This document shows positions 1 to 64,000 of a DNA stretch of 64,000 nucleotides, piece by piece. Each line of letters starts with the position of its first letter. Position 1 is the first letter of the stretch. A program made the position numbers and the translations under genes. Under the pieces are notes generated by a model. It saw only the letters and a program-made list of their open reading frames with translations, ran no database searches and had not been told where the DNA came from. This stretch comes from Rhizophagus irregularis (lineage: Eukaryota > Glomeromycota > Glomeromycetes > Glomerales > Glomeraceae): positions 2,418,001 to 2,482,000 of the forward strand of contig NC_089437.1 of the NCBI RefSeq assembly GCF_026210795.1, written 5' to 3'.

Positions 1-348
1 AAATGAATCTCTCTTAAATTATTTCATATTCCAATTTTAATATACCTGATACTTATTTTTGATCTTCACGCTTTGAAGATCAGAAGTAATTTCGTAATAT
101 AGAAGAAAATGGATTAAAAAGATTTACTTGCTTTTTATGGAATCCCGAGTTTACCAATTTGGAAACCATTAACAAATTATTTCAATTTATTCGTTAGTCG
201 CATTTTTAATTTTTATGCCTACTAATATTTTATACTAACTTTTTAAAGCGTTTCATAATATTTTTAATAAAAAGATGATGCGCATTTTACTTAACGCGTT
301 ATTACTGATTAGTTTAAAAAAAAAAACGCGTCTAGACTCACTATAAAT
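1..348. other. Left-edge intergenic sequence
   Basis: AT-rich sequence with no supported gene. The only notable content is the pair of ACGCGT boxes close to the start of the next gene. Confidence 0.5.
294..331. promoter_or_regulatory. Two MCB (ACGCGT) boxes upstream of the first gene
   Basis: ACGCGT occurs at 294-299 and 326-331, 18-55 bases before the ATG at 349. In yeasts this hexamer is the MluI cell-cycle box bound by the MBF factor, which drives G1/S genes. The motif is seen directly; the cell-cycle role is inferred. Confidence 0.45.
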
Positions 349-1684
349 ATGTACGTTGTCGATCATCACTTTTTAACAAATTTTTTTACCCTTTTTAAAA
401 AAGATTACGATAAATACGGTAAACAATTAAATATGGAGTTAACTGAAAGAGAACTACTCGTTCAACAACTAAACTTTGATTGGAATAGTTCAAATAAAAA
501 TCCTCATTGTTTTCATGTTAATTCACAAGAAACATATCAGGTATTACAGTATGTTTCATGTTTCATGTTTTAAAGAAAAAAATTCGAAAACCCTCAAATT
601 TTTAAAATTTTTGTTTTAATAAAAAGCCATCGTACGATAAACAACGTCCTAGAACGATGGATGATCTCTTGACACAATCTAATTTTTTGTCAAATTACTT
701 GTCTCAACCGAATATTGTAGAATTACAGAACAAAGAGCGAGTTGATAAGAATATTTGCTCTTCATGTAATCATCAAAATAAACCTGTTAATGATTTCAAT
801 TTGTCCAAATTATTCGATTGCGTTTTAGCTCCTAGTATTGTTGATTATAATAAATTATTGACAAGAATCGATAATATTCTTAATCATTTTACGACATTAC
901 ATAATCAACATCATGATTATATAATGAATATTAAAGAAGAATTAAATACTTTCCGAGAAACTATGACCAATCAAATTAATATGCATGAGAAAGCTTTGGA
1001 AAAACGTGTCGAAGAGATACTTGCGCGTTCATGTAAATAATAAATTATATAATGATTTTTTACTAATCATTTTTATTCAACTAATTAAAATTTATTTAGT
1101 GGAAGCAAATAGAGAAAAATATCAAAATTTCATTAAGGATGAAATCTCTAAACAATCATCATTTATTTTATCTCAAATAAATGAATCTTTTAACACTCTT
1201 GTTGATCGAATTCCACAGGATAAATATATACAAATTAATTCTTTGAATCAATTATTTTCTAATGAAATTACAAAAGAAACATCTGAACATCGTTATTCAT
1301 TTGAGCATGTATATGACCCATCTCAAGTAAGATGTTAATTGCATTTTTATTTTGTTTTATTAACCAAATAAAATTATTAATATTATTAATATTCACGAAA
1401 ATGTGAAGAATGTAATAAACATGGAGGATGTGATCATTCATTCTGGCAATATGGATGGTTCTGATTTGACATCATATTCTACAGATATGCAAGAAAAAGA
1501 AATCGTACCTACAAGTTCAACAAATTCGATAATTGATGTCGTCAAATCAGAGTGTAAGAGTATTTTTAATTCAATTTTCGTGTTTCTCTAAACTTGGTAA
1601 TCAATACAATTTATAGTTGCAGATAATTCGGCACGTCATGTTGCACAATTAAATAAGATGTCTCTCGAAAATATTATTCTTTGA
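349..1684 (+). CDS. Orphan coiled-coil protein, 5 exons
   Basis: I do not recognise this gene. Joining 349-548, 653-1032, 1100-1326, 1409-1553 and 1617-1684 at GT-AG junctions gives one 339-residue frame with every phase matching and a TGA at 1682-1684. The last acceptor could be 6 bases later without changing frame. The middle (about residues 115-260) is rich in Leu, Ile, Glu, Lys and Asn with heptad-like spacing, suggesting coiled coil. Residues about 99-105 hold a CSSC pair followed by HQNK, too little to call a zinc site. No signal peptide or membrane segment is evident. The two ACGCGT boxes just upstream suggest expression in G1/S. It may be lineage-specific. Confidence 0.7.
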
Positions 1685-3061
1685 CTATAACACAAAGTAT
1701 AAACAAATATAGTATGTTATATTTAATGTTTCAACAACGTATTATCAAATCCAATCAATTTCATTAAATATTATAATTGATTCTGCTATTATTAAATTGA
1801 TTAAATTGTATTGATCAATCAAATTATTATATCTTTTAAAACGAAAAACAATTACCTTATGTAGAATTAAATTATTTGCAGAAGATATTTTTAAAGAAAT
1901 GTTTATTCTTTATATTATTGTAAGAAATTTTTTAATTTGAATTTAAGTATTTTACGTTGTTAAACGAAAAAGAAAAGAAAACTTCTGCAACTAAATTAAC
2001 TCTTCTCGCAGATCAAATGGATCAAAACTTTATAATTTAAAACAAAACATTATTACCCCTGCATTGTCCTAATTTATTTATTCATGTTCGTACAATCGGT
2101 CTTGCCATAAACCGAATTTTTATTTTAACGAATAATTATTTTGATACAACGAATGGATTTTCAGTATGGTACATAAATCTTTTTCCAAAATTTATTAATT
2201 AAATATTATTGTACACCAAATTCCGAATTATAAAATTATAAAATTGCATATATATTAATTTTTGTTATACTGTAAGATAATTATTGAGTATTCTTCGAAT
2301 AAATAATAATTCAGGTCCGCCCCAAAAAAATTGAAATAATTGTATATCAAATAATAAAAAATATTATACCGAATATTTTGATTTTTCCCATGACCCGATT
2401 ATAGTCTATATAGTGAAAGAGTTGACTATATAATTAAAAGCCGAATATATATATACTTTTATTATCGTAAAAGAAATAATATATTACTTGTATTATATGA
2501 ATTAATTATATTAACAATTAGGGGTTTTTGTTTATTTTATTTTATTTTTTTTTAATCCGAAGGTTGATCAATAACCAAAATTTGGCCAAATTCGTCTTTG
2601 ATGCCAGAAAACTAGGTCAAAATTATACTCTAAAGATTGCTGTACAGTAACAATGTGTAAAAAAAAAAATAAAAATTGACAATAATATTAATTATACTTT
2701 TTATATTTTAATTTTTCTAATTAGGATAAGAAATTCAAATAATGTTATCAATTTTAATCAAAAAAATAAATAATGAAATAAAAAAATGATATTATATAAG
2801 TTTGTTTATAACTACCGGATATATTATTATTTATTTGTAACTTTATATTAATATTATAGTTTTTCACCTTACAATTACAAGTTTTTACAATATTTATTTT
2901 ATTATAAATTCAATGGATAAAGGATTAAATCCTTTCAGAAATAAAATACTTATATAAACATATGTCAACAATAAATAATAATGAATTTCAAAAAAAATTA
3001 TAAAAAAAGGGTAACCAAATTTGTCTCATATACAGTCACAGTATTTCCAGTATTTCCCATA
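1685..3061. other. AT-rich intergenic region
   Basis: Long A/T runs and short palindromic stretches lie between the coiled-coil gene and the convergent reductase gene. No frame with splice or domain support was found. Confidence 0.5.
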
Positions 3062-4141
3062 TTAAAATTTATGCACTTGATTTTGAGTATATCCAAGTTC
3101 TTTCAATATACCTTCAACGGGTCCTTGAGACCTATCACGTGCTTTTGGTCCACTAATATGACGCATCATCCTATAATAAAATCAAATTTTTTTACGAATA
3201 AGAACATATAATAATAATAATAATAAATTTATTAACGGAAAAAAATATGTCATACCCTCCTGGACCACAAACTAATACAAGAACATCATCACTTGGAGCA
3301 GGGATATTTTCTTTTACCATTTTCTGACTTACAAATCCAGTACCTTGCGTCCAATTTTCTTTTGGTGGATTATCAAGTGTATAATAAATTTTAAACTGTT
3401 CGGGATTTTCTTTCGATAATTGTTCCAACTCTTCATGAAGAAGAATATCTTCTTTTGCTATATTCGCATAAACTAAATATATTTTTGTTTTATCTTCTGG
3501 ATTTCGAAGTATACAATCGATTAATTGATGCCTACGTTTTTTTTAAAAGTGTAAACAATTAGAATGTTGTCTAATAAAGAATCCAAGATTTTAAATACAT
3601 ACATTGGAGTTATCCCTGTTCCACCACAAATCTATGTTAAAAAAAAAAATTATTTAGTTTATCAAAGTAAAGTGATGAAAAAAAAGTATGTATATAAATA
3701 TACCATTCCAATGTGTTTTTTCATATTCGCTTTATAAGGTAAAGTAACAATAGGACCTTTAACGTCAATCTTATCACCAACTTTCAAACTATGAACCAAT
3801 TTAGACATATGTCCATTATCATATCTTTTTATCATTAAATCAATATGGTTTAATTCATCAACAAGACTAATTGGTGTATATGGTCTCATTATTTGTGAGG
3901 AATCATCTTTAAGAAGCACACAAGAAGCAATTGGAGATGGTTCTTTTAATGGTTTTGGAAATTTTAATCGAAATATACTTGTATTATGATTGTATGGTGT
4001 TATCTTACTAACAGTTAAAGGAGTATATTTTTCTCGTGTTAATGTTGATAATGAATTTTTTTTTGAATATTCAAGAGAAGTTTTGTAGAGTGCAAATCCA
4101 CCCACTCCAACTATTCCTGTTATAACAACTTTTTTAAGCAT
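3062..4141 (-). CDS. MCR1: NADH-cytochrome b5 reductase, mitochondrial type
   Basis: FAD enzyme that moves electrons from NADH to cytochrome b5 (and, in yeast mitochondria, related acceptors). Four exons on the minus strand (4141-3704, 3631-3603, 3531-3256, 3170-3062) join in phase to 283 residues, the usual family length. Residues about 6-20 are an uncharged stretch after MLKK, fitting an N-terminal membrane anchor. The FAD motif RPYTPIS lies near residue 85. The nucleotide-binding motif ICGGTGITPM is built across the junction of exons 1, 2 and 3. CGPG near residue 248 is the NADH-binding turn, and the protein ends in the normal short tail. The second exon is only 29 bases long. It is head-to-head with the coiled-coil gene at 4346, with 204 bases between the starts. 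MCR1 versus CBR1 is chosen from the hydrophobic N-terminus. Confidence 0.9.
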
Positions 4142-4345
4142 GTTTGAATTATTAACTCTTCTTAACGATTAAAAAAAGAACTTTCGAACTTTTTAATCAT
4201 ACTAATCATTTCATATGATTTTTAAGCTTATCCTTGTTACACCAGATTGATATGTCGTTTTCACGTTTAAATTCTAACTTTTTTCCGTAAATCCGTAAAA
4301 AAAAAAAAATTCGAAATTCGAATCTGATTAACTCGATTCTCTACT

Positions 4346-5661
4346 ATGGAACCCGATTTGTACTTGGAAAAAAGGACTACACTTGCTAGTCTTAATAGTT
4401 CATTCCAACAAAAATTTATATCGCGTAATTACTCCTTTTTATTTGCGTATCTTGAATACCTTTTTTAATAATTTATTATATAGACGAATATATTCTACTG
4501 AACTTTTTAGAATTATTACTTTTTTGACACTTATTCTTTTCACAGGTCCTTCAACACAAAATAATGAATTGAATCTTCCTCAACAAAAAAATGAATCGAG
4601 TTCTCAGGAAGATTTGAAATGTCATGATCGTATATATTTGATGCAACAAAAATCAGAGCAATATCGAAATGAAATATCAAGGTTAAATGAATTGTTAACC
4701 ATTTTTGAGTGATCTGATTCAAATAAATTTATCGTGATTTAAGTTAGATTGAAAAAGGCAATCGATGTTCGGAAATCTACTTTATTATATAATGAACATA
4801 TCACGAAAAGAAATAATGCTCTTGAAGAAAATTTATTGTTCGTAATAAATCTTATTTAAATTATTAAATTATTTTAAATAATATATTGATCTTATTTAAT
4901 TGAAATTTATATTTATCAATTATTAGAAATGTATATGAGATTATAACAGAAAGTATTACTCATTCATTTGGTTCAATACGTGAAATCTATAATTTATTAC
5001 GACGCGTGATTGATGATGATGATAAAGCTCTTGATAAAGCAAATGATGAAGGTAAATTTATGCGTTATTTTTACATAAGCATAAGAAATTTGATTTATTT
5101 AACATATGATATTAAATACTATAGCAAATAAAGCGATACAAGAAATCCATGGACTTTGTAAAAAGATAGATGATTTAAAACAACAAAATGGATTTCCTTG
5201 GAGAATATTAGATAATACGCGTAATCAAGGTAAAAATTAATAGTGGTTCCAAATTTTCAAAAATCACTAATGATATTAGATGAGCGCGGTACATTAGGTA
5301 AGGATGAAGACGTTATGGATGTAGATGTAAGGTACGGATGACGATTTGATTTAAATTTATTTAATTTATATTGATTTTATTGATTAATTTTACAAATTCT
5401 TTTTTTTTTAAAGTAACGATAAAGACATGATCGCAAATATAGATCTGAAATCTTTGTTAGAACAATACGATAAAACAGAATCTCTCGTTGATGAATTATC
5501 GAATGACCTTGAACAATTGGAAAAGTATTTAAATAATTTCTTAAATTAATTTTTTTTTTATTATTATTTATTAAAATATATCATTTTCTTCATTTAGTTC
5601 TAAAGATGAAATGATTTTATGGAAATTTTCTCACGCGAAAAATTCTTCAAATTCACTATAA
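4346..5661 (+). CDS. Orphan coiled-coil protein, 8 exons
   Basis: Not recognised. Exons 4346-4424, 4546-4693, 4748-4837, 4927-5051, 5125-5229, 5280-5331, 5414-5524 and 5598-5661 join in phase to 257 residues and a TAA stop. The product is polar and mostly helical looking. It has Glu/Lys/Leu-rich stretches around residues 45-110 and 205-235, consistent with coiled coils, and an acidic DEDVMDVDV segment between them. No enzyme motif, signal peptide or membrane helix is visible. The size and pattern resemble small kinetochore or cytoskeletal adaptor proteins, but I cannot name a family. It shares a 204-bp divergent promoter region with the b5 reductase gene. Confidence 0.65.
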
Positions 5662-5933
5662 TCTTGTTCTTGTCATTATAAAATTCATCAACGATATTAT
5701 TTGAACTCATACCAATATCCAATGTAACTAATGAGACGTAGATAATATATAATTAATACCTATCTGTATTCAATATTCTGTAAAAGAGTATTTATTGTGT
5801 TTATTTATAATTATAATAATATTATATTTTTATTTATTTTTTTGTTTTTTTATGTTGTAAATTATTTAATAATTAATAAATATTTTACATATACTATATA
5901 TAATTACAATTAAGTCAAAGTAAAATAGATTTT

Positions 5934-7346
5934 TTATTCTTGTTTTTCCTCTAATGGTTGACTCTCTTGTTGATGTTCTTCACTGGCTGTCATGCGATGC
6001 CAAACATATTCTTGAGCAATTGTTTTAACAGCTAATTTTATCGCTTGAACCATTTTTAACTCAACCCATTCATTTTCTTCATGGGGAATATCTAACCAAC
6101 TAACAGGTAATGCTTGTGAGACAGTCTTAAAGGTTAGTTTATGAGTTGGATCAGTGAGAACAATAACGTAAAATAGATATTTTTCAGAATCCGTTGATGT
6201 TTCGCTATTTGTTGGTAAAGAGCAAGGATTTGCTTTTGTGGGTTGAATTGCCATGAAAACGGGACTAGTTGTTGTTGGAATATCTCTTAGTAACTCTTGT
6301 TGATCTTGTTCTTTTATTTTTTCATTTATTGAAGGGGGTGGTTTATAATGTTTCTTGATCATTTGTTCAATATTAGCCTAAAAATGGTTAATTCTTATTA
6401 ATCAATTATCATATAATCAGATAAGATATAAAAACCTTTTAATTACCTTTGCAATTCCACCAGCTTCAATAAAACCTTCACAAACATTTAATTCTCTGTG
6501 CACTTCATCTTCCGAATCATAACTTTTTGATTCATTGCCTTTTCTTACTACAATATCTCCACCCTCAACCTGTTCCATTATTTTCATAAATGCTCTATAC
6601 ACAAGGGATTCTAGTCCAACATATCCTACCATATCATGTGTTAACCATACTTCCACTATCTCATATTGTGAAATCGGAGGTACTACAGCATTGACTACAG
6701 TTGTAAGAGTACTTAATCCTAGATTTCTTAGATCAGTTCCTTTAAAATAATAATAAAGAATGTTAAATTATAATTCTAATAATAAAGATTATAAATAACC
6801 AACAAATCATTAAATGAAATGATTGAAAATGAATAATGAACATAATGAACCTATTTTTCCAATTGCTTCCTTATTTAGAATTCCGCGAAACTTTTCTTCA
6901 AATTTCTTAGTTCCTTCATTTGTACGTACATTTTCAACTGTAGCTAATGCTTCTTTAACAGAAGAATCAACAACAGTACTTGCTGTCTTATAAGCTGTAG
7001 AAGCTGATGCTAATAAACCTCCCCAAGACCAAGCTCCTTCTTGTTTTTGTTCTTGAGTTTCACTTGATATTTGTTGTTGGTTTTGTTTTTGTTGTTGTGG
7101 AGGTGGTTGTGGTGGCTGTTCCGGTTGTTCTGCCAAACTACTTTGATTATCTCCTCCTTTAGTCGAACTATTATTTTGAGCGTTTGCAAACTGGTCAAGA
7201 AAATCAAGAACTGATTGAGTATCAGCAGGTGGTTGTCCTCCTGTTTCTTGATTAGTAGCAGTTGTTTGAGAATAGTTATCTAATGTTTCAAGAAACTGAA
7301 GGACGTCTTCACCAGCATTTGAGGTTGGTGGTTTTGTTTCAGTCAT
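5934..7346 (-). CDS. MTC1: MTC1-like protein (maintenance of telomere capping 1 family)
   Basis: Three exons (7346-6851, 6739-6447, 6377-5934) join in phase to 410 residues. The N-terminus has two short acidic/aliphatic segments (VLQFLETL and VLDFLDQF), then a Gln/Pro-rich linker, then the conserved GAWSWGGLLASAST segment near residue 112. The second half carries VWLTHDMVGY and a long mixed alpha/beta region ending in a Glu/Gln-rich tail. This order matches the fungal Mtc1/DUF5427 family as I know it. In budding yeast Mtc1 is a cytoplasmic or COPI-vesicle protein whose mutation enhances cdc13-1 telomere capping defects; its biochemical role is unknown. Divergent from BRO1 with 222 bases between starts. 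Family placement is from recall of motif order. Confidence 0.75.
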
Positions 7347-7434
7347 TGTATGTACTTTTTTTAAATTTTTCTTGACGGGTAATGAAGAGAATTGTGTTCA
7401 CCTGATCTACCTGATTTAGCATTTATCAATGTTT

Positions 7435-7440
7435 CACGTG
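7435..7440. promoter_or_regulatory. CACGTG E-box in the MTC1/BRO1 divergent promoter
   Basis: A perfect CACGTG palindrome sits near the middle of the 222-bp gap between the two divergent ATGs. Fungal bHLH factors bind this hexamer. A use here is only inferred. Confidence 0.25.
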
Positions 7441-7568
7441 CTTGTCTCAATTTTAGTCATGTGGCTGGTAACCTTAATAAAGGTCTCGGTGCTAATGCAG
7501 TAGTTCACTGCGGTTCTCCACCTTTACAATTATTTAAACATATTTTAATTTAGATTAATAATCGAAAT

Positions 7569-10500
7569 ATGAACCAAAGTCCAACAATTCATGTTCCAAC
7601 AAAAAGGACAGACGAAGTTGATTGGGCAAGTCCTCTAAAAAGATATATTCAAACAACATATCAAGAGGATCCAGAAAAATATGCAGACGAGGCTAATTCA
7701 ATTCACCGTCTAAGACAAGATATGAGAGGTGCTGGTAAGGATCTAACTGGAAGAGATTTATTATATCGATATTATGGCCAGTTAGAGTTACTTGATTTAA
7801 GATTTCCTGTTGATGAAAATCATATTAGAGTTTCTTTCACGTGGTATTTAAATAATTTTCATTATAATGAAATTTAATTTTTTTTTTACAAACGAATTTT
7901 TTGATGGTTTATATTTTGGAATTATATGAAATTATTTTAGGTACGATGCTTTTACTCATAAATCTACTTCTCAGTTTTCACTTGCATATGAAAAAGCAAG
8001 CACAATTTTCAATATTGCTTCTGTCTTATCTGCAATTGCTGCTTCACAAAATCGATCCGAATCTGAAGGTTTAAAACGCGCTTTCAATTTTTTCCAAGCT
8101 TCAGCTGGAATGTATACTTATATAAATGATAACTTTTTGCACGCTCCTTCAACTGATTTAAGTCGTGATACTGTAAAATTACTTTCACAACTAATGCTTT
8201 CACAGGCTCAAGAATGTTTCTTAGAGCAAAGTTTAGTGAAAAATAAACCTGCTTTGATAGCTAAATTAGCCGCTCAGGCTGGTTGGTCTTACGGAAATAC
8301 TGTTGAAAATATGGGTGATCTTGTTAGTCGTAGCGTATTTGACAGGAGTTGGCTGACGATTTGTCAGGTACATCATAAAATATATCAAAATATTACAAAA
8401 CTGATTTTATATCAGAAATTGCAGTAACCCAAAATTATTTTGACTTTGATTCAGATAAAACAAAAATATCTTTCATCTATTGCACAATATCAAAAATCTT
8501 TGGCTTGTGAAGGGGAGAGTAAATATGGGGAATGTGTTGGTCGTCTCAACATTGCGGAGACATTGGCTAAAGAAGCAAATAAACTTTCCAACAGTTTTGT
8601 ATCATCCTTTTCACCAACTACAACTCAAACTCTCCCTCCAGATGCTGCAACTTCATTACAAGAACTTACAAAGTCAAATCTTGCATTGATTACGGAGAAA
8701 AAAACTTCTGCTACAAAGGATAATGATATTGTGTACCATGAAATTGTACCTCAAGAAAGTGTAATTCCGCCTATAGATAAGTTGAATGCAGTTAAACAAA
8801 TGCCAATACAAGAATTATATGGAAATAATGAAATTCAAAAAGTTATTGGACAAGATATTTTCCATCGACTTATTCCATTATCAGTTCATGAATCCGCATC
8901 ATTATATTCAGAAGAAAAGGCTAAAATAGTTCGTAGTGAAACTGAAAGATGTGATATTTCTAATAGCGAATTAGAAGCTGCTTTAGAATATATGAAATTA
9001 CCAAAAATTCTTGGAAAATTTAAGACTAGTAATAATGATGAATCTAGATATTTGAATGAATTGGCATCACCCAGTCTTGAAGTTAAACAGTGGGCTCAAA
9101 TGATAAAAACAGAAGAAGAACATAGTGGTACAATTTTAGAGTTACAAACAAATTTAAATGGTTTAAAAAATAGTGCGAAGGAAAGTTTAGATGAAATTTT
9201 TAAAACATTAGAAAATGATCATCGAGACTACGACACTATGAAGGTAAAAAATTTTTTGTATAATAATTCAATTCCCTTATTCCTAAAGTTTATTATAAAT
9301 AACAATATATTACTTAATAATTTAGACAAAATATGGTGATTTATGGACACAGGCTTCACCTATTGCTTCTTTTCGACAAGACTTTCTTACTCATAGTAGT
9401 ACACTTGAAAAAGCCGCAAATTCTGATCAACATCTGCTTCAAAGATATAATCAATATTTGAATGATATTGTGATTTTACAAAAAGGCGAAAATAGTGATG
9501 ATTTAGAACAAATATTTGCAGAAGCATTATCACTTTCTTTAAGTAATGATACATTTGTAGGAGGTAGGAGAGTGAGTAACGCGGAAAGTTTGTTAGATGT
9601 AGATACATCGAAACCTGAAGAAGATATTAATACTAAATTACATAAAGTCGAAGAATGTTTAAGTAATTTAAATAAAATTAAAAAAGAACGAATGGATACA
9701 TTAAATGATTTAAAAGATAAGGTTAAGAAAATTATCATCATCATTAATTATATTGATAAAAAGTTAATATGTATTTATAGTTATTATTTTTTTTTTATTA
9801 TATAGACACATCAAGATGATATATCCCATCTTTTAATCCTCAATAAGAAGTCACAAAATATTGAACCACAACTTTTTGCAACTGAGCTTGAAAAATTCTC
9901 TCCATATCGTAATCGTATTACCGCTAGTATACATCATCAACAAGTTTTATTACAAGATTTGACAACTAATTATAAAAGCTTAATGGAAAATGATGATGCA
10001 AAAAAATTACAAACAAAATGGGATTATGCTGAACAAGGAAAAAGAGTTGTTTGTGATCGGTTGAGAAAAGCAAAAGATGGTTACCTTGAGGTTAAAGATG
10101 GCTTGAGGTAAACTCTTGACTTATTAATCATGATATTTTTGTTTTGTTATTTATAATTAAGACTTTTATAATAATAATGATAAAAATTATAGGAAGGGAA
10201 TTCAATTTTATGCTGATTTGAATGATCTTATTGAAAATCTTTCCAAGAATTTACATCAAACTACAATAGCTCGTCAAAAAGAAAGTAGTGAATTATTACA
10301 GTCTATTCAAAATCAAGAACAGCAAAGAGTTAAAGATCAAATAAATAAACTAATATTACCAAATACGCCATCTTCTAATCAAGCAATAAATAGCTATGAT
10401 TCTATAGCTCAACTGACAGAAGGAACAAATAAATTGACAATCAATCCTGCTATCAATTACCTCAATAACACATCCCAAACTTATGTACCGAGTATATCAC

Positions 10501-11810
10501 CTATCAGAAAAGACTCGTACCCTACTGCTTCAGCACCTTATGTTCCTACAGCTCCTCCAAAACCATCTGCACCACCTGCTTTAGTAGGTCTGGGTTCTTC
10601 TAATAATTATTCAACCGGTTCTTCTCAAAGGTCAATATATATGGCAGACCCTTCCTCTCCAAAATCACAAGGCCCACCTATACCTCCTATACCTTCTGAA
10701 TATCAGTCGCAGCAGAATAATATGTATAATTCACATCAACCGGCATCAATCTCTCAATTACAGCAGCTCCCACAACAATCACCATCAATTTTACATACTC
10801 ACGGTCAGTATACAAGACCACCGCAACTACCGCCTCAACAACTATCGCAGCCACAACAACAATTACAACCACAACAACAGTTACAACAACCACCACAGTT
10901 ACAGCAACCACCACCACAACAGTTGCAACAACCACCACAGTTACAGCAACCACCACCACAACAGTTACAACAACCCCCACAGTTACAGCAACCACCACCA
11001 CAACAGTTACAACAACCCCCACCACAACAGTTACCACCACAACAACCACCGCAACAACAGCCATATCAACAACCACCGCAACAACTGCCATATCAACAAC
11101 CACCGCAACAACTGCCATATCAACAACCACAGCTATATCAACAACCACATCAACAACAGCTACATCAACAACCACAGCAACAACATCTACATCAACAACC
11201 ACCGCCGCAACTACATCATCATCTACCACCGCAACAGCTAACACCACAACAGCTACATCAGCTACCACAACAACAACCACAACAACCACAATCACAAGCT
11301 TCTCAATTTCAAACTTATCAACAACATGGTCAACAATCTTCTCAACAATCAAGACCGTCAAGCACATATGCTATACAAACACCACCTCAAACACCTCCAC
11401 AACCAGTGCAGCCTTCTTACTCATCAACGAACTTCCAATACTCTCAACAATCATCACAACCGACGACAAATTTGACATCGTTGCCTTTAACTCCACAGTC
11501 ACAACAAGTGCATACTCAATTTCGCCAACCATCATTTGATAATTATGCTAATCAGACAAATCAATACTATCCTAGTCAGCCATCATCAGGAAACCAATAT
11601 CTTCCACATCAGTTATCACAAGCCCAAACTCAAGGATTCAATAATCATCCTCAAGCTCAACAAGCAAATTATCATCCTCATACTTCAGCAACACAACAAA
11701 ATACTTACCAACAACATCCACAAGGGAATTTTCAACCTGCAACAAGTTATCCTGCTTATTCTTATAATCAACAAACTCAACAGCAAAGTAAATCATTGTT
11801 AGATGATTAA
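7569..11810 (+). CDS. BRO1: BRO1/ALIX-family ESCRT adaptor
   Basis: ESCRT-III-associated protein that helps sort ubiquitinated cargo into multivesicular endosomes and recruits deubiquitinase. Exons 7569-7843, 7941-8367, 8455-9243, 9326-9721, 9806-10107 and 10193-11810 join in phase to 1,268 residues. The BRO1 domain fills about residues 8-380: SFTWYDAF and the FNIASVLSAIA, AGMYTYI and AQECFLEQ helices are typical. A V-shaped helical arm follows to about residue 790 (KYGDLW, KGIQFYADL). The last 450 residues are very rich in Pro and Gln, with near-exact repeats of QQPPQLQQPP type. This tail is where family members carry SH3 and UBPY/Doa4-binding motifs. ALIX-like Rim20 is the main alternative, but the long P/Q tail fits BRO1 better. 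The tail is longer than in yeast. Confidence 0.9.
10810..11300 (+). repeat. Coding P/Q minisatellite in the BRO1 tail
   Basis: CAACCACCACAG-type units of roughly 30 bases recur in tandem, encoding alternating Pro and Gln blocks. The antisense strand is open across the region only because of this composition. Length variation between strains is likely. Confidence 0.8.
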
Positions 11811-12310
11811 ATATTATAATAGTAAAAGTATCGTGTTATGATAGTATAGAATATATATATATATACCTTGATATTATTTATTTATTTTTATTTGTGTACT
11901 ACAATATTTATGAGGAAAAAAATGATATCGCATAATTATCAATAAATTAATTTTTTTTCATAAAAATAAATATTTTTTTTATAAAGTGCTTAAAAAATTG
12001 GTAAAAATAATACAATGAAAGAGTACAATCAATTCTATTTTTTTAAAAAAAACATAAAAATAATCTATACACAAAAAAATAATACAAAATAAAATAAAAT
12101 AAAATAAATTGCTCATGTTATGAAAATTATATAAATAAAAAAATTTTTTTTTTTTTCTTAAAACAGATATTTAAGAATCCAGCTCTTTAAATAAGAATTT
12201 TTTTTTTAAAGAAAAAAAATCTATTATGCTATTTTAAGCAAATGCAAAAAAATATAAATATTAAGTATGCAAATTATCCTTGAAAATTTTTTCTGTAATG
12301 AAATTAATAG
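11811..12310. other. Convergent intergenic region
   Basis: AT-rich 3' sequence shared by BRO1 and the convergent disordered-protein gene. It contains several poly(A)/poly(T) runs likely to act in 3' end formation. No gene is seen. Confidence 0.5.
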
Positions 12311-15300
12311 TTATTCATTAATATAAGAATCAGCAACTCCAAGAGCTCTCATAACCTGATCCAATTTTTCCTCTACAGTCATTTCACCAACAACACCAGT
12401 ACCACCTGCACCAACTTCACCACCATACACGTAATGACTTTCTTCTCCATCCAAACTAACACCTCCAAAACCTCTTGACATTTCTTCTAATAATTTCGGT
12501 AATGGAACATCTTTAGCAAAATACACACTTGTCCTTGGCATATAATTTTCCTCACCATTTGATATTGTTGACACAGTTGAATTAATATTCTTTTCATTAG
12601 TTATCCTATTTGGACTACGTGAAGGTATTACATTAGGAGTTAAATATTGACCATGTTTCTGATATTCAGATGGTTGAAAAGAATTTGGAGTATCGTCAAT
12701 ATAAGAATCTAAATTATCATTTCGTTGTTGATCATTAAAAGATAATAGGGAAAGTTGATCATCTTCAAGGTCACGACCATAGTTTAATCTACCAAAATCT
12801 TGTGGCCATATTTGAGAGTAAGTACGTTCATTACCATTACTATCAACATTTGCACCAGCATAATAATAACTGTACCGATCTTTCATATCTTCACCACGTA
12901 AACCATTTACCACTTGCCATACGTAGGAACCGTCAGACATTTCTAATACTTCAACATGTTGTTGAGCCTCAAACTGTTGTCTCTTTGTGGTTTTAGTAGC
13001 AGTGGAATTACTATCACCTTCGTCATCACCTTCTTGATCGCTATAATTATAATAATCATATATACTTTCACCATAAGTACTATAAATACTTTTATTACCT
13101 ATGGATTTTCTATTAAATTTACTCGATGATGATTTTAAAGAAGAAGTTATGCTGGATTTACTGGTACGTTTTGAGGTTTTTGATGCCATACTATTTCTAT
13201 GGGGAGATGGTATGGGTGGTATTGGAATACCATAAGGTAAATCGATCATCGTATCTCTAGTATTAGGAGAAGGTATTGGAGTTGGAGGACGATCACGTAT
13301 TGAAATTTTTTGTATGGGAATATTTAATAAACTTGAATTATCTGGTTCATCATCATTACTTGATGTATCTTTTGAATGAAACCATTGACGATCATCAGAA
13401 GCATGAATATTTCCATCAACAGGACTAATTTTCTTTTTTAAAGCAGACTTTGAAGGTGGAAGAGTTGGAGTGGAAGGAGCAGGATCTTCGGGTAAAGGAG
13501 GAAGAAAAGGTTTAGTTATGATAATAGTACGACGAATTATTTTACTGTGACTTTCTTCTTCTTCAATATTATTATTTGTTTGTGAATGATTGATATCACT
13601 ATTTTTACTATTTCTACTAGTACTACTTTTACTACTACGATTACTAAATATAGACATCAAACGTGAAGAGGAAGCTTTACTATCTTTTGAATCTCTCTTT
13701 TCATCACTACCAGTATCGGAAATACTATTTTGACTCCCAGTAGAATATTTTATACGACTTTTATCCGGTTGACGTAATGGATTTCTCGGAGAGATTGGAG
13801 GTGGAGTACTTGTACTATCACTAAATGGAGTTATTGGACTACTTGGCACACTTTCAGATTCATTTGGAATGTCAGCATTAAATGAAAAAGAAGACGATTG
13901 AGAAGATGGACGAGAAGTTGTTAACTGATTTTCAAGTTTTCTATTACTATATCTTGTTACCATTTCCGCATGTCTTTTCAGTGCATAAATATCATACAAT
14001 GGTTGTTGCCCTGTCCATTTATCACTATTATTAATCGGAGTACTTAACCTATCACCTGGAATATAAACATCATCCCCATTGAGTTGTTGCTGCTGTTGAT
14101 CATTATTCATAATAAAAGTAAAATTATTCCTTATATCTTGTTTCAATTTATCATCGGGTTTATCTTTTTCACGTGTGCTAAATGCACGTCTTTTTCCAAA
14201 TTCAAGGCCTCTTTTTTCATTATTAATAAATTTTTGATTTAAATTCTCATCGGAAACAAACTTACGAGACAAATTTTCATTAGAAGACCTCAATGACGTA
14301 CGTTTCTTTCCAAAAAGATTAGATTCACTATCACTAGTAAAAACGTCTTTTATCCTTCTTAACGATTTACCAATACCAGTTTCACTTTCACGTTTTTTAC
14401 GAAGTTTATCATCATCTGATTGTCCTACTAATTGTACTATTGGTATCGTTTTAACATTAGATGAAGTAGAAACCAATTGTGGTCCCGATATATTTTTTAA
14501 ATTCTTCTTTGACCATTTCCTCATCGGACCTTGTTTAGTATGGAACTGATGTTGAGGTAACAATTGTTGTTGTGGAATCACATTTTGAACTCTTCTCATG
14601 GCCATTACTTGATGAGCAATATCAGATTGACCAGATGCTATTAGTGTATCAGTGAGAGATAATGGAGGTGGTTGTGGTTTTGGTGGTGGTGCTGTACCTC
14701 CACGAGATGGTCTCTTTTGTAAATTAACATTATTATTTTGCATACTTGCTATATTGGTCATATTCGAAATCGATATTTCTGGTTGAATTTCAGGTTGAAT
14801 TTTAAATTTGTTCTTCTCGTCATTCTTTACAGAACTATTTTTCAGGTACGATGTCTCGGTTATATATGAATTTTTATTAATTTCGTTTTCTGCTTCATCA
14901 TCACCTTCATTATCAATACTATCATTATTACTAATAATACTGTTACCATTAACACTCTTATGATTATTACTACTATTATTACTATTATTACTATTATTGC
15001 TAATATCAATATCTATGGTCTTTACTGTTCTAATTCTTTTCAATGACGAACCTATTGTAGATGTGGTAGATGCTCTATCTAAATTATAAATGTTTTCCTC
15101 AAGATTCCTTAATGAATTAATACTAGGTGATTTTTTTATTGGTGATTCCATTATATCTTCATCATTGACTGATGATCCTCCGAAAGAGCGAAGAGATGTT
15201 TGTGATAAATTTTGTGTATTATATAATGGAGAGCTGGGAGAAAGACTTGAGGATGAATGAATCTGAAGATTATACAATCCTTCTGATAATTTATCTAATG

Positions 15301-16432
15301 GAGAACGTGGAGATGCAGGTTGAGGAAATGAATCTGGTTCATTATTATTGAAATTTGTCGATCGTGGCGTTAATACTATTGGTGAAGTTTTTGTAGGTGA
15401 AATTTGTCGTGGTACTAAATTTGATAAGGATAATTTTGATGGGGATAAATTATTATTTTTGGAAAGTGTAGTAAATTCATTTTGCCATGAATACCCTTGT
15501 GGAACTTGTAATAATGATGGTGGTCGTGTTCTTGGAGGTTTAGGTCGATCCTTTATAGGATTTACTAATAATCCATTTGAGGATATTCTCTTTGAATTCT
15601 TTACAGGTAACATATTAATATCTTCATTTATAATATTAATTTTATCATTTTTATTGTCATTTTCGTTAAAGCTCTTATTATTATAATTATCATCAATATT
15701 ATTATTTACACTAGTAGTACTTTGAATTCTAATGGAAGAATCATAAAATATTCTAGCATTTGATAAAACCTCCTGATTATGATGATGATGATAATGAAGA
15801 TCATTATTGTTATCATTATTATTATTATTATTATCCTTATCAATATTAATGTAATTATTACTTATTGATAAAGTTGATACCGAAGTATTTACGGACGTTG
15901 GTGGAGTAATTGATGATATTGTAGATGATGAATTTCCTGACATTGATTTTTCCTCATTTGGTATTTCAACCAAACTGCTTAACGGTGATCGTCCTATATC
16001 AGAAAGTTAAAATATGAGATGAAATAAAAAAGGATTATAATTATGAAAAAAAAAAAACAATAATTTCTCTTTACCTTTCATTTTTGATACTTCATTAATG
16101 GTAGTGATATTATTATCGAATTTCTCATTATTAATTTGAGAATGTGAAAGAATAGTTCGAATATCAGGAGATTCTTGCGTGATAGAAGTAATTTTTGACG
16201 TATCATTATGATTATTTGTTTTTTCTCCTCTACGTAATACACTGAAACGTTTTGTCAAAGTGGGAAGGATGAGTGAAGTACGAAAGTCTGAGGGAGGAAG
16301 TGTAGGCAGTGTAGGCAGTTCACCAGTAACAATAGTTGTACTAGTCGAGATTTGACTTTCTTTAGTAGTGAGGGAGTTGTTATTATTATGTTCTAGTTTT
16401 TTCAAATCTTGCTTTTTTCGAAAACGGTGCAT
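12311..16432 (-). CDS. Large Ser/Asn-rich intrinsically disordered protein
   Basis: Not recognised at family level. Exon 1 (16432-16075) and exon 2 (15993-12311) join in phase at a GT-AG intron to 1,346 residues. The product is almost wholly low complexity. It has Asn tracts near the N-terminus, many Ser/Pro segments, and class-type proline motifs such as KPPRTRPPSLL and PPPKPQPPPL that look like SH3 ligands. Clustered basic-Ser sites could be kinase targets. One block near residues 1110-1170 looks ordered and conserved: VEVLEMSDGSYVWQVVNGLR followed by Tyr-rich sequence. Overall it resembles fungal polarity or cell-cortex scaffolds, which is inference only. AAT/ATT triplet expansions at 15780-15850 encode the Asn runs. 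Confidence 0.75.
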
Positions 16433-18028
16433 TATGGTTATTTAAACTTATTTAAATTATAAATATTATTTTTTATAAAAAATACGCTATTGTTGGATTT
16501 TAAGGAAAGCGAGTGTATAAAATAAGGAAGGAAGTTTGATAAGCTGAAATAAAGGGGGTTGAGGAGGAGGGAAAAAAAAAGGTAAAATAAAAAAAAATAA
16601 TATAATATGTATATAATAAAGTTTTTTCTACCCGAATCTTTTTAATCTATTATTTATGTATATATATGTACAATACTTTTAATTAAAGATAAATTTATGT
16701 GTGTGGTGATTTATTTAAATTAAACTACAAAAAATGGTTAAGCACATTTTTACTGTGTACTAACTTTATATACAATAAACGTACCACGATTACATTTAAT
16801 TGCATAAAAAAAAGGATTAAGCCCATTTATGATTTGTTTGCCAAACAGATTCAGAAATCTACACTCGATTTTTTCTCATTGAATTTTATTATTTTTTATT
16901 TTTTTTTTTAATATAAATCATATATTCAATATATCGAATTCAATTATTCAATAAAAAAAAAAAATTTTAACCAGAATTAGAAAAAAGTCAAACATTTTTA
17001 AAACCAATAAATAAATTAAAAAAAAAATTGGGACGAAAAAATGATTAAATTTATTGAAACATGTGACTGATCAGAAATTTCTTTTTAAGGTTAGTAAAAA
17101 AAAATAGCCGAAAAATTGTGAGACCTCACGTCTTGATAATACTTTTCTAATGTTTCTAATGTTTAAACCAATAAATTTTATAGAAATTTGAAACCTTTTT
17201 TTTTTTGTTTTTTCCTATTTACAACATAAATATATAAATATTTTCATATGCTTCAAAAAAAAGTATTACACAATTTTTAACTATTTTATTATTATTATAA
17301 AAAATGTTTTTTTTTTAATACGTAATAAATAAATAAAAAATAAAAAATTTCGGAATATCGGGAAAAATTTTTTTTTATTTACTGCGCTTACTTTAATATG
17401 CAAGAACATCCATGATTCGTACATATTACATACGCACAATGCCTATCGGGTAAATTACCGAATTTCCAAACAAAGAAAAGAATCATTGAACAAAATCCTA
17501 AAAACAGGATAGTTTGAGAAAATCATTATTTTTTGAATCACAAATTGAAAATATTTATTTATTTTATATTTTTCATTATCTTCTTCTTTTACCTGATTTA
17601 TATTATAACAAAAAAAAATATTTTTTAAATAAAGAAATTTTTTATAAAATTTGTGAAAATTATTGAACGAATTAATTTATGATTTAATGAATAGAATTAT
17701 AGAATTAATAAGATAACAAAGGTTTTTAAGGTTTTTTTTTTAAAAAAAACATTAATATCTAAAATATTCGGCCAAATTTTTTTAAATTCTGATTGGTCAA
17801 AAGATGATACGTTTTTGTCCTAAAACAGGGTACGGATATTAGTTAGTAAATTAGAATAAAAGAAAGATACGCCGAAATTCTATCGTATATTGGCCGTGGA
17901 AATACCTTTTATCGTATTAAACGCCGAGAAAGCAATATATGAATGCATCTTCGTCGTCTATTATATAATGAAAGTCGGAATGAAAGAAAATTAATATCCA
18001 GTTTAAAAAAAAAGGGCGATAAGTTAAA
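16433..18028. other. AT-rich intergenic region
   Basis: About 1.6 kb upstream of the disordered-protein gene and downstream of the GDSL gene. Homopolymer A/T runs dominate. No supported gene or transposon end was found. Confidence 0.5.
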
Positions 18029-19218
18029 TTAATTAATTAAAAAGTTAATCACGGGGTTAATATAGTCCCAATATAGATAAGAGTCCGGATCTGAATTAAT
18101 ATTGTTTAAATTAGTATTAATTCATCGTAATAATTTATTAATAAATATTTTACTCACCATCACAAACCCTGTATTCACTAATATTCATTCTTTCAACACA
18201 ATTTTCATTAAAATTTGATAATCTTAATCTTTTACTAACATCCCCATCCCTAACACGCATCCATAAATTTTGAAAATCTGATAAATAAAGTTTGGTCTTC
18301 CCTAAAAATCTTAAATTAAACTCGGTCACCCTTAAGACTAATAAAGTATTATGTAAAAGTGTAATCTTTCTGTCGATTAATTGTGTCACATTTTTATTTA
18401 ATTTCGTTTTATCAGGAAGTAAAGAAAAATCAAAGAAATTATTTATCAATATATGTTTGACTCCTAAATTCGAGAGTGAAACCCATTGCTGATAAAGATT
18501 TGCGACTACTTTTATTGGATTAGTAGTTGGATCATTTATCTGTCATAAAGGAAAGCAGTGAGAACAATAAGAACATTGAGTGAGTGACGATGAGAAGAGA
18601 AAAAAATCTCTTACATAATCATTTCCGAGATACTCTACGATAAATAAGGTCTCATTAAAATTCATTCCATTACGTACAACATTTGTTAAATATTTCTCAA
18701 CTTGTTGTTTAATACCACTAATTGATATATTATTAAATTCCCCACTAAATCCTGAAAAAATATAAATAATATATAAATAATATTAAATAATATGTATAAT
18801 ATGTAAATATTATTTAATTATATACATATTTAGATACATACCTGGAACGAAATTTGAATCAGAAGTTGCCCCTCCAAATGCATAATCTTCAATTTGTGCT
18901 TCCAAGAACTGTGATAGATATTCTACCCAAGTTAATCCATTACTAAATCTCCCTTGAAATTTATAAATTGATGAAGGTGGATAAGTTTGATTACTTAGTT
19001 TCCATTCGTTTCCATTATCTACATTATTGTCTCCGAATACCTAAATAATTGAAAATCACGTGATTATTATTATTTTTTTTTTTACACGTCTTTATTTCTA
19101 TATAACTTACGACTATTTTATTGAAATTTTGTGTTCCTTGGGATTCAACTTTAATAATAATAGTATTAATAAATAGTATCACTATAATAATTATAAATTC
19201 GTTCCTTTTCATCATCAT
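18029..19218 (-). CDS. Secreted GDSL/SGNH-family protein lacking catalytic Ser and His
   Basis: Five exons (19218-19111, 19040-18842, 18751-18615, 18539-18158, 18090-18029) join in phase to 295 residues. The first 27 residues are a signal peptide (basic start, Ile/Val core, VESQ cleavage region), so the product should be secreted. The fold is that of fungal GDSL esterases, CE16-like. Block I is VFGDNNVDNGN, block II is QGRFSNGLTWVEYL, block III is EYLGNDY, and the last block is YWDYINP. In active members block I reads GDS and the last block reads WDxxHP. Here the nucleophile Ser is Asn (codon AAT, one step from AGT) and the His is Asn (AAC), while the Asp remains. The protein also stops just after this block. 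All splice sites and the frame are intact, so it may be a binding pseudoenzyme or an early pseudogene. Confidence 0.8.
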
Positions 19219-19855
19219 AATAATTAATGGGTATTTTTTTTTTAAAAAAAAAGGTAATAATTATTTAATTCATTCTGCTCCCTTTATATTAATGATTATC
19301 GGCATTTGATTATGTGGCATTTACTTTGAAAACTTTGCCACAATCGAATCTTTCGCAAATAATTCTGCCACATCAATAAAAAAGTATTTTTTTTACTGAG
19401 GCTTTAATTATTGAAAATTGTATTTATCTGCTAAAATTAAGTAAAGTGAGGCTTGCGTAAAAAAAAAAAAAATTTCACGTATAAAAAATATTTTGAAATT
19501 TATTAATAATAATATAACCTATAAAGTACATACATATTTTAATAGCATGCATATACAGTATAATAATAATAATAATAATAAAATAAATATATATATAATG
19601 TTCATATTGATTGTATATAAATTCTGTAATTGAACTGACATAAATTCTTAAATTTTCAACTTTTATTATTAGTTATTCACTCTCACTTAAAATAGAAAAA
19701 ATTGTGATTAATTAGACTCCAACGACAATTGTTCAAAGCTATAAAAAAAAAAAGATGAGATTAGTTAGCTTCCAACGTCATAAAAAAAATTGTTGTTGCT
19801 AAAGTTTTTTATTTTAACGTTTAAAAATTCATTATTATTATTGGAGAAGGTTCGT
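19219..19855. other. AT-rich intergenic region
   Basis: Contains an ATA/AAT microsatellite near 19560-19600 and A/T runs. No supported gene. Confidence 0.5.
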
Positions 19856-21391
19856 TTAATTTTCATAGTAATCTTCCCCAATTTCATCATTTTCCCTGTT
19901 ATTAAATATATTCGTGTTTCTAACAAGAGCTTCATCCACAGCATTTAGAAATTCTTGGATACCAGAAATATATTCGGATCCAAGTCTAGGTGGTGTACTA
20001 CAAGGTGATGAAAACCCACTTGTGCAATCCATAGAACCTCTACTAGGTAACAGAACAGGACTACTGTCATTACTTGATGAATATGACAACATTTCATAGC
20101 CAGGTGAACCTACTGATGCGTTATCAACATAAGTACTATTTGGTTCGGGGAATTGTAAATCAATTCCTCCATAATTTTCCTCTATTGGTGGTATATTTTC
20201 ACCATAAAAAATTTCCTCAAGTTCAAAATGTGGACTATTTGGATCAATACCCAAATTTTCCAACATATTTTCAATTTCATTTTTTTGCATTCCACGAGGA
20301 AAATTTACAATCAACTCGCATCCATCAATTTTAATTTCAAAATCTCCGTGACGTAATAATGCTCCTAATATGGAAATAACTTCAGTCATGTGATCATGTT
20401 GCATTTCCACAATTTCTTGAAGATGTTGAACGAATGATGAATTTAATTGTGAATTACGTTTTTGAGAAACGTAATCATTCCTACGTTGTAAAAGATAAGA
20501 TAATACACTTGTAGTAGAATTAATACTGTTTGTACTATTAGATAACGAAATTGAGTCATCAATATTCCAGAAATTTGATGAACTAAGGATGATAGACATA
20601 TAAACTTGAACATCTTCGTTACTATTGAAAATTAATTCTGGAACATTTTCTACGGTTTTATTCTCTTCTGATGATTTCTTTATGCTTGATCTACGAACAA
20701 CTCTTGGCTTGTTCTTATCATCTTCAATAACATTTGAATTCTTGACTATTTCAAGAATACCTTTATTATTACTTTGAACGAAAAGTTTCTTTCCCTTTAC
20801 TTCCTTCTTTCTCTCTGCTTTTTGGTTCTTAATAAAATTAAATTTATTATTATCCAAACCTTCTTCTTTTTGAATCCACAATGAACCAGATTTAGCAAAA
20901 GCCGAAAATGGTTTTAAACTCAACTGAGAAAGTATTGTTCCACCACTACCAGTGCAGTTATTCAACATTGTAGGTTGAATAGTAGAAAAGTTTCTAGTTC
21001 CGCAACGACCGATTACATTTCTAGTCCCAGCTGGATGTATAAAAGCGTGTTGAGAAATTAACCCTAACCCTTGAGGCTTACATAGGCGCAGAGGTGTTTG
21101 TGAGAAGACGACAGGAATTGGAGCAGGTTGAGGAGAAAGTATTTTAAAAATCGAAAAGTTTTCAAATATAAATTTACTAAGTAGTGGTTTTTCCAATGTT
21201 TTATTTGAGTTTGAGAAATTGTTGACTGCAATTTGTTTTGGTATTTCAGACACTTGTTGTTTTGATTTAGTAAAGTTAGTGATTTGCGAATTTCCACCAG
21301 AATGTGTTGTATTGGACTTTGGTCCTTTAGTCCCCAAAGTCGTTATTAAACGCTCCAGAGGCTCGACCAAAGCCTTCGTTTTCTTCCACAT
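19856..21391 (-). CDS. Unknown 511-residue protein, single exon
   Basis: An uninterrupted 511-codon frame. I do not recognise it. The first 215 residues are low complexity, rich in Ser, Thr, Asn, Lys and Pro. A helical segment lies around residues 300-355 (LLQRRNDYVSQKR, VQHLQEIVEMQHDHMTEV). A compact mixed segment follows, about residues 355-400, with FEIKIDGCELIVNFPRG that looks like a small alpha/beta unit. The C-terminus is Ser/Pro-rich and then acidic. There is no signal peptide or transmembrane helix. Being intronless is unusual among these intron-rich neighbours. The start is divergent from PFS2 with 266 bases between. A short hairpin lies immediately before the ATG in the 5' leader. 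Confidence 0.65.
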   Translation of the reverse strand: MWKKTKALVEPLERLITTLGTKGPKSNTTHSGGNSQITNFTKSKQQVSEIPKQIAVNNFSNSNKTLEKPLLSKFIFENFSIFKILSPQPAPIPVVFSQTPLRLCKPQGLGLISQHAFIHPAGTRNVIGRCGTRNFSTIQPTMLNNCTGSGGTILSQLSLKPFSAFAKSGSLWIQKEEGLDNNKFNFIKNQKAERKKEVKGKKLFVQSNNKGILEIVKNSNVIEDDKNKPRVVRRSSIKKSSEENKTVENVPELIFNSNEDVQVYMSIILSSSNFWNIDDSISLSNSTNSINSTTSVLSYLLQRRNDYVSQKRNSQLNSSFVQHLQEIVEMQHDHMTEVISILGALLRHGDFEIKIDGCELIVNFPRGMQKNEIENMLENLGIDPNSPHFELEEIFYGENIPPIEENYGGIDLQFPEPNSTYVDNASVGSPGYEMLSYSSSNDSSPVLLPSRGSMDCTSGFSSPCSTPPRLGSEYISGIQEFLNAVDEALVRNTNIFNNRENDEIGEDYYEN

Positions 21392-21395
21392 GACG

Positions 21396-21417
21396 TCGTT
21401 CGAATTTTTGTCGAACG
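21396..21417 (-). promoter_or_regulatory. Hairpin in the 5' leader just before the start codon
   Basis: CGTTCGA and TCGAACG form a 7-bp stem with a 7-base loop, ending a few bases upstream of the ATG at 21391. TGACGTC, a CRE/ATF-type core, overlaps the start codon region. A role in translation or transcription is inferred. Confidence 0.3.
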
Positions 21418-21657
21418 AAATTGAGGAAGAAGACCTATCTGTATCTTTTGAGTTTCACAAGATGACAAATTATCACTTAAATAACGTATAAACGTAATCT
21501 CGTGACCTCCGGCTGAATTATAATTTGTGGCTTAATTAAAACCCATCGATTTTATTTGAATTATAATGTACAGTACACGCATTTGATTTTTCTTTAAAAA
21601 AAGAATTTTTTTTTTTTAAATATACTAAAATCACTAATTTGAATAAACTCAATATTT

Positions 21658-24940
<3,283 letters not shown>

Positions 24941-26472
24941 ATATTTATAATTGTATTTTAATTTTATATTTGTAATATTTTTTTTTTTTTTCTTTCATAA
25001 AAATAAAAAAACCCCCAAATAATAAAATTACATCATTATATAGATATACACATAAGCATATACATTATGCTGAGTATATAATATATAAATAATACAATTG
25101 TGTGATAAAATAAGTGGAACACATGACAGGTTTAGAGAATTGAATTTATAATGAATTGTACAAATGTACAAATCAAACAATTTATTAAATCATCGTATTT
25201 ATAACGTATTTATAACTACCGTTGCAAGTCCGGGCAAAATGCCTTATGACCACGTGGCAGACAATGCCAATAACAAATTTTCATATTTGCGTCCTTCGTT
25301 TCGTTCTGAACCAATTAAATTAAAAATTATGTAATTTAGAAACATGCTTTCTATTGTTCAAGTCTCACACTAATTCAAATATATTAACAGTTAACTATTC
25401 CAAAATTTTTGTAATATGATCCAATCCTTCAATTGGATTAGTAATATCATTCTTATTATTCTTTAAAGTAAAAATAATTGCAAATTTTTGAATAATTTGA
25501 TTAAATTACTTTTGTTATTTTTTTTAAAAAAAAATATGAGAATGATAAAAAAAAAGCCGAACGGAATTTATCCAAAAATGGCTCTTTTGTTCTTGATAAT
25601 ATTTATTTTTGAATATATCAAATGACTCTGATCTTCTGATTTCCAAAGTAAAAACTAAGCGATTTTGTTTCTGTTCTATCCAATCGTTTGTTCTATATTC
25701 GCATTGGTTGGATTTCTCAATTTTTGTCATCATTACAAAAAAGGTTAATTTTTAACTTGGAGAATTACTAAATATAAATAATCATTTAGTAATCACTCCA
25801 TTAAATAAACATTACATATCAGGTTTGAAAGTTTATTATTTAAAAAATAATTAATTCTATTGGTAAAATAATAACCAGTAAAGTAATTAAAAAAGTGGAG
25901 GTGCAAAATGATCTGCGTTTAGGCAACATGGAAAATTGCATTAATCTACATGGAATAGAATCGATTCCAATCACTACTTAATTCTATTAATCTAAATAAA
26001 TTAAACCAATTGCAAAAAAAAAAAAAAATCCTTATATTTAAATTTCAAAAAGAAAAAAATAAAATTGTCAAATTAAATCAAACTTTTTATTATAGAAATT
26101 TAAGAAAGAAGTAATAAGGAAATATTATTTTGAAGTTAATATAATAATAATATATAGCAGTTATTTTTTGTCTTTTAATAAAGTGATAATAAAGTGATAT
26201 AAAAAGTTGTTAGAGATAAATATTATTGTAAAATCATATTGCAATTACTGCAATTGCAATTACGCAATGTTGTAATGAACTAGCAAGGGTATTTGTTCAT
26301 GGCCATGGATCTTACTGTTGGTGTGGTTACATATATTATTATGGTGTGACAATTAATGAGCGACAATTAGAGTTTTTACATATAAAAAAATTCCGCGTTC
26401 ACAGAATAATTATAAAATTGAAGAACAACTAGGAAGTGCCACTACACTACGTGAGTACGTGACAAATTACTA

Positions 26473-26492
26473 ACCCTAATCCCCTTACCCTA
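26473..26492. promoter_or_regulatory. Paired ACCCTA telomere-like motifs
   Basis: CTAACCCTAAT and TTACCCTAAA lie 14 bases apart, about 240 bases before the POL3 start. ACCCTA is the core bound by Tbf1/TRF-like factors in fungi and also resembles telomeric repeat. It is too short to be a real telomere relic. Confidence 0.35.
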
Positions 26493-26521
26493 AATCCATG
26501 AATCCGGCTACCATTTTCTGG

Positions 26522-26544
26522 AGGCGACGCTAGGTTCGTCGCCT
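26522..26544. repeat. GC-rich 8-bp stem-loop
   Basis: AGGCGACG pairs perfectly with CGTCGCCT across the 7-base loop CTAGGTT. It stands out in very AT-rich DNA and could be a dispersed repeat or an RNA hairpin in the POL3 5' region. Confidence 0.55.
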
Positions 26545-26668
26545 ATACTATCCAGGTCAAGATCACGTAATACATTTTAGTACTACATATCTACTTTAGG
26601 TGATAAAACGTTCACATTAGTCAGCCAATTATATTCAATTGTTTGCAACTGTTAGCGGATGGATTTTT

Positions 26669-26674
26669 ACGCGT
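26669..26674. promoter_or_regulatory. MCB box (ACGCGT) upstream of POL3
   Basis: ACGCGT lies 53 bases before the polymerase ATG. DNA polymerase genes are classic MBF targets in yeasts, so the site is likely functional. Confidence 0.55.
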
Positions 26675-26726
26675 CTCAATTCACAAAAAATAAAAAAATT
26701 TAAATTGTATATATTTTTTTAAAAAA

Positions 26727-29700
26727 ATGTCTACCTTTTCTACTCGAAACAAAAAGAAAGCAAATGCACCATCTTCTTTTGAAAATCAATTGGCTCTTTT
26801 GCAAGATAGTGAGAGCGCCAATGGTAAGTAAAACGCGACCGTTTACGTTAATAATTCAAGTTAATTATTAAAACTATTTTTTGTTCGCTATAGCTGAAAA
26901 AGCTCACCAAGTTTGGACACGTCCAAGTGTGCCAAATATCGACCCTAATCGTGACTCTATAAGTAAGTAAGATATTTATAGTCTATCATTCGACATCAGA
27001 CATTCACATTTAATGTTTCCATAGTATTTCAGCAAATTGAAATCGACGATACCATCGATCCCGAATCAAGAGAACCAATAATCCGAATGTTCGGAATTAC
27101 GGAGGTACATCAGAATGAACGATTTTGCTAAGTCTCCTGTCTCTGTTAATAACGATTTTTCCTCGATAGATTGGAAATAGCGTTCTTTGTTATGTCACGG
27201 GATTTCGTCCATATTTTTATATTCCAGCACCAATTGGTTTCAAAGAAAATGATTTATCTAATTTACAAAAACAGATCACGGTAATTGTATAATAAAATCT
27301 TATTTGAACTTTTTTATTTATTTCTAAACTTCAAATAATAATAAGTAATATGTTTAGCGCGCTATTCAACCGGAAAATAGTTTAAAGAAGCCAATCGAAA
27401 GAATTGAACTTACTTTTAAAGAGAGTATATGGGGTTATCATGGAAATAAAAAGAGCCAGTTCCTCAAAATTATTTTTAGTGAAGTGAGAGCTATGAATGT
27501 TGCTAGACATATCCTTTATAATCTAATCTTCCGTTTTTCGTATTAACAAATAAATATGATAAATAATCCTTAACACCTTGTACGCCTCATTGAGGATGGA
27601 GCTATTAAATATAACGAACGGCAACTTCGAGAAATGACATTTGAAAGCAATATCAGTTATGTCTTACGATTCATGATTGATTGCAAGGTTTTCATCTTAT
27701 ATTATCATTTTGCAAATTTGTTATCTACGAACTAATTTCTCATATAGGATTGTTCTGATTAGGTTACTGGAGCAAATTGGATAGAACTACCACCAAAAAA
27801 TTATAATTTGCGTACTAATTCGCTCGAGACATCTACTTGTCAACTGGAAATTGATATAAAGTAATACTTGTGTAGATAATTTCATTTATGTTTTAATAAA
27901 TAAATAATTTATTAATTTTTATAACTGCTTAGATACGACCGATTTATTAGTCATCCTCCTGAAGGCGAATGGTCAAAAGTAGCTCCATTGCGTATTCTAA
28001 GTTTTGACATTGAATGCGCAGGTCGCAAGGGCATTTTTCCTGATCCCACAGAGGACCCAGTTATTCAAATAGCCAATATGGTTACGAGACAAGGTCACTT
28101 TTTCTTATAGATGTAAATTGATTTAAATAATAATTAATTAATCCGTTATTTAATTACACTTTATAGGTGAAAAACATCCTTTTATCAGAAATGTCTTTAC
28201 CTTAAATTCTTGTGCTCCAATTGTTGCAACTGATGTCATCGAATGTTATGATCAAGGGAAGATGTTGCAAGCATGGAGAGATTTTGTAATCGAGGCATGT
28301 ATATTGTTATGTCAACTTATATCATGTGATTTGATAATAATCTTTATATTGATTGTTTTTAATAGGTAGACCCTGATGTTATCATAGGATATAATACCAC
28401 AAATTTTGATTTTCCATATTTACTTGATCGCGCCCAGCATTTGAATGTAAAGAAATTTCCATATCTTGGTCGTATGAAAGGTAAACATATACGTTATTCT
28501 CTAATTCTTATCTTCTTGAGAAATAAATGATTTTTCTAAAATTATTTATATTTTAATAAGGTATAAAAACAGAGGCTAAAGACACTAAATTTTCTTCAAA
28601 AGCGTATGGAACACGGGAAAACAAATTTATCAATATCCTTTTTTTACATAAAACTAATAACCATGTAAATCACCATTATAATTATTAGTCTTAACTAAAA
28701 TTTACATCTTGAAGGAAGACTTCAGCTTGATATGTTACAGGTTATGCAGCGTGATCATAAGTTAAGATCTTATACACTTAATTCTGTATGTGCTCATTTT
28801 CTAGGTGAGATATATATTATTTTTCATTTAATCCATTTAATTAATTTATATTTGGTACATGTAAATAAGATTTTTGAAATTATAAAGGGGAACAAAAAGA
28901 GGAAGTACATCATTCTATTATCACTGATTTACAAAATGGAAATGATGAATCACGACGAAGGTTAGCGATTTATTGTTTGAAGGTCTGTAGTTTATCATTT
29001 AAATAAATACATATTTATACAAGTAAATTTAAGTAACTTGATATTAACTATTTGCTAGGATGCAATCTTGCCACAGAGACTAATGGACAAACTCATGTGC
29101 ATTATCAATTATCTTGAAATGGCTCGTGTTACGGGAGTTCCGTTCAATTATCTTCTTTCTCGTGGACAACAAATTAAAGTAATATCACAATTATACAGAA
29201 AAGCATTTGAGCAAAACTTAGTTATACCGGCTTTAAAATCAGAGGGTATTAAATATTTGTTATTTATCCTGTTATTTCGGTTAAAGTAAAATTTGACGGT
29301 GCTAATGTGCAATTACTTAGGGTCCGATGATCAATTTGAAGGAGCAACCGTTATTGAACCAGAAAGGGGATTTTATAATGTTCCAATAGCTACACTTGAT
29401 TTTAGCTCTTTATATCCTTCTATCATGATTGCTCATAACCTTTGTTATACAACATTATTGGATATCAAAGATATTGATAAATTAGGTGATGTTGATTATA
29501 TTACAACACCATATAACAATGGTAGGTATTAACAAAAAAGGTTATGGGTTTTTGTCAAGCACTTAACTAACTTATATATCATTAATTACATTAGCAAAGT
29601 TTGTGAAAGTCCATCATCGAAAGGGACTTTTACCTACAATCTTGGAAGATCTTCTCTCTGCACGCAAGAAAGCCAAGGCAGATTTAAAAAAAGAGACAGA

Positions 29701-31853
29701 TCCTTTTAAAAAAGCTGTTCTTGATGGACGTCAATTAGCCCTTAAGGTAAGGTATTATATTTTTCTTCTAAAGTTTCGCGTAAATGTTTTTACCATTATT
29801 GCATATGTTTAATAACTAATGAACTTAAATTGAAATGAAACCAAAACATTCTCTTATAGATTAGTGCAAATTCTGTATATGGATTTACTGGTGCTACAGT
29901 TGGTAAGCTTCCTTGTATTGAAATTTCAGCAAGTGTCACAGCTTATGGACGCCAGATGATTGAAAAGACAAAACAGGTTGATGTTTATTTCATAGTTGAT
30001 TTATAATATTGTGAAATATCAAGTTTATATGCATTATTTTATTAGGAGGTGGAAAGTCAATATACCATAGCCAATGGATATCAACATGATGCTCATATTA
30101 TTTATGGAGACACAGATTCTGTTATGGTAAAATTTGGAGTGGATAATCTAGTTGATGCCATGGCTTTAGGTAATATTTCCATTAGCATTCATTTTTATAT
30201 TTAGATGGTTATTAACATACTTTAATAGGGAGGGAAGCGGCAGACTATGTTACAAGGAAATTTGTTAAACCAATTAAATTAGAATTTGAAAAGGTTTACT
30301 TTCCATATCTATTAATAAATAAAAAGCGTTATGCTGGTTTATATTGGACAAATCCAGATAAATGGGATAAATTAGATACTAAGGGTATTGAGGTAAGCTT
30401 TTGATGCAAAGTTTGTTAAAAATTGTGGAAATTAAACGTCATTCTTATTATAATAATAGACTGTCAGGAGAGACAATTGCCTTCTCGTACAAAATGTAAT
30501 AGAAACATGTTTGAGGAAAATGTTGATTGATCGGGATGTTTCTGGTGCCGAAGAGTACGTACCTAATATGTTTTTCTTAATATATTACCCATTGACATTT
30601 GCTTAACATTTGGTACTTTCATAGATACGCTAAGAAAACAATTTCAGATTTACTTCAAAATAAAATAGACATGTCGCAATTAGTTATCACAAAAGCCTTA
30701 AGTAAATCAGGTGGATATTAATAATAATTGTTAATTTCTTTACATTTTTGTTGAATATATGTAATTTTATTAATTGATATATCACCATCCAGATTATTCG
30801 GCTAAACAGCCACATCATGAATTGGCTGAACGTATGCGTAAGCGTGATGCAGGCAAGTAACACGGTTAAATTCGTTTTTAATTATAAAAATTTTTAACAT
30901 TTATATATATATATATATATATTTATTTATTTATTTTAATTAAAAAAAAAAAGGTTCCGCGCCAACACTTGGCGATCGGGTCGCTTATGTTATAGTAAAA
31001 AGTACTAAAGGTAATAAATTTATATTTTATGTTTATTTCATACCAAATTATGTGAGTCAACGTATTATTTGAAAAATTTAGGCGCCGCTGCCTACGAAAA
31101 ATCGGAAGATCCGATATATGTTCTAGAAAATAATATTCCTATTGACACTAACTATTATTTGGAGAATCAATTATCTAAACCATTATTACGAATTTTCGAA
31201 CCAATTCTTGGCGACAAAGCTCAGTCTTTACGTGAGTAGTGAACTTATAATATTTAAATGAACGAGTTATAATAATCATTTTATATTTATCAAGTTGCTG
31301 GTGATCATACTCGTGTCGTTCAAATTGCAACACCAACAATTGGCGGATTGATGAAATTTGCTGTAAAGACAGCTACTTGTTTAGGATGTAAAACTCCTCT
31401 ATCAAAAAAAGGTATTTCTACAATTTATGTCAATAATAATATTTAGATTCTTACACTTTCAAAATTATAGACACAGCAGTATGTCGACATTGTAAGCCGA
31501 AATTGGGTGAATTATATCAGCGACAGGTAATCTCTTTCATTGCATGTTTTATTATAAGAACATTTATAACTATCTTTTCCCGATAGCTCGACACTGTAAA
31601 CAAACTCGAAGTCCATTTTGCTCGGTTATGGACTCAATGTCAAAGGTGTCAAGGCAGCTTACATCAGGATATTCTCTGTAGTTCAAAGGATTGTCCTATA
31701 TGGTACGAATCGAGATCTATGGTCGATTACTCCTTATTTTTTTTTAATTAACGCCAATGAATTGTAATTTATGGCAGGTATATGAGGAAGAAGGCCCAAA
31801 AAGATGTGCAAGATGCAAATAATCTTCTTGAAAGGTTCAATTATGCGTGGTGA
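26727..31853 (+). CDS. POL3: DNA polymerase delta catalytic subunit
   Basis: B-family replicative polymerase with 3'-5' proofreading; extends the lagging strand with PCNA. About 28 short exons give a full-length protein of the expected size, roughly 1,070 residues. Visible motifs in order are Exo [11 protein letters not shown], Exo [14 protein letters not shown], Exo III YCLKDAILP, motif [11 protein letters not shown], motif [14 protein letters not shown] and motif C YGDTDSVM, so both active sites look intact. The C-terminus has two four-cysteine modules (CLGCK...CRHC, then CQRC...C...C); the second is the family Fe-S site that binds the B subunit. Two introns (27509-27583 and 28633-28705) are U12-type AT-AC and two (28295-28365 and 30853-30953) use GC-AG ends. 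An MCB box precedes the start. Most other exon borders were placed by eye. Confidence 0.96.
27509..27583 (+). other. U12-type AT-AC intron in POL3
   Basis: The 75-base intron begins ATATCCTTT, carries the branch sequence TCCTTAAC at 27567-27574 and ends in AC 9 bases later. No GT-AG pair near it restores the frame. AT-AC splicing joins AGA-C to GC-CTC and yields VARRLIEDG, the expected polymerase delta sequence. Confidence 0.92.
28295..28365 (+). other. GC-AG intron in POL3
   Basis: The donor reads GAG|GCATGT and the acceptor AATAG|GTAGAC. Only this pair keeps the frame into [10 protein letters not shown] (Exo II). The alternative GT donor 4 bases downstream runs into a stop. Confidence 0.75.
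28633..28705 (+). other. Second U12-type AT-AC intron in POL3
   Basis: A 73-base intron starting ATATCCTTT and ending AC, with GTCTTAAC as the branch-like sequence at 28689-28696. Splicing gives [17 protein letters not shown], matching the conserved polymerase delta segment. The branch is one base off the usual TCCTTAAC. Confidence 0.88.
30853..30953 (+). other. GC-AG intron in POL3
   Basis: The donor GCAG|GCAAGT is the strong GC-AG form, and the acceptor follows a long A run. The joined product reads [13 protein letters not shown], which matches the family. Confidence 0.75.
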
Positions 31854-33087
31854 AATTAGAAAAAACTTTATACCAAACCGGGCCGTGGTTCCAGATAATA
31901 TGGATAATGTGGCTAAATATGTACAATATAAAAATTGTAATTAAAATTGATTAATTTTGTTTGAAGGTTAAACAGATTTATAATTTCGGAAAAGTCAACA
32001 ACACGATAAAATTTATCTTTGAAATATTACTGTTTAAGCTTAACACGTAATATAAAAAACTGACCTTTATACCAAATATGATTTTTAGATTTTCTCTTGT
32101 CAAAAGTCTATACCCTTTTATACCCTTTTTATTTTTTTAAAAAAAGTGTTTGTTGTACTAGAAATAGGAAGGATGTTAATGCATATTAGTATAGTATTCA
32201 AATTTCCAATAACTGTATTATAATGTAGGCTTACATAATCATATTACTAAATAAATAAATTTTAATACAATATATTATCTTTATATAATTTATTTTATAT
32301 TTATATAAATTATATTTCTAATATAAATGATATTTGATAATAAATATTTTTGCAATTATTAACTATTTTTTTTATTTTTAAAAATTTTTTTTACTTCAAT
32401 TGGAATTTATATTTCTATAAAAAATTTACTAATCACAATAGATTTTTGCTATTCTTTTTTTTCTCATATTTTTGGATTATTATTAAATACTTATTATAAG
32501 CAATGGATTTATTTATTTTTTTTCATATTTTCTTTTTTTTAAAAGTTAATATAAATTTTTTATAGGTTAAACATTTTATCTAAAAAATTTTTTCTATAAT
32601 CAATCATATTCTTTTTTTCCTAAATTTTCCTAAGATTTTGTTGATATTTATACAAAAAATAAATAATGTTAAGTTTTGCTAAGTTATATTAATTTTGACT
32701 ATATATGGTATACCAAATATTTAATTAAAAAATATAATTAAGTAAGGAAAAGGAAACCGGTATCAAGTCCGAAATAATCAACTTCACGTCACGTGCTGGG
32801 CGGACATCCGATCCGACATTCGTAATTTCGTATCACCTTGCATAGAATTATAGTCCTTCGGATTATTCTGTATTAGAAGTAAAATTTATATTAGAACGTA
32901 AAATTTCAAATAAAATAGTTTAAATAATAGAGTATTTTTTTTTTTAATTAATCAATAAAGAATAATATACCATCTTAAATTTATTTACATATTTCTTTAC
33001 TAATTTCGTTTTTTTTAAAAAAAATTTTTTAGTGTTCAACTTATTCCTAACACACTCACTCATTATTAATAATGTATTTGTTAAGTT
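31854..33087. other. Convergent intergenic region POL3/INTS10
   Basis: AT-rich 3' flanks of two convergent genes, with long T and A runs. No gene is supported. Confidence 0.5.
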
Positions 33088-36000
33088 TCAAAGTTTTTTT
33101 GTATCTTTTGTTATAGTATTACGTAAACCGTTTGATTGAACATAATTACACGATAAATTACTATTTATATTGTTAGGTACTACAATTGATGAGACATTCA
33201 TCTTCCAGCTTTTTTGTATTATTTGTGTTTCTTGAGTGTTTGTATTTTGTGAACTTTGCATGTCTATTTCGTAAACGTTATCTTGATCACTTATTATTTT
33301 ATCTGGATTATCGAGGGATTTATCATTATATTTACTAACATTTCTAGATGGAATTTCTTTACCTTTTGCTTTAACATTTTTATTTCGTAAGTGAATTAAC
33401 CTTTCTTTACAAAATTCCACTAATTTTTCATTGTTGCTTCGTGAAGAAGGGTGATTAATTTTATCCTCCAAAGCCTGCATTGACGCTTTTGTTGTATTGG
33501 AATTTGTTAATTGGTCACTGGAAGTTGAATTTTGCCGTAACAGAGAAAAATTTAGATCCGGAAATTTTCGATATAATTCGCGAAATTCACGAAGGATTTC
33601 GATATCTTTTTTTTTCGAATTGGTTATTAATTGAAAAATTAAAGATATAAAAATTTTAAATAAGTTAAAATTATTATTATAACAAGTTAAAGATACTTAC
33701 TGTATACAAATCGTAACATGTCAGGGTAACTAAGGCCTCCATGTTCTTTAATTTTTGGGAGTATTACCGGCCGAAATATTCGATCACGCCAATAAGGCCA
33801 ACCATATTGTGTCAATACTATTATATGCCCTAGTGTATTATCTATTTCTGGTTGTTTCCGTGAAAAGGAACTGAGTTCTTTCTAAGGAGACATGAAAAGA
33901 AAAAATCAAATATAAGAATGAGAGTTAAAATATTAAAAGTACAATATTAAGAAGCCTTACCTCATAACATGCCATTAATTCTTTTATTGTTCTTACCACA
34001 AGATCTTCTTGCGTAACCTCCATTAACTTAAAATGTTTTCGTTTATATCCTTCATCATAGCTAATGCCTTCAATCGTTTTGTTCGTACACCAATCGTCTT
34101 TCTTAAAATGCTCTTGTGTAACTGGCGTAAAAGGTATAGTTGCCAATATCATTAAAAGTTCTTTTCGTGCTTCTTTCCACCAACCAATTAAAAGATAAAT
34201 CATAGAAATGGAATAAATAACTCGAAACGTAAGTAATAATGGAGTTTGTGTTTTAACATTTATTTTGGACAAATCCGAGGATTCTTCTTGTATCGTTTGT
34301 TGCTTTTCTTGCAAATAAGTTGGAGATGATAACGGAGGAGATTGTTCTTTTTTTGATAATTTTTTGCGATGAGCATCCCAAGCACCTTCAATTCGAGTGC
34401 ATAAATTTTGACTAAAATAATACGCTGTATTCCAGGATCCACAAAAGAGAGCAAGATCTCCGCGTGTTAACATAATCGCATTTGAAACGTCTAATGGAAG
34501 ATCCCATGATTTAATATGATTTTCCAATTCTATAATATAGAATAATGTTTCAGATTAAAGGAGCTTAAAATATATATTCAAACATATGAAGTCATTTCAA
34601 TACCTTGATCTAATATTTTAGAATCGCTCCCTCCACGTAGAACCATTGCTTCTAAGAGCTGCCAGCAAGTTAAGGCACGTTCTATATGTGACATGGCAAC
34701 ATGAATTAACGTCTCCGAAGAATTATACGATTCTGAAATTAATAATAATTATATTTAATGATCGATTAAAAGAAATCATCAAATTTTTTTTTTTAACCAA
34801 AAAAAAAAAATAATATAATAATAATAATAAATAGTATACCCTTCCATAAATTAATTTGTTCTGTATTTAATTCCTGGCTAGAACTCTCTATTGTAATTGA
34901 ATTTTGTCTTTGTTGCAATGACAATTCTGGGTCGTCAATCAACAAGCTTTTAACATTCATAACACTATTTCCTCTGTATTTTTCGGATTGATTATTTTTT
35001 TCATCATTTATAGAATCGTCAAGTGCACTACTTTCGCTAGATTCTTTTGACAACAGGAAGCTAAGGCTTAACCGCCTCTTTTTGTTAACTCTCGTTTCAC
35101 ATTGATCATCATAAGAACTAGATGTTGATTGACTTGTCATGGGAGAAGTAAATTGTCCAATAGGAAGAACGGGTATTAAACACGTTCGTTTACCTTCAAA
35201 TGATTATAATAAAAATTTATTACGAGATTATCCTTTTTTTTCTCTTTCTTTTTATTTGCTTTTATTTAAATATATATATATATATATACATACATACATA
35301 CATATATATATATTAAAAAAAAAGAAATCCCCTGAAAAACAGAGTCTTTACATACTTTTTAGTCCAGCTACATATTCATAAAATTCATGACAACATAATA
35401 CAAAACATGCAATTCCCATAGACACAGCAAAAGAGTGTGGCGCTGAATCATGCATCATGAATGGCTGATTAACCAGAGATATTTGTTTCTGATTCAAGAG
35501 GGAAAACAATTTTGACGGTAATTCATGAGGATCGCAAAAAAGATCTACCATCGTTATCCTTGGAGAACTAAAATTGTGTATAAAATATTGAAAATCATAT
35601 TGAGATAAAATAAGAATATTTGAATTTGTGGGTTAATTAAACCCTACCATTACAATGAAAGTACCTTTCAAATCTCAAGTACCCACAACTATTCATTACT
35701 CCTAATGAAACTTCGAACAATTTTCTCCAATCCTTGTTAGCAATATAAAAACCTTGTGCTCTTTCAAGCCATGATTTCAGTTGGCTATAAGTAACGTGTA
35801 AACAGGATTGAGAAGAATTCGGTTGTGACGTTGAAGATATAGTATTGGAGATTTTTGGTTGATAAACTGGAATTTCTGGCGGGAGGCTGTTATCATATAC
35901 CACAATTTTTTGGTGAAGAATCTCGGGTAAAATATCTTCCACTTTTGGTTGCATTTGGGAAAAAAAAATTAGATCACCGTTCAAATTTAATAAATTAATA

Positions 36001-37928
36001 ACCTCAAATTAATGAGCAGACATACAAAGGACGTTAATAATTTCATCCCATGCTAAAATCTATTTAATTAATGTTTACCAACCTAATATCTTTCGGTATG
36101 AATTGGAAACAGGTAATGGCTGATTCTCGTTTTCGCATTTAACCGCGAGTTGAGCAGCATGTGACTTTAAATTTTTTTTTAAAAAAGTAAAAAATAAAAA
36201 CAATAAATTATTAAATTATAATCAAATGGTTAAATTCTCAGATTAATATTACAATAAGAAATATTATATTCAGTGTTTAATTGAATAAGTACAATTACAG
36301 TTTTAAAATCTAGATCATAAAATTAAATTACCCCGTAAAAAGCAACAGTTTCCGGATATGCTTTTAGAAGTAAAACATATATCCTACACGCGTCTAAATA
36401 TTCACCATCCATTTCGTGGTATTCTAAATTTGTTTAAAGAGAAAATTAAACATATAAAAAAATATATTATTATGAAGTTTAGAAATATTACCTGCACTAT
36501 GTCTCAATATATCTTTCTGAGTTCGCGCCGGAAGTTTAAGAAAGAACACTAAAAGTAAATAGGAAAAAAATACAAAGTCTTTTAGTAAGAATTTTAAAAC
36601 TGATAAAATTGATTAAATTATTCATTAATTATTGTTTTGGTATGAAATTGGATGTTGGAAGCACGTAGTTGGGATTCCATCGTTATAACATGCTTTTCTA
36701 AAGAGAGGATAACCAAGGCAAGGTTAATTTTTAAAAAATCTATGATTCAGTTACTCTAAAATAATCACCTCGTCATTACGAAGCTAATCATATTGACGTG
36801 ATTATTCTGTAACCATCACGCTATGATAAATTGACTTTTATATATATTCAAATATATAAGATTTGCAATATTGCATTCGGCGGAAGGATAATTTCTTTTC
36901 AAGATCCAAACCTATCCTTGCGTGTTTATGATCCGCTATTTGAATTCAATTGTCTAACTCTCACTTAGAGTTAAAAATATTTTTGGATACAGATTTAACG
37001 GTCTAAGTACAAAGTAATATTTAACATATTATAATTTTTTACTCACTAAACTTATCATCCATAGATTGGTATCGTACGGAATGAGTTATTTGAACTAGGT
37101 ATTCTTTCAACGATTCATGATCAGGGAAAAGTCTTCGTCTATAAATATAAATATCGATTTTTAATGATTAACGTGATCAAATATGAAGTTATATATGTAT
37201 ATCGTTAACCACGGGAAACGAAAAAGAGTGGAACTCACAATTCATCAAAAGATTCGATGGCTTGAGACATGTCACCTTCTTTGATTGATATTTTGTGGGC
37301 TAGGAACTATGTTATATGTAAATGTGTTATGTTGAACCCAAAATTGAGAAAAGTTTATACATTTCAACTATTTATATTATATAAAGCTAATAATGAATCA
37401 CGAACACTTCATTAGGTACAAAAAAATTGGAAGGAAAAAAAACAAATTAGGTGCATTTGACAGCTTGAAAAACTCAAATTTGACAAGTCAGATCAATTAC
37501 GCGTTCGGTCACTATTATTCTTAATTTTCAGAACATTGTTCATATAAAAAAGTATCACAGCTCTACTCATACACACTATCTTTAATTGAAAATTAATAAA
37601 TCATATTTTATTATTAAAAAATTTTTAAAGACCCAATTACCTTTAACTCGTATGCATCGGGGTAAAATTCGAGGCCTTCATAAAGGTGTTGAATGGCAAG
37701 TTGCAATCTTGTGTCTCCGTCAGTGTGAACTGAGGAATTTAAAAATAAATTGATTATATTGACATAATGGATAAGATCCTTTCGACTTGCTTCAGAAGCA
37801 ACATTTTTATTATTTGAGTTAGTATTTGCAGAATTAGCGACCGGCTCATTAGTTGTAGAGGTAGATTCTGCATTTGTATTCTTGGTAGAAGCTGTTGAAG
37901 GAAAAGATGGTGACTTTGGAGTGCTCAT
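33088..37928 (-). CDS. INTS10: Integrator complex subunit 10-like protein
   Basis: INTS10 belongs to the module of Integrator linked to INTS13/14 and acts on RNA polymerase II transcript cleavage. Fifteen exons join in phase to 992 residues: 37928-37641, 37306-37239, 37138-37047, 36697-36665, 36548-36492, 36423-36332, 36164-36083, 36052-36026, 35941-35665, 35567-35356, 35193-34840, 34732-34604, 34529-33961, 33881-33701 and 33605-33088. The N-terminal half is TPR-like helix pairs (GDMSQAIESFDEL, FFLKLPARTQKDILRH). A disordered basic insert KKRRLSL lies near residue 545. The clearest family match is near the C-terminus: TLGHIIVLTQYGWP, then FRPVILPKIKEHGG, then NIEILREFRELY, parallel to the INTS10 C-terminal block. 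A non-family tail of about 160 residues follows. Assignment rests on recalled motif order. Confidence 0.72.
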
Positions 37929-38951
37929 AGATGTTATTTTATTTTTTTATGCATGCAAATATTGAATTATATATTCACGAAATAATAATAAAAAGAAAAA
38001 AACAAATCGGGACTTAATATGATACGTTTATTATATATCTGAATTATCTGATGATTTTATGATGTAAATTTTTAGACAGCCATTAAAAATTTTTTAATAG
38101 TACAAATAAATGAAAAAAAAAACTCAAAATGCAATTGGGTAACCTTATATTTTTTAATTGGTGGATAATAAGTCACCTAGTACATAATAAATAATGACTG
38201 CGGTAATGCAAGGAGATGAATCTAAATTATTTTTTTTTTTTTGATTTTCAATGCACAACCAAAAATAAATGAAGATGTAAAAATTAAATATATCGCACAA
38301 ATTTAACAGTACTTTTTATTTTTGACTTTGTACTAACTGTCAGATGTAATTGCACATATTTACGCAAAAAGTTACCTTCTTGAACTGTACCACTATACTT
38401 TCTTTTTAACCTATATATATATATATTTACTCTATATGCTGTTATGTTGGTATAAAAATGCCAAGTTGATCATCAAACGTACAATACTGTTAATCAAGCA
38501 AAAAAATGTGGCCCAGAGTCGATTATATAATATAAATGCTAAGCGATCTTAAATGCGAAAATTTGCTAAAAGGATTAAAATATTACATAATCTCATAGTA
38601 TTGTCAAAAAAATTTTTTTTTTTATTGAGACCCCTTTGAATCTCGGTTTTCAAACATGAAAAATAACGGGTTTAATAAAATTATGCAGACCATTTACTTT
38701 TATGGGAATCTAAATTAGAAGCTTCTGGATCTTTTTTTTTCACAAGTCAACAATCTTAACCCGGTTCCTCTACTTAAATTATATAATCATACATATAATT
38801 TGTTGATCATTCTTTACTGGTTCATAAAATGTTTATTACTTTTCAACAAATCATCTTTTAATGCATTTTGATGCCAACTCTTTTTAGTAATTATATTTTT
38901 CATATAGTTTAATTAATTATATTATACATTCATTTTTAGTTTTATAATACC
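37929..38951. other. Intergenic region
   Basis: About 1 kb of AT-rich sequence upstream of the INTS10-like gene and downstream of SYO1. Nothing coding is supported. Confidence 0.5.
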
Positions 38952-41900
38952 TTACTTAATAAATTGTTCATCTTTTTTATATTTAATGAATTCGACAAGA
39001 TTGATATATGCTTCATCCATACGGAGTCGTTGTTCACGTGATTTTTTCTCATCGATTGAGTTAGTCTACACATTTAAAAAGGTTAAATTTACATAAAATA
39101 AAAATTCCCATAAATAAATAAATTACAAATCCTTACAATATTATGAACATTATCAGCTATACTTTCTAATATATGTAAATAACCTTCATGAACAAATACA
39201 GGTTCGTCGTAGTCAAAATCTTTATCCGCATAAATATCAAATATAGCGTTCAATGATTCTGCAATGCATTCAATTGAAAGAGAATCCATTCGAGATAAAT
39301 CTGATAAACCTCGTATTATTCCAATAATAAACGTGCCAATCAACTATATTTTATGATATTAATTTAATTAGTGAACAAAAATAATTTAACCTAAAATAAT
39401 GAAAATAAATAAAAAAAAAGCTCTATTACCTTATTATCTTCTATTGCGTTTTGTCTCTTTGCAATTACCCCCAATGTGCCAATCAATTTAACACGCATGG
39501 ACTCCGATACAGTAGACTTATAACATTGAATAAATGATTGAATTTGATTTTCTACAAGTGGCTTATAATATTTATCAAGTAATTGAGAAAATTTCTAAAT
39601 AACGGGTAAAATTATTATCATTAAAATATGAAATATATACCATATCACCATTTAAACCTCTTGCCAAAGTCCATAAGCATCCAACTAGAGCTTCCAATAC
39701 AGTGCCTCTCATTTTTTGTCCTGGGTCTTCTGCTCCAACTTTTATACCTTTGCCCGCAACCTGATTTGCTAATTCGACAAGTCTTGTCCATGTATATTTA
39801 GCGGCATCCCGATGTTTAGTAAACCACCATTTCTCTTCAACAATATCTACCATTGTTAAAAAGAAGTTATTCATACACTCCACTGCTCTTAAATGTACCA
39901 TTGCAAGTGATTCTGTTATTGTAGGTACAACTGACTTCACAGGTATAACATTATGCCCCAACTGCTCCGGATATGAAAGAGATGTTGGCTTAGATAAACG
40001 GATAAGATCTGAAATTATATCAGTGGCGAATGCATTCAAAATTAGATGCTCCGGTCCATTTAGAAGAGATTGGTCGTGAGTATTTGACACTTGATCATCA
40101 ATATCCATGATTTTATTTTCTTTGAAACTATCGTTAATTTCAATTTCATCGTCATTTTGCATTTCATCCTGGAGGTTGTCATTGTCTATTTTAATGTAAA
40201 AAAGTAAATTAAATCATTCAAGAAAAGAAAAAGATAATAAAAATTAGTAATACCTTGGGAGAAACATTCCAAACAAATTTTTGCCAATAGTTCGAGGGCA
40301 AGTTGCAATATCGTTAATTTTGAATTTATACTAATAAGTTTTTCCTGTAATTAAAAAACTATTAGTTTCTGAAAAATAGTATGCATATGTAATATCCAAA
40401 TGTGAACCTCTTCCGCTGTAGGTAAATCATCTTTAGGATGTTTTGTTACAAAATCGGATATCTTCTATATAATAGGAAATAAGATAAATAAGATTTAAGA
40501 TCTATAATATTCTTAATTTAAAATATTGTAAATACATCACGTATACTTACTATATTTGAAGCTACCTCTTTAGCTTCATTGGCGGCAATTTCAATATCAA
40601 AATTTAAACAAGATTTTAAATAATTGTTTATGTATATATTAAAATCAGTCCCGGAAATGGGGGAAACAATGATAGAGTTGAGGTTCAAAATAATACCTAT
40701 ATAATGAATCAAAGATTATTGTTGTTATTATTGTTACTAGAATAACAAGAAATCAGAAACGATTTTGTTTATGTATATATAATAATAATTAAATACTACC
40801 ACAACACAGAACTTTAATGAGTATATGATCATCATTCAAATTTGTAGTTATTTCGAGATTTACAACATTCATCAATACTTGTACGTATTGTGGGTTTTGT
40901 TCAAACTGACCATGTATGTCTGAATTATCATCCGTTATTGTGTGAAGGCATTGTGCTAGATTGATTAAAAAATATATATATGTAGCATAAAATATATTGT
41001 AAGTGAACAAAGATTATATCATGTTTGAAAATGAAATCTATATATACCAGCGGCAACAAGAGTTTTTAGAGGAATTTTTTCAACTTGAGTAAAAAAAGCC
41101 ATTAGGAAGGGAACTATATTCATATTATTGATCCTTCTAAGTACCTTTTGTGAAGTTTCACTAAAAATTATGAATATATTTTTAATACAAAATGAAAAGC
41201 ATATAGTATATTATTTTAGTTATTTCTTGATACCTCAAAGCCCATAAAATGCAAATTATGTTCTCCGTAAAAATCCATATATTTTTCCTTGCGCCTTCAA
41301 TTGGATCAGATTTATGAGATATTCCTTTTAACAGGTTATCAATAATTATGGATATCTATAAATTATAATACAAAAAAAAATATTATATCTTCTTTATTCA
41401 AAAAAAAAATCTATACTTGTATTTATATTATTACTTTTGAGATAAGCATATTCAAGGGAGTTAAAATATCTTTATTGAACATTTCGGCACATATTTCATA
41501 TTCTCCTATAGCCGTTAGGTTCCTGTATGTAGAACAAATGTTTAAGAAATTCATTGCTTTGTCATATTTGAGATTTTTAGCTTATATCGAGCTATACAGT
41601 CACCTTAGAGTACCCACACACTCATAAACTACTTCATAGACTTCATCAGTTAAACGTTCTATTAATAATCTTATGAGATCCTTTGATAACAAAAGACGAC
41701 GAATCTTTTCTTCGCTTGCTATTAAATTGGACGCACAACTTGCCGCCCATGCGCGCTCAGTAGGATCAGCTGAAGACAACTTTTAAAATTGCTAATGAGA
41801 AACAATTGAAAAATTTTTGCACTTGAATAGAAATAACTAAAATAATATAAACCTGTTTAATGACTGGCAATACATCCGAACTTCTCGAAGCCTGAGAGTT

Positions 41901-42002
41901 GTTAATATTTTCAATTTCGATTTCCGTTTCTAAATCGTAGTTTATAATTGATGACATTGATTTTGCTAATTTGAATTTCTTTTTATTCGGTACTCTTCCC
42001 AT
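38952..42002 (-). CDS. SYO1: SYO1/HEATR3, ribosomal protein import adaptor
   Basis: Symportin carries uL5 and uL18 together into the nucleus with importin/Kap104 for 5S RNP assembly. Thirteen exons on the minus strand join in phase to 709 residues: 42002-41853, 41779-41604, 41522-41435, 41355-41234, 41160-41048, 40955-40800, 40696-40551, 40464-40408, 40344-40254, 40185-39641, 39594-39430, 39343-39137 and 39065-38952. The N-terminus is short and basic (MGRVPNKKKFKLAK), followed by ARM repeats (DPTERAWAASCASNLI, YEVVYECVGTLRNLTA). HEAT repeats run to the C-terminus. An acidic loop near residues 330-360 (NDDEIEINDSF) lies between them, where Syo1 binds uL5. It is divergent from RPA43, with 253 bases between starts. 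Confidence 0.85.
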
Positions 42003-42255
42003 ATTATTTGTAAAAGTGGGAATAGCAGATTATCTCTCAACATCTAATTGAAATTTTAGCGATAATCATTAAATATCATATGACTAGGGTGAAGATACTT
42101 TTAAATTCAACATTCTCAAAATTCATTTATTAGAATTACAGCAGGAAAAAGATAAAAATTGTATATTTTTAATAGATTTATTAGATAATACACATATACT
42201 CTCAAAATTTATATCTTTAAAGTTTCCGTTGATTACTAGTTTGATTTGATACAAT
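42003..42255. promoter_or_regulatory. Divergent promoter of SYO1 and RPA43
   Basis: A 253-bp gap drives two ribosome-production genes in opposite directions. TAGGGT at 42085-42090 is the reverse complement of ACCCTA, the Tbf1-type core found at ribosomal genes in several fungi. No clear PAC box was seen. Confidence 0.45.
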
Positions 42256-43208
42256 ATGAACAAGAAAATGAAACTCGGTAAAAACAAGAAAAAAGCAATA
42301 GTTGATGTCAACGAGATTGACAAGAGCACTAAATCAATTGAACGCTCCGAACAAGTCTGTTCATTAATTGATGGCTATGATATATTGTTAAAAGCGGACA
42401 AAACACCCTTACAAGTTGTTGCGGCAGATATGATAATAGATCTTCCGCCCAGTGCATTGGAAAACATTGAGGCGGGCGTAAAAAATTTTCTTAACGGTGT
42501 ATGTATGCATGAAATAGAACAATTTGAAGGGCTTGTCTTATCATATGGTAATATCGAATTTTGCGATAACTCAGGTATCATATTTGAAGATTCGCCATAT
42601 GCTCACTTTTTTATCCGTACTGAATTTCTGATATATAATGCATCAACCGGATATAAGTTATGTAAGCATTAATGTGATATCGTTTAATTTATTACTATTA
42701 TATTAACTGATTTCCGTTTTTTGTCAGTTGGGAGAGTTGCAAATCAATCACTTTCACATATACATCTTCACCTTTATGATCAATTCTACGTCAAGATCCC
42801 TCGCCATCATATCCCTCTTGATGTATTCTTGTGGAAAGATAATGATGAGTTTTATGATGCAATGTTCCTTGATAAACAACTCGACCTAGACAGAATGTAC
42901 GCTGAGGGTCAATGGGTCTTTTCTGACACGGGAGCAACCATCGAAGAAGACGCTTGGCTTGAATTCGAAGTGACGGGGTATAACTTACATTTTAATTTTA
43001 CTAATGTATACCTACATTACCGAATTAGTTGTTTATATATTTTTTTCATTGATATATGAAAAATTTTAGAGCTGACACGAATAATGGTCAGTTATACCTT
43101 ATTGGCTCATTACTTCATTATAGTAAGAATAATTATGATCAAGAAAAGGCGAAAACTCCTCCTTTGAAAACTAAAGGGAAAGAAAAGACTATTATTGAAG
43201 AGAATTAA
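42256..43208 (+). CDS. RPA43: RNA polymerase I subunit RPA43
   Basis: Stalk subunit of RNA polymerase I that contacts Rrn3 during rRNA initiation. Exons 42256-42661, 42728-42977 and 43070-43208 join in phase to 264 residues. The basic N-terminus precedes the RNAP7-like domain (LPPSALENIEAGVKNFL). The OB part begins with FGRVANQSLSHIHLHLYDQF, a family signature, and LEFEVTGADTNNGQLYLIGSL closes the barrel. The tail is Lys-rich. The length is a little short of budding yeast Rpa43 (326). Confidence 0.9.
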
Positions 43209-43695
43209 AATACACGCGCCGATCACCATTAAAACGTATTAAAAGCTAATTATTGAATTTTATAATATTTATGACAACTGCAAACTTCGTATAATTAAAT
43301 TAAACAGCATTGTTTATAGTGAATTATATAGCACGTACGTGACGAATATGTCACGGAGTATTGTGATATCATAGCCCGTTGACTTTGTAATAAAGAAACT
43401 AAAATTTTAACCCCGAAACAAGAAATTTTTTAACAAGGGCGCATAAAGTGCAGTTTAAGTAATTCATAAAATAAAAAAAAAAAAAATTTTTGTCGAATCC
43501 ATTGCTGTGTCATTAGGGTCCCGAAAACTCTGTGAAGTCTACGGAGACAATAATTGATTTGTAGTTACTTGATTCTTCACCTCTTATAAGTCAACTATAT
43601 TTAGGTATTGATGAATATTACATAAGTTTTGAACTGGTTCGAAAGTATACGATCAGACATCATATATTGACCATTAATATCTGATATCCACCAGC
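43209..43695. other. Intergenic region RPA43/SIP5
   Basis: About 490 bases holding the 3' flank of RPA43 and the promoter of SIP5. No gene is supported. Confidence 0.5.
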
Positions 43696-45770
43696 ATGGG
43701 AAACTCGATAGGCAAAGATAAAGGGGAAGAAACTGTAGACGGAGGTCAACTTATGCCACATGGAGTATATAAAGGACCACAGGATTGGGACTATAGGAGT
43801 GTCCGAAAACTCATCATAGAAAGGAAATTAGCGCCTTTTTATAAAGGGTTATCAGACTATGACGAGAGTTGGAATGAAGTTACAACTGCCTCTAATCTCC
43901 CAAAAAATGGTGAGGTCAAAATGCTTCTTTTAATGGCGAATATAACTCACAAGGAAGTATAGGAGCTAAAAGTTCCAACTTTAAATACTATAGGCACAAC
44001 AAAGGGTAAAGAGGTACCTCCGTCAAAATCGGTAGAAGCTCAACTATATAAGGGTGCTATCGAGTGTCCTATTTGCTTTTTGGTAAGCTACCATTTCAGA
44101 ATTTAACCCGATTTTTAGATATATTCTTTCAAAATGCATGAAAATTTCAAGACCATTCTTTATTCATTATTGAAAAATATAAAGATAGAATATTTGGAAA
44201 CAATGTCATTCATTCTTTATTTATTATATTAATTTATCTAATAATTATGTATAGTATTATCCGCGAAATATTAATCATTCTCGATGTTGTGATCAACCTA
44301 TCTGTACTGAATGTTTTGTTCAAATAAAACGACCGGAGAATGGTACATTAGGCGCAAATAATTCTCCAGCCGTATGCCCCTTCTGTGTAGAGCCTAATTT
44401 TGGTGTATGCTACAAACCACCTACTTTCAGTGCGGGTATCGGTAGTGAAAGCTCGGTATGTTATTAATTAATGGATTTATATTGTATTCTTTTTAATATA
44501 ATAATCATACCTTATTTATACCTTTTTGAATAGCCATCTACAACATCACTAAATACAAATAATTTAATTCCATCATCATCCTCAACTACCTCGCTTAATC
44601 CACAAGATGGGAAGCCTCGAAGAAAGAGTGTTAGCCATAAGAATCCGGATGTTGTTACTACCGGTAAGTCGTTTTTATAATGATAATAATGAAATGGTCA
44701 ATGTTTGCAGTAGAGGTCATTTAAATACATTTATGATAGTATTATTAAATTATGTTTTATATTCGTTGAGTTTGCAAATATCTGAAATTTGATGATTCAT
44801 TAATTTTATTTCATCAGATCAAATTCGCCCAGATTGGGCAGCGCGAGTCCTACAACAACCTCCTCGTCAACTTCCGACTCCAAGACGACCTACTAATACT
44901 TCACCTTCAAGACGTATCATGGTTCGCCCTGGAGGAGGCGGAAGCACCTACGTGACTTCATCAACCAATTCTTCTCGACGTAATAACCAACCTACTGGAG
45001 GCGAATATGGAGGATACTTGGCTGCTATGAGAATGGGTACGGACTTGGAAGAACTTATGGTCATGGAAGCAATCAGATTGAGTCTATTAGAACAAGAGGA
45101 AAGAGAAAGAAGAGAACGGGAAGAAAGAGATCAGACTGAAAGAACACAGGATGATAATTCTAATAATGCTTCATCATCTGACGGTTCTACAACAGAAACT
45201 ATAACGACACCTAATCTATCTAATAACGATGAAAATGGGGAAGGAGAGTTGCTTAATCGAATCGATAATAATTTTGTGAATATAGATGATGAGATACTTA
45301 CTTCAAGACGAGAACTACTGGAAAATGATGATGATGATGAAAGTTCCTCTATTTCTCATTCACATGATCAGACACCAACTACTGTATCAACACCAATAAC
45401 AGCAAGTACAGAAGATGGTACAATAACAAGTACATCGGCTCCATCGTCAAGAGGATCGGGACCATCTACTCCAAGCTCAACAAATTCTACCAACGAAGCT
45501 CTATCCCCTCCGTCATCTCCACTTACACACAATCATAATATCACATCATCAACGGAAATATCAACATCAGCAAGGGGTTCAAACGATGATTCACTTCTTC
45601 TTAATGAAATTGATGATCACGGTCAGACATCTGAACAAGTAAATGATATTAAAAAACCAACTGTAAGTATTTTGTTGAATAATGCATTAGGCGTTGATGA
45701 TGCGCTTGTGAAAAATGAAAGTGATGGTGATACTCGGGATCCAAGAGGAGGTTCATGGGGACCTGCTTGA
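43696..45770 (+). CDS. SIP5: SIP5-like RING-type protein
   Basis: SIP5 interacts with the Snf1 kinase and the Reg1/Glc7 phosphatase in yeast. Exons 43696-43909, 43994-44082, 44255-44455, 44534-44663 and 44818-45770 join in phase to 528 residues. The MGNSIG start is a likely N-myristoylation site. The signature [20 protein letters not shown] is near residue 35. A zinc module spans exons 2-3: [13 protein letters not shown], then [17 protein letters not shown] and CPFC, a RING-like set of eight Cys/His ligands. After it come long Ser/Thr/Pro and Asn-rich stretches with an acidic helical patch ([15 protein letters not shown]). If intron 1 (84 bases) is retained, a TAG at 43960 ends the frame, giving a short N-terminal product. 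Confidence 0.88.
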
Positions 45771-46860
45771 TTATTATTGTATTAAAGACGATATATCTAA
45801 GAATATGAGAGTTTAGAAAATCAAACAAACAATATTATATTTGATAATCTTTTATCGTTTGATTTAATTTATCATTTACAACAAATTGAGTCTATTTTGG
45901 CTTATTTATATATGAAGCATTCGTTTTACTAGCTTTTCATAAAATTTAAGGGCATTTAAAGTTAGAATAGGAAAGTGTTAAATATGATATATATGTATAT
46001 GTTTTGTGTATTTAGTATTTTTTTTTTTATTTTATTGAACTTTTATTTCAATATTTTTGTTTTTTTTGTATTATTTTAAATGTTTATATTCAATAATACA
46101 ATACAAATTTTGTGCATTCAATGTTCATTATTTGCTATTAAATTAAAAAAAATCATCGTGTACTTGTGGTTTTATCGTAAATATATTTTTCAGGGCCGTG
46201 ATATATATTAGCTAATTTTAGGGGGTGGAGGGTTAAGCAAAATCTTACATGATACAAAATTAAATATTTGATTAAAACCTGGGTGTGGGGAGTAAGGCTC
46301 CTTATATTAGCTAATAATTATTTACTTGCTATTTAACAAATAGAACGTCATGCCGATCATTCGATCATTGCTGATTATTAAAATCTTTGCAGTACTTATA
46401 TATGTTTTTTCTTTAATTATATACAATTGCTAATTATAATCCAAAAAAATTTGATCACAAATGATGATTAATATCTTGTTAAAATTATCTAAAAGTTATA
46501 ATTTTTTTTGGATCATTTTAAAATTACACCATATTATGTGATTTATAATTATTATATGGTGCATACTCGACAATCACGTGATAATGTTTCGCGCAAGTTT
46601 CATATCACGTGATCAGATATTGTCCAATAAAAAATGAGAATTTTTATATATTACACTGTTTCGTACATAATATTTTATGTCAAAATGAAATTTTATTCAC
46701 TGAAACTCTTCATATTTGAATTACATGGTATTGTAATATATAATGACCTTTTCCTAGGTATCTTACTAACTTGTTGTTGTCATTTTGTTTTATATGGCAT
46801 CAGTAAAGCCAGATCGAAATTTTCTTATTCACATGTGATGATTTTCTCATGAATCAGAAG
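45771..46860. other. Intergenic region before the transposon cluster
   Basis: AT-rich, with no gene. TATATTAGCTAAT recurs at 46204-46216 and 46303-46315. Two ATCACGTGAT palindromes lie near 46573 and 46604. Confidence 0.5.
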
Positions 46861-46964
46861 GTTTTCTCTAGAGCTCTGCACGGATCAGGTCAGGTCAGGT
46901 TACCTGGTTAACCTGAACCAAAATTTTTTTTCAGGTCAGGTCAGGTCAAATAAACCATTCTGAC

Positions 46965-47207
46965 TAAGGTTGCTTGCCGAAACCTAGGGATTTAGGCAAG
47001 ATGGCGTTTTGCTGAAAAGCAAAATTCTGCTGAAACTATATTAAAATTATATTAAAAACTGGTGAAACTTTGGAGAAAGGCGAAACTGCCAAAATTTATT
47101 ATAAATGCTGAAACTGCTGAAACTCTGCCAAAACTATAATAAATCTATAGTAAAATTTTGACGAAACTAATCGTAGAATTTTGAAGAGGTTTAGACAAGC
47201 AACCTTA
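46965..47207. mobile_element. MITE nested in the outer element
   Basis: 243 bp with perfect 12-bp inverted ends TAAGGTTGCTTG, extending imperfectly to about 22 bp. It is flanked by ATTCTGAC and GTTCTGAC (7 of 8). The interior has repeats of GCTGAAACT type and no coding frame. The 8-bp duplication points to hAT mobilisation. Confidence 0.75.
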
Positions 47208-47322
47208 GTTCTGACCCGACCTGACCCATTTGATCTGAAAGTATTCAGGTCACTTTGGATAACTCAGGTTACCTGAAGTTTTTTTATTATATTGAATATT
47301 TCAAGTAAAAAAACGTTTTGTA

Positions 47323-47700
47323 ACATTTTTTTCAATTTTACATATAAAAACGCCAGAATTATTAGTTCTGGCATTTTTCATTTTGATTTTACATGTAAAA
47401 ATGCTGAAACTATTCGTTTTGGCATTTTTTTTTCAATTTTACATGTAAAAATGCTAGAATCATTAGTTCTGGCTATACATGCTGCCCAAATTATTTTGGG
47501 ATGCCATAATTCATTCGGTTTATATATAATTTACTATGTAAAGTGCCAAAATAATTTGGGATGCCATAATTGAATTTGGGATTTTACTTATAATTACGGC
47601 AGTCCAAAATAATTTGGGTGGCATGTATAGTTCTAGCAGTTTTTCTTTTAATTTTATATACAAAAATGCCAGAACTATTAGTTTTGGCATTTTTTAATTT
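47323..47700. repeat. Tandem repeat with internal dyad, interrupted by a MITE
   Basis: Four diverged units of about 50-65 bases, each with TTTTACATGTAAAAATGC followed by a dyad such as GCCAGAA...TTCTGGC. The third unit is split by the insertion at 47474-47629. Confidence 0.65.
47474..47629. mobile_element. 156-bp MITE inside the tandem repeat
   Basis: Inverted ends TATACATGCTGCCCAAAT and TATACATGCCACCCAAAT extend for about 26 bp with two mismatches. Flanks are GTTCTGGC and GTTCTAGC (7 of 8). No coding capacity. Confidence 0.75.
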
Positions 47701-47751
47701 ATTTGACCCAAATATATGTCAGGTCAACAGGTCGGGTTGGATACCGACCAG

Positions 47752-50700
47752 CAGTGATGGGCATTGGAAGTTGGAAGCACATTTGGACTTCCAAATCTTC
47801 CAATTCCAATCATACTTCCAATTCCAATGAATTTTTATTGGAAGTTTGGAAGCACTTTATTACACGAACATATTTTATCCAATAAAATTAAATCAGATAC
47901 CAATACAAAAATTTTTAAAGGCTATTTTCAGTCCCTTGATCGCAACCTAGCATCTTCTTATTTGTTTCCCACTTTGACAAAATAAATAAATAAAAATGAA
48001 AATTTTTAAAGGCATTAAACGAAAAAAAGTTTTATTACGTTTTATTCATTTGATCCTATATTTAAGTAATTAGGAGCATTAAGAGATGAACTAAATAAAC
48101 TTTTAAGCTCCCATTTTGCTTTTTCGTCTATTGCTGGATGTATATATTCGCTTAAGAGATCACCTTCCATATTATTATTTGAATTACTCCTTAATTCCTC
48201 TTCCTCTTCCAATCGCGTTTACCTCTTCTTCTATTAACATCTCTTCCCACTCTCTCAATTCTTGTTCCCAATGTTCAGGGAGTAACAATAGTGTTATCTT
48301 CAATATCTTCGTCCTCTTCAATATTTGAATTTGGCGTAAAACCTTCAGAATCAGTTTCCATTGGAAGAGCATTTGAATCCAAAAATTGGATTTGACTTTG
48401 TTGTAATTCCTTTTCTCTTAACGAAAAATTAATAGATGTCCGAAGTTGACTCATTGCTAATATTTTTTCATTCTATTAAAAAAAAAAAAATTTTAATATT
48501 TTAATTAATAAAAGAAATGATAATTAAATAAATAAGAAACCTAACATTAAACAAATACTAAAGGATCTAATAAAAAAACTCGCCATAAAATAAATTAATA
48601 AATAAACCATTGTTTAATAATTAAATTAATTAATTCGTTATCAAAATTGGTATATATATATTAACTAAATAATGAAGTTCTAGCTTTAAACAACTTACTT
48701 TTAATCGGATTCACAGGCGAACTGTATGTAAAAAACCCATGGAAGACCACATTCGTTCAACAGATGCAGCATTCACACACATACCAAAAATTTTTAAAGC
48801 AACTGCAGCCAATTCTTTATAATCACCTTCTACGTATCCCCAAAATTTAAAAGCATCATCTCCAAATTGTTCAAAAGTCTTATTATTAAATGGTTCAACT
48901 TTCTGATGAAAATCTTCAAATTCCAATAATAATCGTAATGGGCATTTTTTAAACTACGCTTTATAATAATATGTCAAATATCGTCCTAAGGAAGTAAATG
49001 ATAAATTATTAAGGTCAGAATTGAAATATGCAAAACGATATTTTGGATGGAGAGCAAAAGAAAGTAAGAATAATGGCTGCTCCCATTGACTCCAACGTTT
49101 TTCTAATCGATCGATCATTTGATTGCCTAAATCTGTATCAGGAAATTGCTTTCAGAATTGCATAAAATATCCAAGAGCATGAAGCACTTCATAAAGACTC
49201 GCTTTATCACATTGCAGCTTATTTAAAACACCACAATAAGGTAATAAAATGTCTTGCAAAAGCTCAATTTTTTCCCACCAATCATTATCAAGAAGTATTT
49301 GGCAAAGTTCTGAATTCAAGTAAAGTTCATCTCCTGAACCAATTTGTGGACGTTCGTAACGAATTGCCAAATTCTAAAAATAATAAAAAAGCTTTTTTAA
49401 TTGTCGTATTATTATTATAAAAAATAAATAAAAAAAAAAATTACTCGTAGAGCTTGTTTAAATCGAATGAGACTTTTAAAGCAGAAATAATGACTGTTCC
49501 ATCTTGTTTCACCAGGAATTACAATTGAATAATATTTCTCATACAATTCATTTTGTATATCTCGCAATTTACTAATGAAATAACTATTATTTGCATTTTT
49601 AAAGTAAGAAGCAATTTTAATTGCTTTACTTGATGCAGTTTTCAAAATTGATGATTCTTTAAAAATATCTCCGATTGCTAGTTGACATTGGTGTGCAAAA
49701 CAAGGAAGAAAGACAATTTCTGCATATTCTAATCGAAGACGTCGCCTATGATAAATTATTAAATAAGTAATAGTTTGAAATTAATCATGCATCCATTTTA
49801 ATAATTTTATTTATTTACCGTGCTGCAGCATAAGCCGGTGCACTATCTGACACTATTGCATTAAGTTTAATACCTAATCTTTTAGTTTCTTGAATTAATC
49901 CAGTTATTTTTGGTATTACTTCAATTAACCGTTCACGTTCACTGCTAATGTCTAAAGCTTCCCATATTAAAATTTCACCTGAAGACGATATAAATAATGA
50001 TCCGAATATATGCTGATTTAAAATGTTCTTCCAACCATCAAACGCTAATACAACCCCAACTTTATCATTAATTAATTTATCATTTCTCAATGTATTCAAG
50101 TTTTCAGTTTCTTTCGTTAATATACGATTAGATAGAGCTTTTCTATTTGGTAATATGAGATGTGGATTTAAAAATTCAAAGAGTTCCAAGGTTGCAGGGT
50201 GATCAATCCACTGAAATGCAAAACCATTCGCTACTGACATTCTTAATAAAAGACGTTCAAATTTTGGTATTTCACTTTTAGTAGGAGTGCGAATGAGATT
50301 ATTTTTAATTGTATTTTTTGAATTAAAGTTGCGTGCAGATGATGTTGTTGAAGCAAATGACCCAAATGACTTTACCGAACCTGTTTCTTCTATTGATTTA
50401 AATTTTGGAATTTTGAAATTATACTGCAAAGATTTTAAATACTTTAAGACTTTTTCATCATTCTTACCAAATTCATTATCCACTTTTTTACGTTTTTGAC
50501 ATATTTCTTCTTCTATCTCATTATCTGTCAAATTAATAATATCATCTAGTTCTTCTTGATTTCCAATTTTTTCTCGAAAATATGGACAATTTTTCAAGTG
50601 ATTTTTAACTTGCAGTTTTTTATTTGTAAAAGTATTTCTTGAAAGTTCACTACTTTCCAACCTTTCAAAACAAGCAATACATGCCGCGTAGGTATTACAT

Positions 50701-51046
50701 GAATTTTGTTTTCCAAGAACCTTTATATATTTAGTAAGACGGTGGGTTCTGGGTCTTTTCATTATTAAAAAAAAGAATGAAACGATCACATAAAAACGTA
50801 TTGTAATTTTGATAATTAATATACGTGTCATTTACGTCATTCGTGACAATAAAATTACTAATTTTGTATTGGAAGCTTCCATTGGAAGCTTCCAATTACT
50901 ATGTCCAATTTCCAAGAATTTTGATTGGAAGCTTCCAATGCACATGAAACATTGGAAGATTGGCATCTTTCCAATTCTTCCAATTTTTTCCAATGGAACT
51001 TCCAATTCCAATAAATTTCATTGGAAGCTTCCAATGCACATCACTG
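47752..51046 (-). mobile_element. Full-length hAT element nested in the outer element
   Basis: 3,295 bp with inverted ends CAGTGATGGGCATTGGAAG and CAGTGATGTGCATTGGAAG (one mismatch) and a perfect 8-bp target duplication CCGACCAG (47744-47751 and 51047-51054). Both subterminal regions hold many TTGGAAG/CTTCCAA copies, likely transposase sites. It carries a decayed minus-strand transposase gene. Confidence 0.92.
48184..50762 (-). pseudogene. Decayed hAT transposase
   Basis: Starts at MKRPRTHRLTKY and holds a Cys/His pair region (CIACF...HLKNCPYF) suggesting a BED-like finger. It continues with SEIPKFERLLLRM, VVLAFDGWKN (first catalytic Asp region) and IVSDSAPAYAAAR (second), then later PGETRWNSHY and the C-terminal VNAASVERMWSSMGFLH dimerisation block. 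It is broken by nonsense codons after FMQF (about 49154), after YYKA (about 48957) and after HTVRL (about 48711), and by a frame change near 48283. Several introns separate the pieces. The upper catalytic region looks whole, so loss of function is fairly recent. Confidence 0.85.
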
Positions 51047-51165
51047 CCGACCAGCACTGACCTGACCCGTGTCAGGTCATAAATTTGATGACCTGACCTG
51101 AATATTTTGGGTCAACCCATCAGGTTACCCGATTTGTCAGGTCAAGTTGCAAAGCTCTAGTTTTC

Positions 51166-52780
51166 CAGTTATACCTTACAGTGTCCGGTCTGATGATCTT
51201 TCTGAGTCCAGTCATGTCAATTTTTAGTACAGTCATGTGGATTTGGGTCCGGACCCTCAGACCATGTGATCTAATGATCCGCTTAAAATCACTTGGGTCT
51301 GATTAATTATAAAGCTTGATCTTTGATCTCTACATTTTGCCATTCGCTTTATAATAAGTCATTAAAAAAAAATTTTTTTAATTTAATGAGATATTAATAT
51401 TATGCCATAATGAATAATTATAATGTCATTAATATTATATAATTAATAATTTTAATTGATAATTTCAAATTTGTAAGCCTTCTAAATGAAATTTACAAAT
51501 TTCTTTCAATTTTTTATGTATTTAATTTTATAAAGAACATGGATGTAATTGACATTACTGAAAATAATAAAAATAATATTACATTTAATTCAATTTAATT
51601 CACTAATTAAAGCTCCGAACAGGTCAATTTGGTTTGGATTATAGATGGTTCAGATTAGAGCCAAAATCTGTAAGAACTGAACCGAAAAACAAGCAGTTCA
51701 GTTCAGTTTAATCTGATTTTTATAAAAATGCGAAAAATCGAATAGCCGGCCATCTAGTGATCGTATAAAGTCGAATCATATATCATTGGATTCGTATCGA
51801 CGAGACGCGTCGAATGGTGGTAAGATCATGTCTCTAGCATCGATAGAACACACGTTAACCTACGCTAAATGATTTATCAATAATTGGAATTAGCAAGCTA
51901 TTTATCGGTGCTAGAGATATGATCTTAGGACCATTCGACGCGTCTCAGTGAGACGAATCCAATGAATATAAATTCGTTCGTGTACGACCACTAGATGGCG
52001 AATAATATCAAGTTTCTCATTTTTTTAAAATTTTCGAGCGTTAAAAATTAAAAATTCTGATACATGAATTTATTCGTCGTCCAATGGTCGTACAAATATG
52101 AATTAGGATTCATTGGATTCGTCTTGATGAGACGAGTCGAATGGTGGTGAGATCATGTCTCTAGCATTAATAGATCGTAAGTTAATTCACGCTAAATAAT
52201 TTATAAAAAATTGGCATTAGCAAGCTATCTATTGATGCTAGAGACGTGATCTTACCACCATTCGACGCGTCTCGTCGAGACGAATCCAATGATATATGGC
52301 TCGACTTTATACAATTACTAGATAGCCAGCTATTCGATTTTTCGCATTTTTATAAAAATCAGATTAAACCGAACTGAACTACCAGTTTTTCGGTTCTAAT
52401 ATCCGAACTGAATCGAACCAAATTTTGAGCTGGTTTTGGATCAGTTCCCCAGATTAGCCTGAACTGTTCGGAGCTTTATCACTAATAGAAATACAAATGT
52501 TAGTTATAAAATTTTTCGTGTTAATATTAATATTAATGTTATATTTTATAACTATTATAATTGTAATTATTAAATACAAGAAATGTAGATCAGTCGTGTT
52601 AATTTAGTTCAGTCCAATTGATCAACATCACAGGACTTGGCACAATTAACTCAGTCTGATGGTAGCAAAGTCTGATCAAAGTTTAAATTCAATTCACATC
52701 AAAATTCACATGACTGTGCTAAAAACTGACATGATTGGACTCAGAAAGATCACCAGACCAGACTCAGTAAGGATATACTC
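51166..52780. mobile_element. Element inserted at the right edge of the outer hAT
   Basis: Roughly 70-bp imperfect inverted ends containing GATCTTTCTGAGTCCAGTCA and its inverse (51210 and 52745 regions). CTAGTTTTC flanks both sides (51157-51165 and 52781-52789), so the duplication is 8-9 bp and the exact edge is uncertain by one base. After removing the foldback element inside, about 740 bases remain with no coding frame. Confidence 0.75.
51608..52478. mobile_element. Foldback (long inverted repeat) element
   Basis: 871 bp flanked by a perfect 8-bp duplication TCACTAAT (51600-51607 and 52479-52486). Ends are TAAAGCTCCGAACAG. Inverted homology continues inward for well over 200 bases. The centre has four alternating arms (near 51750-51840, 51900-52008, 52078-52170 and 52220-52322). 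All share ATTGGATTCGT...GACGCGTCGAATGGTGGT and GTCTCTAGCA segments, forming two hairpin modules side by side. Non-coding. Confidence 0.85.
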
Positions 52781-52791
52781 CTAGTTTTCTC

Positions 52792-53790
52792 ATTGTTAAA
52801 GAAATTTTCTTATGATCAAATGAATGTGATAATTCTAGCCAGCATTGAAATATTATAATTTCAGCCTGAATTATAAAAATTTTTGACCAATAAGATAGGA
52901 CACATGTGATTCGATTTGTTTCAAATTTAGGCCGATCATATAAAAATCAGTTAGTTTTAAACGCCTATAACTTTTTATACAGATTTTTTTTCAAAAATCT
53001 GATTGGTAATTTGATAGTACTTGTCTTGAAAAATAAAACTACCAGTTTATTTTCTTTAAAATTTTATAAGATTTTTTAGTACTATAATTTTATTGTTAAA
53101 TATAGTTTACTTGCACCATATTAAAATTTAAACTTTTTCATTTTTGAAAAAAAAGTAAAAAAACCAAATTTTTACAAATTTTAATATAAAATGAATAGAA
53201 ACATAGAAATATTTTATTAGTAGGTGAATTTCATTATAAAATTTATTAAATTTATATATAAATTATATTTTAATGAAATTTATCAAAAGTAAATATAAAG
53301 TTAAATCCTTTTTTTTTAATAATTATCTGAAATAATTACTTTAATATTATTATAAAAAATTACTATTATACAATTTTTGGCTAAAATTATAATATTATTA
53401 TATAGTATTCTTTTTAATATACCTTTTATATAAAATATTTATTTTAATATATTAAATATATAATATATAAGTTTATTTATTTCATAAAATCATTATTATT
53501 ATATTTATTAATTTTATTTTAAATAATATTTTATATATACAAAACTTTTTCAAAAAACATTTTATTTAATTAATAAATGTTTATAGTAAATTAATTATAT
53601 ATTATAAAATTCAATATAGTTAACTTTTTTTATAAATATCTTTTATATAAGAACTTTTTTTAAGTATACATTTTTTGATTTTAATTTTTTTACATAAAAT
53701 TTCTCTTTTATAATTACTTTATTAATTATAAGTACAATTATACCAACTATTAGTTTTATATTATAAAAAAATATATATATATATTAATAA
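52792..53790. other. Very AT-rich spacer between transposons
   Basis: About 1 kb, extremely AT-rich after 53080. No gene or clear element end until the MULE inverted repeat. Confidence 0.5.
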
Positions 53791-53792
53791 AA

Positions 53793-53914
53793 TTGCTACA
53801 AATCACCGGCGGTGATCATCACCGGTGTCATGCGAATTTTTTATACTCCAAAAAATAAAATTGCTATAAATCACTAGCAGCGATTATCACTGGTGTCATG
53901 CAAATTTTTTTATA
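53793..53914. repeat. Tandem duplication of the left MULE terminal repeat
   Basis: A second, diverged copy of the left end begins at 53861, 68 bases after the first (TTGCTATAAATCACTAGCAG). Its palindromic core has lost symmetry. The right end has a single copy. Confidence 0.7.
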
Positions 53915-54280
53915 CGCATGGTTATTTATCACAACGCGTGACTGTTTTCGACTTTATCATATGCCTTTCGTCATTGTTTAGCTTTATCACGGTTACTTTC
54001 TCTCACAGTCTTGTATCTCACTTAAAACCCATAAAGATTTCTTTAGCTAACGATTGTTGCCAATTTATCGTGGTTTGATAAATAATTTGAAGGTAAGGAA
54101 GTAGTATCACTAGTATCTAAAGTATTTAATTTCATTATTGTTGTTTCCACTGGTTTCATTTTTACCTTTCACTTTGCAACCTACAGTACATCAATAAGAA
54201 TTAGTTTGTATAGAAGACTTAGGTAAAACTGTAAAGAGAGTACAACCGTGTTTGATAAGTAGCACTTTGTAACGCTGCTT

Positions 54281-57062
54281 ATGGAATTCGAATATCAAGG
54301 CCAATCACCATCCCAAACTAATTTTGTAATTCCGTTTATGGAGTTCGAATATCAACCATTTGTAATTCCTTTTATGGAGTTCGATTATCAAGGCCAATCG
54401 ACATCCCTAACTACCTTTCAGTAACGCCACTTATGGAGTTCGATCGTCGAGGCCAATCAAGCATCAGTAACTTTGTAATGCCACTTATGGAGTTCGATCA
54501 CCAAGGCCAATCTGACTTTATAACGCCGCTTATAGAGTTAAGTCATCAAAGTCAATCACCATTCCAAACTACAAACATTGTAGTTATAGATGATAACGAA
54601 AATACAAATGGACGTTATAACGATGAAAACACGAATGCAAACAAAGTAATACTAAAAGTTGGTAATACCTTTAAAGACTGGAACGAGGTTGATGTAATTA
54701 TCAATCAGTACGCAAAACAAAACGGATTCGTTGCTATTAAATTCCGTAAAGATTTTGATGAAGTTGATAAAATGATCGTTCGACGACGTGTCTATACTTG
54801 TTGGAAATCTGGAATCAGTAAACCGAAGAAAGTCGAAGATATTACATTACACCGTGATGCTACTACAACCAAAACAAATTGTTCATGGCAAGCATCATTT
54901 AATTTTGGAAAACGCGCGACCGCCATACATCTTACCAAATTCAACAATATCCATAATCATCAATGTGATCCAGTAACTATAGAACTCGCTCCTATGAATC
55001 AACGTTTTCCACAAGTAGTTCTGGATAAAATTGAACATTACACCATCAATGGACATTTAAGTGCTGGACAACAGTACGATCTCCTTCTTAAAGAATTTTC
55101 TCAACATCACATAAAGAAAAAAATCTATACAACGCAATTCAAAAGTTCTGGGGAGTTCGAATTCATGATGAGTCTGACGCGGCAATGATGTTCTCATATC
55201 TTATAGAGCAGCGTAGTAAGGATCCCGATTTTATTGTTATAGCACGATTGGAAGGACCATCTAATGAACTCACTGGGCTTTTTTGGATGACAAGTCAACA
55301 GCGTAACGAACTTTGGCCTAAATATCACGATATTGTCATACAAGACAATACAGCCAAGACGAATCGATATGAAATGGCCCTTAGCTTATTTGTTAGTGTT
55401 GACAACAACTTTAAAACAAGGATCCTCGCTCAAGCACTAACAAAATATGAAACGTTAGCTGACTATAATTGGATATTGCAATGCACTTTAGAAGCCACAA
55501 GTAATCTTTCACCTGTTGTGTTATTCACAGATGGTGATCCGGCGATGATAGCTGCCGTTCAGAATACTTATCCACAAACTCGACACCTACTATGTATCTA
55601 TCATATTACAGAAAATGTAAAGAAGAAAGCTAAGTCTAAATTGCATAGAGAGATGATCAATAATTTCATTAGAGATTTTCATCACATGCGCAATAGCTAT
55701 ACTCAATGCCAATTCGAATTAAGATACAAAGAGATGCTCACAAAATATGAGCCATGTCGAACTTATCTTGAGAAAAAACTTTATCCAAGCCGAGAATCAT
55801 GGGCGAGGTATGCCATCGGGAAGGTATTCACAGCAGGGGTCGAGTCAACTCAACGGGTCGAATCCATTAATGGTGTTCTTAAAAAGCATCTTGACCGTGG
55901 TACACTTTTAAAGGAGCTAGTAAGGGAAGTCGAACGTAAATTAGATAAAGAATCATATTACAAACGTCTTAATGATTATTATGGATCAAACCCAACAATT
56001 GGTCTTCCATCAGCATACAACTCCATCTTTAAAGACATTGATTCTATTTTAAAGGAATGTTTAGCACCTATACCATTATCACTTCAGAGGGCACAAATGA
56101 AACAGGCATTATTATACCAGGAAACATTAATTACAATAGATCAAGTGAGTAGTTATAAAGCTTTCATTTTAATATAATGTTTGTAGTATGCTAATCCAAT
56201 TGATTTAAAGGTTAACGAACCTGATAATAATCCTTCAGATATAGTGGAATATATGTATGATATGCCACAAATCCGATTGCAAGACCTTTTATCAAACCTA
56301 GATAATACCGAAATTCAGGAAATATGGGAGGTTAGCTATATAACAATAACATCATCTACAGCTAAACCACACTATGTAGCGATTCTTGCAGACGCAACAT
56401 CATTTTGTACATGCATGAATATTATTAATCAAGGGATGCCATGCCGACATCAATATCGTATTCTACTTCAATCTGATAAAGCCGTATTCCATATGGGCTT
56501 CATTCATACGCGTTGGTTTGAGTCCATGCCATCTGAAACATCAAGATACGCCACAATTGCTCAAGGAAATAAAACTTACTCAATCAAACTATTGCACTAC
56601 ATTGATCAAATTCGAACAGGCAACGTTTATACATCAACTATTAAGAAAACGGCTGATAAAAAGATCGAATTTGGTAGTGCAATGTCTATGGCAAAAACTA
56701 GTGTCCAAATTGCTGTGATAGAAGGTGCAACAGGGGAACTGACTGGACTTCTCACACAATTTATAATGAAATATCGACGCGCTACAGGACTAAATATTGA
56801 AGAAGTTCAAGAAGGTTATTCCTCAAAGAATAGTTGCCAATGACAACCATTAGTTGTGATAGATAATAATCGCATTCCAGAGATATCAAATCCAGAGTAC
56901 CACAAGCCAAAAGGCCGTTCTCCAAAACGTTATAAAGCGGTAACAGAAATGGCCAATAAACAAAATATAACTTCTTCTTCCAAGACGTGTAGTCATTGTT
57001 TAGAAAAAGGTCATAATATTAGAAGTTGCGCAAAGCATAAAGCTTCTGAACAGGTTGTTTAG
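54281..57062 (+). pseudogene. Decayed FAR1-MULE-SWIM transposase
   Basis: The N-terminus is a short tandem repeat of PLMEFDYQGQS type and already changes frame near 54420. A FAR1 DNA-binding domain follows (VGNTFKDWNEVDVIINQYAK, then CSWQASF and HNHQC). A one-base frame loss sits in an A run near 55140. The MULE domain shows VIQDNTAKTNRYEMALSLF, FTDGDPAM and GVESTQRVESINGVLKKHL, so the DDE set is present. An intron lies near 56142-56210. A SWIM zinc finger (CTC...GMPCRHQ) is next. A TGA at 56841-56843 then cuts off a zinc knuckle CSHCLEKGHNIRSC that stays in the same frame. At least three lesions make autonomy unlikely. Confidence 0.88.
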
Positions 57063-57334
57063 TGAATGTGGAGTTTGGTAAGGTAGCTAATAAAAATGCG
57101 CCTGTACATTGTATTACATTTGATTGGTTTAATCAAATTTTAGAATTACGATAGACGCGTGTGTGTAACATGCCACAAATTTTTAGAGTTTAAGTTTAGA
57201 AGCGGCATTTTGTAAATAAATTAAATAAATTACGTTTGTGGTAAATTTGCGCTTTATTAATTATAATTGAAGTGATTTAAATATTATCACGTGACAGCGG
57301 TGATGATCACCGCCGGTGATAAATAGCAAACTCC

Positions 57335-58421
57335 ATATATTAATAACCAATAAAAATGTGAGTTCTGTGATCACCTGACGTTAAAGTTGTCTACCTACTG
57401 AGTTTAACAATCACTCAATAGTGCACACATGGGGTACTATACGTATGATGAGTGGTTTGTAGTTTAATTATATTAGAGTAGCTTTTAGAATCATACTATG
57501 TATATATATTTTTATTATATTTCTACTTTAATAAAACTGCAAATACGCTGCAAATAAAACAATAAAATATGTATTATATAGTTTGCACTTTAAAAGAAAA
57601 GTTTTATATTTTTTATAATATTTTCAGTAAATAAATAATTTTTAAGTATATTTTATATTATAAACCATTTTGAATCTTGATTATTATCAGCTTTCTTTTT
57701 TTTAAATGTTATAATTTAATTGATTTTAAATTTTTATTTATTTTTTTTTTATTTGATATTTTTATTTTATTTTTTTTCTATATTGTTACATAATTCTTAT
57801 TTCTGTTTCATTAACTATTAGTTAATATTTTATTATTATTTAATTTTATAGAGTATAGTTAGACTGATTTTTATTAGAAATTTTATTGGTAATAATTTAA
57901 TAATATTAAAGATTCTTTAATATTTGTTAAATAAAATATATACTAACTTTTTTTTTAAAAAAAAAAAATATTATAAACTATTTTTATATATATAATCATA
58001 TTTATTTATATATAAAAGTACTAGATTAATATTTTTACTAATAGGTATATTTCATTATAATTATACTATTAAATTAAAAAAGTTGATTGTGTTATTACTA
58101 ATTTGGTTTGAAGTGATAACTAACATTAGAAATGTTAAGCTGATTAGTTGTGGCAAAAAGTCAAACAGTCAAAATTATAGGTATTTCAATAATATTGTAA
58201 CAATATATATATATATTACTAATAATTCCCAATAAAAAATTAGCAATAAAAGTATAATTCTAGTAAAATAATATAAGAGTTTTTTAAAAATAAAAAAAAA
58301 TCTATTAAACAAATAATAATAAAACATAAAACACAAAGGTAAAATAAATAAAGCATACGAAAAGTTTAATACTGTAAAAAAAACTAACAATCAAATCATA
58401 CAAAAAAAATAATACTTTAAT
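57335..58421. other. AT-rich spacer between the MULE and the second hAT
   Basis: Poly(A)/poly(T)-rich sequence with no supported gene. Its last 8 bases are the left target copy of the next element. Confidence 0.5.
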
Positions 58422-58737
58422 TAATGTTCGAAAGGTTGCTGTCAGGTGTCGATAACGTATTTCAACTGAATTCCCGAAAATAAAAATCAAACTCGATAAA
58501 TATTCAGGTTAAAATTTATCTAACTCGATTTCTGATCCGACCTGATATAGCTTAACTCCCAGATAACCCAGGTCAGATAAATTTTCAGATCTTTAAAACA
58601 AATTTGTTTATAATCAGCAAAACAATAATAGTAACATGTAGATCGCACAATTTTACAAGAAAGATTTCATATTTTTATTGATAAAGTATAAAATTCTAAA
58701 ATTCTAATTCTCATTATTAAATCATTTTTTCCATATC

Positions 58738-61700
58738 TTACGCCCACCAAGACTTCAAATACATACATGCACGGATTGTATTAGTTTTGAGATTACTTCT
58801 TTTAGCCGTAATTAAATCTGGGTTACTAGAAAAAATCTGTTCTACTGGAACACTTGTATAGTTGGGGACACAACAAATCATCAAGTTGTTTCAAATTGAG
58901 ATTTTAAAAAATCACGTGATTTATATAACACTAATTTGCAATTGGTTAAAAATCAAACCATATCGGGAAATGTTTTACTTTATTAATCATCAATATTTTC
59001 AAAAATAAAATCTGGAACAAATCTTTCACAGCTTTTTTTCTTTTTTTAGCTATTTTTTGACAGTGTTATGCTTGTCTCTTTAGTCGTGCCATGGGAAAAA
59101 ATTCTATGATCTGCATTACCTCTCAGCCAGTCATAGTTCTGGCCTAAATTATAGAATTTTGTCAATTTCTGGCCGGAATTAGATGTTTCAAATCCTACTG
59201 TTTATTAAGAAAATACTGAACTTTGCAGGCTAATAACTTTTGATTTAGATCACCAATCAGGATAATCTCAACGTCATTTTGTAGTTTAAGTTAGTAACAA
59301 TTAAACTATGTTGAGTTATTTTAAATATATGCATCCAAAATATTTTTATTAAATTTCTAATTTGGACAATTTTATTTGATGAATTGTTGTGTTCCAAACC
59401 GTAGCTAAATTAAAATCATTTTATTAGCTAGTAATTAGTAATAGTAAAAATTGTTAAATATTTTTATCTGTAATTGCGAGATAATCCCTTGCCATTATTG
59501 CTAGGTGCGGATACTCTACTTCATTCAACTACGTATGTTTATAGTAATTAAATTAGTAAAACTAAACTAATAATTTATATTATTAAATAATTACCTTCCA
59601 CCAAAGTAGAACATCTTGATTTCAATCTGCTCGAGAAGTTTTTAGGTATAATTCCACTTCATTTTGCTGAAAATTTTACTTTTTGCCAAAAATATGATCT
59701 AAAAATTCATTATCTTTGTCATTATTATCATTAACTTCTACATTTATAACAGGTGCATAATTATTATTGTAAGCATTTAGAACTGTTTCTTTTGCGTAAT
59801 GAATAAAACTTTGCTTCCACTTATTATTTTCATAATAGTTCAGCTTAAACCGTGGATCAAACACTATATAATTGTTAATGTGATAAATATTAGTCAGATT
59901 TATAATAAAATTATAATTTTTTATATTTAACTTACCAGTAGCAATTGTATACATAGTAGTATCATCAGTTTTTTCATAATAAATCTTAAGTTTCTCTAAT
60001 CCTGCTTTAACAGCAATTACTATATCACTAGAGCTATCAAAATTTTCACAATATGTTATAGGATATTTTGCAGATGAAAGTATTTTAGTAGTCTGTACGA
60101 ATATCTATTTTAATATAAATAAAAAAAATTTTTAATCAATCATAAAGGTTAAATAAATATTACAATTTACTTACCTTTAAAACAGAAATAATCTCTTTGA
60201 TTTTATTCCATTCATCATCAGTAATTTCAAAACTTCTAAGATCTCTATCTGAATTTACCATTGCATCTATTGTCTAAATATAAAAATAATATTATTATTT
60301 TAAATATAAATAAAAAAGCAATTGTATTTAATAAATACTCTAATCTCACGCATTTTAAATGCACGGTTAAGCATGTCAAAGGTGGAATTCTACCGTGTTT
60401 TCACATCTAAAATGAGTTTAAGATCCTTAAGATTAACAGCTTCAGAGTGGCGCGCAAATCTTTCTTGGCATTGTGGTGAAAGTCTTATTTTTACTACAAG
60501 TCTACGAAGCTATAATTATAGTATAAAATTAATATTATAACAATTGAAAAATTTAAAAATAATCAATAAATCAACTAACTTTTGGAATTATTTCTCCAGC
60601 ATTTATAGTTGCATCCATATTATTCATGATGTCATCCTCAGTTTGCGCTTCACCAGCTTTTAATTGCTTTAAGATTTCTTGTACAACTAAATTTATAATA
60701 TGAGCAAGGCATCGACAATGAGAATTAATAGCATTAAAAAAAATATTTTCTTTGTGACAAACATCTTCTAAATGTTTCATAAAAGTGATATTATTCGATG
60801 CATTATCGCTTATAACTGCAAAAACCTATTAAAGTTACAATGATTTTATGAGATTTAAGTTCATATAATATAAATATTAAATATTATACAAATTATATAT
60901 TTACCTTTGCTAAAATTCTGAATTCATGACAACTTTTTACAAAAGCATTACAGAGGTTCTCACCAGAATGAAGACCAGAAAGATCTATAAAATCCAGTAA
61001 TTTATCCTGAAGTCTCCAATCTTTTGTAATCCAGTGTGTTGTAATAGCTAAAAAAGCATAGCCATTCATTGATGTCCATGAATTTAAAGCAAATGAGATT
61101 CTTTCTGGTATACCCTATTAAATAATTAAATAATTAAATAATTCGATTTATTAAAAATCATTTATATGTATGTTTAAAATTACCTGAAATAATTCCTTTA
61201 TTTTTTTTTGTTCCACATTAAAACTTTCTAATATATCATTTTTTATTGTATTTGCTGACAGAACAAGTGCATCTGAATTTAATATCTTTATCATCTGACA
61301 AAAGTATTTATTTTCTAGTATTGTGAACAGCTGATCATTATCAATTACCCATTTGAAAACGAACCAATGAAAATCTTTTTGTGTAAACTTAAAATGAAAA
61401 ATGTAAATATTATAAAAATAATTTATATATTTTACTGCTTGTATATTAACTTACTTTAGATGGAAAAGTTGTATGGCCTACAAATTCATCTAATGTATTT
61501 TGGCTTTCTATTATTAAATTCTTTGCTTTTTTTGGATTTTTATCTGGATGATTACGCTCTAAATGACGCTAAAGATTTGATGTATTAGAGTCTCCTATTT
61601 TGCGAAGCCATGTTTAATTTCTAAAATATTAAGAAAAATAAAATGTTAGCACATATTTATACTATTTAACTTTATAAAATACTTATATACAGTATAAAAA

Positions 61701-61866
61701 AAATTTTAAAAAATACTTACAAACAGTTCAAACACTTAACTTCCCAGTGAGTTTTTACATTTTTATGCTGTGATGAAAAGTCGTTTTCTTTAAAAAGTTC
61801 TCTAGTAAAAAGTTCACTTCTTAAATAATTTCGCTTCCTAAGAGAGGTTTTTTCAGCTTCACTCAT
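58738..61866 (-). pseudogene. Decayed hAT transposase with BED finger
   Basis: Opens with MSEAEKTSLRKRNY and a BED-type finger (HWEVKCLNC...WLRKIGD...RHLERNH). A frame loss lies just before WLRKIGD and a nonsense codon replaces the residue before RHLERNH (about 61571). The catalytic core follows: GIPERISFALNSWTS, AVISDNASNN and CRCLAHIINLVVQE. The C-terminal dimerisation domain is present but split: EYPHLAIMARDYLAI (near 59510) and TSVPVEQIFSS (near 58860) are about 600 bases apart. The frame ends TIRACMYLKSWWA and a stop. Introns occur between the core pieces. Confidence 0.82.
58861..59470. mobile_element. Probable insertion splitting the hAT dimerisation domain
   Basis: GTTGGGGACACAACAAATCA at 58861 is inverted at about 59380-59400 (TGAATTGTTGTGTTCCAAAC), giving roughly 24-bp imperfect inverted ends. 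The block lies exactly between two normally adjacent motifs of the transposase. The target duplication is unclear, possibly TA, and the right border could be up to 70 bases further right. Confidence 0.5.
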
Positions 61867-62126
61867 TTTTTTAATACAAATAATACAAATGAAGTTAGAT
61901 CGCGTAGTAGATTGTGTAACATAAATATATATATCGAAGATCATCTAATCATCTTATTAAAACCCGGGTTAACCTGTGTCAACCTGGGTCAAGCAAAGGT
62001 ATGACCCTGATTCGACAGGTTGAAACAAATCTATGACTCGTGTCAAATAAATAAAACCCCGATTCAGAATTTAAACATGAGTCAGGTCAAACAACCTGGG
62101 TCTGACCTGACCCTTTCGGAACACTA

Positions 62127-63251
62127 ACTTTAATAAATAATACAATTTAAACTTTCTGTTAGATTAACTCAAGTGTTAACAACTTTTATTCAAAAGAAAA
62201 TATTGCCTTATATATATTTGCATTGACAGTTTGAACTTATCAATATTATCCTATTATATTAATATGATTAATCAATCAATTGTTTCTTTCTTATTGCAAT
62301 TATCTGTAAAAACTTTTCTATTACTATTTTATATAAGTTTTATATATTTATATAATTCATCAATTATGTAAATCTCAAAAAACTTCTCTAGCCATTATGG
62401 CAGATTTATAAAATACCCTAAATTTGTTTGTCATATTAAATTAAATAAATATTTGACAGTCTTTTAGTCACCAAATTTCCCAAATTTATTAGTAAACAGT
62501 CATAAATGAACTTTAAAAAATTTTTTTGTATTCCAAATCTTGCGTTTAACCAATTTTTCCATTACCTAACCAATTTTTCCAATATTAAAGATGCGTCATA
62601 TTTGAAGTTTAATGTTTCTGTAAGTCAATTTTAATTTTTGAGGGTGCAGCAGGGTTTTTGCCAAATTTTATAAATCCATTGTAATGCTAACTAATAAAGC
62701 AATTTTACTAATGTTATAATAATCAATAGTCTAATTAATTTAACTGGTTTTTTTAAAAATTGTAAATTAATATTTTTACAAATAAAAAAGTTAAAATTGA
62801 AGTAAGATAATGCAAAAAATAAAAGAGTAAATATTAATTTTGAAAATTGCTGTATAATTTATATGGGTATATTAGAGTTTACTAATTATTTTATAAAATA
62901 ATACCATGCCATTAAATTGGTTAATAAAAGAAATCTCTGGAATGTAATTTTTCCTTATGAGTATCATATGAGATGTCCGACTGCCGGTATGATATAAGAT
63001 GATGCATTTTTGATAGTGAATTTTATAGTGACGCTCGCTTCAATTGAATATCATGTGATAGTTAGTTAATAAAAAATTTTTTATACATGATGTCTAGAGT
63101 CTAGACCTTGTCGGTGATGTGAGGATGTTGAACAAACCATGTGACCAACTTAATAAATGCTTAGTTATTATGATTTATGACTAATAAATTCTCTCCTTTC
63201 TCTTTTGTTTGAATATTCCGTGTTTATAAATATCAAGGAAGCTTTTTTGCG
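62127..63251. other. Intergenic region upstream of Ku80
   Basis: AT-rich and non-coding. A perfect 15-base palindrome GTCTAGAGTCTAGAC lies at 63092-63106. Confidence 0.5.
63092..63106. promoter_or_regulatory. Perfect palindrome upstream of Ku80
   Basis: GTCTAGA-G-TCTAGAC, two 7-base halves around one base, 145 bases before the ATG. It could be a dimeric factor site; no named factor is recognised. Confidence 0.35.
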
Positions 63252-64000
63252 ATGGCGGACAAAAAATGTACAATTTATATTGTTGATGTAGGACCTACAA
63301 TGTGGCAAGTCAAGCGGGACGAGGGTGGCATCGCGTTAGACTTGGCTCGAAAAGCCCTTTTGGCCATGCTTGAAGCAAAGGTATTTAATAATAATGAACA
63401 TTATTATTGTTATTTAAATAAAATGTTAAACGGAAGGGTGTAATATTGATCAGAATATCTGAATTAACGCGAAAGCTTTTACACGCGTTCGATTGTGGCG
63501 CAGTAGTTAGTTCGATGTTTGTAAGATGTAATTAATAAAAATTTCTCCTTTGTTCAAAATTCCTATGATAATTTAAAACGATGATCTTTAAGGTTTTTGC
63601 GGGTCTTAAATCCGATGTGACTGGGTTGCTTGTATTTGGAACAGATGGTAATAAGACAAATTTTGATTATCGGTTTATTAGATATTCGTTTACATGTACT
63701 TTTCTAATGTTCTAGAAACAGACAATCAACTGAATGATCAGACGCCAGGTGAATATGAGAATATAACTACACTATATCCAATAGAACAACCACAATTACC
63801 GATTCTTCGAACAGTAAATAACAATATGCCTCATGGAAATGTACAAGCAGATGGTACCTTAATTAAATTAACATTTCAACATAATGATTATTACTTGAAT
63901 TAATGTTTTATTCTATTTATTTAGCTTTTGATGCAATTATCGTTGCATTGAATATGATGGAAGAATATTGTAAAAAATTAAAGTTCACAAAAAAGATATA
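63252..64000 (+). CDS. KU80: Ku80 (5' part, runs off the window)
   Basis: DNA-end-binding subunit of the Ku heterodimer in non-homologous end joining and telomere maintenance. Exons 63252-63380, 63593-63647, 63716-63853 and 63925 to the edge join in phase. The product begins MADKKCTIYIVDVGPTMW, the N-terminal vWA-like beta strand and Asp. It then reads ALLAMLEAKVFAGLKSDVTG and LLVFGTDETDN, a Ku80 signature, and continues with the von Willebrand-like fold. Intron 1 is 212 bases, longer than the next two. Only about 130 residues are inside the window. Confidence 0.9.

What the first reader, a model, noticed from the sequence alone, without database searches (positions are those of the whole stretch)
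27509..28705. Two U12-type AT-AC introns in one fungal DNA polymerase delta gene
Introns 27509-27583 and 28633-28705 both start ATATCCTTT, have TCCTTAAC or GTCTTAAC branch sequences close to the 3' end, and end in AC. Both restore conserved polymerase delta sequence exactly, and no GT-AG option does. Minor-spliceosome introns are lost from most studied yeasts and rare in fungi, and AT-AC ends are a minority even among U12 introns. Two in one essential replication gene imply a working minor spliceosome that is needed for growth.
Basis: partly seen in the sequence, partly recalled or inferred. Interest (0 to 1): 0.88.

Follow-up and report, generated by a model that had tools for sequence, protein, structure and literature searches.

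The report
Two AT-AC introns in POL3 gene
A gene for an essential DNA-copying enzyme, in what is probably a mycorrhizal fungus, contains two introns of the rare kind cut out by the cell's second, "minor" splicing machine; the reading is sound and parts of that machine are encoded in the genome, but minor introns in this kind of fungus were already reported in 2023.

Summary
The window carries one DNA polymerase delta catalytic subunit gene (POL3/POLD1; + strand, 26727-31853; 28 exons). Of its 27 introns, 23 are GT-AG, 2 are GC-AG and 2 are AT-AC (27509-27583 and 28633-28705, both phase 1). Each AT-AC intron starts ATATCCTTT and has a U12-like branch sequence 10-11 nt before its end. Removing them restores sequence that aligns with human and yeast pol delta. 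The same assembly encodes U11, U12, U4atac (narrowly) and U6atac above Rfam cut-offs. These pair with the two introns and, for U4atac/U6atac, with each other. A U11-48K protein and a likely 59K (PDCD7) are also encoded. I infer from size, contig number and base composition that this is Rhizophagus irregularis. There, 205 minor introns, all four minor snRNAs and several minor-spliceosome proteins were reported by Larue and Roy (NAR 2023). So this is a good new instance of a known kind and no longer a surprise. "Needed for growth" is plausible but untested. One loose end: the AT-AC-specific factors CENATAC and TXNL4B were not found, by searches too weak to show absence.

The parts
26727..31853 (+). 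POL3/POLD1 gene (DNA polymerase delta catalytic subunit), 28 exons, 1045 aa; 23 GT-AG, 2 GC-AG and 2 AT-AC introns
   Evidence: Gene model; phmmer of residues 1-1020: pol delta chains 6s1m 1272.8 bits (human, organism recalled) and 6p1h 1226.8 bits (yeast, organism recalled); a 256-residue piece finds only these exons above 43% identity in the genome
27509..27583 (+). Intron 5: U12-type AT-AC, 75 nt, phase 1 (after codon 169)
   Evidence: ATATCCTTT...GTAC; placed by spliced alignment; retention gives a stop at codon 182
27567..27574 (+). Branch sequence TCCTTAAC of intron 5; branch A to 3' end 10 nt
   Evidence: With one A bulged, 7 of 7 pairs with GTAAGGA of this genome's U12
28633..28705 (+). 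Intron 11: U12-type AT-AC, 73 nt, phase 1 (after codon 395)
   Evidence: ATATCCTTT...TTAC; placed by spliced alignment; retention gives a stop at codon 414
28688..28695 (+). Branch sequence GTCTTAAC of intron 11; branch A to 3' end 11 nt; weaker than consensus
   Evidence: 5 Watson-Crick plus 1 wobble of 7 with U12 GTAAGGA

Best explanation
The two stretches are genuine minor (U12-dependent) spliceosomal introns of the AT-AC subtype in what appears to be a single-copy pol delta gene. The proposed steps are: U11 pairs with the shared 5' splice site (AUCCUUU with AAAGGGU) and U12 pairs with the branch sequence UCCUUAAC (or GUCUUAAC) with one A bulged out. The U4atac/U6atac snRNP then joins, and U6atac (AAAGGA) replaces U11 at the 5' site. 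Cutting ends at the AC 10-11 nt after the branch A. The product is an uninterrupted pol delta reading frame. Shown here: sequence, frame, homology fit, and the presence and complementarity of the snRNA genes. Inferred, from the established minor-splicing pathway: that splicing happens in vivo, its efficiency, and dependence of growth on it.
For: Spliced alignment prefers AT-AC at exactly these sites with two references, and all 16 open-frame GT/GC-AG alternatives in the range tried score lower, summed over both references. Retention of either intron gives a premature stop. U12 68.9 bits (cut-off 53), U11 71.9 and 55.5 (39), U4atac 55.0 (53), U6atac 79.9 (33). Pairing: U11 with each 5' site 6 Watson-Crick plus 1 wobble of 7, U6atac 6 of 7; U12 with the branch 7 of 7 and 5+1 of 7; U4atac with U6atac 16 contiguous pairs counting wobbles. 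AATCCCATAA begins 63, 65 and 57 bases upstream of the U12, U6atac and U4atac matches. 48K: zinc finger 32.5 bits and, on the same strand of the same locus, an exon matching the 48K chain 8r7n_F, 34.3 bits, E 2.3e-7. PDCD7/59K: C-terminal exon 25.6 bits, E 8.5e-6. Precedent in PMC10639083 section 34.
Against: No RNA reads were available. Intron 11's branch sequence departs from the consensus at two positions. U4atac passes its cut-off by only 2 bits. The 48K zinc finger by itself scores higher in total with GTSF1 (31.5 bits, two stretches) than with 48K (18.9 bits), so the 48K call rests on the second exon. PDCD7 stays below Pfam's cut-off (21.1 and 25.6 against 27). CENATAC and a second DIM1-family protein that would be TXNL4B were not detected, and SCNM1 reached only 17.4 bits against a cut-off of 27. 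The exact-motif count in the genome (18 places) exceeds the tool's backwards control (5 places) but not my own reversed-branch control (28 places), many of whose matches look like copies of one repeated coding sequence.
Confidence: 0.96

Rival explanations
1. The introns are spliced by the major spliceosome at nearby GT-AG sites, giving a slightly different protein.
For: Open-frame GT-AG choices exist: 27533-27631 or 27533-27601 for intron 5, 28665-28725 for intron 11.
Against: The best of them cost 36 and 74 score units summed over yeast and human, replace conserved residues (for intron 11, LEGRLQ becomes [10 protein letters not shown]) and would leave two exact ATATCCTTT boundaries unexplained.
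Confidence: 0.02
2. The boundaries are AT-AC but the major spliceosome removes them, as happens for some AT-AC introns (stated in PMC8280824, passage seen).
For: Major AT-AC introns exist.
Against: The full U12 5' site (ATATCCTTT) and TTAAC branch sequences are present in both, and all four minor snRNAs are encoded.
Confidence: 0.02

Closest known systems
Minor introns of Rhizophagus irregularis (Larue and Roy, NAR 2023, PMC10639083; passages, sections 30, 34 and 35, and the first of two parts of section 36 read)
   Same: Probably the same species. 205 minor introns (0.272% of 75,377 annotated introns), all four minor snRNAs, and orthologues of RNPC3, SNRNP35, SNRNP25 and ZMAT5 reported.
   Different: The main text contains no occurrence of 'polymerase', of '48K' or of 'CENATAC'. 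Whether these two introns are among the 205 could not be checked (supplements not readable here).
U12 introns of Phycomyces blakesleeanus and Rhizopus oryzae (PMC2846911, BMC Genomics 2010; passages read)
   Same: U12-type AT-AC introns in fungi outside Dikarya (9 or 8, by method, and 1 in Table 2).
   Different: Far fewer in total; no occurrence of 'polymerase' in the main text.
Human AT-AN minor introns promoted by CENATAC (PMC8280824, EMBO J 2021; passages read)
   Same: Same intron subtype.
   Different: In human cells CENATAC, whose strongest interactor is TXNL4B, promotes this subtype; neither was found here, inconclusively.

Membership tests
U12-type (minor) intron, AT-AC subtype | 5' splice site RTATCCTT | tested here: met
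   ATATCCTTT at 27509 and 28633
U12-type (minor) intron, AT-AC subtype | Branch sequence near TCCTTAAC able to pair with U12 | tested here: met
   Exact in intron 5; GTCTTAAC in intron 11, weaker
U12-type (minor) intron, AT-AC subtype | Branch A about 10-20 nt before the 3' end (range recalled) | tested here: met
   10 and 11 nt
U12-type (minor) intron, AT-AC subtype | AT...AC ends at the boundary that restores the protein | tested here: met
U12-type (minor) intron, AT-AC subtype | Excision by the minor spliceosome in the cell | not testable with these tools
   No reads
Genome with a minor spliceosome | U11, U12, U4atac and U6atac genes | tested here: met
   All over Rfam cut-offs, U4atac by 2 bits
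Genome with a minor spliceosome | U11-48K protein | tested here: met
   the zinc finger alone matches GTSF1 at least as well
Genome with a minor spliceosome | 59K (PDCD7) protein | tested here: inconclusive
   C-terminal exon below Pfam cut-off; PDCD7 chain 8r7n_D 12.3 bits, E 1.7, the only match listed; a further piece from the locus gave no PDCD7 match
Genome with a minor spliceosome | 65K (RNPC3) protein | not tested
   Reported for R. irregularis in PMC10639083
Genome with a minor spliceosome | CENATAC and TXNL4B | tested here: inconclusive
   No match to PF14968 (which warns that nothing rang in any genome); one DIM1 locus from 3 candidates, TXNL4A-like
DNA polymerase delta catalytic subunit | Near full-length match to solved pol delta | tested here: met
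   1272.8 and 1226.8 bits, against 290.3 for the best pol zeta chain

The most novel reading that the evidence does not exclude
This fungus splices perfect AT-AC minor introns, two of them in one essential replication gene, without the CENATAC-TXNL4B pair that promotes this intron subtype in human cells. That would make it a natural test of whether that pair is truly required for AT-AC splicing.
Probability: 0.15. Interest if true: 0.55.

Novelty: new member of a known kind. Interest (0 to 1): 0.33.

Why it matters
It ties the minor spliceosome of an early-diverging fungus to production of a replicative DNA polymerase: either intron, if kept, brings in an early stop codon. That would make loss of minor splicing costly in this lineage and gives two clean AT-AC reporters for testing it. 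The general fact, a rich minor-intron set in this fungus, is already in print.

Tried and rejected
GT-AG splicing was tried as an explanation and rejected on protein fit. Other RTATCCTT sites in the window: of 5, 2 are these introns, 29412 lies in exon 15, and 34045 and 52776(-) have no TCCTTRAC with at most one mismatch at a suitable distance followed by a fitting 3' end. That combined scan of the window found one perfect candidate, the first intron, and 2 candidates with two mismatches; the reversed window gave 3 of the latter and no perfect one. Intron 11 fails the scan because it allowed only one branch mismatch. A genome-wide exact-motif count was tried and kept only as weak support: 18 places, the tool's backwards control 5, my reversed-branch control 28. 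My first gene model had an off-by-one at intron 9 and gave stops; it was corrected (one search also moved the last junction by one base). One branch-pairing line was mis-indexed and was redone. The stronger U11 hit first seemed to lie on the wrong strand; the locus had not been turned by the tool, and its reverse complement is the U11. Literature searches on pol delta and minor introns: searches listed no paper, searches listed two each (one shared), which I did not open and which look unrelated by title. Searches (minor spliceosome, Glomeromycotina; assembly with 32 chromosomes) listed none; one search listed only PMC10639083. Comparison of intron positions with animal and plant POLD1 was not done: the genome collections offered here are prokaryotes, phages and plasmids.

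Full report
What is there. The window is G000:C9:2418001-2482000 of a genome of 146.7 Mb in 32 contigs; the window itself has 28.8% G+C. A 28-exon gene on the + strand, 26727-31853, encodes a 1045-aa protein. A phmmer search with residues 1-1020 matches pol delta chains 6s1m (1272.8 bits; human) and 6p1h (1226.8 bits; yeast) over nearly full length; the best pol zeta chain follows at 290.3 bits (the organisms are recalled, the listing names only the molecule). A 256-residue piece of the protein gave 25 matches in the genome: 5 are this gene's exons at 89-96% identity, and the other 20 reach at most 43%. The gene therefore appears single-copy in this assembly.

The two introns. Of 27 introns, 23 are GT-AG, two are GC-AG (28295-28365 and 30853-30953) and two are AT-AC (27509-27583 and 28633-28705). 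Both AT-AC introns are phase 1, start ATATCCTTT and carry TCCTTAAC or GTCTTAAC with the branch A 10 or 11 nt before the end. The first is a perfect U12-type match. The second has a weaker branch sequence.

Test of the boundaries. I wrote a spliced aligner that scores only protein similarity and a fixed cost per intron type, and ran it on 27358-29245. With GT-AG and GC-AG alone the best score is 1056 (yeast) and 944 (human). Allowing AT-AC, at the cost of GC-AG and above that of GT-AG, raises these to 1116 and 1000, and exactly these two AT-AC introns are chosen. All four runs contain one frameshift; I attribute it to the segment ending inside a codon. I then listed the GT/GC-AG pairs of 41-140 nt near each intron that leave the whole frame open. 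There are 9 and 7; the best reach 289 against 325 and 445 against 519, summed over the two references. Keeping either intron gives a stop at codon 182 or 414.

The machine. Rfam models find U12 (68.9 bits, cut-off 53), U11 (71.9 and 55.5, cut-off 39), U4atac (55.0, cut-off 53) and U6atac (79.9, cut-off 33). The same four searches over 14 control genomes passed the cut-off in none; below it they rang in 0, 1, 1 and 8 (U12, U11, U4atac, U6atac; the last three at E up to 1). The first 25 nt of both U11 matches hold AAAGGGT, which pairs at 7 of 7 positions (one wobble) with +3 to +9 of both introns; U6atac pairs at 6 of 7. U12 carries GTAAGGA, which pairs 7 of 7 with the first branch sequence and 5 plus one wobble of 7 with the second, one A bulged in each. 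U4atac and U6atac share 16 contiguous pairs, counting wobbles. The 10-mer AATCCCATAA begins 63, 65 and 57 bases upstream of the U12, U6atac and U4atac matches. One U11 has it with 2 mismatches 57 upstream; the second U11 copy has nothing close at that place (best 3 mismatches at 19) and may be inactive. This looks like a shared snRNA promoter element; I ran no chance control on it.

Proteins. U11-48K is probably present: a CHHC finger (32.5 bits; one of the 14 control genomes also passed the cut-off of this 25-position model) lies on the same strand of the same locus (L007) as an open frame matching residues 203-240 of the 48K chain 8r7n_F (34.3 bits, E 2.3e-7). The finger on its own is not decisive: it scores 31.5 bits with GTSF1 and 18.9 with 48K. 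A 59K/PDCD7 C-terminal exon is likely but below cut-off. Of four pieces given to Pfam, one matched the 48K finger, one PDCD7 below its cut-off, and two nothing relevant. 65K was not tested here; it is reported for R. irregularis. CENATAC was not found (and the tool warns that nothing rang anywhere). The DIM1 family gave one locus, whose joined exons match TXNL4A at 233.6 bits and TXNL4B at 69.1. SCNM1 reached 17.4 bits, below its cut-off of 27. These misses are weak: exon-by-exon search, a loose first filter, possible gaps.

What is known. By size, contig count and base composition I take the genome for Rhizophagus irregularis; this is inference from recall and no call names it (looked for a supporting paper and listed none). 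Larue and Roy (PMC10639083; passages, sections 30, 34 and 35 and the first part of section 36 read) report 205 minor introns there, 0.272% of 75,377, with all four minor snRNAs and orthologues of four minor-spliceosome proteins. On growth their results are mixed: genes with minor introns were somewhat more highly expressed in the cell type scored as proliferating, but minor-intron retention was modestly higher there, not lower. This does not favour a special role of minor splicing in proliferation, nor does it show that it is dispensable. Their main text has no occurrence of 'polymerase'. Whether these two introns are in their set is unknown. At their rate, a gene with 27 introns would hold two or more minor introns by chance with probability about 0.0026 (my arithmetic, Poisson), so a pair in one gene is uncommon but expected somewhere in a genome.

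Verdict. Novelty is limited to the gene and the pair. The loose end worth following is whether the factors specific to AT-AC introns are really missing.

Noticed in passing
window 28295-28365 and 30853-30953: Two GC-AG introns in the same gene; the first has a weak donor (GCATGTAT) but restores VDPDV, as in yeast.
   Followed up: partly
L001, L004, L005, L006 (upstream of the snRNA matches): AATCCCATAA begins 57-65 bp upstream of the U12, U4atac and U6atac matches and 92 bp upstream of a below-cut-off U6atac-model match that looks like U6 (recalled): a likely shared snRNA promoter element.
   Followed up: partly
L002 and L003: Two U11 loci on different contigs; the C30 copy lacks a close match to the upstream element and may be a pseudogene.
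   Followed up: partly
G000 C30:609231-609917 (L009): The TXNL4A-like gene has an intron that starts GTATCCGTT and has CCCTTAAT near its end, possibly a degenerate or converted minor intron.
   Followed up: no
G000, e.g. C6:216925, C3:764865, C21:48044: Twenty further matches to the pol delta piece at 36-43% identity, several in uninterrupted frames of 500-1363 codons, perhaps family-B polymerases of mobile or viral elements.
   Followed up: no
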